Below the pieces are notes generated by a model. The model worked only from the letters and a program-made list of their open reading frames with translations. It ran no database searches and was not told where the DNA came from. Shown here one piece after another: positions 1-35,115 of a stretch of DNA of 35,115 nt (its first letter is position 1; every line of letters starts with the position of its first letter). Source of the DNA: a bacterium (GTDB lineage Bacteria; Actinomycetota; Thermoleophilia; Solirubrobacterales; 70-9); contig JAHEXU010000009.1 in assembly GCA_023251975.1 (NCBI GenBank), positions 1 to 35,115 on the forward strand, given 5' to 3'. The position numbers were made by a program, and so were the translations under genes.

Positions 1-572
1 ATCAGCATCAGGTGGGTGGGCCCACACAGGGTCACGTCCTGGCCGAAGACCCGATGCCACATGTCATCGAGCGGAAACCCGATCAGCGCAAACCCGGCGG
101 CGACCAGCAGGCCGATCGAGCCGAGCGGTGCCCACCAGCCATCGCCGATCCGGACAAAGGCGCGGCCGTGGCGAGCCTCCGGCAGGATCAAACCGATCAT
201 CCCGGCGGAGAAGACACCGAACAGTCCGCCGAGGATTAGGAAATGCGACGAGTTGGCAAACGGACCGGGATCGCGACCGTCGCTGACGTGGATCGAGATA
301 TCCCAATACATACCGACTGCCGCCACCAAAAGCGACCCGGTCACGATCACGGTCGGCAGCGCCGCCCAGTAAGGGAGCCCGCTGTAGCGCTCGGCGGTGG
401 CGGAGAGACGACGCAGGATCGAGGTGCGGCCGCTGCGGTGCGCCCATCCCAGCGCCAGCAACGCCAGCGTCACACCGACTCCGGCTACGGTCGCAACGAC
501 CGCCTCCCAGATCGCCGCCCCACCGGCAGGCGCCACGTCAACCGCCGCGGCGGTCAAGCTAATCGGGTCCAT
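1..572 (-). CDS. Polytopic membrane protein, 3' end cut off by window edge
   Basis: The reading frame opens with ATG at 570-572 (complement) and stays open to base 1, giving about 190 residues of a longer protein. The visible part has hydrophobic segments near residues 20-43, 72-90, 108-130 and 148-168, so it is an integral membrane protein. The last readable part carries D-M-W-H-R-x-F-G-x-D-V-T-L-W-x-P-T-H, a conserved-looking Trp/His-rich motif of the kind found in uncharacterised actinobacterial membrane proteins. The histidines could bind metal or haem, but that is inference. No function is assigned. A direct repeat lies 44-61 bases upstream of the start. The gene lies alone in this window, so context says little about its role. 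Confidence 0.75.
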   Translation of the reverse strand, partial: MDPISLTAAAVDVAPAGGAAIWEAVVATVAGVGVTLALLALGWAHRSGRTSILRRLSATAERYSGLPYWAALPTVIVTGSLLVAAVGMYWDISIHVSDGRDPGPFANSSHFLILGGLFGVFSAGMIGLILPEARHGRAFVRIGDGWWAPLGSIGLLVAAGFALIGFPLDDMWHRVFGQDVTLCGPTHLML

Positions 573-1186
573 CGTTCGAGTTCCTTTCGGCCCCGGCGCA
601 ATCTTGCGCCGTCAGACACCTATCTTACACCTAACGATGTCACATGGTTACGTGCAGCGACGCAGGGGAGCGAGTCGCGGCGGCGATCGCCGTCCGAGCT
701 GGTTCCGGCGCTCGCCCTGGGCCAGCCGAGCAAAGTGCCGGGGCGACCGACGGCGGGCGACTCCCCCGCCCCGCCCACTACCGACTTCCTCCGGCGTGTC
801 AACGCTGCCAGCCCGACGCCCGGACGATCAGTTCGCTCCTCGATGCGCGCTACCCGACGCCTGGCAGCGCACCCGGGAGGGATCAACGAGGGGCTGCGAA
901 CGAGGGCGTGCCACTCGACGAGCTGTCCTGAGTGGGGCGCATGATTGCGGCGCGCATCATTCGTGCTGGGGCCGTGGCCGTGGATGATCCCCGCCTACAT
1001 CTATCTGCCCGACGAGGTGGGCGTCTTATATTACCGCCGCGACGGGGGCCCGTAGGCGTGCCGACTCGTCCGTCGATCAGAGATCCTTGGCACTGATATG
1101 AGACCTGTTCTTGGAGGTTCTTGGAGGGTCCGTTGCTGGGTTGAAAACGAACCGATCCGTGATCGCGAACTCAAACCCAAACCGGA
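573..1186. other. 614-bp gap with no convincing complete gene
   Basis: Several overlapping open frames exist on both strands, but none has a protein-like sequence, an RBS and a neighbour relationship together. The one stretch that reads like protein is plus-strand 963-1055, a GTG-started 30-codon frame rich in Trp, Pro and Tyr that ends in TAG at 1053-1055. It may be the tail of a lost gene. The rest shows only the direct repeat at 616-633 and a weak ATGAT/ATCAT inverted repeat near 940-960. Confidence 0.4.
616..633. promoter_or_regulatory. Direct repeat ACACCTA x2, promoter/operator candidate
   Basis: ACACCTA occurs at 616-622 and 627-633, exactly 11 bp apart (one helical turn), just upstream of the membrane protein gene. 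Read on the minus strand it is TAGGTGT-AAGA-TAGGTGT and contains TAAGAT, a possible -10 element. One-turn direct repeats are typical of sites for OmpR-like response regulators. The assignment rests on geometry only. Confidence 0.3.
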
Positions 1187-2515
1187 TCAGTCGGCGAATC
1201 GGCCCTCGAAGGGGGCGCGACCACCGGAAGCTCGCTCGGCCGCCTCGAGCAACTCGGAGCGAAATTGCGGGGCGGCGACGGCGGCGAGTGCCCGACCGCG
1301 CTGGTGGACCGTCTTGCCCTGCAACTCGGCGGTGCCGTACTCGGTCACAATCACGTCAACTGCGTGGCGCGGGGTGGTGATGACCGCACCCGCCTCGAAC
1401 CACGGGACGATCCGCGAGACGAGCCGACCGCCGACCGTGGCGGTCGAGGGCAGGCAAAGCAGCGAGCGGTCCTCGAGATCGAGCGCCGGGCCGGTGACGA
1501 AGTCCTCGTGGCCGCCGATCCCGGAATACTGGCGGCCGCCGATCGTGTCGGCGACAACCTGGCCTTGGATGTCGACCGCCAGCGCCGCGTTGATCGTCAC
1601 CATGCGGCGATTGGCGCGGATGTAGGCGGGCGAGTTGACGATCTCCACCGGCAAAAACGCAACCTCGGTGTTGCCGTCAAGCCATTCGTACAGCTCGGCG
1701 GTTCCGGCGGCGAAGGTGGCGACCGAGACGCCGTCGAACTGACCCTTGCGATTGGTCACCTTGCCCGCTCGGTGGAGCTTCATCAGCCCGGTCGTGAACA
1801 TTTCCGAGTGGACCCCGTAGTCGCCGCCGTCGCCCTCGGCGAGCAGGCAGGCGATCGTCGAGGGGACCGCGCCGATCCCGGTCTGCAGGGTCGCCCCCTC
1901 CGGGATGTAAGCGGCAGCGTTGGCGGCGATCGCGCGGTCGACATCGCTCGGATCGGGGTCGGCCAGCGGCAGCGGCTGCGACTGCGAGCCAACCAACAGG
2001 TCCACCTCGTCGAGGTGGACTCGGTGCGGATACTGCGGCGCGATTCCGACGGTCCGCGGATAGTGGGGCGAGCACTCGATCACGAGCAGGCGCTCGGGGT
2101 CGGCGGCGGCACGGTGCAACTCGGCAACCGAGGCCCCGGCGTGCAGCGATAACGAGCACCAGCCATCTGGATCCGGCATCGCCGCAGCGCTGATCATTAC
2201 CCGCGGTGCCTGCTCCTCCATCAACGGCGCGAAGCGGCGGAAATCGGCCGGGGCAAACGAGATGTTCGCGCCCTGATCGCGTAGCACCCGCTCGATCGGT
2301 CCGTAAAAGCCCGAGAGGTAATGGACGTTGGGATGGCCAAACAGCGCCGTACCGACCGAAAGAAGCGCCCCGTAGACGCGCAACTCCTCCCAGTCCTGGC
2401 GCTCACCGAGCGCCGCCAGAAGCGCCCCCGGCTGGCCGGTGCCGAGCGGCATCCCGATCGAATCGCGAACCCTCAGATGAGCCGCCGCCTCGGCGGCGCT
2501 GATCATGCTTGCCAT
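1187..2515 (-). CDS. Acetyl-CoA hydrolase/transferase family protein (4-hydroxybutyrate CoA-transferase-like)
   Basis: At 442 residues this matches the usual size of family I CoA-transferases of the acetyl-CoA hydrolase/4-hydroxybutyrate CoA-transferase group. Such enzymes move CoA between acyl-CoA and a free carboxylic acid through a glutamyl-CoA intermediate in the cytoplasm. The family landmarks are visible: GIGAVPSTIACLL in the middle, YGVHSEMFTTG with the likely catalytic Glu, and the C-terminal SGIGGHEDF glycine loop followed by VTEYGTAEL. I start at the ATG at 2513-2515, preceded by GGAGAGG; a second ATG at 2504-2506 is also possible. The frame stays open a further 128 codons upstream, but that sequence is not protein-like. 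The start region lies inside an ~82-bp direct repeat whose second copy precedes the divergent YjeF_N gene. Substrate cannot be told from sequence. Confidence 0.88.
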   Translation of the reverse strand: MASMISAAEAAAHLRVRDSIGMPLGTGQPGALLAALGERQDWEELRVYGALLSVGTALFGHPNVHYLSGFYGPIERVLRDQGANISFAPADFRRFAPLMEEQAPRVMISAAAMPDPDGWCSLSLHAGASVAELHRAAADPERLLVIECSPHYPRTVGIAPQYPHRVHLDEVDLLVGSQSQPLPLADPDPSDVDRAIAANAAAYIPEGATLQTGIGAVPSTIACLLAEGDGGDYGVHSEMFTTGLMKLHRAGKVTNRKGQFDGVSVATFAAGTAELYEWLDGNTEVAFLPVEIVNSPAYIRANRRMVTINAALAVDIQGQVVADTIGGRQYSGIGGHEDFVTGPALDLEDRSLLCLPSTATVGGRLVSRIVPWFEAGAVITTPRHAVDVIVTEYGTAELQGKTVHQRGRALAAVAAPQFRSELLEAAERASGGRAPFEGRFAD

Positions 2516-2589
2516 CTCGCTGTCGAACCTCTCCTCAATCGCCGATCCTCGCTGCGGGCAGCATACGCTGCGGAGCGATGATGTCGGCC
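2508..2589. repeat. 82-bp direct repeat, copy 1 (start region of the CoA-transferase gene)
   Basis: This segment matches 3014-3096 with nine mismatches and one single-base indel (about 88% identity). It holds the RBS and start codon of the minus-strand CoA-transferase gene and, on the plus strand, an ATG at 2578 that copies the YjeF_N start context but leads only into a 30-codon frame. Similarity ends sharply on both sides. A perfect hairpin, GTCGGCCA-ATCTTG-TGGCCGAC, runs from inside the repeat across its right edge (2583-2604). Confidence 0.85.
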
Positions 2590-2673
2590 AATCTTGTGGC
2601 CGACCGACAACGAGGTCGTGCCAGTTCGGGTTCGCATCGACGGGCGACCCCCAGCCGGTTGCGGTTGTGAGGG

Positions 2674-2982
2674 GTGCCAACCCGCCCCTACCTGGGTTAC
2701 TTGAGCACCGAAACGCTTGTTGGGGCGACCTGTCTGATGGGCGGCGTGTTTGGCCTGCTGGTGTTGCAAACGCTGCTCGGCAGCACCGGGGACAGCCTGC
2801 TCCCAACCGGGTGGCTGGGCCGGTTACTAGCGTTACCGGGTGCCGAATCCGGCAAGTCGTACTACTGGACGACCGGTGCTGGACTCGATGCCAGGCCAAT
2901 TCACGCGATCAGCCTGATCGCGCTTTTCGCGCTACTGACTGCCGCGGCGCGCGCCCTCAACAAGCGCGCAAGCCAATCGTAA
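2674..2982 (+). CDS. Small hypothetical membrane protein
   Basis: This 102-residue frame starts with GTG and encodes two hydrophobic helices, about residues 13-35 and 79-93. They are separated by a loop containing G-K-S-Y-Y-W-T-T-G-A-G, and the tail is basic. The amino-acid make-up is that of a real inner-membrane protein and no competing frame exists here. A 30-codon frame starting at ATG 2578 inside the upstream repeat ends with TGA at 2668-2670, three bases before this start, so reinitiation is possible. The gene lies between two ~82-bp direct repeats and may have come in with the event that duplicated them. I do not recognise the family. TTG at 2701 is an alternative start. Confidence 0.5.
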   Translation: MPTRPYLGYLSTETLVGATCLMGGVFGLLVLQTLLGSTGDSLLPTGWLGRLLALPGAESGKSYYWTTGAGLDARPIHAISLIALFALLTAAARALNKRASQS

Positions 2983-3013
2983 GCCCGTTCCGAGTTCCGC
3001 CCGACAGGCGTTC

Positions 3014-3096
3014 CTTGCCATCTCGCTGTCGAACCTCTCCCTCGATCGCCCCTCGTCGCTGCGAGCACCATACGCTGCAGAGCGATGACTTCGGCC
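3014..3096. repeat. 83-bp direct repeat, copy 2 (start region of the YjeF_N gene)
   Basis: This is the second copy of the element at 2508-2589. Here the plus-strand ATG at 3085 opens the YjeF_N gene, while the minus-strand ATG that starts the CoA-transferase in copy 1 leads nowhere. Each copy therefore serves one of the two divergent genes. The simplest reading is one ancestral divergent promoter region duplicated around a ~424-bp insertion. Confidence 0.85.
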
Positions 3097-3816
3097 CGGT
3101 TGAGCGGCGAGGCCTGCGCCTGGATCGACCCGGATCGCCGCCGGGCGCTGTTTCGCCACGCCGCAGCGGCCGGGATCGACTTCGGACGGATCGCCGAGGG
3201 AGCGGCGATTGCGACCTGCGAGGTGGCGCGAGAGCGGCTCGGAGGCAGCCTCGGGGGGCGGCATATTTTCGTCTTGGTCGGGCCGGGGCGAAACGGCGCG
3301 GTCGGCCTGGCGGCGGCGCGACGGCTCGCCGGGGCGGGCGCCGATGTGGCGATCCTGCTTGGCGCGCCAGTCACCCGGATCAGCGCCGAAACGGCCGCCC
3401 AATTGCGGATCTGTGAGCGCGCCGAGCTGCGAATCCTGAGCGGCCACCCCGAATACACCAGGGCCGAGCTCTACGTCGATGCGCTGCTGGCGGGCGGTAG
3501 CGTCGGTCGCCCGCGCGACGGACTCGCCAAGTTGATCGAGCTGACCGCGAGTCGGCGGACCATCGCACTCGATCTGCCGTCCGGGCTTGACCCGGTGAGC
3601 GGCGCGGCCGCCTCCCCGGTGATCAGCGCCGAGGCGACCCTGGCAATCGGCCCGCCACTGCGGGTCCTCGCCGACCCGCGACTAGACCCGATTCGCGGTG
3701 AGCTCTACATCTGCGACCTCGGGATCCCAGCCACGATCGCCGCCGCGGTCGGCTACGAGCCAGCTCCCCCCGGCGTCTCGCCGTTCGCCGCCGCCGCCCT
3801 GATCCGGGTCGGATAG
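3085..3816 (+). CDS. Stand-alone YjeF_N domain protein (NAD(P)H-hydrate epimerase-like)
   Basis: The 243-residue protein has the Rossmann-like YjeF N-terminal fold. FVLVGPGRNGAVGLAAARRL (near residues 56-75) stands where epimerases carry the GxGNNGGDG loop; YVDALLAGG and LDLPSGLDP follow in the expected order. True NAD(P)HX epimerases repair damaged nicotinamide cofactors. Here the GNNGGDG loop is changed to GRNGAVG, losing one Asn and the Asp, so catalysis by the normal mechanism is doubtful and the protein may bind another ligand. The ADP-dependent dehydratase domain often fused in bacteria is absent. The start is the ATG at 3085 within the direct repeat, with a weak AGAG upstream. It is transcribed divergently from the CoA-transferase. 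Confidence 0.75.
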   Translation: MTSARLSGEACAWIDPDRRRALFRHAAAAGIDFGRIAEGAAIATCEVARERLGGSLGGRHIFVLVGPGRNGAVGLAAARRLAGAGADVAILLGAPVTRISAETAAQLRICERAELRILSGHPEYTRAELYVDALLAGGSVGRPRDGLAKLIELTASRRTIALDLPSGLDPVSGAAASPVISAEATLAIGPPLRVLADPRLDPIRGELYICDLGIPATIAAAVGYEPAPPGVSPFAAAALIRVG

Positions 3817-3884
3817 CCGCGCCCCGCCGGATTCAGCTTGGCCAACCGCGGCCGCACCCGGATCTTGCAGGTCATTCGCGCCGT

Positions 3885-3902
3885 GTCCAGATAAACCTGG
3901 AC
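3885..3902. terminator. Small hairpin GTCCAG-ATAAAC-CTGGAC
   Basis: A perfect 6-bp stem with a 6-nt A-rich loop lies about 70 bp past the YjeF_N stop and 120 bp before the GGDEF-EAL start. There is no following T-run, so it is only a weak terminator or operator candidate. Confidence 0.2.
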
Positions 3903-4024
3903 GGACCTCACCGCAGCCGAGTCAGGGGTCGATCCATCTCCTAGAGAAAGCGGATCACTGCCGAGCACGATCGATTAACACCAAGTCCGGGTCGCTTTCC
4001 ACCCCGACGAGCCAAGACGCGGCG

Positions 4025-6430
4025 ATGCATACCAATCTTTATCCAGAGCCGATCGAATCGGACGAGATGCCCGACATCGAGCATGCGATCCGGGCCGCAA
4101 CCGTCCAGGTCGGGGTCCTGATCAGCGTCATCGTGATCGCCGGGGTGATGGTCTACCTCGCGACCACCTGGCGCGACGCCCACCGGATCCCGATTCTCAG
4201 CCTGTGCACCGCGGCGGCGATCGTCGCAGCCCTCGCCTCGCGGGTCCCGCCGGAGCGGATCGCCCGATCGCGGTGGCGCGAATACTTCTTCGTCGGCTGG
4301 TCGGTCGCCGATCTGATCCTGCTGGGGACGGTAATCATGCTCGACGGCGGGGTCGACAGCCCACTCCTGATGCTGCTGATATTGCCGATGCTGTTCAGCG
4401 CCCTGTCGTACCCGACAATCCTGACCGCGTTGCTCGGCCTCGGGACGATCTCGGCGTTTGTCGCGATCGTAATCGCCTCCGACGGCTCGCTCCGAGTCGG
4501 CGCCTGCGGCGCCCTCGCGATCGCCAGCGCCGCGACGATGTTGGCGTTCGAGTCGCGCAATCAGACCCAGCGCCGCGAGCAGATCGCCCGAGCGTTATGC
4601 CTGCGCCAGGCGAGCGAGCGCCTGCTCGCCAAACAGGCGACCCGGCAGGCCGGGGTCGCCGCGCTCGGTCAGCGGGCACTGCTTGGGACCGGGCACGAAA
4701 CGCTGTTCGACGAGGCGGTCGCGATGCTGAGCGACGCGCTATCGGTCGAGATCGCCTCAATTCTCGAACTCGAGCCCGACGCAACCGCGCTCTCGATTCG
4801 CGCCACCACCGGAATGCCGGGCACCACCCTCGATGTCCCGATTATCCCAACAAAGAAGGGGAGCCAAGCGGGCTATCTGCTTGAGACCGGCGAACCGGTG
4901 ATCGTCGCCGACTGGCGGACCGAGCAGCGCTTTGCGCAGCCGTCGCTGACCCGTGAGATGGGAATCCTCTCCGGAGTCGCGGTGCCGATTCGAACCAACG
5001 CCGAACTGAGCTACGTCCTCGGGGTGCAGACCCGCGAGCAGCGCGACTTCTCCGAACCGGAGGTGACCTTCATGTTGACCGTCGCGAACGTACTCGGCAC
5101 CGCGATCGAACGTCATCGCCGAGAGGAGCAGATGCGCTACGACGCGATGCACGACGCCCTGACCGGCCTCGCCAATCGGACCCTTTTTGTCGACCGGCTG
5201 CGTCGCGCCCTGGCCCGAGCACGACGCCGCGGAACCTCGGTCGCGGTCCTGTTTATCGATCTCGATGACTTCAAGTTCATCAACGACACGCTTGGACATG
5301 AAGCGGGCGACGAGATGATCCGGATGATCGCGCCTCGGCTGGTCGAGTCGGTCCGGGTGACCGACACGGTTGCCCGCTTTGGCGGCGACGAGTTCACCGT
5401 CCTGATCGAGGATGTCGAGGTCGCGGAGGACGCGATGCTGGTGGCGCGGCGGATCATCGACGACCTGTCTGCACCGACCGAGCTATCGAGCCGGATCTAC
5501 CACGTCGGTGCCAGCATCGGGGTTGCGATCAGCAGCGGCGGCGAGGACCCTGAAGCGATGATGCGGGACGCCGACACCGCCCTCTACGACGCCAAGGAAA
5601 AGACCCCCGGAAGGGCGATGCTGTTTGACGGCGCCACCCGCGCCCGGGTGCTCGAGCGGGTGCGCACCGAGAACGACCTGCGCGGGGCGCTCAAGCGCGG
5701 CGAGATGGACCTCCACTTCCAGCCGGTGGTTCGCCTGCCAAGCGGCGCAACCGTCGGCTACGAGGCGCTGATCCGGTGGCGCCACCCGACCCGCGGCCTG
5801 CTCAGCCCGATCCACTTCATCCCACTGGCCGAACGGGCGCGACTGGTCAATGACATCGGCGCCTGGGTGATCGGCAAGGCTGCCGAAACGGTCGCCGAGT
5901 GGCAGCTCTTTCCCGACGGCCGGGCGATGACGGTCGCGGTCAACCTGTCAGCCCACCAACTCGTCGACACCCGGCTGCCGTCGGTGGTTGCAACGGCGCT
6001 CGAGGCGACAGCGATCGACCCGGCGTTGCTGCGGCTCGAGCTGACCGAGAGCGTGCTGCTCGAACAGTCGGCGCTAGTCGAGCGGATGCTGGCCGAACTG
6101 CGCGAACTCGGAGTCGGGCTGGTGCTCGACGACTTCGGCACCGGCTACTCCTCGCTCGGGTACCTGAAACGGCTGCCGCTCGACGCGATCAAGCTCGACC
6201 GCAGCTTCCTCGAGGCGTTGACCCCGGGTAGTACCGATACCGCGATCGTCTCGGCGACCGTCACCCTGGCGCGAGCGCTCAACCTCGAGGTCGTCGCCGA
6301 GGGAATCGAAACCGAGGAACAGCTCGAGGCAGTCCAGGGGCTCGGGGTCGACTTCGCCCAGGGCTTCTACTTCTCGCGGCCGATCCCGTCGGAAGAGCTG
6401 CTCGTCAGGCTCTCGGCCAGCACCGTGTAG
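4025..6430 (+). CDS. Membrane-bound GAF-GGDEF-EAL cyclic-di-GMP enzyme
   Basis: This 801-residue protein has about five or six membrane helices in residues 25-175, a short coiled linker, a GAF sensor domain (about 205-375), a diguanylate cyclase domain and an EAL phosphodiesterase domain. The cyclase motif GGDEF (453-457) is intact, and RVTD five residues before it matches the inhibitory I-site RxxD. The EAL domain keeps EAL at 580-582, ELTES, LDDFGTGYSSL, IKLDRSF, EGIET and the QGFYFSRP end, so both activities look chemically possible. Such proteins make and break c-di-GMP at the membrane in response to a bound signal. The start is ATG 4025; ATG 4067 (MPDIEH) is an alternative with a better purine-rich lead. 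The last 64 bases overlap the 3' end of the convergent PucR gene. Confidence 0.93.
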   Translation: MHTNLYPEPIESDEMPDIEHAIRAATVQVGVLISVIVIAGVMVYLATTWRDAHRIPILSLCTAAAIVAALASRVPPERIARSRWREYFFVGWSVADLILLGTVIMLDGGVDSPLLMLLILPMLFSALSYPTILTALLGLGTISAFVAIVIASDGSLRVGACGALAIASAATMLAFESRNQTQRREQIARALCLRQASERLLAKQATRQAGVAALGQRALLGTGHETLFDEAVAMLSDALSVEIASILELEPDATALSIRATTGMPGTTLDVPIIPTKKGSQAGYLLETGEPVIVADWRTEQRFAQPSLTREMGILSGVAVPIRTNAELSYVLGVQTREQRDFSEPEVTFMLTVANVLGTAIERHRREEQMRYDAMHDALTGLANRTLFVDRLRRALARARRRGTSVAVLFIDLDDFKFINDTLGHEAGDEMIRMIAPRLVESVRVTDTVARFGGDEFTVLIEDVEVAEDAMLVARRIIDDLSAPTELSSRIYHVGASIGVAISSGGEDPEAMMRDADTALYDAKEKTPGRAMLFDGATRARVLERVRTENDLRGALKRGEMDLHFQPVVRLPSGATVGYEALIRWRHPTRGLLSPIHFIPLAERARLVNDIGAWVIGKAAETVAEWQLFPDGRAMTVAVNLSAHQLVDTRLPSVVATALEATAIDPALLRLELTESVLLEQSALVERMLAELRELGVGLVLDDFGTGYSSLGYLKRLPLDAIKLDRSFLEALTPGSTDTAIVSATVTLARALNLEVVAEGIETEEQLEAVQGLGVDFAQGFYFSRPIPSEELLVRLSASTV

Positions 6431-7638
6431 CGGAGGCCAAGCTCGATCTCGAGGCGCCGATCGGGGTCGTCGAGGTCGCCACCGTAGAGCTCGTGGAGGC
6501 GGCGGATCCGGGTCCGCGCCGTCTGGGGATGAATTGACAGCGCCCGCGCCACCGCAGCCGCGTTGCCACCGTGATGGACGTAGGCAAGCACGGTCGCGAT
6601 CAGACGTTCGCGGTTGCTCTTTCGCTCGCCGCTAATCGGCGCGATCGCGCGCTCGGCGGCCAGCGCCAGCAACTCCAGGTTGGTCGCAATCAGGAGTTCG
6701 ACCAGGTGCTCGTCGGCCCGAACCGCTGCGGCCGATGAGTTGTTCGCGGTGGTGGCGGTCGTGGTGGTGGCGGCGACGGTCGTGGTCGCAGCGGTCGCGG
6801 CGCTCGCCGTCGGCGAGCGCGGTAGGCGCGCCGCCGTGGTCGCGAGGCGCCACGAAAACCCGCAGCGGGTCGGCGCCACCGTCGGTCCGATCGCGACCGA
6901 CCGACCGGCCAGGGCGCGATCGACCACGGCGCGGCGACCGGGGCCATCGGGATCGGCGACAACCACCGCCCCCGTCCCCTCGACCGCCCCGCCAAGACAC
7001 TCGGGACCGATCCGGGCGGCGATCAGCTCGGCCTCGCCCGGTTCAGTGGCCACCGCCGCGACCGATTTCGGCAGCGGCCAGTCGGCTTCGGCGGCGGCCC
7101 TAACCAAAGCCGCCTGGCTCGGATCAGTTGCGATCAAGATCGAGAGCAGGGCTCCGCGGCGACGCTCGCGCTGACGCTCCAGCTCGCTGCGCGCCTGCGA
7201 GTAGCCCGCCACCGAAGCGGCTGCCAGCTCGTCGATGAAGGCAAAGATCGCCTCAGCCAACAGGGCCTGGTCCTCGGCGCTAACCGCCGCCTCGCGGGCC
7301 GCCTCGGCAACCTGGACCCAGGCGATCCGGGCGCCAACCCGGTAGGCCGATTGCAGCGCGTCGAGGGTGCGACCGTGGCGCATCTCGCCCGCCCCGAGCT
7401 CGTAGTAGACGGTGTTTTCGCGGACCGCCTCGGGGTCGCGGATCGAGTTCACGAACTCGCGAAGGGCCTCGCCGATCCCGAGTCGCAGGTTGTCGCCGAA
7501 TCGACCCTCCAGCGGCCGCGCGTATTCGGGGACGGAGGCAGCGATCGCCGCGATCACCTCGGCGCTCGCGGCAGCGAGCGCAGGTTCGATGATCGTCGCG
7601 ATTTGCGGCGACAACCGCCTCTCAGAGCGGGATGACAT
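6367..7638 (-). CDS. PucR-family transcriptional regulator
   Basis: The C-terminal 60 residues form the PucR-type helix-turn-helix: LIATVLAYVHHGGNAAAVAR, then SIHPQTARTRIRRLHELYG, and an acidic tail ending in RLEIELGLRY. The N-terminal ~190 residues are helical and resemble the N-terminal sensor part of actinobacterial PucR/CdaR-like regulators, followed by a short central region. An odd Thr/Ala-rich low-complexity linker (complement of about 6735-6830) separates the central part from the HTH. I start at the ATG at 7636-7638, giving 423 residues; GTG at 7705-7707 is a longer alternative that adds 23 unlikely residues. No RBS is obvious. It converges on the GGDEF-EAL gene with a 64-bp overlap. 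Targets are unknown. Confidence 0.85.
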   Translation of the reverse strand: MSSRSERRLSPQIATIIEPALAAASAEVIAAIAASVPEYARPLEGRFGDNLRLGIGEALREFVNSIRDPEAVRENTVYYELGAGEMRHGRTLDALQSAYRVGARIAWVQVAEAAREAAVSAEDQALLAEAIFAFIDELAAASVAGYSQARSELERQRERRRGALLSILIATDPSQAALVRAAAEADWPLPKSVAAVATEPGEAELIAARIGPECLGGAVEGTGAVVVADPDGPGRRAVVDRALAGRSVAIGPTVAPTRCGFSWRLATTAARLPRSPTASAATAATTTVAATTTTATTANNSSAAAVRADEHLVELLIATNLELLALAAERAIAPISGERKSNRERLIATVLAYVHHGGNAAAVARALSIHPQTARTRIRRLHELYGGDLDDPDRRLEIELGLRYTVLAESLTSSSSDGIGREK

Positions 7639-8028
7639 TAACGCAGGGGTGGTCGAAGGTACGGCCCTCCCGACCGACTTGCGCGCTTCGGAACTGACGC
7701 ACCCCACCAGCCTAGATGACCGATTCCTATTCGCGCCCCCACGGATGACCTACCGAGCAGCGACACCACCCGCCTTCTCGCATTTGACGCCGTCCCGTGC
7801 CGCGAAGGGGTGGGGCGCCCGGCCTGGCCGGGTCCGTTGCGGCGGCGACCAGGATTCGAATCAGTTATCGCGCCGCCCGGCGGCGACGACAAGCTCGCCA
7901 CGAGTGCAGATTTTCGGCCATCGCCGGATCGTGTCCGCGATTCTACTAAGTTTTCTTAGTGTTTTCTCGCTTATGTTCGTAAAAATAACCTGATAAGTCG
8001 GCTATTTCCTCCGGATAAGCTGTCAGCC
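7639..8028. other. 390-bp gap between divergent regulator and desaturase genes
   Basis: The first ~280 bp are ordinary GC-rich sequence with no protein-like frame. From about 7925 the composition turns AT-rich and carries the inverted repeat and GATAAG repeats listed separately. This is the likely promoter region of the desaturase gene. A GGATTCGAATC string near 7853-7863 resembles a tRNA T-loop, but its flanks do not pair. Confidence 0.5.
7945..8018 (+). promoter_or_regulatory. AT-rich control region of the desaturase gene
   Basis: ACTAAG-TTTT-CTTAGT at 7945-7960 is a perfect 6-bp inverted repeat 69 bp before the desaturase ATG. GATAAG follows at 7992-7997 and again at 8013-8018, 21 bp apart (two helical turns). 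The cluster lies in the most AT-rich stretch of the neighbourhood. It could be a promoter with a repressor site, for example for a lipid- or temperature-responsive regulator; the regulator is not identifiable here. Confidence 0.4.
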
Positions 8029-8952
8029 ATGACTCGCACCGAGAAAATCATCAACCTGATTGCCGTCGTCTTGCCGTTCGCCGCCGTGCTCGCGGCGGTG
8101 CCACTGCTCTGGAACGATCTGGTCCGGCCGACCGACCTTGCGATCTTCGCCGTGATGTATCTGCTGAGCGCATTCGGGATCACGATCGGCTTCCACCGGA
8201 TGCTGACCCACCGCGCCTTCGCCACCTCGAAGCGGCTTGAATACGGCTTCGCAATCCTCGGTTCGATGGCGGTTCAGGGTCCGGTGATCGCCTGGGTCGC
8301 CGACCACCGAAAGCACCACGCCCACACCGATCAGGAGGGGGACCCGCACAGCCCCCACGTCGGCCACGGCGACGGCGTCGCGGCGGTCCTAAAGGGGCTG
8401 TGGCACTCGCACGTCGGCTGGCTGGTCAGTGAACAGGGCCAGGCCGACCGCCGCCGCTATGCCGCCGATCTCTGCGACGACCGGGGAATGCGCCGGATCT
8501 CACGGAACTTCCCCTCGATCGTCCTGGCGTCGCTTTTGATCCCGGCCCTGGCCGGTGGCGTGATCGGCGGCTCGATCGAGTCCGCCGCGACGGCGCTTTT
8601 GTGGGGCGGCCTGGTCCGGGTTTTCTTCGTCCACCACATCACCTGGAGCATCAATTCGCTCTGCCACTTCCTCGGCAGCCGCCGCTTCGCGACCGCTGAC
8701 CACTCGACCAACGTGTTTTGGTTGGCGATCCCGTCACTCGGCGAGGCCTGGCACCACAACCACCACGCCTTCCCGCGGGCTGCCGTGCACGGCCTGCGCC
8801 GCCGCGAAATTGATCTGACCGGCATCGTGATCGGGCTCTTGGAACGGCTCGGCCTGGTCTGGAACGTGGTCCGAATCAGTCCCGAGCGCCAGGAGCACCG
8901 GCTCAGCTCCCGAGCCGTGGCCGGGGTGCGGCCGGCGCACGGGCCGGCATAG
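8029..8952 (+). CDS. Fatty acid (acyl-CoA type) delta-9-like desaturase
   Basis: The 307-residue membrane protein has the three histidine boxes of the stearoyl-CoA desaturase family: HRMLTH at 56-61, HRKHH at 93-97 and HHNHH at 242-246. Together they hold the di-iron centre that inserts a cis double bond into a saturated acyl chain using O2. Hydrophobic helices flank the boxes (about 8-27, 36-52, 165-190). The protein is normal length for bacterial members. Electron supply must come from elsewhere; the nearest redox carrier in the window is the Rieske protein at 11567, without evidence of a link. No Shine-Dalgarno sequence is clear before the ATG. The upstream AT-rich palindrome suggests regulated expression. 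Confidence 0.92.
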   Translation: MTRTEKIINLIAVVLPFAAVLAAVPLLWNDLVRPTDLAIFAVMYLLSAFGITIGFHRMLTHRAFATSKRLEYGFAILGSMAVQGPVIAWVADHRKHHAHTDQEGDPHSPHVGHGDGVAAVLKGLWHSHVGWLVSEQGQADRRRYAADLCDDRGMRRISRNFPSIVLASLLIPALAGGVIGGSIESAATALLWGGLVRVFFVHHITWSINSLCHFLGSRRFATADHSTNVFWLAIPSLGEAWHHNHHAFPRAAVHGLRRREIDLTGIVIGLLERLGLVWNVVRISPERQEHRLSSRAVAGVRPAHGPA

Positions 8953-8990
8953 CCGCCGCGACGAAATCCGCCAACAAATATCCTGTCGGG

Positions 8991-10259
8991 ATGGAACTGC
9001 AGCCTCGACGCCCGGTGGGGCGAAGGAACAACCAGGGCGCCGGATTGGCGAAGCTTGGCGGCGACACCCTCGCGGCGGCCGCAGGCGCGGTCGAACAGAC
9101 CCACCAAGCGATCGCGCGGCGGGTTTTTTCAGCGATCGGACCGAGCGCCGAACCGGCCCGCCGGACCCATGACGCGATCGCCTCGTTGAGCTACCGAACC
9201 ATCGCCCGCGGCGCCCGGATCGGTGGCGAAGCCGCTGCGGCGGCGCTGCAATTCAACGGTCGCGGCGCTCGGGCGCTGAGCGCGCGGCCGCGCGGGCGGA
9301 TCGCCGGGTCGCTGATCAACGGCTGGCTCGGCGATCGCCTCGACGCCGCAGCAAGCCCGCTGGCGATTGAGATGGCGCTGATTCGCGACGGCGTCGAGGT
9401 TGAGTTGAGCGCCGCGGCGGTGGCGGCCGCCTATCCGCTGGCGGGGCCGCGGATCGCGATCTTCCTGCACGGGCTGGTCGAGAGCGAGCTGATCTGGGAA
9501 CCACGCGGCGGCCTCGGCGAGGGTCGATTCGGACAACGGTTGGCGAGCGAGCACGGGTTGGACGAGGTTTTGATCCGCTACAACAGCGGCCTTCATATCT
9601 CCGACAACGGGGAGCGCTTCGGCACCCTGTTGGAGCGACTTTGCGCGGCCTGGCCGGTCGCGGTCGAGGAGATCACGATCGTCGGACACTCGATGGGCGG
9701 ACTGCTCGCGCGGTCGGCACTGCATCAATCCGAAACCGCCAGCGAGGTGGCGCGGTGGGACTGGCCGCGACTGACCCGTCGGATCTTCTACCTCGGTTCG
9801 CCACATCATGGAGCGCCATTGGAGCGATTTGCCAACGCTGGCGCCCGCGCCCTCTCGGCGATCGCCGAAACTCGAGCCCTCGGGACTCTGATCGACAGCC
9901 GCTCGGTCGGAATCAAGGATCTGCGATTCGGCAACCTGCTCGAGGGTGACTGGCGCGGCCACGACCCCGATGAACTGCTGGTCGACCACCGCCCCCACCG
10001 CGACCAGGCCGTCGGCCCCGATTACTACTTCATCGCCGCAACGATCACCCGCTCGCACCGCCACCCGGCGGCGCGGCTGTTTGGTGACCTGCTGGTGCAG
10101 ACGCCGAGCGCCTGGGCCGCCGGGACCCACGGCGCTGACGAGGGACGCTACCCGGCCGGACAAACCCGCCACTTCGGGTCTCGAAACCACTTCGCGCTGA
10201 CCACCGACGCCGAGGTCTACACCCAGATCAGCGACTGGATCGCCGCCGCGTCGAACTGA
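8991..10259 (+). CDS. Alpha/beta hydrolase, lipase/esterase type
   Basis: This 422-residue protein has a poorly conserved, Ala/Arg-rich first ~150 residues and a lipase-type alpha/beta-hydrolase domain after it. IAIFLHGLVES supplies the oxyanion-hole HG. TIVGHSMGGLLARS contains the nucleophile Ser234 in GxSxG. The C-terminal S-R-N-H-F-A-L-T motif likely provides the catalytic His. YLGSPHHGAPLERF is typical of PGAP1/triacylglycerol-lipase-like members. No signal peptide or lipobox is visible, so a cytoplasmic or membrane-surface ester substrate is likely. It begins 38 bp after the desaturase stop on the same strand and may be co-transcribed, which would fit a role in lipid turnover. The substrate is not predictable. 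Confidence 0.85.
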   Translation: MELQPRRPVGRRNNQGAGLAKLGGDTLAAAAGAVEQTHQAIARRVFSAIGPSAEPARRTHDAIASLSYRTIARGARIGGEAAAAALQFNGRGARALSARPRGRIAGSLINGWLGDRLDAAASPLAIEMALIRDGVEVELSAAAVAAAYPLAGPRIAIFLHGLVESELIWEPRGGLGEGRFGQRLASEHGLDEVLIRYNSGLHISDNGERFGTLLERLCAAWPVAVEEITIVGHSMGGLLARSALHQSETASEVARWDWPRLTRRIFYLGSPHHGAPLERFANAGARALSAIAETRALGTLIDSRSVGIKDLRFGNLLEGDWRGHDPDELLVDHRPHRDQAVGPDYYFIAATITRSHRHPAARLFGDLLVQTPSAWAAGTHGADEGRYPAGQTRHFGSRNHFALTTDAEVYTQISDWIAAASN

Positions 10260-10275
10260 TCGTCGGCCCTCGGCG

Positions 10276-10326
10276 GGGCCCAAATACCGCGCTCATCTGC
10301 GGCGTCGAGCGGCAGCCTTTGGGCCC
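10276..10326. terminator. Bidirectional terminator-like hairpin between convergent genes
   Basis: GGGCCCAAA (10276-10284) and TTTGGGCCC (10318-10326) are perfect complements around a 33-nt loop that itself can form a small stem (ACCGC/GCGG). The structure fills the 78-bp gap between the lipase stop and the convergent toxin stop. It lacks a long T-run, so termination is inferred from position and stem strength. Confidence 0.45.
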
Positions 10327-10337
10327 GCGCAAGAATT

Positions 10338-10697
10338 TTAGGGAAGCCAACGAACCTGGTTTTCGAGCGGGCGTCGTCCTGGGTTGGCGTCCATTAGTCG
10401 GCCCAGGTGCTCGACGTAGGTACCGATGTTTGACCTGCCGCGCGGCAGGCTGGCGTCGGATGTGAATAAAAGTCCGCAGTGATCTTGCCCGGAGCTGGCC
10501 CAGCGGGCGGTCAACTCGAGAAAATCACGGACGTTGTTGGTCAACAGCGCGCGATCCTCGCGTTCGGCAAGCGCCAGCAAGCTCCCATCGTCGATGCCTT
10601 TGATATGGAGTTCTGAGACCGTAACCACGTCGTGTCCGACGGCTCGTAGTGCCGCGGCGATTCGATCGGAGAAATGCTCATCGAGCAGCAATCTCAT
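10338..10697 (-). CDS. DUF5615 PIN-like toxin
   Basis: The 119-residue protein begins MRLLLDEHFSDRIAAALRA and continues with G-H-D-V-V-T-V-S-E-L, then D-R-A-L-L-T-N-N-V-R-D-F. This is the DUF5615 (Mut7-C/PIN-like) signature with acidic residues placed for metal-dependent RNase activity. DUF5615 proteins are predicted toxins paired with DUF433 antitoxins, and the gene directly upstream, overlapping by 20 bp, is a DUF433 protein. The ATG at 10695-10697 is chosen because it opens the domain; a longer frame to 10811 only shadows the antitoxin gene. Cutting specificity is unknown. Confidence 0.85.
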   Translation of the reverse strand: MRLLLDEHFSDRIAAALRAVGHDVVTVSELHIKGIDDGSLLALAEREDRALLTNNVRDFLELTARWASSGQDHCGLLFTSDASLPRGRSNIGTYVEHLGRLMDANPGRRPLENQVRWLP

Positions 10698-11151
10698 CGC
10701 TGCCGAGTACTCGCTCGGCACGCTCCCAACGCTCGCGCTCAAGTGCTTCGTAGGCCAACGCTTGTGCCTGGTAGCCGTCGACCTCGGCGGTGAAGTCTGC
10801 GTAGTAGGCAACGGTACCCCGAATCTGCTGCTCGCTCAGCCCGAGATAGTCGGCGGCCGCGGCGACTCGGTTGTCGTTTTGGCGCAGGGTGTCGATTACC
10901 TGCCAAACGAACAGGCGGGTTCCAACCAGCGCCGGCCTTCGCAAACCCCCCGCGCCCTCGCGAAAGAAAATGAGTGGGTGCCGCTCGGTTCGCAGTCCTT
11001 CGTCGAGTAGCCGCTCCGCCACGCCGTTACGTGATTGGGCCAAGCGATCTGCCAGCTCGTCGAGGAGCTCGATTGTTCTGGCGGAGAGGCGGAACGAGCG
11101 CTGCACCGACTTACCTGGCCGCAAATCGCCCTGGAGTTGATGGTGCGGCAT
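10678..11151 (-). CDS. Antitoxin: ribbon-helix-helix plus DUF433 fusion
   Basis: The 157-residue protein has an N-terminal ribbon-helix-helix-like DNA-binding region (about residues 14-55, QRSFRLSARTIELLDELADR). A DUF433 domain follows (about 66-120), with RRPALVGTRLFVWQVIDTLR and YLGLSEQQIRGTVAYYADF. DUF433 proteins neutralise DUF5615 toxins, and the fused RHH half should let this one bind and repress its own promoter. The start is ATG 11149-11151; the frame is open further upstream, but the perfect palindrome overlapping this ATG makes it the natural start. It overlaps the downstream toxin gene by 20 bp, which couples their translation. Confidence 0.85.
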   Translation of the reverse strand: MPHHQLQGDLRPGKSVQRSFRLSARTIELLDELADRLAQSRNGVAERLLDEGLRTERHPLIFFREGAGGLRRPALVGTRLFVWQVIDTLRQNDNRVAAAADYLGLSEQQIRGTVAYYADFTAEVDGYQAQALAYEALERERWERAERVLGSDEIAAR

Positions 11152-11169
11152 GTGATACACAGTATCACA
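11151..11169 (-). promoter_or_regulatory. Palindromic operator overlapping the antitoxin start codon
   Basis: TGTGATAC-ACA-GTATCACA is a perfect 8-bp inverted repeat with a 3-bp spacer. Its first base is the last base of the antitoxin ATG (complement). On the minus strand TACTGT sits 7 bases before the ATG and is a plausible -10, which would make the transcript leaderless. Binding here by the RHH antitoxin would block both promoter and start codon. Confidence 0.65.
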
Positions 11170-11281
11170 GTCAATCTCGGGGTTGGTGCGGGCGGCGCTG
11201 ACGACAGCCGCTCGCCAACCCGCCCACGACCGACGTTGCACCTGCCCGGATCCGAGAGCACCGGTTAGTTAGCGCCCGGGT

Positions 11282-11400
11282 GAGTGCCTTCACGCACTCG
11301 GCGCATCGGCGGTCACCGCCCTCGACGAGACACGGCGTACTCGGGTTGGCCTCAGCGCGGGTCAGCCGTTCACGGTGTTAGGCGCCACGCAGGCTGACCG
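11282..11400 (+). pseudogene. Decayed partial copy of the Rieske gene N-terminus
   Basis: Read in the frame starting at 11282, this stretch gives LGASAVTALDETRRTRVGLS followed by A-G-Q-P-F-T-V-L. It is clearly related to LGASGVTVVNETPHGALAVG and the residues after it in the intact Rieske protein 300 bp downstream. At the DNA level long runs are shared. The copy has lost two codons and the CxH ligand motif, has no ATG/GTG start and runs on into unrelated sequence. It is a dead tandem duplicate or remnant of a related ferredoxin gene. Confidence 0.65.
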
Positions 11401-11566
11401 CCCACCCGGACCAGATGCGTTGGCCCCATGGTGGCGCAGCAGCGGGCCGTCGCAAACCAATCAGATCAGCGGTCGGGGCGATCCCGCCCGGGCCCCGCGC
11501 TGACCGGGCATCGGGAGCGATCACGTGGAAATTGCATTCGAGGCGACGATCTGCGAGGGTCGGAGG

Positions 11567-11929
11567 ATGCGCGAAGCACCCACAGCCCTAGTCAGCCTCG
11601 ATGCGCTCGGCGCGTCGGGGGTCACCGTCGTCAACGAGACGCCGCACGGCGCGCTCGCGGTCGGCCTCAGCGGCGGCGAGCCATTCGCAGTTTCCAACCG
11701 CTGCCGCCACCTCGGCGGCCCGCTCGGAAAGGGTCACGTCGCCGATGACGGTTGTCTCGAGTGCCCGTGGCACTCGGCTCGGTACGACATCGTTACCGGG
11801 AAGATGAAGCGCGGCCCCCAGGGCGCCTTCAAGCCGGTTGCCGGAGTCGTCAAGTCGACGCTCGGCAAGCGCGACCTCAAGACCTACCCGGTCGAGGTAC
11901 GCGACGGTCAGATCTGGCTAAAAGGCTGA
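11567..11929 (+). CDS. Rieske [2Fe-2S] ferredoxin-like protein
   Basis: The 120-residue protein is a single Rieske domain. The cluster ligands are C46-x-H48 in NRCRHLGGPLGKG and C66-x2-H69 in CLECPWHSARYD, matching the family pattern. Small stand-alone Rieske proteins pass electrons to oxygenases or reductases in the cytoplasm; no partner oxygenase is adjacent, so its acceptor is unknown. The ATG at 11567 follows GAGGGTCGGAGG, a far better start than the GTG at 11525. After the second ligand pair the sequence is basic (GKMKRGPQGAFKP) and ends in a beta strand typical of the fold. A decayed copy of its front part lies just upstream. Confidence 0.88.
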   Translation: MREAPTALVSLDALGASGVTVVNETPHGALAVGLSGGEPFAVSNRCRHLGGPLGKGHVADDGCLECPWHSARYDIVTGKMKRGPQGAFKPVAGVVKSTLGKRDLKTYPVEVRDGQIWLKG

Positions 11930-12169
11930 CCGTTCTGGGGGCCCGACTCGGGGCTCCGGCGATCACGAACCGACAACGTCTTTACGACGGCGAGCGCATT
12001 TGACGCTCCGCCTGTCGTCAGCGAGCAGCGCCATCTACTCGAGACACCGGAGTGGGACCGGTTCGGCCGTTCTCCCAACCCATCGGTCGAACCCGCCAGC
12101 TTGGCGACTGCGCGGGCCAGACATCGTCGAGGGCTGACCAATCGTCGAGGACCTGATCAGAGGGCGTGA

Positions 12170-13063
12170 TCAAGGAATGTTGCGGCTGCTCTCGCAGTTG
12201 GAGGCGCTATCGCCGTTGTTGGGGCCGCCACCATCGCACTCGTCGTTACCGTTGCCGCCGTCGAGCCGGTCTTTTTGGTCGCCGCCGAACAGGAAGTCGT
12301 CGTCGTTGCCGCCGATCAAGCGATCGTCACTGCCGCCGCCAAACAGGCGGTCGTTACCACCGCGGCCACGCAGAATGTCGATACCGACATCGCCGAAGAT
12401 GTGATCGGCCTTCTCGGAACCGATGATCGTGTCGTCTTGATAGCCACCGTCGAACATCGCCGGGGCGATCAACGGAGTCCGGGTCAGCAGGATGTCGTCC
12501 TCGGAGCCTCCGAGCACCGTGTCGGCCCCACCCGCTTCGACCCGATCGTCGGTAAAGCCACCGTCGATCGTGTCGATCCCGTCGGCAACGATCTTGCCGG
12601 CGCGACGACCCCAGCCGTAAACCTTGTCTTCGCCGGCGCTGCCGAGCGCGTAGTCGTCGCCGGGACCGGGGATCAGGATGTCGTTGCCCTCCTCGCCGTA
12701 AAGCAGATCGCGTCCCGGGCCGCCGTAGAGGATGTCGTTCCCGACGCCGCCGCAGATGATGTCGTTGCCCTCGTCGCCGTAGACGATGTCGTTGTCGCGA
12801 CCACCGTTGACGAGGTCGGCGCCGCCGCCGCCGTGGATTCGGTCGTTGCCGCCAAGCCCGTTGACCTTTTGTCTTCCGTCACCGAAGCGGACCTGATCGC
12901 GGTCATTGGTCAGCTCCTGGGAGCGGCGCTTGCACTCCGGCTGCTCTTGCCCATGTGCGGTCGGGACGCCGATCACCGCGATCGCGAAGCCGACGACAAC
13001 CGTGGTCAGGAGCAATCCATTGGCTCGAATAAACCCGACAAACTTGTAATCAAATCCCTGCAT
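12170..13063 (-). CDS. Secreted RTX-repeat calcium-binding protein
   Basis: The 297-residue protein starts MQGFDYKFVGFIRANG, followed by a hydrophobic core and TAHG-QE, a standard signal peptide cut near residue 39. The rest is mostly RTX nonapeptide repeats of the type GGxGNDxLx: GGNDRIHGGGGADLVNGG, then YGDEGNDIICGGVGNDILYG and many more. These fold into parallel beta-rolls that bind Ca2+ outside the cell. No protease, lipase or adhesin domain is attached, so the protein is a bare beta-roll. It is divergent from the carboxypeptidase gene with 75 bp between starts. The long open frame that continues upstream to 13696 is only a shadow of that gene. Three shorter frames on the opposite strand are artefacts of the repeat composition. 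Confidence 0.85.
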   Translation of the reverse strand: MQGFDYKFVGFIRANGLLLTTVVVGFAIAVIGVPTAHGQEQPECKRRSQELTNDRDQVRFGDGRQKVNGLGGNDRIHGGGGADLVNGGRDNDIVYGDEGNDIICGGVGNDILYGGPGRDLLYGEEGNDILIPGPGDDYALGSAGEDKVYGWGRRAGKIVADGIDTIDGGFTDDRVEAGGADTVLGGSEDDILLTRTPLIAPAMFDGGYQDDTIIGSEKADHIFGDVGIDILRGRGGNDRLFGGGSDDRLIGGNDDDFLFGGDQKDRLDGGNGNDECDGGGPNNGDSASNCESSRNIP

Positions 13064-13138
13064 AGGCCCCCAAAGCCTAGCGGACCGGCTGCGGTAATCG
13101 GCGGATGCGGCCCGCGATCCGGCTAGCTTGGGTAGAGG

Positions 13139-15244
13139 ATGAACCCTCGTTTCACCGCCCTGATAGTCGGATCTGCGCTTGGCCTCGTGGTCGGCCTGAG
13201 CGAATCGGCGAGCGCCCGCGAGGCGCTGCGGACCGCCGTCAGCGCCACCGAGCGCGACGCGATCTGCACCGAGCGCCCGCTCGACGGCGCCTACCAAGCC
13301 ACGCTCCGCAGCCCCGCCCTCAGCACGGTGACGGCGCGACTTGACGGCGGCAGTGGCGACTGGGACCTGGCGCTTTACAGCGGCCGCGATCACTCGGTCA
13401 TCGCCGGCTCCACCTACCGCGGCCCGACCGAGGTGGCGAGCGGCTACTCGCTGGTCGGCGAGCGCTTGATCGTCCAGGTCTGCCGTCTCCCCGGCGCCTC
13501 GGGCAAGCCGACCCTGAGCGTCGATTTCAACCGGATCAACCCCGCGGTCGACCCACCGCCGCCGACGCTTTTGCGGGTCGCAACCGCGACCGATGAGGAG
13601 CGGGCGCGCTTGGCGGCGAGCGGGCTCGATATCACCGAGAGTGTTGGGCCCGATTGGGTTGATGTCCTCGCCTACGGAGCCGAGGAGCGCCGCCATCTGA
13701 CCAGGCTGGGGCTCTCCTACTCGACCCTAATCGGCGATCTGACCCGACGGAGCGCCCGCGATCGAGCAGGCGAGACGGCGACTCCCCAAGCCAGCCCGAG
13801 GACCTCGACCGCCGGATTCCCGTCCGGTCGCAGCGGCACCTACCGGCGCCTGTTCGACTACACCACCGAACTGAAGGCGCTGGCCGATGCCAACCCCGGG
13901 ATCGTCCGGCTGATCACCCTTCCCGAGCGCACCTACCTGGGCCGACCGGTCGAGGGGATCGTGATCAGCCGTCGCCCCGCGGTCAACAACAGCCGCCCCA
14001 CCTTCTTGCAGTTGGGGGTCCACCACAGCCGCGAATGGCCGTCGGGCGAGCACGCGCTGGAGTGGGGTTACGAGCTGATCAACGGCTACAACGCGGGCGA
14101 TCCGAAGGCGCTTCGCCTGGTCCGAAAGACGAAGACGATCATCATTCCGATCGTCAACCCGGACGGCTTCAACGCCTCGCGCGAAGCAGGCGAGCTGCAG
14201 GGGGCGGCGGGCGGTCGCGGCGGCACCGACGAATCCGCCAACATCGTCTCGCACCTCGCCGAGTACAAGCGCAAGAATTGCCGCCTGGTCGACGATTCGC
14301 CAGCTGGCAACTGCAACCAACCGGCGCTCGGCACGGCCGAAGCGGGCGTCGACCCAAACCGAAACTACGGCGGGCTGTGGGGCGGCCCCGGCGCCGGCAC
14401 CAGCCCGACCGCGCCAGATTACCGAGGCCCGGGGCCGTTCTCGGAGCCGGAGACCCGCAACATCAAAGACCTGATCTCCCACAATCAGGTGACGGCGCTG
14501 GTTACCAACCACAGCTACGCTGGGCTGGTCCTGCGCCCGCCCGGCCTCGCGGGCGACGCCGACGTAATCGACGAGCCGCTCCTAGAGCGCCTCGGCGAAC
14601 GGATGGCGAGGCAGAACGGCTACGCAAACCAGCACGACTACAACCTCTATGACACCACCGGGACGACCGAGGACTGGGCCTACCTGACCGCTGGCGCGCT
14701 CGCCTACACCTTCGAGATCGGGCCGCGCAACTTCCACCCGCCGTACTCGGAGACGATCGACGAATGGCGTGGCACCTCGCCGCTGACCCCGGCGGGCGGC
14801 GGCGGCAACCGCGCCGCCTACTACCGAATCGCCACCACCGTCCTCCGGCGCCGCAGCCACGCCACGATCTTCGGACGGGCGCCCAAACGCGGCAAGGTCG
14901 TGATCAAGAAGTCGCTCCTGACCGCGACCTCGCCGGTGATCAACCAAAACGGCGTGGCCGGCGCGGTGATCAGGTTCCAAGATCGACTCCGCTCGGCCGC
15001 CCGAATCCATCGCGACGGCAGCTTCAAGTTCGCGATCAACCCCTCGACCCGACCGTTGGTCGCAAGGCCGGGCGGTCGCCAAAGCAGCGGCGGCGCCAGC
15101 CGCGAACGTTGGACGATCGTCTGTCACAACCGCGACGGTCGGCGAACCGGCAAGCGCAAGCTCTACATCGAACGCGGCGAGGTCAAGCACCTCGACCTGC
15201 GCCACCACTGCGGTCGCAAGCGGTCGCGACCGGCGCCCAAATAA
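13139..15244 (+). CDS. Secreted M14-family zinc carboxypeptidase
   Basis: This 701-residue protein begins with a signal peptide (MNPRFTALIVGSALGLVVG, cut near SESASA). An N-terminal beta-rich region follows (about 30-220), then a zinc carboxypeptidase domain (about 235-570) and a basic C-terminal beta domain. Zinc ligands are H296 and E299 in VHHSREWPSGE and H458 in TNHSYAG. Catalytic Glu526 lies in TFEIGPRNFHPPY, and D-P-N-R-N-Y-G supplies the substrate-carboxylate residues. It should remove C-terminal residues from extracellular peptides. The divergent RTX gene is also secreted and may share the 75-bp promoter region. The C-terminal tail is rich in Lys, Arg and His and could bind the cell surface. 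Confidence 0.9.
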   Translation: MNPRFTALIVGSALGLVVGLSESASAREALRTAVSATERDAICTERPLDGAYQATLRSPALSTVTARLDGGSGDWDLALYSGRDHSVIAGSTYRGPTEVASGYSLVGERLIVQVCRLPGASGKPTLSVDFNRINPAVDPPPPTLLRVATATDEERARLAASGLDITESVGPDWVDVLAYGAEERRHLTRLGLSYSTLIGDLTRRSARDRAGETATPQASPRTSTAGFPSGRSGTYRRLFDYTTELKALADANPGIVRLITLPERTYLGRPVEGIVISRRPAVNNSRPTFLQLGVHHSREWPSGEHALEWGYELINGYNAGDPKALRLVRKTKTIIIPIVNPDGFNASREAGELQGAAGGRGGTDESANIVSHLAEYKRKNCRLVDDSPAGNCNQPALGTAEAGVDPNRNYGGLWGGPGAGTSPTAPDYRGPGPFSEPETRNIKDLISHNQVTALVTNHSYAGLVLRPPGLAGDADVIDEPLLERLGERMARQNGYANQHDYNLYDTTGTTEDWAYLTAGALAYTFEIGPRNFHPPYSETIDEWRGTSPLTPAGGGGNRAAYYRIATTVLRRRSHATIFGRAPKRGKVVIKKSLLTATSPVINQNGVAGAVIRFQDRLRSAARIHRDGSFKFAINPSTRPLVARPGGRQSSGGASRERWTIVCHNRDGRRTGKRKLYIERGEVKHLDLRHHCGRKRSRPAPK

Positions 15245-15292
15245 CCCGTAAAGAGCGGCAATTCGACCGCCTGGCGAACCAATCGCCGAATT

Positions 15293-15328
15293 CTTATCCG
15301 GCTGTATAAGCGGCAGGTGGGGGCCGCT
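15293..15328 (+). promoter_or_regulatory. Inverted repeats in the glutamine synthetase leader region
   Basis: Two inverted repeats lie side by side: CTTAT (15293-15297) with ATAAG (15306-15310), and AGCGGC (15309-15314) with GCCGCT (15323-15328). They overlap and so are mutually exclusive. They lie about 60-90 bp before the small leader frame. They could terminate the carboxypeptidase transcript or regulate the synthetase gene. Confidence 0.3.
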
Positions 15329-15384
15329 ACCCTATGCTGCCGAGAGCGCTCGTCGCCCAGCCGTGACCTTCCGTGGGAGGATTC

Positions 15385-15435
15385 GTGTCACGACGGCGGC
15401 GGGTATTTCTTGCGTGTATGGCACGCCCGCCTTGA
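15385..15435 (+). CDS. Possible 16-aa leader peptide before the glutamine synthetase
   Basis: A GTG codon placed four bases after GGGAGGA, one of the best Shine-Dalgarno sequences in the window, opens a 16-codon frame: MSRRRRVFLACMARPP. It ends with TGA at 15433-15435, 33 bases before the synthetase ATG. A strong RBS on such a short frame suggests a regulatory upstream ORF. The run of Arg codons and single Cys could be sensed by stalling, but this is inference. Confidence 0.35.
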   Translation: MSRRRRVFLACMARPP

Positions 15436-15468
15436 TTTGACCCAGCTACCGAAGGACCCGACCCGAAG

Positions 15469-17601
15469 ATGAGCACCCGGACCCGAGCCCACAACGTCAC
15501 CGCCGCGCAGTGGAGCGCCAACGGCGACGCGATCGGCACGATCGACCTGAGCAAGCAGGAGAACATCCCGTTCGGGAGCAACGTCTTCTCGCTGAAAGAG
15601 CAGCGGACCCGGCTCTCGGCCGACACCGTGGGACGGCTCGAACAGACGCTCGCGAAGGGTGCGGCGCTCGATCCGGCGCTGGCCGACGAGATCGCAGCGG
15701 CGATGAAGGACTGGGCGCTGGAGCGGGGCGCCACCCACTACACCCACGTCTTCCAGCCGCTGACCGGCCTGACCGCCGAAAAGCACGACTCCTTCCTCTC
15801 CCCCGACGGCGAGGGCGGCGCGCTCGCCGACTTCTCCGGCAAGGAGCTGATCCAGGGCGAGCCGGACGCCTCGTCGTTTCCGACCGGTGGAATACGCGCA
15901 ACCTTCGAGGCCCGCGGCTACACCGCCTGGGACCCGACCAGCCCGGCCTTCATCCTCGAGAATCCAAACGGCGCCCTGCTTTGCATCCCGACCGCCTTCG
16001 CCTCCTGGACCGGCGAGGCCCTCGACGCCAAGATCCCGCTGCTACGTTCGATGGACGCGCTCTCAAAGGTCGCGATCCGGGCGCTGCGGGTGCTCGGGGA
16101 CGACGACTCCGAGCGGGTCTTTACGACGGTCGGACCGGAGCAGGAGTACTTCCTGATCGACGAGCAGTACTACTACGAGCGTCCCGACCTCTACACGACC
16201 GGTCGCACCCTGTTCGGCGCCAAGCCGCCGAAGGGCCACGAGCTCGACGACCACTACTTCGGCGCGATTCCGGAGCGGATCCTCGCCTGCATGATGGAGT
16301 CCGAGCGGGAGCTACAAAAGCTCGGCGTCCCGGTCACGACCCGCCACAACGAGGTCGCGCCGAGCCAGTACGAGCTGGCGCCGATCTTCGAGAACTCGAA
16401 CGTCGGCTCCGACCACCAGCAACTGACGATGCAGATCATGCAGTCGGTTGCCCGCAAGTACGGGTTGGTCTGCCTGCTCCACGAGAAGCCGTTCGCCGGC
16501 GTCAACGGCTCCGGCAAGCACAACAACTGGTCGATGGGAACCGACCGCAAGCACAACCTGCTCGACCCGGGCGACACCCCGGCCGACAACACCAGCTTCC
16601 TGTTCTTTTGCACCGCCGTAATCAAAGCGGTCAACAAGCATCAGGGTCTCTTGCGGGCCTCGGTCGCCAACATCGGCCAGGATCACCGGCTCGGAGCCAA
16701 CGAGGCGCCGCCCGCGATCATCTCGATCTTCCTCGGCGCCGAGCTCGAGAAGGTCTTCGAAGCGATCGCAACCGGATCCGGCGACCCCCACACCCCGGCC
16801 TCGTTCCTCGAACTCGGAGCCGAGGTGCTGCCGCCGCTACCGATGGACGGCGGCGACCGCAACCGGACCTCGCCGTTCGCTTTCACCGGCAACAAGTTCG
16901 AGTTCCGGGCGCTCGGTTCGAGCATGTCGCTCGCCTTCCCCAACGCGGTCCTCAACACGATCGTCGCCGAAGCAGTCGACGAGATGGTCGATGCGGTCGA
17001 AGCCAAGGCCGGCGATGCCTCCGAGGCGATCATCGAGGTCGTCAAGGAGACCTATCTGGCCAACAAGATCATCTGCTTCATGGGCGACAACTACTGCGAG
17101 GAGTGGCACGCCGAAGCCGAGGCGCGCGGGTTGAAGAACCTGCGCACTACCCCGGATGCGCTGCCCGAGGTGACCGCCGCGAGCACCATCGCCGCCTTCG
17201 GACACTACGACGTGCTATCCGAGCGCGAGCTCGAATCACGATTCGAGGTCTGGATTGAGCAGTACGTGATCAAGGCCAACATCGAGGCCGAGACCGGCGA
17301 GTCGATTGCCCGCACGCTGATCCTGCCGGCGGCGCTTCGCTTCGCCGCGCTGGCTGACGGAACCAAGGCGGGCGCCGCGACCAAGTCGCTGATCGGCCAG
17401 TTGGAGACCACGATCGAGGCGTTGGCCGCGGCCAACCACTACCCCGATGGGGCCGAGGGCACCGAACTGGCGATTCACGCCCGTGACAAACAACTGGTTG
17501 CGCTGGCCGCGGTCCGCGAGGTGGTTGACCAGCTCGAAGGGATCGTCGCCGACGACCTCTGGCCGCTTCCGAAGTACTCCGAGATCCTGTTCGTCAAGTA
17601 A
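15469..17601 (+). CDS. glnN: Glutamine synthetase, type III
   Basis: At 710 residues this is the long GSIII form, not the ~450-residue GSI. It joins ammonia to glutamate with ATP to give glutamine and forms large cytoplasmic rings. Recognised stretches in order: [10 protein letters not shown] near the N-terminus, [11 protein letters not shown] (metal-binding Glu), [33 protein letters not shown] and [17 protein letters not shown]. The C-terminal extension is characteristic of GSIII. ATG 15469 follows GAAGGA. A short leader frame precedes it, hinting at translational control. The TAA stop is formed by the first bases of a 165-bp palindromic repeat, so the gene's 3' end abuts that element. A long opposite-register frame inside the gene is an artefact. 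Confidence 0.95.
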
Positions 17602-17763
17602 GGGCTCCCGAAAGAATAAGTGCGTCATTTAGGCGGTCGAGGAGCGAGCGGGGCGGTGCCGACGTGAGGCCGTAATAGCAGCGTTATTTCGGTCTTGCGG
17701 CGGTGCAGCATCCGCGACGCTGATCGGCCGCGTAAAGGCGCAGTTATTCTTTCGAGAGCCCTA
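17598..17763. repeat. 165-bp palindromic repeat, copy A
   Basis: This 166-bp element starts at GTAAGGGCTCCCG and ends at AGCCCTA. Its 24-bp ends are inverted repeats with two mismatches (AGGGCTCCCGAAAGAATAAG and its partner). A second pair, TTTAGGCGGTCG with CGGCCGCGTAAA, follows inside, and the centre forms GGCCGTAATA/TTATTTCGGTC. The whole unit can fold into one long imperfect hairpin. It is about 95% identical to copy C at 22563-22727. No open frame lies within it. The synthetase stop codon is its first TAA. Confidence 0.9.
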
Positions 17764-17929
17764 GGTGCCCGCGCGAGGATAAGGGCTCGATTTAGGCGGT
17801 CGAGGATCGAGCGGGGCGGCTGCGGTGTGAGGCCGGAATCGCAGCGCTATTGCGGGCTCGCGACGGCGGCGCATCGGTGACGGTAATCGGCCGCGTAAGC
17901 CGCCCTTATTCTTGCCCCGCCCCAAGGGC
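17764..17929. repeat. 165-bp palindromic repeat, diverged copy B
   Basis: Directly after copy A, this stretch repeats the same layout with many changes: ATTTAGGCGGTCGAGGA, GCGGGGCGG, TGTGAGGCCG, AATCGGCCGCGTAA and an outer pair GATAAGGGC/GCCCTTATT. The outer stem keeps pairing although its bases differ from copy A (for example T-A replaced by G-C), which suggests the fold is under selection. Its edges are less sharp than those of copies A and C. Confidence 0.7.
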
Positions 17930-17967
17930 CCGAACGACCGGCGGGGGCCGACAAGCGGGGGGCCAAC

Positions 17968-17985
17968 AGGAGCGGGTCCGCTCCT
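17968..17985. promoter_or_regulatory. Palindrome AGGAGCGG-GT-CCGCTCCT upstream of SCP2 gene
   Basis: A perfect 8-bp inverted repeat with a 2-bp centre lies 93 bp before the SCP2 start. A two-base centre suits a protein-binding operator better than an RNA hairpin. No regulator is apparent. Confidence 0.3.
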
Positions 17986-18077
17986 TCCCGGTCAATCCCG
18001 CGGCGGCGGCTCCGCGGGCGGGGCCGCTCGAGGTCGGCGGAAGCCCGACGCGGCAAAGTTCCGTCAGACTTCGGCCG

Positions 18078-18509
18078 GTGAAACGAGGACCAATCGTCGA
18101 GCGGGCCGCGTCGGCGGTGCGGGGGCTTCCGGCTCCGGTGCGCGGGTTCCTAACCACCTCGCCGACCCGCCACCTGGTGGCGGCACAAATCTTCCGCGCC
18201 ATGGAGTCCCAGTTCTCCGCCGAAGCCGCCCACGGCCTCAACACGGTGGTTGCCTGGAAGCTGCGCCAAGCTGAGGGCGCCGAGCGGGTCTGGTATTTGA
18301 CCATCGGCGCGGGGCGCTGCAAGGCGTCGCGCCGGCCGCCGGAGGACCCGCCGACCCTCACTCTGACGATGGATCACCGCACCCTGCTGGACCTCGCAAC
18401 CGGGGCCGAGAATGGGCCGAAGCTGTTGATGGCCGGGCGACTCGGGATCGACGGCGACCTGCTGCTGGCGCAGCGCCTGACAACGCTGTTTCGAATTCCC
18501 GGCCATTGA
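18078..18509 (+). CDS. SCP2 sterol-binding domain protein
   Basis: The 143-residue protein is an SCP2-type lipid-binding domain. NTVVAWKLRQ, V-W-Y-L-T-I-G-A-G-R-C, P-P-T-L-T-L-T-M-D-H-R-T and L-L-M-A-G-R-L-G-I-D-G-D-L-L-L-A-Q-R-L follow the family's strand-helix order. The last is the typical final helix-and-strand segment. Such proteins bind acyl-CoAs or other lipids in a hydrophobic tunnel. I choose GTG 18078 because the frame further upstream crosses the palindromic repeat and is not protein-like; a later ATG near 18200 would start right at the domain. It ends 47 bp from the convergent propeller gene. Confidence 0.75.
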   Translation: MKRGPIVERAASAVRGLPAPVRGFLTTSPTRHLVAAQIFRAMESQFSAEAAHGLNTVVAWKLRQAEGAERVWYLTIGAGRCKASRRPPEDPPTLTLTMDHRTLLDLATGAENGPKLLMAGRLGIDGDLLLAQRLTTLFRIPGH

Positions 18510-18556
18510 GCGGGGGCGCGGTAGCCGCGACCGGCCCAGCGCCCGCCCACCTCACA

Positions 18557-19966
18557 TCAACGCTTGATCCGAAAACTCTTCGCTTCGGCGGTCGCATCGA
18601 GGTTGCCGAAACTATCTTGGGCGCGAACCTCGAAGCGATGACGGCCGGGCTCAAGATTCCGCAGGGTCTTGGGAGAGCTGCAGGCGGCGGGCTTTTGATC
18701 GTCAAGCGCGCACCTGAAGGTGAGCGCATCGGAGGGGTCGAGGTCATCGGCAGCGGTAAAGCGGAAGCGGGCGATGCCCTTGCGGGGTCGAATCGTGGCC
18801 CCGAGAAGGATCGTCACCGGCGGAGCGGTCAAATCTCGAGCGAAGGTGGCCACGGCGTTGTCCGAACCACTGGTCGCGTAGACGTGCTTGCCGTCAGGCG
18901 AGACGATGACGCCGCGGGCGCCGCCGAGGCCGTCGACCCCATCGACGCCATCCTTCAAAAGATCAACCGGGGTTAGCCCGCCGCCGCTCGGGTCGCGCGC
19001 GAAGGCGACGATCGCGTTGTCGGAGATACCGGCCGCGTAGACGTGCTTGCCGTCGGCGGAGGCAGCGATGCCAAACGCCGCATCAAGCCCGTCGACCCCG
19101 CCGACCCCGTCCTTGACTAGACCAAGGAAACCCAGTCGCCCGGTGGTCGGGTTCCGCGAAAAGGTGGACACGGAGTCGTCCAAGAAGCCGGTCGCGTAGA
19201 CCTGCTCGCCGTCCGGCGGGATGGCGAGGAACTCGGGTCCGTCAAGGCCATCGACCCCGCCGAAGCCGTCCCGTAGCGCCGTAACGAAGCCGAGCTGGCC
19301 GGTCGTCGGGTTGCGCGAGAAGGTGCTCAGGGCGTCCTCATCGGTTGCCGCCACGTAGACCTGCTTGCCGTTCGGTGCGACGACGATGCCAGCGGCGCCG
19401 TCGAGCCCATTGACCCCGCCGACGCCGTCCTTGCGGGCGCCGAGGAAGGACAGCCGACCGTTGGCCGGGTTGCGCGCAAAGGCGGCCACTGCGTCATCGC
19501 TGCCACCGGTCGCGTAGACATGCTTGCCGTCGGGAGCGACCGCGACGGAGTTGGCACCGTTGAGCCCGTCCACCCCGCCGACGCCGTCCTTCACTTGCTC
19601 GACGAAGGTCAAGCGGCCGCTGGTCGGGTTGCGCGCGAAGGTGACGAGCGCGTCGTCGGCAAAGCTGGCCGCGTAGACCTGCTTGCCGTCCGGCGAAACG
19701 ACGACGCCCTGGGGCGCCGCGAGCCCGTCGACCCCGTCGACGCCGTCCCGCCAAAGGTCAACGAAGCTCAAGCGGCCGGTGGAAGGGTTGCGCGAGAAGG
19801 CGGCCAGCGCGTTGTCGCTAAAGCCGGTGACATAGACATGCTTGCCGTCCGGCGAGACGGCGGCCCGCTCCGCCCCGCGGAGGCCGTCAACCCCAGCGAC
19901 GCCATCCTCGACGACCGAGACAAAGCCGAGTTCGCCGGCCGCGCCCAGGGCCGAGCCAGCGCCCAC
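18557..19966 (-). CDS. Seven-repeat beta-propeller protein with C-terminal Ig-like domain; N-terminus out of frame
   Basis: Seven repeats of about 54 residues form a complete propeller. Each reads roughly LGFV-DGVGGVDGL-GA-VSPDGKHVYATG-SDNAV-FARNP-TGR; the SPDGKHVY strand is typical of lactonase/YVTN propellers. After residue ~390 comes an Ig-like domain with FRCALDD and a paired Cys, as in secreted actinobacterial proteins. The repeated DGVGGVDGL loop is unusual and could bind Ca2+. The frame continues upstream through R-D-R-R-W-R-T-L-V-W-I-A-I-A-A-L-A-V-G-A, a good signal peptide, but without any ATG, GTG or TTG before a TAG near 20110. The in-frame GTG 19966 would skip the signal. A GTG at 20094 is one frame off, and loss of one 11-bp repeat unit would join it. 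Substrate unknown. Confidence 0.75.
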   Translation of the reverse strand: MGAGSALGAAGELGFVSVVEDGVAGVDGLRGAERAAVSPDGKHVYVTGFSDNALAAFSRNPSTGRLSFVDLWRDGVDGVDGLAAPQGVVVSPDGKQVYAASFADDALVTFARNPTSGRLTFVEQVKDGVGGVDGLNGANSVAVAPDGKHVYATGGSDDAVAAFARNPANGRLSFLGARKDGVGGVNGLDGAAGIVVAPNGKQVYVAATDEDALSTFSRNPTTGQLGFVTALRDGFGGVDGLDGPEFLAIPPDGEQVYATGFLDDSVSTFSRNPTTGRLGFLGLVKDGVGGVDGLDAAFGIAASADGKHVYAAGISDNAIVAFARDPSGGGLTPVDLLKDGVDGVDGLGGARGVIVSPDGKHVYATSGSDNAVATFARDLTAPPVTILLGATIRPRKGIARFRFTAADDLDPSDALTFRCALDDQKPAACSSPKTLRNLEPGRHRFEVRAQDSFGNLDATAEAKSFRIKR

Positions 19967-20025
19967 GGCCAGCGCGGCGATCGCGATCCAAACCAGGGTC
20001 CGCCAGCGTCGATCTCGCGAGGAGC

Positions 20026-20058
20026 GAAGCGGCCGCGAAGCGGCCGCGAAGCGGCGGC
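20026..20058. repeat. 11-bp tandem repeat (3 units) at the start of the propeller gene
   Basis: GAAGCGGCCGC occurs at 20026-20036 and 20037-20047, with a third unit differing by one base at 20048-20058. Eleven is not a multiple of three, so gain or loss of a unit shifts frame. It lies between the GTG at 20094 and the signal-peptide codons of the propeller gene. Confidence 0.8.
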
Positions 20059-20171
20059 TTCGTCGCCAGATCTGCCTGCGTCGTTCGAACCCACCTTGCC
20101 CGCCAGTCTACCGCCCCGCCGCTTCGGAACGGCGAGAGTTCGAGACCGCGGCTCGGTTTAGCGCAACCTGA

Positions 20172-20555
20172 TCAGGTGCGCGGGGTGCCGCGGATTCCGA
20201 GGCGCTTACGGGCCTTGCTGACTGCCATCACCGAGCACTGAGCGGCGCGGGCAATCTCACCGTCGCGACGGTCGGGGTCGCGGCGAATCTCAAACTCCAA
20301 GACGGCCTGCGAGCGGATTTTGGCGCGGCCCTCGGCGGGGGCATCCGGACCCATCTCCTCGAGCGCGTCCTGAACCGCCAGCTCGCGGCGGCACATCAAG
20401 CAGTAGGCGTTGTTGCCGTTTTCGACCCAGTTCGGCGGCGCAGTCGCGGCTTCCTCGCTGGCGATCCAGCGGGTCCGCATCTCGCAGCGCGAGCAGATCC
20501 GCTCGCTCAGGTCGTCTCGGGTCGGGATGATTGTCATCTCAGCGGTCGCGGGCAT
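20172..20555 (-). CDS. Zinc-ribbon plus helix-turn-helix protein of unknown function
   Basis: The 127-residue protein has two cysteine pairs, I-C-S-R-C and Y-C-L-M-C-R-R-E about 30 residues apart, which should form a zinc knuckle. Its C-terminal part, DGEIARAAQCSVMAVSKARK followed by R-L-G-I, reads as a helix-turn-helix. The middle is helical and charged. It is probably a small DNA-binding protein, but I do not recognise the family. The first ATG (20553-20555) follows AAGGAG with a long 14-nt gap; ATG 20535-20537 (MTIIPTRDDLS) is an alternative. It diverges from the acyltransferase gene, with the nested inverted repeats at 20716-20754 between them. Confidence 0.65.
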   Translation of the reverse strand: MPATAEMTIIPTRDDLSERICSRCEMRTRWIASEEAATAPPNWVENGNNAYCLMCRRELAVQDALEEMGPDAPAEGRAKIRSQAVLEFEIRRDPDRRDGEIARAAQCSVMAVSKARKRLGIRGTPRT

Positions 20556-20888
20556 ACGTTTTTCGTCAACTCCTTGTCGGCGTCACCGGCGCCTGCCGGG
20601 TCTCCAATGCCCTGCTTGCGGGGCGATCGGCGGCTTCCGATGGAAAAAAGAGCCGGGCGCCTAGCTGGGCACACCGACCAGAGGCTTAAGAATAACAGCC
20701 ATTGCGGCGGAACTCAAGGTTTGCTCAACAATTTGTTGGATCTGGCTAAACCTTTGCGGATTTTGCGCCGGAACGGAGCTCTGACCGAGCCGGTTCGAGC
20801 GACCGACCGCCCGCGCCGCCGCGGGCAGGGCCGATTTGGGCACCTCACGAGGTCGGCGCCGCGCCCGGGGTCGTAGACTCGCGGCGCG
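20556..20888. other. 333-bp divergent intergenic region with an AT-richer structured core
   Basis: The first and last thirds are GC-rich. The core (about 20660-20790) is much less so and holds the nested inverted repeats listed separately. Frames through it on both strands read superficially like protein but overlap neighbouring genes or lack starts, so I annotate no gene. Confidence 0.45.
20716..20754. promoter_or_regulatory. Nested inverted repeats between HTH gene and acyltransferase
   Basis: AAGGTTT (20716-20722) pairs with AAACCTT (20748-20754), and inside them CAACAA-T-TTGTTG (20726-20738) is a perfect palindrome. The site sits in an AT-richer island between divergent genes, one of which encodes a likely DNA-binding protein. 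It is a good candidate operator for that protein; no terminator features are present. Confidence 0.4.
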
Positions 20889-21737
20889 ATGGCGATCCCG
20901 ACCCCCGCGCCGCCCGAGCGGTTCGAAATTGCGCTGCGAGCGCTCACCCCGTTGCGGGTACTGCACTCGCCGCGCTGCATCGGGATCGAAAACATCCCCG
21001 CTGAGGGCCCGTTTTTGCTGGTCGGCAACCACACCGTGTTCGGGCTACTTGACGCGCCGCTGATGCTCGCCGAAATCTACGAGCAAAGGGGGCGCTTTCT
21101 GCGCTCGCTCGGTGACCACGCCCACTACTCGATCCCCGGCTGGCGCGACCTCCTAAACCGCTACGGCACCGTCCGGGGGACCCGCGAGAACTGTGCCGAG
21201 CTGATGGACGGCGGTGAGCCGATCCTGGTCTTCCCCGGCGGCGGTCGCGAGGTGATGAAGCGAAAGGGCGAGAAATACCGACTGATTTGGAAGGAACGAA
21301 TCGGCTTCGTCGCGATGGCGGCGGCGCACGACTATCCGATCGTTCCGTTCGGTTCGGTCGGGGCCGAAGAGGCCTTCGACATCCACCTCGACGGTGACAG
21401 CCCGCTGATGGCGCCGGCCCGCGCGGTCGCGAAACTGCTGACCGGCCGCGCCGACATGGTGCCGCCGATCGCGACCGGGATCGGCCCGACAATGTGGCCG
21501 CGGCCGGAGCGCTTTTACTTCGGCTTCGGAGCTCCGATCGGGTCCGCCGCGACCGATCCGGAGGACCTGGCCGGATTGCGCCGACTCCGCGAGGTGGTTC
21601 GCGGCGGTGTCGAGAGCGAGATCGCAAAGCTCCTCCTATTGCGCGAGGGCGACCCCGAGCGCTACCCCCCGGCCCGGCTGCGGCGCGGCCTCGAGCAGTC
21701 GCTACGAGGCCTCTTCTCATCCGGTGAGCCAGGGTGA
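20889..21737 (+). CDS. PlsC/DGAT2-like acyltransferase
   Basis: The 282-residue protein belongs to the lysophospholipid/diacylglycerol acyltransferase superfamily. FLLVGNHTVFGLLDAP carries the catalytic His of the first motif with a wider His-Asp spacing than the usual HX4D, as in TMEM68/DGAT2-like members. LVFPGGGREVMKRKGEKYRL is the glycine-rich second block and PIVPFGSVGAEEAF the following one. It should transfer an acyl chain from acyl-CoA to a lipid alcohol at the membrane. The next gene, a thioesterase, starts inside its stop codon (GTGA), so the two are translationally coupled. It is divergent from the zinc/HTH gene. Confidence 0.85.
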   Translation: MAIPTPAPPERFEIALRALTPLRVLHSPRCIGIENIPAEGPFLLVGNHTVFGLLDAPLMLAEIYEQRGRFLRSLGDHAHYSIPGWRDLLNRYGTVRGTRENCAELMDGGEPILVFPGGGREVMKRKGEKYRLIWKERIGFVAMAAAHDYPIVPFGSVGAEEAFDIHLDGDSPLMAPARAVAKLLTGRADMVPPIATGIGPTMWPRPERFYFGFGAPIGSAATDPEDLAGLRRLREVVRGGVESEIAKLLLLREGDPERYPPARLRRGLEQSLRGLFSSGEPG

Positions 21738-22597
21738 GCGAATCGAGCTTCGGCGAGGAGACCCGGGTCGAGCGCCTCGGCGAGGGCCGATGGAGAGGCC
21801 ACTTCAGCCCCCGGTGGTTTGGGCCGCCGGGACCGAACGGTGGCTTTATCGCGGCGTTGATGCTGAGCGCGATCCGGGCCGAACTCGACGACGCCGAGCG
21901 GCTGCCGCGCTCGCTCACCCTGCATTACCCGCAGGCACTGCGCGAGGGACCGGCCGAAGTGCGGCTGCGAACGGTGCGACAGGGCCGCTCCGCCAGCTTT
22001 GTCGAGGGGGAGATGACCCAGGGGGATCGGATCGGCGCCCGGGCGCTTTGCGTCTTGAGCCGCGATTATGCAAGCGAGGTCGAGTTCCATACCGCGGCGC
22101 CGCGGGTTGCACCACCCAACCCGCCCCTCGGCGCAGAACGCGGCGCCACCGATCCCTCTCCACCCGGACCGGCGCTGGCGGGCCGATTGGTAATGGAGCC
22201 TCGCTTCGGGGCTCGTCCGTTCGTCGGCGCCGAGGCCAGCGAGTCGGGCGGCTGGATCAAGACCCGCCTGCCCGCCGAATTGGATCCGGAGCTGCTCTGC
22301 CTCTACTGCGACGCTTGGTGGCCCGCGGTCTTCTCCCACCTGACGCGGCCAATTATGGTCCCGACCCTGGAGCTGACGATCCACTTTCGCGCTCCGATCG
22401 AGCCGACTCCAAATCCTCACGTCCTTCCTCACGTCCTGTGTCGATTCACCACGGCGACAGCGAGCGGCGGCCTGGTCGAGGAAGACGGCCAACTTTGGGA
22501 CGAAAGCGGCAGGCTGCTGGCGCAGTCACGCCAGTTGGCGCTGCTGAGGGAGCCGCCGCAGGGTAAGGGCTCCCGAAAGAATAAGTGCGTCATTTAG
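21734..22597 (+). CDS. Acyl-CoA thioesterase family protein with repeat-encoded C-terminus
   Basis: The 287-residue protein resembles the double-hotdog TesB/4HBT_3 thioesterases. RWFGPPGPNGGFIAALML is the N-terminal hotdog signature, S-L-T-L-H-Y-P-Q-A and V-E-G-E-M-T-Q-G-D continue it, and L-T-I-H-F-R-A-P-I belongs to the second hotdog. It should hydrolyse acyl-CoA or an acyl thioester. The start GTG at 21734 overlaps the acyltransferase stop by four bases. The last nine residues, GSRKNKCVI, and the TAG stop come from the 165-bp palindromic repeat beginning at 22563. The natural stop codon has therefore probably been replaced when that element arrived. Coupling with an acyltransferase suggests a joint role in lipid making or remodelling. 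Confidence 0.8.
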   Translation: MSESSFGEETRVERLGEGRWRGHFSPRWFGPPGPNGGFIAALMLSAIRAELDDAERLPRSLTLHYPQALREGPAEVRLRTVRQGRSASFVEGEMTQGDRIGARALCVLSRDYASEVEFHTAAPRVAPPNPPLGAERGATDPSPPGPALAGRLVMEPRFGARPFVGAEASESGGWIKTRLPAELDPELLCLYCDAWWPAVFSHLTRPIMVPTLELTIHFRAPIEPTPNPHVLPHVLCRFTTATASGGLVEEDGQLWDESGRLLAQSRQLALLREPPQGKGSRKNKCVI

Positions 22598-22727
22598 GCG
22601 GTCGAGGAGCGAGCGGGGCGGCGCCGACGTGAGGCCGTAATAGCAGGCCATTGCGGTCTTGCGGCGGTGCAGCATCCGCGACGCTGATCGGCCGCGTAAA
22701 GGCGCAGTTATTTTTTCGGGAGCCCTA
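22563..22727. repeat. 165-bp palindromic repeat, copy C
   Basis: This copy is near-identical to copy A, with differences at one base near position 60, a small block at the hairpin tip and two bases near the right end. The inverted ends pair perfectly over the last ten bases (AGGGCTCCCG with CGGGAGCCCT), better than in copy A. It overlaps the end of the thioesterase gene and supplies its stop. Confidence 0.9.
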
Positions 22728-22729
22728 AG

Positions 22730-22768
22730 TTCGGCTCGACCGTGTAGCCGCGTCAAGGTCGAGCCGAA
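22730..22768. terminator. 12-bp perfect hairpin after the thioesterase gene
   Basis: TTCGGCTCGACC (22730-22741) and GGTCGAGCCGAA (22757-22768) are exact complements around a 15-nt loop. It lies two bases after repeat copy C and between convergent genes, so it probably ends transcription from one or both sides. There is no T-run. Confidence 0.5.
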
Positions 22769-22836
22769 ACGGGACGGGTTCGAGCGGCGGGAACAGGCGC
22801 TGGCTCTCGCACAGCATTCCGGCCGCGATCGGTTCG

Positions 22837-23880
22837 TTAGCGCGAGTCGAAAGCCTTGATCGCCGCGCCCAAAACAGCAAGCATCCGAGCGGCCTGAGTG
22901 TTGACATCGTGGCGGGCGGCGGCGGCGCGGGCGGCGGGATTTGGCGCGGGCATCGCGGCAGCCCTTTGCAGGGCGCCAAGCAGCGCATCCGGATCGGTGG
23001 GATCGATCAAGATCCCGGCTTCGGCGTCGACGAATTCCGGTGGACCGCCGAGCTTGGTGGCGATCACCGAGCGTTCCATCGCCATGCCTTCGAGCGTCGC
23101 CTGACCGAACGGCTCGATCAGCGAAGGCTGGCAAAGGACATCGCAGGCGGCGACCCAGCGCGGCACCTCGGTCGGATCGATCCGACCCGCCAGGTGGACT
23201 CCTTCGCGGCCTGCCAGGGCCGAGCGCAGCGGACCATCACCGACGAAAGCGAGGCTGCCGCGGCCGAACCTGGCAAAGGCATCGGCCAGCCCGACCACGT
23301 TCTTTCGCTCGATCAGGGAGCCGACGCAAACAAAGGCGGTCCGCTCGGCCCCCCACCCCAGCTCGGCGCGGGCGGACGCCTGATCGCGCGGAGCGAAGGC
23401 ATCGAGATCGACCCCGCAGTCGATCACCTCAAGCGGGCCGCCGTAGCCGGAGCGCAAACGCAGCTGGGCACCGAGCCAGGCCGAGTTGGCGATCACCGCG
23501 TCGGCGCGGCCGAGCACCCTGGCGGTCGCGGCCCCGACCCCGCGCTTATGGCCAATGTTCGCGACATCCTGGCCATGCGCCATCACCACCAGCGCCGCCC
23601 CGCTTGCCCGCGCGGCGGCGACACCAACGGCTCCGGCCGGGAACAACATGTGGGCGAAAACGACCTCGGGGCGGGTCCGGCGCGCGTCGGCGATCGCCCG
23701 CCCCAAAAGCCCGGCGTACTTGTGCGGCCGCCCGCCTCGGGTCGTGATCGCGCTGACCCCGACCTGGTGGCCAGCCGCTTCGAAGCGGTCGCGCAACGGC
23801 ACCAAGAAGCTGCCGAAATCAGGATCGGAGGGGCCTGGCCACATCTGCGTGACGAGCTGAATACGCACCCTCACAATCAT
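22837..23880 (-). CDS. Glycosyltransferase family 4
   Basis: The 347-residue protein has the GT-B layout of family 4. The N-terminal half reads RIQLVTQMWPGPSDPDFGSF, then V-V-F-A-H-M-L-F-P-A-G and V-V-M-A-H-G-Q-D. In the C-terminal half, C-V-G-S-L-I-E-R-K-N is followed by C-Q-P-S-L-I-E-P-F-G-Q-A-T-L-E-G, the E-x7-E nucleotide-sugar motif. It transfers a sugar from a nucleotide donor, probably in the cytoplasm, to a cell-wall, lipid or exopolysaccharide acceptor; the sugar cannot be told. Start at ATG 23878-23880, although GTG 23866-23868 after GTGAGG is also credible. The DAHP synthase gene is divergent, 53 bp away. No other polysaccharide gene is near. Confidence 0.88.
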   Translation of the reverse strand: MIVRVRIQLVTQMWPGPSDPDFGSFLVPLRDRFEAAGHQVGVSAITTRGGRPHKYAGLLGRAIADARRTRPEVVFAHMLFPAGAVGVAAARASGAALVVMAHGQDVANIGHKRGVGAATARVLGRADAVIANSAWLGAQLRLRSGYGGPLEVIDCGVDLDAFAPRDQASARAELGWGAERTAFVCVGSLIERKNVVGLADAFARFGRGSLAFVGDGPLRSALAGREGVHLAGRIDPTEVPRWVAACDVLCQPSLIEPFGQATLEGMAMERSVIATKLGGPPEFVDAEAGILIDPTDPDALLGALQRAAAMPAPNPAARAAAARHDVNTQAARMLAVLGAAIKAFDSR

Positions 23881-23933
23881 GGCCCTCGCCCCGACAGTGC
23901 GCGTTGCGCCCGCAAAGCGCAAACTTAGGGCTA

Positions 23934-25001
23934 ATGAAACCGAGAACTTTGCATAACGTCGGTGAGGTTCGTGACCGCCGAATCGAACAGGTTGTGCCGC
24001 TGGCGACCCCGGCGCTACTCCTACACGAGCACCCGCTCAGCGACGCCGGTGCCGCCTCGGTGCTGCGCAGTCGAGCCGACGCGGTTGCGGTCCTGACCAA
24101 GCAAGACCCGCGGCTGATGGTGATCGTCGGCCCCTGCAGCGTCCACGATGTCGATGCGGCGTTGGAGTACGCGCGGCGACTACGCGCCGTGGCCGACAAG
24201 CTGGCCGAACTGTTGATCGTGATGCGGGTCTACTTCGAGAAACCCCGCACCACCACCGGTTGGAAGGGGCTGGTCAACGACCCCCACCTCGACGACTCCG
24301 GCGATGTCAACACCGGCCTGCGGATGGCCCGCGAGCTGCTACTCGAGGTGCTCGACCTCGGGCTCCCGGTCGGGTGCGAGTTCCTCGATCCGATCACCCC
24401 GCAATACATCGCTGACACGGTTAGCTGGGGTGCGATCGGCGCCCGCACCACCGAGAGCCAGGTCCACCGCCAACTCGCGTCGGGCCTCTCGATGCCGATC
24501 GGGTTCAAAAACCGGACCGACGGCAACCTCGGGGTCGCGGTCGACGCGGTCCGCGCCGCCGCCGCCCAACACACCTTTCCCGGAGTTGACCTCTCCGGGA
24601 CCTCGGCGATCCTCCACACCAGCGGCAACGACGACTGCCACATCATCCTGCGCGGCGGCCGGCATTCGACCAACTACGACGCCGAGTCGGTTGAAAAAAC
24701 GCTTTCGATGCTGCGCAAGGTCGGGCTCCCGGAGCGGGTGATCGTCGACGCCTCGCACGACAACAGCGGTAAGGACCACCGCCGCCAAGCAATCGTGGCG
24801 GGCGAGATCGCCGATCAAATCGCCGCGGGCAACGATTCGATCGTCGGGGTGATGCTGGAATCGTTTTTGGTCGCGGGCAACCAGAAGCTCAGCGGTGAGC
24901 TTGCCTACGGCTGCTCGATCACCGACAAGTGCATGGGTTGGGAGGAGACTGTCGCGGTCCTACAACGCCTCAACGCGGCCGCCGCGAGTCGCCGCGGCTG
25001 A
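23934..25001 (+). CDS. aroG: 3-deoxy-7-phosphoheptulonate (DAHP) synthase, class I
   Basis: The 355-residue enzyme condenses phosphoenolpyruvate and erythrose 4-phosphate, the first step of the shikimate route to aromatic amino acids. The class I alpha motifs are complete: IVGPCSVHD, VYFEKPRTTTGWKGLVNDP, FKNRTDGNLGVAVDA, D-C-H-I-I-L-R-G-G and VDASHDNSGKDHRRQ. The Cys in GPCSVHD and the His and Asp residues of the other motifs hold the metal. Start at ATG 23934, preceded by TTAGGG; the frame is open ten codons further upstream. There is no fused chorismate mutase domain. It stands alone rather than in an aro operon, so the gene symbol (aroG/aroF/aroH) is by family only. Confidence 0.93.
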   Translation: MKPRTLHNVGEVRDRRIEQVVPLATPALLLHEHPLSDAGAASVLRSRADAVAVLTKQDPRLMVIVGPCSVHDVDAALEYARRLRAVADKLAELLIVMRVYFEKPRTTTGWKGLVNDPHLDDSGDVNTGLRMARELLLEVLDLGLPVGCEFLDPITPQYIADTVSWGAIGARTTESQVHRQLASGLSMPIGFKNRTDGNLGVAVDAVRAAAAQHTFPGVDLSGTSAILHTSGNDDCHIILRGGRHSTNYDAESVEKTLSMLRKVGLPERVIVDASHDNSGKDHRRQAIVAGEIADQIAAGNDSIVGVMLESFLVAGNQKLSGELAYGCSITDKCMGWEETVAVLQRLNAAAASRRG

Positions 25002-25008
25002 GTACGGG

Positions 25009-25466
25009 TCAGCCGCAGACCGGCCAGGGGCTGGTCCCCTGGTGGCGCTTCAGCGCAACCGCGACGACCGCTTGCACCTTGTAGCTGTGGTCGATCGGAT
25101 CGCCGCCGGGGGAGCGTGGGGCGCTCCGCCAGGTCTCCCGCATGAACTGGAAGGCGCCTCGGTAAAGGCCGTCGCCGCCGATCGCGTCGGGATCCTTGCC
25201 GGACTCGCAGGTCGCGACGGTCGAAGCCCAATGCTTGTTCTTCTTGGAGACCCGCGACCAGATCTCCTGGTAGCGATCCGGGGTGGCACCGGCGCCAGCG
25301 ACGGTCTGGTCGCGACCGCCTCCGCCTCCACCGCCGCCTCCACCGATCCCGATCCCGCCGCCAGCGGCACCGGCACTACTCGCCCCGAGGGCCAGCAAAG
25401 GGACGCGGCGGTCAGGGTTGAAAACTTCTGCTTGGATATGCCCGTAGCGGGCTGAAGGTTTTTCAT
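25009..25466 (-). CDS. Rpf-like transglycosylase, frameshifted in its signal peptide
   Basis: The C-terminal 75 residues are a resuscitation-promoting-factor-type lysozyme fold: WASTVATCESGKDPDAIGGD with the catalytic Glu, then G-A-F-Q-F-M-R-E-T-W and Q-G-T-S-P-W-P-V-C-G at the end. A glycine run precedes it. Such secreted enzymes cut peptidoglycan. This frame has no start before TTG 25396-25398. An ATG at 25464-25466, right after the riboswitch, opens MKNLQPATGISKQKFSTLTA, a signal peptide one frame away. Adding one base in the CCCTTT run near 25398-25404 joins them as ...TAASLLLALGASSAGAA. I take this as one gene with a frameshift; it could be a true mutation, an assembly slip or programmed. 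Confidence 0.7.
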
Positions 25467-25605
25467 AGCTCTTTTGGTGCCTGCGGGGTTAGCTGACGGG
25501 CTCGCGCCAAAAGAGCTGGCGCTACTCGACCGGTTGGTCGTGATTCGCCCCACTAACGTGGGTCCCCCGCTTGCCCGTGATATTTGACGGGCAACTCGGC
25601 AGTGC
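25467..25605 (-). promoter_or_regulatory. c-di-AMP (ydaO-yuaA type) riboswitch
   Basis: Read on the minus strand, the leader follows the ydaO pattern in order. It starts with TGCCGAG and a hairpin GCCCGT/ACGGGC, then GCGGGGGACCC and GGGGCGAATC. A small hairpin (CGACC/GGTCG) then GAGTA come next, followed by hairpin GCGCCA/TGGCGC and CCCGTCAGCTAACCCCGC-AGGC. The loop of the GCGCCA hairpin (AGCTCTTTTGG) is exactly complementary over 11 bases to CCAAAAGAGCT next to the ATG, the family's closing long-range helix. That helix covers the AAAAGAG ribosome site, so ligand binding should block translation. A possible -10, TAATCT, lies at 25611-25616. In actinobacteria this RNA commonly controls Rpf-like wall hydrolases, as here. 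Confidence 0.9.
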
Positions 25606-25668
25606 GCGGCAGATTAGCAAACTGTTAGCCGGATGTGCGTGCCGCCCGGTATTTCGTCCACCGGCGCC

Positions 25669-27105
25669 TCACGAACCGAGCCGTCCGAGCGCCCGGGTCG
25701 CGGCCTGGAAACCGCACATTCCGTGGACTCCGGCGCCGGGGGGCGTCGCCGCCGAACAGATATATACGCCGGGAATCCCGGTGTAATAGGGGTCGCGCGC
25801 CATCCGGGGCCGAAAGGCGAGCTGGCGGGCCGAGTTGGCGCCGGTGGCGATGTCGCCGCCTATGTAGTTTGCATTATAGGAGGATAGGTCCGCCGGTGAG
25901 CGCTCGGCCCGCGCCACGATCCGCTCCCGCAGCCCCGGGGCAAACCGCTCGATCTGGTCGATCAGCGCCTCGGAGGCGTCGCCGTCGTAGCCGTGGGGGA
26001 CGTGGGCGTAGGCCCAGATCGGGTGTAAATCGCCCCGCGAACGGCTCGGGTCGGCCAGGTATTGCTGGGAGAGCAGGACAAACGGCCGCTCCGGCATCCG
26101 GCCTCGATTGACCTCGTTCTCGGCCTGGACCAGCTCGGCCAGGCTGCCGATCAGATGGACGGTGCCGGCCCGGCGGGCCGCCTCCGAGCGCCACGGTACC
26201 CCGCCCTCGACCGCCAGGTCGACCTTGAAGGTGCCGGGGCCGTGGCGATAGCGGCGGTAGGCCCGGGCAACCCGGGCGGGCAGTCGCTCGGCCGCAATCT
26301 CGGCGACCGCGGCCGGGGCGAGGTCGAAGATCACGATCTCAGCGTCGCCAAGCAGCGAGAAGTCGCGGACCTCGACCCCGGTCTCGATCACCCCGCCATG
26401 CGCACCGAGCGCCGCCGCCAGGGCGTCGCTGATCGCCCGCGAACCCCCCTCGGCGACCGGCCAGCCGCCGGCGTGAGCGGCGCAGACCAATGCGCAGCCG
26501 ATCGCCGACGACATCGGGGCGCCGAGCGCCCTAAACGAATGGGCCGCCACCCCACCCCACAGCGCTCGGGCCGCCGGGGTCTTGAAGGCCCGCGCCAAAA
26601 GCGCCGCCGGGAGCAGGGTCGGGGCGCCGAACCGGGCCAGCGCGAGTGGCCGCCGCGGTAGGTGCATCAGCGGCCCCATCAGGTCCTCGCCGAGGTCTGA
26701 AAACGAGCGCGAGGGGGCGCCAAACACCCGCTTCCAGCGCTCGCCGTCGGCGCCGAGACCGGCCGCGGTCTCCTCAATCGAGCGATACACCGCGACCGCG
26801 TCGGGTCCGGCAGGATCGTCGAGCGGGTGGGCCAGGTCGACCTCGGGCCAGCACCATCGCAGGCCGTATCGCTCCAGCTCGGCGGCGACGAAAAAGGGCG
26901 ATCCGACCCCCATCGGGTGGGCCGCCGAGCAGTGATCGTGCAACAGGCCCGGGACGGTCAGCTCGCTGGTCCGAGTGCCGCCGCCGATCGTCGCCGCCGC
27001 CTCAAGGACGGTTACCGAGACCCCGGCTCGCGCCAGCTCAAGCGCCGCCGCAAGACCGTTCGGCCCCGACCCGACGACGATTGCGCTGGCGCCGGCGCGG
27101 CTCAC
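25669..27105 (-). CDS. FAD-dependent oxidoreductase of the phytoene-dehydrogenase type
   Basis: The 478-residue protein opens with an ADP-binding Rossmann motif, AIVVGSGPNGLAAALELARA, followed by V-L-E-A-A-A-T-I-G-G-G. It ends with P-G-V-Y-I-C-S-A-A-T-P-P-G-A-G-V-H-G-M-C-G, the C-terminal FAD contact of the CrtI/NAD(P)-binding oxidoreductase family. There is no carotenoid cluster here, so the substrate is not necessarily a carotene. The GTG at 27105 overlaps the stop of the upstream DUF3556 gene by four bases, so I take it as the start; the open frame further upstream is that gene's shadow. Tight coupling to a membrane protein suggests a shared membrane lipid substrate. Confidence 0.87.
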   Translation of the reverse strand: MSRAGASAIVVGSGPNGLAAALELARAGVSVTVLEAAATIGGGTRTSELTVPGLLHDHCSAAHPMGVGSPFFVAAELERYGLRWCWPEVDLAHPLDDPAGPDAVAVYRSIEETAAGLGADGERWKRVFGAPSRSFSDLGEDLMGPLMHLPRRPLALARFGAPTLLPAALLARAFKTPAARALWGGVAAHSFRALGAPMSSAIGCALVCAAHAGGWPVAEGGSRAISDALAAALGAHGGVIETGVEVRDFSLLGDAEIVIFDLAPAAVAEIAAERLPARVARAYRRYRHGPGTFKVDLAVEGGVPWRSEAARRAGTVHLIGSLAELVQAENEVNRGRMPERPFVLLSQQYLADPSRSRGDLHPIWAYAHVPHGYDGDASEALIDQIERFAPGLRERIVARAERSPADLSSYNANYIGGDIATGANSARQLAFRPRMARDPYYTGIPGVYICSAATPPGAGVHGMCGFQAATRALGRLGS

Positions 27106-28859
27106 GGCCGGGCGGCTGCCGCCAGCTCGCTTGCCGCCAGGCCGGGGCCGCCGATCACCTCGACCGCGATTCGTCCCCCCGACTCTTGATCGAGCCACGG
27201 TTGCCGCCGCACCATGTCGGCAACCGAGACCCAGCCCTGCTCGACCAGGCCGGTCGCGGCGTCGTGGATCCGATAGTGCTGGCGGCCTGAGCCGAGCGCC
27301 TCGGCCTCGAGCATGATCACCCGCAGCTCGCCCGGCTCGAAATTACACCGCTCCTGGACCGCCGCCAATAGACCCTCGTTGTGGAAATGGCCGTCGCCGA
27401 AGTTGTAGCCGTTGCAGATCCCCGAAATCAGCTCGCCCTCGCGGATCGCGTAGTCGGCGGGCTGCTCCATCGCGCGCGGCCATAACCCGACCAGGGCGCG
27501 ACCGTGCGAGTGCATGGCGCGGAAGGCGAGGCCCTTTCCGAGTAGTTGTTCGGCGACCTCGCGGCCGTAGATCGGGGCGACCTGCTCAACGACCGCCTTG
27601 GCCGCCTTGCGGACGCCGCGGTCAAGCTTTGCCTCAGCGCCGCTTGCCAGCTTGAAGCACCACTGGCTGGTCGCCCAGTTGCCCGCGTAATAGCGCATCG
27701 ACGCCAAGAACGAGATCTTGTCGGGGCGCAGGTTGCCGAGCAGCGGGATCGCCACCAAGACGATCGAGAGGAAGCCGAGCAGCCCGACCGAGTCGAGGCT
27801 GGAGAGCGGCTGATCGCCGTTCTCGGCAAACAAAAAGCCGATCCCGAAGATCATCATCAGGTTCCATTCCAGCGGCACCGCCAGCGGGAAGGTCGAGAAG
27901 ATATGGGTGTGGAAGGCGATCATGACGAGCGCCGCGACGGCGCCGATCGTGCCACCGCTGCTGACCAGCAAGACGGTTGGAACGCCGAGCTCGACCGCGG
28001 TGCCAGCGTGCGCCAGCATGGCGCCAAACCGTGACGGCCGCAGATCGTCGGGGTGATCGCGCCACAGCCGACGCTTGAAGGCGCGGGAGCGATTCCACGG
28101 CGTGTTGGCGGTCATCACGGTGACGACAAACGGAAAATGGCGGTTCAGCTTCGACGAGGCGGCGCCCCACCACAGGGCGACCCAGACCAACTGCGAGGCG
28201 ACCACCAGGTTCTCGATCGGGAACAAGAAGACAACCAAGAGGGTTCCGTAGTGCTCGGAGCGGGCGGCCAGGAACGGCACCTTGTCGCGGAGGCCGAGCG
28301 CTCCGAGGCAGCCGAGCAAAACGATCAGTGGCGCCGCTTCGAAGCCGCCGTCGGCAGCCGGATCGGACCCCAAAAGCCAACTGCCCGCGCCGAGCACCCC
28401 AAGCGCCAACCCAACGTCGATCGCGGCGCGAGTGCTGCCGGCGGTCAGCGGGACCCGGTTCGGCCACGGCGGCTGTCGGATCGTCCCGACCCAAAGCCAA
28501 TGAGCGATCGCGGCGACCGGCGGGACGAAGCGGAAGGTCAGCGGCATCGAGCCGGCGCCGAGCCCGCAAAACTCCCACAGCATCACCCAGACAACCGCCT
28601 TCTCGAAGACGATCGGCTCGCTCCACCAATCGCCGATATCGCCGAGGCCTCCAAGACCTTCGGTGCTCGCCGAGATCAGCCAGGCCGCGGCGAAGACGAA
28701 GCCGACGCACTTCAGGATGTAGAGGAGGTAGACCGCGTAGGGGGTGCCAAAGCCGTTCAGCGCCCAATCGGCGGCGAGCGGTTTGATCCGCCCCCGCGGT
28801 GATAGCCCGGCCCACTGCACCGGGTCGATCGGCGGCTCGGCTGGAGTGAGGAATCCCAC
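27102..28859 (-). CDS. DUF3556 polytopic membrane protein
   Basis: At 585 residues this matches the DUF3556 family of actinobacterial membrane proteins. The start M-G-F-L-T-P-A-E-P-P-I-D-P-V-Q-W and the following A-L-N-G-F-G-T-P-Y-A-V-Y are typical. About ten membrane helices fill residues 45-400. The soluble C-terminal ~180 residues contain RAMHSHGRALVGLWPRA and I-C-N-G-Y-N-F-G-D-G-H-F-H-N-E, both rich in His. Function of the family is unknown; lipid processing or transport is a guess based on its FAD-oxidoreductase partner. GTG 28857-28859 starts 26 bp after the upstream secreted-protein stop, with GAGG before it. Its stop overlaps the oxidoreductase start (GTGA). Confidence 0.85.
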   Translation of the reverse strand: MGFLTPAEPPIDPVQWAGLSPRGRIKPLAADWALNGFGTPYAVYLLYILKCVGFVFAAAWLISASTEGLGGLGDIGDWWSEPIVFEKAVVWVMLWEFCGLGAGSMPLTFRFVPPVAAIAHWLWVGTIRQPPWPNRVPLTAGSTRAAIDVGLALGVLGAGSWLLGSDPAADGGFEAAPLIVLLGCLGALGLRDKVPFLAARSEHYGTLLVVFLFPIENLVVASQLVWVALWWGAASSKLNRHFPFVVTVMTANTPWNRSRAFKRRLWRDHPDDLRPSRFGAMLAHAGTAVELGVPTVLLVSSGGTIGAVAALVMIAFHTHIFSTFPLAVPLEWNLMMIFGIGFLFAENGDQPLSSLDSVGLLGFLSIVLVAIPLLGNLRPDKISFLASMRYYAGNWATSQWCFKLASGAEAKLDRGVRKAAKAVVEQVAPIYGREVAEQLLGKGLAFRAMHSHGRALVGLWPRAMEQPADYAIREGELISGICNGYNFGDGHFHNEGLLAAVQERCNFEPGELRVIMLEAEALGSGRQHYRIHDAATGLVEQGWVSVADMVRRQPWLDQESGGRIAVEVIGGPGLAASELAAAARP

Positions 28860-28885
28860 GCTCGCTGCGCCTCAAAGGTTGGCTG

Positions 28886-29398
28886 TCAACCAGCCAGCGC
28901 GGCCTTCCAGTGGGTCTGGTCGAGCGTGCAGCGGGTGTAGCGCTCGTTGCCGACGAAGAAGGTGACGGTGAAGCGCAGCGTCCCCTTGAACTTGCGCGGG
29001 CCGGTCCGCTGCCCCTTCATTCCGAAGTTGTAGGTGGCGGTGTAGTCGCCCTTGCCGACATCCTGGGCACCGGTGGCGCGGAAGCTGTCTGGGTTGGCAC
29101 GGCGCACCCCCTTGAAGTTGAAGTGGCCCTTGAACGAACCGAAATCGTGATCGCACGGGGCCCGGACCGCGAAGAACCCCTTCTTGACGGTGCCGGAGGG
29201 GTCGGTGGTGAGGCGAATCGGGCGCGCCTGACCGCTGCGGCCCTTGTAGAGGTCACCGGCCAAAGCGGCGGGCGCGAGCAGCGCCGATCCGAGGCCGACC
29301 GCAACGACGATCGCGACGGCGCGGCGAGAAAATCGCGACCGAGCGGCGGTCGTGGTGGTGGGACGCGGGGCGGTGGAAACGGGGGCGGCTTGGCTCAT
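28886..29398 (-). CDS. Small secreted protein of unknown function
   Basis: The 170-residue protein has a basic, Thr-rich lead and a clear signal peptide (RRAVAIVVAVGLGSALLAPA, cut at ALA-GD near residue 48). The mature ~120 residues are beta-rich with many Phe, Gly and Lys residues and two Cys (A-P-C-D-H-D and T-R-C-T-L-D) that could form a disulfide. K-F-K-G-T-L-R-F-T-V-T-F-F and H-F-N-F-K-G read as strands of a small barrel or sandwich. The family is not recognised. It is the first gene of a minus-strand group with DUF3556 and the FAD oxidoreductase. It is divergent from recD2, with 122 bp between starts. Confidence 0.75.
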   Translation of the reverse strand: MSQAAPVSTAPRPTTTTAARSRFSRRAVAIVVAVGLGSALLAPAALAGDLYKGRSGQARPIRLTTDPSGTVKKGFFAVRAPCDHDFGSFKGHFNFKGVRRANPDSFRATGAQDVGKGDYTATYNFGMKGQRTGPRKFKGTLRFTVTFFVGNERYTRCTLDQTHWKAALAG

Positions 29399-29520
29399 GG
29401 CTGAACCCTAGCGAGCGCGTCAGCGAAAGGGGCCGCCTGCCGGTCGCAAGCGACCCGACATGGGCGGCCGCCTCCCGGGCGTCACTAAGCGGGCCGATCC
29501 TGCGGCTATCGTCAGCAATC

Positions 29521-31770
29521 GTGGCCGCGCCCGAGGAGAACCCCAACTACGACGCGGTGGTGCGGCTGGATCGAATCCGCTACGCCAGCGACGACGGCGC
29601 GTTTGTCGTCGCGTACGGCTCGCTCGATGACGGATCCGAGATTGCTCTGGTCGGGCCGATCGGCCACCTCGAGGTCGGCGAACAGGCGCGAATCGAGGGC
29701 GAGTTTGCGGTTCACCCGAAATACGGTCCGCAGATCAAGGTGAGCGCGGCCGAGCCGGTCGATCCGGTCAACCGCGAGGGGGTACTGCGGTACCTGCGAA
29801 CGATCCCCGGGATCGGGGCGAAGCGAGCGCTGCGCCTCTACGAGGCCCACGGCGAGGAGACATTTGAGGCGATCGACGCCGATCCAGCGGCGGCCTTTGA
29901 GGGGCTCGGCGGGATCGGGGTCGAGCGGATCGCGGCAGCGGTCGAGGCCTGGCGCTCGCGACGGGGACAGCGGCGGATCTACTCGCTCTTGGCCCCGCAC
30001 GGGCTGGCCCGGTTTGCCGCCGAGCTGATCGCCTGGCACGGCGCCGAGGCCGAGCACCGGCTGCGGGCCAACCCCTATGAGCTGACAACCCTGCACGGGG
30101 TCGGCTTTATGAGCGCCGACCGGGTCGCGCTCGGGCTCGGGATCGAGCGCGATTCGCCGCAGCGGATCGAGGCGGCGGCGGTCCACGCCCTGGCCGAGGG
30201 GGAGCGCTCCGGACACACCCACCTGCCGATCAACGAGCTTCTCCTACAGACTCGTCGCCTGGTCGCAATCGCGGTCGAAGAGGAGATGCTGCGGTCGCTG
30301 ATCGAGCGCAGCCCGGTCACCGTCCGCGACGGTTCGCGGGTCTATCGAGCCCTGACGTTGGCCCGCGAGGAGGAGTTGGCGGCGGCACTGCGAGCCCTGG
30401 CCGCCTCGAAGCCGTCGCTGTCGTGGTCGATCGAGCGCCCCGAGGACGAGGCGGCGGCGGATGACCAAGGCAACGACGAGGGCGCAGGCGTGGTGGACGA
30501 CGCGGGCGCCGACCTCGCGCAGGACGTAGGCGAAGCGGAGGCGGACGCCAAAGCCGGGGCGGGCGACGAGCTGACCGAAGCGCAGCAACAGGGAATCGAG
30601 AACGCGCTCAAAGCGCCACTCTCGGTGATCACCGGCGGCCCCGGGACCGGCAAGACCCACCTTACCCGCAGGCTGTCGCAGCTGACCGCCGCAGCCTCGA
30701 TCCGGATGCTGCCGGTGGCGCCAACCGGGCGGGCGGCGCGCCGGCTTGGCGAGGCGACCGAGGACTTCGAGGCGATGACGGTGCATCGCGCCCTTGAGTG
30801 GATCCCCGGGATGGCACCGCGACGCGACGAGAGCGATCCGATCGAGGCCGATTTGGTGGTCGTTGACGAGTCGTCGATGCTGTCGCTTGAGATCGCCCAC
30901 CAGCTCCTTTTGGCGATCGGCCCGGAGACCCACCTGGTCTTGATCGGCGATGCCGACCAGCTACCGCCGGTCGGGCCGGGAATGCCGTTTCGGGAGCTGA
31001 TCGACTCCGAGATCGTCCCGGTGGTGCGACTCGACCACGTCTTCCGCCAAGCCCGGCGCTCGATGATCGTCGGCGCCGCCCACGCGGTCCGGACCGGATC
31101 GGTGCCGCGCGGCGAGCCCGGCCCCGACGAGGACCAAGACCTCTTCCTGCACCGCCGCCGCAGCCCGGCTGATCTGGCCGAGGACGTGGTCAAGATCGCG
31201 ACCGTCCGGATCCCCGAGCGATACGGCCTCGACCCGGTTCGCGAGGTCGCGGTGCTGGCGCCTCAGTACCGCGGGCCGCTCGGGATCGACGCGCTGCACA
31301 CCGCCCTTCGCGATGTCCACTGCGCCCGCGCCTCGCCCGCCTGCAACGATCGCTTCCGAATCGGCGAGAAGCTGATCGCGACCCGGGGGATGCCGGAATC
31401 GGGGATTACCAACGGCACCGTCTTGATCCTCGACGCCGATGACGCCGACGCCGAGATCCTCTACCTCGAGACCGACTACGGCGAGATCATCGAGATCGAC
31501 TACGGCGACGCCGACGCGCTGCGGGGCGGCTTTTGCACCTCGGTCCACAAGGCGCAGGGATTCGAGATCGAGGCGGTCGTGGTCTGCCTCCACTCGACCC
31601 ATGCGAGACCGCTTCTGAGCCGCAACCTCCTCTACACCGCGATCACCCGGGCGCGGTCGCTCTGCGTGATCGCAGGCGACGACCGCGGCCTCGCCCGGGC
31701 GGTCAAGAACACGACCGCGCTGGACCGAAACAGTGCCCTGGCGGAGCGGCTGCGCGAGCCGCCCACCTAA
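29521..31770 (+). CDS. recD2: RecD2-like ATP-dependent DNA helicase
   Basis: The 749-residue protein has the RecD2 layout: an N-terminal OB-like region (1-85), helix-hairpin-helix elements around 93-200 (T-I-P-G-I-G-A-K-R-A and G-V-G-F-M-S-A-D), and a superfamily 1B helicase core. Walker A is GGPGTGKT at 372-379 and Walker B is VVVDESS with D449-E450. L-I-G-D-A-D-Q-L-P-P-V, RLDHVFRQA and S-V-H-K-A-Q-G-F-E are later helicase motifs, with T-A-I-T-R-A at the end. It unwinds DNA 5'-3' without RecBC. An acidic Asp/Glu/Ala stretch (about 307-350) separates the two halves and looks unstructured. The start is GTG 29521. Confidence 0.93.
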   Translation: MAAPEENPNYDAVVRLDRIRYASDDGAFVVAYGSLDDGSEIALVGPIGHLEVGEQARIEGEFAVHPKYGPQIKVSAAEPVDPVNREGVLRYLRTIPGIGAKRALRLYEAHGEETFEAIDADPAAAFEGLGGIGVERIAAAVEAWRSRRGQRRIYSLLAPHGLARFAAELIAWHGAEAEHRLRANPYELTTLHGVGFMSADRVALGLGIERDSPQRIEAAAVHALAEGERSGHTHLPINELLLQTRRLVAIAVEEEMLRSLIERSPVTVRDGSRVYRALTLAREEELAAALRALAASKPSLSWSIERPEDEAAADDQGNDEGAGVVDDAGADLAQDVGEAEADAKAGAGDELTEAQQQGIENALKAPLSVITGGPGTGKTHLTRRLSQLTAAASIRMLPVAPTGRAARRLGEATEDFEAMTVHRALEWIPGMAPRRDESDPIEADLVVVDESSMLSLEIAHQLLLAIGPETHLVLIGDADQLPPVGPGMPFRELIDSEIVPVVRLDHVFRQARRSMIVGAAHAVRTGSVPRGEPGPDEDQDLFLHRRRSPADLAEDVVKIATVRIPERYGLDPVREVAVLAPQYRGPLGIDALHTALRDVHCARASPACNDRFRIGEKLIATRGMPESGITNGTVLILDADDADAEILYLETDYGEIIEIDYGDADALRGGFCTSVHKAQGFEIEAVVVCLHSTHARPLLSRNLLYTAITRARSLCVIAGDDRGLARAVKNTTALDRNSALAERLREPPT

Positions 31771-31789
31771 AAGTCAGGCCCCTACCGCA

Positions 31790-32623
31790 CTAGCTTGGTC
31801 GTTCGATGAACCCAAGCGCGGCGGCGTTGAACTCTCGCGCATGCTCGAGGTTCATCCCGTGCGCCGCCCCCTCGATCACAGTCAGCTCGGCGTCGACGAT
31901 CGCGGCGGCGATCTCCTTTGACTTCCAGACCGGGATCAAGACATCGCACTCGGCACCGATGACGTGGGTCGCCACGGCGATCTCGACGAGCCGGTCGCGG
32001 ACCTCATGACGCGAAGCAGCGGCTGCCTGGCGGCGAAACCCGTCGGGGTGCTGCGGATGCGGGCTCGCCAGGATCCGTTTGATCGCACGCTCGCGGACCC
32101 GATCGTCCTCGTAGGTTTCTGCCGACAAAGTCAGGATCAGCAAGTGCTCAGCCTCCTCGCGGGCCCGCGCGAGCAGTTGCTCCTCGCTCGGCTCGGTCAG
32201 CGGTTCGCGCGGTGCCCAGGTTGCCCGCTGGCGCTGGCGCCACCAGCGCCCGCCGCCGGCCCAACTCGCGCAAATCGTCAGGGTGAGCAGCCGCTCCGCC
32301 GCGATCAGCGCGATCTGCTGGCTGATCGCGCCGCCCATCGAGACCCCGAGCAGATGAAAGCGCCCCAGCCCGAGGTGATCAGCCAGCGCCAAGGCATCCG
32401 CTGCCATATCGGATATCTCATAGGGCGCGTGCGCGTAGCCGGAGCGCCCGACATCGCGGTTATCGAAAATCACCAGGCGGTGCGCCTCGGCGAAGGCCTC
32501 GACGTTGAGCGCCCACTGGCTACAGTCGGCGCCCAGCCCCATCACGCACAAAAGCGGCGGCGCATCGGCGGGGCCGTAGCACTCGTAGTGAAGATCGACC
32601 TGGTTGCAAACGGCGCTGCTCAC
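31790..32623 (-). CDS. Alpha/beta hydrolase
   Basis: The 277-residue protein has a full triad: Ser in GVSMGG, Asp in AECDVLIPVW and His in EGAAHGMNLEH. LLCVMGLGADCSQW supplies the oxyanion region and F-D-N-R-D-V-G-R-S-G is a family block. Related proteins include esterases, lactonases and C-C hydrolases; the substrate is unclear. The GTG at 32621-32623 overlaps the stop of the small upstream gene by four bases (GTGA), so the three genes from 33239 down to 31790 are one coupled operon. It ends 19 bp from the convergent recD2 stop. Confidence 0.87.
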   Translation of the reverse strand: MSSAVCNQVDLHYECYGPADAPPLLCVMGLGADCSQWALNVEAFAEAHRLVIFDNRDVGRSGYAHAPYEISDMAADALALADHLGLGRFHLLGVSMGGAISQQIALIAAERLLTLTICASWAGGGRWWRQRQRATWAPREPLTEPSEEQLLARAREEAEHLLILTLSAETYEDDRVRERAIKRILASPHPQHPDGFRRQAAAASRHEVRDRLVEIAVATHVIGAECDVLIPVWKSKEIAAAIVDAELTVIEGAAHGMNLEHAREFNAAALGFIERPS

Positions 32624-32811
32624 GAGTCGGAGTACGACGCCTCAAACGCCATCCCAACCGACTCCGGCTCCCAGATCCAGAGCCAGCTCTGCCCCGCCGA
32701 GACCTCGAAGCACACCCGCGAGTGGCGCGAGCCGCGCGTCTCGAGGTAGAAACCGCCGCTGCGACCGGCCTCGCGCGAGCGAACCGCGATTGAGTCGAGT
32801 CCGCCGATCAC
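32620..32811 (-). CDS. 63-aa hypothetical protein in a coupled operon
   Basis: This short gene overlaps the upstream YCII gene by four bases (ATGA) and the downstream hydrolase by four bases (GTGA). Such double coupling is strong evidence that it is translated. The protein reads like a compact beta sheet: MIGGLDSIAVRSREAGRSGG, F-Y-L-E-T-R-G, R-V-C-F-E-V-S-A-G-Q-S-W-L-W-I-W-E-P-E. The Trp cluster and single Cys are striking. I do not recognise the family. It may be a small partner or inhibitor of a neighbouring protein, or a short ferredoxin-like fold; neither is shown. Confidence 0.65.
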   Translation of the reverse strand: MIGGLDSIAVRSREAGRSGGFYLETRGSRHSRVCFEVSAGQSWLWIWEPESVGMAFEASYSDS

Positions 32812-33239
32812 CCGTCACCCTCGATCGCGGCGCGAAGCCGATTCTCGCGCTCGATCAGCGCCGGGGTGATCGCGTCGCCGAAGTCCTCGATCTCAACAAA
32901 CGGGCGCAGCTCCAACACCTCGGGCGAGAGGCCGGGCCCCGGTGACGGCGCCTGCTTCGCCCACTCGATCGCATCATCAAGCGATTCGACATTCCAGATC
33001 CAGTAGCCCGCGACCAATTCCTCGGCGGGGGCAAACGGGCCCTGCTCGACCGTCGGCTGATCGCCGCCAAGGGTAACCCGAACCGCAGCCGAACTCGGTT
33101 TGAAGCCGTCGCCGTCGGCAATCACCCGCGCGGCCACCAGGCGCTCGTTGAAGGCCCCCATCGCCTCGAGAAACTCGGTACTAGGCATCTCCCCCGCCTC
33201 GCTTCCCTTGCTCGCCTTGACCAAGACCATGATCCGCAT
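32808..33239 (-). CDS. YCII-related protein
   Basis: The 143-residue protein is a dimeric alpha-beta barrel of the YCII (YciI-like) family. MRIMVLVKASKGSEAG opens it, and VEQGPFAPAEELVAGYWIWN corresponds to the conserved D-G-P-F-x-E-x-K-E region, with W-A-K-Q-A-P in the final helix. In actinobacteria these proteins often sit with ECF sigma factors, but none is present here. Family function is uncertain; some members are hydrolases. ATG 33237-33239 has a good AGGAG five bases upstream, so I reject the longer frame to 33311. It is the first gene of a three-gene coupled operon. Confidence 0.87.
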   Translation of the reverse strand: MRIMVLVKASKGSEAGEMPSTEFLEAMGAFNERLVAARVIADGDGFKPSSAAVRVTLGGDQPTVEQGPFAPAEELVAGYWIWNVESLDDAIEWAKQAPSPGPGLSPEVLELRPFVEIEDFGDAITPALIERENRLRAAIEGDG

Positions 33240-33449
33240 CCGCTCGCTCCTAACCCGTTTGAGGTTCGCCGGTTCCGAGCCGATCCTAGCCGTCGGAGCC
33301 CGCCACAACACCAGCCCTGAACCGGCGACCGCGCCCGCCCGGCGCCTCGACGGGGCCGCTCACCGCCAGCCGAGCACCTCGCTCGGCCAGTCGGCGGGCC
33401 GCTCCGCCAGCCAGCGGGAATTGGCGCCGGCGGACCGCTGACCTGGTCA

Positions 33450-33473
33450 AGTTGGTCGACCAACTGCTACAAT
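33450..33473 (+). promoter_or_regulatory. Palindromic operator and -10 of the Phd/PIN module
   Basis: AGTTGGTCGACCAACT (33450-33465) is a perfect 16-bp palindrome. TACAAT follows at 33468-33473 as a strong -10, six bases before the antitoxin ATG, so the transcript is likely leaderless. The palindrome lies between -35 and -10, where an antitoxin dimer would repress. Confidence 0.65.
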
Positions 33474-33479
33474 CCGTCC

Positions 33480-33698
33480 ATGGAAGTTACGGTTCAGGAG
33501 GCAAAGACCCATCTGTCGCGGTTGCTTCGCCGGGTCGAGGCTGGCGAGTCGGTCCTGATCCGCCGCGGCAGCGAGCCTGTCGCGATTCTCGTCCGGGCAC
33601 CCGCGACCCCGGGGCGACGCCGAATTTGGGGCGATCTAACGGGCGCGATCGGCCCGGAGTTCGACGATCTGCCCGACGACTTTGAACCCCACCCGTGA
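33480..33698 (+). CDS. Phd/YefM-type antitoxin
   Basis: The 72-residue protein starts MEVTVQEAKTHLSRLLRRVE and continues G-E-S-V-L-I-R-R-G-S-E-P-V-A-I-L, the Phd/YefM DNA-binding domain. Its acidic C-terminus (E-F-D-D-L-P-D-D-F-E) is the toxin-binding tail. It holds the PIN toxin of the next gene and represses the promoter just upstream. The stop overlaps the toxin GTG by four bases. Confidence 0.9.
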   Translation: MEVTVQEAKTHLSRLLRRVEAGESVLIRRGSEPVAILVRAPATPGRRRIWGDLTGAIGPEFDDLPDDFEPHP

Positions 33699-34075
33699 AG
33701 CGCCTTCTGGTCGATACCAACGTCGTCGTCTGGCTACTCCTAGGCGACAAAGCCGCGGTTTCGGAGACCGCCAAGTGCGCACTCCAAGACGAACGCAACT
33801 CGATCTCGATCAGCGCCGTCAGCGTTTGGGAGATCGCGATCAAGCGCTCGGTCGGGAAGATCGAGATCGCCGACGGGTGGGCACGGACCTTGGCCCGGCT
33901 CGACTTCGACCCGATGCCGGTAACCGCAGAGCACGCCGCGCAGGTCGAACATCTGCCCTGGCATCATCGCGACCCGTTCGACCGGCTACTGATCGCCCAG
34001 GCATCGCTCGAGCGCCATCTGCTTGTCAGTGCCGACTCGCGGATCACCAGCTATGAGGTCGAGGTGCTGTGGTGA
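33695..34075 (+). CDS. PIN-domain toxin, VapC-like
   Basis: The 126-residue protein is a PIN-domain RNase. LLVDTNVVVWLLLGD holds the first metal-binding Asp, V-W-E-I-A-I-K-R-S the Glu, H-R-D-P-F-D-R-L-L-I-A-Q-A the second acidic pair, and S-A-D-S-R-I the last. Toxins of this form (type II, VapC-like) cut tRNA or rRNA when their antitoxin decays. It starts with GTG 33695 in a 4-bp overlap with the Phd-type antitoxin, which secures coupled expression. All acidic residues appear intact. Confidence 0.9.
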   Translation: MKRLLVDTNVVVWLLLGDKAAVSETAKCALQDERNSISISAVSVWEIAIKRSVGKIEIADGWARTLARLDFDPMPVTAEHAAQVEHLPWHHRDPFDRLLIAQASLERHLLVSADSRITSYEVEVLW

Positions 34076-34133
34076 TCGCGGCAGGTTCCGCCGAACCGGC
34101 ACTCGCCGACGCTCCGCGCTCCGGGAATTAAGC

Positions 34134-34163
34134 GAAGCGGGCGCGGCCGAAGCGGGCGCGGCC
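34134..34163. repeat. 15-bp tandem duplication
   Basis: GAAGCGGGCGCGGCC is repeated exactly twice (34134-34148 and 34149-34163), in the 159-bp space between two convergent toxin genes. No gene crosses it. The unit resembles the 11-bp repeat at 20026 in sequence style only. Confidence 0.8.
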
Positions 34164-34234
34164 GTTCCCACAAGTCCTGACCGGCAAGCCGATTGGCAGC
34201 GGCGAGATCGCTGCTCGAGGGCTGGCCGAGCGCC

Positions 34235-34657
34235 TCACCCCGGATCCGCCGCGCTCGGGTCGATCAGCGCCACCCCGGCGGCGACAAAGTCTCGACGGTT
34301 CAGGGTTGCGATCGTTAGGTCGCGGGTCAGCCCCGTCGCCGCGATCAAGCTGTCCTTGATCGGCATCGCGCGGCCGCTGGCACGCAGGCTGGCGAGCAAT
34401 TCGGCCCAGCGAAGTCCGGTAGCGGCATCCCACGGAACGCACTCGAGCGTCGCAACTCCATCGTCGAACCAGCGCTCCAGCCGGGTTCTGCGGCGACCAC
34501 TTCCCAACAACAGAATTCCAAATCGAACCTCGCCCAAAATAATCGGATCGACCGCGATCTGGTGCTCATTTCGTCGCAGCCACCCCACCACCCGCCGATC
34601 CGGCGCGGGCTTGGTTGCCTCGGACAGAACGCTTGCGTCAACCAGGTACCGCAGCAT
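34235..34657 (-). CDS. PIN-domain toxin, FitB/VapC-like
   Basis: The 140-residue protein is a second PIN RNase of the FitB-like type: MLRYLVDASVLSEATKPAPD, then R-V-V-G-W-L-R-R-N-E, I-L-G-E-V-R-F-G-I, M-P-I-K-D-S-L-I-A-A-T and T-L-N-R-R-D-F. The acidic residues D7, E13, the Glu of GEVRFG and D in IKDSL are in place for metal binding. The start is ATG 34655-34657, eight bases after the antitoxin stop; the open frame further upstream reads through the antitoxin gene. It converges on the Phd/PIN module. Confidence 0.88.
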   Translation of the reverse strand: MLRYLVDASVLSEATKPAPDRRVVGWLRRNEHQIAVDPIILGEVRFGILLLGSGRRRTRLERWFDDGVATLECVPWDAATGLRWAELLASLRASGRAMPIKDSLIAATGLTRDLTIATLNRRDFVAAGVALIDPSAADPG

Positions 34658-34665
34658 CAGGCCAA

Positions 34666-34938
34666 TCAGATCGAGTCGGTTGGCTCCGACTCGATCGGCC
34701 TGAACCAATCCCGCTCCGGGCAGGCCAAGAGCCAATCGACGACTCCGCGGTTCGGGGACGCCACCCGCGTCAGTCGGTACTCGTCGGTGCCGAGTCGCTC
34801 GACCTCGAACTGCTCCCCGGCCCGAATTCCGTCCGCTTTTCGGAGCTTTGCGGGGAGCACGATTTGGCCCTTCGTTGAGATCGTCGTCCTGATTGACGTA
34901 AGATACCAGCTTACTTGCCCCTGGCCACCCGCCACCAC
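34666..34938 (-). CDS. AbrB-type antitoxin (VapB-like) with uncertain start
   Basis: RTTISTKGQIVLPAKLRKAD followed by R-A-G-E-Q-F-E-V-E-R is the SpoVT/AbrB swapped-hairpin DNA-binding domain, and the C-terminal 30 residues should bind the PIN toxin downstream. Family proteins normally begin one residue before this motif, but that codon is ATC (34891-34893), not ATG or GTG. The only usual start is GTG 34936-34938, which adds 15 unlikely residues crossing the inverted repeat GTAAG/CTTAC (34898-34914). A -10-like TATCTT lies six bases before the ATC, the same spacing as in the Phd module. So either ATC is the start, or the start codon has been lost. Confidence 0.75.
   Translation of the reverse strand: MVAGGQGQVSWYLTSIRTTISTKGQIVLPAKLRKADGIRAGEQFEVERLGTDEYRLTRVASPNRGVVDWLLACPERDWFRPIESEPTDSI
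34898..34914 (-). promoter_or_regulatory. Inverted repeat GTAAG-N7-CTTAC, antitoxin operator candidate
   Basis: This 5-bp inverted repeat with a 7-bp centre contains, on the minus strand, TATCTT as a possible -10 just before the conserved antitoxin domain. Position and symmetry fit autoregulation by the AbrB-type antitoxin. Confidence 0.45.
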
Positions 34939-35115
34939 GGGGGCTCCAATACAGCCTGCGGTCGGCCCGCTCTCCAGAGCGGCTGTCGAGTTTTAACCTA
35001 GATCCACCGAAAATAGCGCCGATTCCGTCCGAGCCAGGTGCTTAAATATCGTCCTAAGCAGGGCTTTTGCAGCAGACGCAACCAGCGACTGGGGCCCCGA
35101 CAGGAGGACACCCAA
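34939..35115. other. Window end: leader of a gene beyond the edge
   Basis: No complete gene is visible. The final bases carry AGGAGGA (35102-35108), a near-perfect Shine-Dalgarno sequence, seven bases before the edge. A plus-strand gene probably begins just outside. The AT-richer stretch around 35040-35060 may hold its promoter. Confidence 0.35.

What the first reader, a model, noticed from the sequence alone, without database searches (positions are those of the whole stretch)
17598..22727. A three-copy ~165-bp palindromic element that folds into one long hairpin
Copies at 17598-17763, 17764-17929 and 22563-22727 share ends, internal stem blocks and a hairpin tip. Copies A and C are about 95% identical although 5 kb apart; B is diverged. 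The ends are 24-bp inverted repeats, a second stem (TTTAGGCGGTCG with CGGCCGCGTAAA) lies inside, and the centre pairs too, so the whole unit can be a single RNA or DNA hairpin. It has no ORF. It could be a non-autonomous mobile element (MITE-like) or a spreading structured RNA acting at transcript ends. I know of no named family with this sequence.
Basis: partly seen in the sequence, partly recalled or inferred. Interest (0 to 1): 0.75.

Follow-up and report, generated by a model that had tools for sequence, protein, structure and literature searches.

The report
Mobile hairpin with swappable ends
A 160-letter DNA element that folds into one long hairpin has copied itself many times in this bacterium and its relatives; unlike ordinary miniature jumping DNA it keeps its middle and its folded shape while its ends vary, and in two relatives the ends match those of resident jumping genes.

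Summary
The three copies are real (A 17602-17761, B 17765-17923, C 22567-22725). The host, a draft assembly near Solirubrobacterales, holds about 60 places. They are insertions: 26 of 41 intact copies have an exact 3-bp duplication (25 TNA) against 1-2 of 40-41 in controls, A sits in the end of B, and a relative's copy is absent from two sister genomes at a clean empty site. So it is MITE-like. The surprise lies in the relatives. The family is in 154 of 399 sampled genomes of the class; 52 of 52 kept genomes give one unbranched ~160-nt hairpin (two broken ones were dropped). The centre is conserved and covaries, while the ends differ between genomes yet stay complementary. Departures from pairing in the outer arms are G·T on one strand, 231 against 31 A·C, though singleton mutations make both about equally: source copies seem selected as a folded strand. 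In two genomes the ends equal 15-16 nt of a resident IS982 terminus. Best reading: a non-autonomous transposon with a structured core that borrows ends from resident insertion sequences. No Rfam match; no description found in seven searches.

The parts
17602..17761 (+). copy A of the hairpin element, subfamily A, core strand +
17599..17601 (+). TAA: left target-site letters of copy A; also the stop codon of the glutamine synthetase III gene 15469-17601
17762..17764 (+). TAG: right target-site letters of copy A (one letter off an exact duplication) and left boundary of copy B; copy A lies at the left end of copy B
17765..17923 (+). copy B, older diverged member (subfamily B-like), no exact duplication left
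22567..22725 (+). copy C, subfamily A
22564..22566 (+). TAA: left target-site duplication of copy C
22726..22728 (+). TAA: right target-site duplication of copy C
17647..17716 (+). core cassette of copy A (AGCGGGGC ... CATCCGCG), the part alike across the class
   Evidence: limits read from the sequence

Best explanation
A non-autonomous DNA transposon family of the class Thermoleophilia. Shown: it inserts at TNA (in some relatives CTAG) targets and duplicates them; at ~160 nt it is too short for a transposase; the copies that I kept form one ~160-nt hairpin with a conserved, covarying centre; the ends change between genomes and sometimes within one genome; in two genomes the ends are those of a resident IS982-family element. 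Inferred: resident DDE transposases (IS982 and others with TNA/CTAG targets) cut and paste it in trans by binding the terminal repeats, and a new set of ends lets the same core be carried by another transposase. Also inferred: the element must fold on one strand (as RNA, or as single-stranded DNA during replication) to be copied well, with the core as the working part; inserted copies then drift.
For: Copies: 60 distinct places in the host. Target duplication: 26 of 41 exact, 25 of them TNA; offset controls 1-2 of 40-41. Empty site: the G136 insertion is missing in G129 (94% identical over the joined flanks) and G135 (85%), with 3 extra letters at the filled site. Family: 154 of 399 class genomes, host included; 52 of 52 kept genomes give an unbranched hairpin of 151-165 nt. 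Ends versus centre: information 0.52 against 0.92 bits per column; own outer arms pair at -54.9 kcal/mol, arms swapped between genomes -26.6, shuffled -24.2; the same in 25 genomes found only with model R2, which has no outer pairs. Strand: outer arms 231 G.T against 31 A.C, singletons 31 and 37. Ends from IS982: G131 (16 nt, IS in L290) and G390 (15 nt, IS in L395), 3 of these letters being target letters; null maximum 8-10 over 20 shuffles (IS982 naming). End/centre exchange: G071, and looser cases in G007 and G029.
Against: The mobiliser of the window's own copies is unknown: the 13 DDE_Tnp_1 and 12 DDE_Tnp_1_4 matches of the host (partly the same places) show no element with GGGCTCCCG / GGGCCCGCG ends, with one exception: on C134 an IS1380-type transposase fragment without its front lies between the end of an A copy and an old copy, 1343 nt apart; I read it as a rearrangement, but it could be a ruined parent. 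IS982 was found in 7 of 12 genomes searched, and only 2 of the 7 have hairpins with its ends; G120, G060 and G095 carry other ends. Strict exchange was met by 4 of 210 same-genome pairs, all in G071. The models find copies by their core, so part of the contrast between centre and ends is built in, and they also set the orientation. The G.U bias is in the outer arms; in the middle zone G.T and A.C are equal (117 and 114). The singletons are from the whole hairpin, not from the outer arms alone. Two fetched hits (L341, L346) are broken hairpins and were left out of the counts. No expression data.
Confidence: 0.57

Rival explanations
1. Ordinary MITE: an internally deleted insertion sequence whose parent is missing from, or ruined in, these draft assemblies. 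The conserved centre is common ancestry, and the varied ends follow the parents' changing terminal repeats.
For: Size, duplications, nesting, copy number and the IS982 end match fit a MITE. Draft assemblies lose repeats. Shorter forms with a central deletion also carry duplications. The C134 unit of the host, an IS1380-type transposase fragment between hairpin ends, could be a ruined parent. The models select for the core.
Against: The centre is more conserved than the ends, the reverse of the TIMEs. The IS982 elements share about 16 terminal letters with the hairpins and show no likeness in the 60-110 nt further in that I looked at by eye. A double-stranded binding site does not explain the one-strand G.U bias.
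Confidence: 0.28
2. A single-stranded DNA element of the REP/IS200 or attC kind, moved by an enzyme that reads the extruded hairpin of one strand.
For: Strand-specific folding also holds with DNA parameters (plus strand better in 52 of 52); conserved unpaired purine motifs in many relatives.
Against: A 3-bp target duplication is not expected of IS200/IS605 or attC insertion (recalled); ends shared with IS982, a DDE-type element (type recalled).
Confidence: 0.12
3. The complementarity of the arms is kept by template switching (quasipalindrome correction), not by selection.
For: Long imperfect palindromes are known to correct their arms by template switching (recalled); arms covary almost fully.
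Against: Correction would be expected to remove the conserved mismatches of the centre and gives no reason for G.U on one strand only; singletons make about as many A.C as G.U. No direct test of templated corrections was made.
Confidence: 0.1
4. A cis-acting RNA, such as a terminator or mRNA 3' stabiliser, kept for the host's benefit.
For: 16 of 41 copies within 60 nt of a gene 3' end against 45 of 277 control sites.
Against: No T-run terminator in window 17300-22900; no clear strand preference; singletons disrupt pairs freely; insertions with duplications.
Confidence: 0.07

Closest known systems
Prokaryotic MITEs in general (review PMC10969869, passages seen)
   Same: Under 500 bp, no transposase, inverted ends, target duplication, many copies, folds as a stem-loop
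   Different: That review calls MITEs typically AT-rich and reports ends and direct repeats of QMITE1 as more conserved than the rest; here the element is G+C rich, the centre is the conserved part, the ends vary, and one strand shows G.U-biased pairing
TIMEs, Tn3-derived miniature elements (PMC4133298, passages seen)
   Same: Nearly constant size, non-autonomous, predicted to fold into stable hairpins, build mosaics
   Different: TIMEs keep conserved Tn3 ends with a less conserved core, a 5-bp duplication, usually single copy; here the reverse, with 3-bp TNA and dozens of copies
MITECca01 of Cardinium (PMC9769881, passages seen)
   Same: Ends very similar to those of an IS982-family element
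   Different: About 240 bp, one lineage, described there as derived from its parent ISCca4; here about 16 terminal letters are shared (two relatives only) and the core is class-wide
PIF/Harbinger Tourist MITEs and IS5-group insertion sequences (recalled)
   Same: 3-bp TNA/TWA duplications
   Different: No matching transposase found for the host copies
REP/REPIN, ERIC, Correia, RUP (recalled, not compared by sequence here)
   Same: Short palindromic interspersed repeats, often near gene ends
   Different: As recalled: other sizes, TA or no duplication, no class-wide structured core

Membership tests
MITE | short (<500 bp), no transposase gene | tested here: met
   151-165 nt in 52 kept genomes; 41 intact host copies are 103-173 nt, 33 of them 155-161
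MITE | terminal inverted repeats | tested here: met
   the whole unit is an inverted repeat
MITE | target-site duplication | tested here: met
   26 of 41 exact 3-bp; controls 1-2 of 40-41. In the window only copy C is exact
MITE | multiple dispersed copies and insertion polymorphism | tested here: met
   60 places in the host; empty site in two sister genomes of G136, one site tested
MITE | ends shared with an autonomous insertion sequence in the same genome | tested here: inconclusive
   met in G131 and G390, 2 of the 7 genomes where IS982 was found; in the host no intact element, only the C134 fragment
MITE | ends conserved, interior free | tested here: not met
   interior more conserved than ends (the models select for the core). 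Treated as a departure inside the kind, since the other features hold
MITE | AT-rich (called typical in the review) | tested here: not met
   GC 0.61, 0.64 and 0.69 for the window copies
IS982-derived MITE | IS982 terminal repeats and CTAG target | tested here: not met
   seen in G131 and G390 copies only; the window copies have GGGC-type ends and TNA targets
Rfam RNA family | covariance-model match | tested here: not met
   no match over the element in the window or in 13 loci
Intrinsic terminator | G+C hairpin followed by a T run | tested here: not met
   window 17300-22900
REP/REPIN | linked RAYT transposase | not tested
   no search for RAYT was made

The most novel reading that the evidence does not exclude
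A transposase-agnostic, structure-based selfish element: a conserved folded core (an RNA, or single-stranded DNA) that lives on by exchanging its terminal repeats and so is carried by unrelated families of bacterial transposases, a bacterial counterpart in spirit of SINEs or viroid-like parasites.
Probability: 0.33. Interest if true: 0.9.

Novelty: new variant of a known kind. Interest (0 to 1): 0.75.

Why it matters
Bacterial miniature transposons are usually seen as decayed insertion sequences with good ends and a worthless middle. Here is a class-wide family where the middle and the folded strand are kept and the ends look like the replaceable part. If right, it is a non-autonomous element not tied to one transposase, and it makes two questions testable: what a folded strand does in DNA transposition, and how such elements change mobilisers. 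It also gives a large alignment for a structured sequence without a match in Rfam 15.

Tried and rejected
A parent insertion sequence in the host: 13 DDE_Tnp_1 and 12 DDE_Tnp_1_4 matches (partly the same places) were scanned for terminal repeats. The only one with hairpin-like ends is the unit on C134 (L061, L096, L099): half of an A copy, an IS1380-family transposase fragment without its front, and an old copy whose own hit spans 165 nt. Its two target triplets differ (TAA and TTA), so I read it as a rearrangement, not as the parent; this is not proved.

Spread outside the class: one exact core pattern gave 0 stretches in the named genome collection and 0 in IMG/VR (records very near the host may be left out there). 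A looser pattern gave 5 IMG/VR stretches whose folding shows no such hairpin, rejected as chance. Plasmids: no match. 80 named loci of up to about 8 kb around glutamine synthetase III: none. Two genomes outside the class but in the phylum do carry it.

Terminator or 3'-end RNA for the host's benefit: weak positional bias, no T run in the window stretch scanned, no clear strand preference. Mutation bias as cause of the G·U excess: singletons show G>A 33 and C>T 20, the wrong direction.

Rows dropped before counts: of the 60 host places, 12 were not given to the script (two of them, on C39 and C153, lay in loci that I held; one search shows them as a short and a broken copy), and 7 of the 48 examined lacked an intact end. 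Of the relatives' hits fetched, L232 (115 nt), L337, L341, L346 and L348 were not put into the set of 123; L341 and L346 are broken hairpins. G018 and G023 have no copy of 150 nt and drop out of the counts of 52.

Literature: seven searches gave no paper on this element among the rows listed. I saw passages of PMC10969869, PMC9769881 and PMC4133298; of the other papers only search listings.
Full report
CHECK. The three copies are real. Without the flanking target letters they are A 17602-17761, B 17765-17923 and C 22567-22725, all +. A and C are 96% identical; B matches A at 79% over 139 nt. A and C fold as single hairpins at -110 and -117 kcal/mol with no shuffle of 200 as stable; B is weaker, 2 of 200. 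No Rfam family covers them (13 further loci).

THE HOST GENOME. The window is contig 159 of a 3.47-Mb, 291-contig assembly. The closest full-length glutamine synthetase III in named genomes is from a Solirubrobacterales metagenome assembly (79%; one 81% match is partial), so the host belongs near that order of the class Thermoleophilia, phylum Actinomycetota; its name is not given. A covariance model of 25 host copies (R1) finds 60 distinct places in the host at E<=0.01, both strands of a place counted once. Subfamily A has 12 copies (ends GGGCTCCCG, 96-100% to copy A); B has ends GGGCCCGCG and is about 80-85% like A; there are older copies and a 113-bp form with a central deletion, seen in four places.

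IT MOVES. I gave the script 48 of the 60 places. In 41 both ends are intact (at least 7 of 8 terminal letters); 26 of these have an exact 3-bp duplication (TAA 11, TTA 8, TCA 3, TGA 3, TTT 1), against 1, 1 and 1 of 41 and 1 and 2 of 40 when the flanks are displaced by 3 to 15 letters. In the window only C is exact. Copy A sits exactly at the left end of B (TAA[A]TAG[B]); a second A copy, on C212, abuts a stretch of about 30 nt like the left end of B. In genome G136 a copy lies at letters 979-1142 of L252; in G129 and G135 the flanks are continuous and the filled site has 3 extra letters, the two triplets (CAA and TAA) now differing by one. This is one site. Together these facts establish insertion.

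WHERE IT LANDS. By a simple codon-based gene call, 16 of 41 copies end within 60 nt of a gene 3' end against 45 of 277 intergenic TNA sites in the same loci; 5 of 41 against 42 of 277 for 5' ends; the stop codon lies in the target triplet in 7 of 41 against 19 of 277; 3 of 41 fall inside a called gene. Copy A uses the TAA stop of the glutamine synthetase gene as its target; the gene ends at the corresponding residue in the 11 full-length relatives that I compared. The core strand agrees with the neighbouring gene in 8 cases, disagrees in 4, and lies between convergent 3' ends in 4. There is no T-run terminator in window 17300-22900. I read the bias as target choice (stop codons contain TNA) and tolerance, not as proof of function.

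THE FAMILY. R1 finds 37 of 232 genomes of the order, host included. A second model from 51 copies (R2), with only 17 central pairs, finds 154 of 399 genomes of the class at E<=1e-5, host included. Of 396 genomes drawn from the phylum 10 match: the host, 7 others of its family, order or class, and 2 outside the class; both of the latter fold into the same kind of hairpin with a similar core. At most 7-12 candidates per genome were scored there, so copy numbers are lower bounds. I fetched mostly the best hits, not a random sample: 123 hairpins from 54 genomes. In the 52 genomes with a copy of at least 150 nt, 52 are single unbranched hairpins of 151-165 nt. Two fetched hits were broken (L341, L346) and had been left out.

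CENTRE KEPT, ENDS CHANGED. Mean information is 0.92 bits per column in the centre and 0.52 in the outer 36+36 columns. Because the models find copies by their core, part of this contrast is built in. The ends of one genome pair with each other (-54.9 kcal/mol) but not with those of another genome (-26.6; shuffled -24.2; 2 of 648 swaps reach the mean of the true pairs), so sequence changed and pairing stayed. The 25 genomes found only with R2, which has no outer pairs, show the same (-53.6, -27.1, -24.3). In the core 13 of 17 pairs have changes on both sides, 92.9% of cells pair, and no shuffle of 500 reaches the score; slides of 1-3 columns drop pairing below 46% (the shuffles do not remove relatedness). 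In 30 of 52 genomes (loose motif) AGGACG-type motifs lie on both arms and face each other, mostly unpaired, in the folds I saw; the window's copies lack them.

ONE STRAND. The strand defined by the core folds better in 52 of 52 genomes (-110 against -86 kcal/mol). In the outer arms departures from Watson-Crick are 231 G·T against 31 A·C (49 of 52 genomes have more G·T; in the R2-only set 24 of 25); in the middle zone they are equal, 117 and 114. Singletons, taken as changes after insertion and drawn from the whole hairpin, give 31 G·U and 37 A·C, and G>A (33) is not rarer than C>T (20). So the bias does not look mutational: the lineage that makes new copies seems selected as a folded strand, while inserted copies drift. 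RNA and single-stranded DNA both fit.

EXCHANGEABLE ENDS. In G131 the hairpins begin (C)TAG|ATGATTGATTCCA; with the target letters TAG this is 16 letters of the terminus of an IS982-family element in the same genome (L290, named by NCBIfam). In G390 15 letters (TAG|AGGCTTGATGTG) equal its IS982 (L395). The longest chance match over all 87 x 2 x 15 comparisons was 8-10 in 20 shuffles. Further in, those elements show no likeness to the hairpins by eye. IS982 was found in 7 of 12 genomes searched; only these 2 have matching hairpin ends, and G120, G060 and G095 carry other ends. An 11-letter likeness between G070 ends and an IS1182 of G071 is suggestive only. In G007 one centre occurs with ends GTGACTATCC and GGCCTATCCC; G071 has one end with two centres and one centre with several ends; G029 has related cases. 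By strict thresholds 4 of 210 same-genome pairs qualify, all in G071.

READING. A MITE by behaviour, with two unusual features: the core and the fold are what is kept, and the ends look replaceable. The likely mechanism is mobilisation in trans by resident DDE transposases through borrowed terminal repeats; the need for a folded strand is inferred from the G·U bias. The host's own mobiliser was not found; the one candidate, an IS1380-type fragment between hairpin ends on C134, lacks its front and has unequal target triplets. TIMEs show the opposite pattern (conserved ends, freer core; PMC4133298, passages), and an IS982-derived MITE is known from Cardinium (PMC9769881, passages).

LIMITS.

Noticed in passing
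window 25462-25611 (-): c-di-AMP riboswitch (ydaO/yuaA leader), 75.5 bits, the only Rfam match in the window at gathering score.
   Followed up: no
window 18837-19931, ORF 18557-19966 (-): Direct repeats with a period of 159 nt (six copies in register) inside an ORF with Lactonase beta-propeller matches.
   Followed up: no
window 12170-13696 (-): RTX calcium-binding repeat protein (HemolysinCabind, 4 stretches).
   Followed up: no
window 21734-22597 (+): The acyl-CoA thioesterase reading frame runs about 31 nt into copy C, which supplies its last codons and stop.
   Followed up: partly
L065, L067, L077: Another G+C-rich repeat (GTGAATCCGC ... CGCGGGGTGGCGCCCCGG ... GGATTCGCCGG, with variations) lies beside fragments that end like the hairpins.
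   Followed up: no
L433, L434 (similar in L435): In G137 some hairpins contain a nested shorter palindrome (about 60 nt, TCGGGCTTGCGGCCCGCTCGGCATCC...), giving forms of about 226 and 286 nt with the same ends.
   Followed up: partly
L022/L050 (host C213) and L266/L308 (G007): Hairpins abut other insertion sequences and share the TNA letters with them; the one in L050 is IS701 by NCBIfam, that in L308 was not scanned.
   Followed up: partly
L061 1675-3025: Half of an A copy joined to an IS1380-family transposase fragment lacking its front, then an old copy; a possible ruined parent or a rearrangement.
   Followed up: partly
L363-L366 (G095): Four contigs end inside a hairpin copy, as if the repeat broke the assembly.
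   Followed up: no
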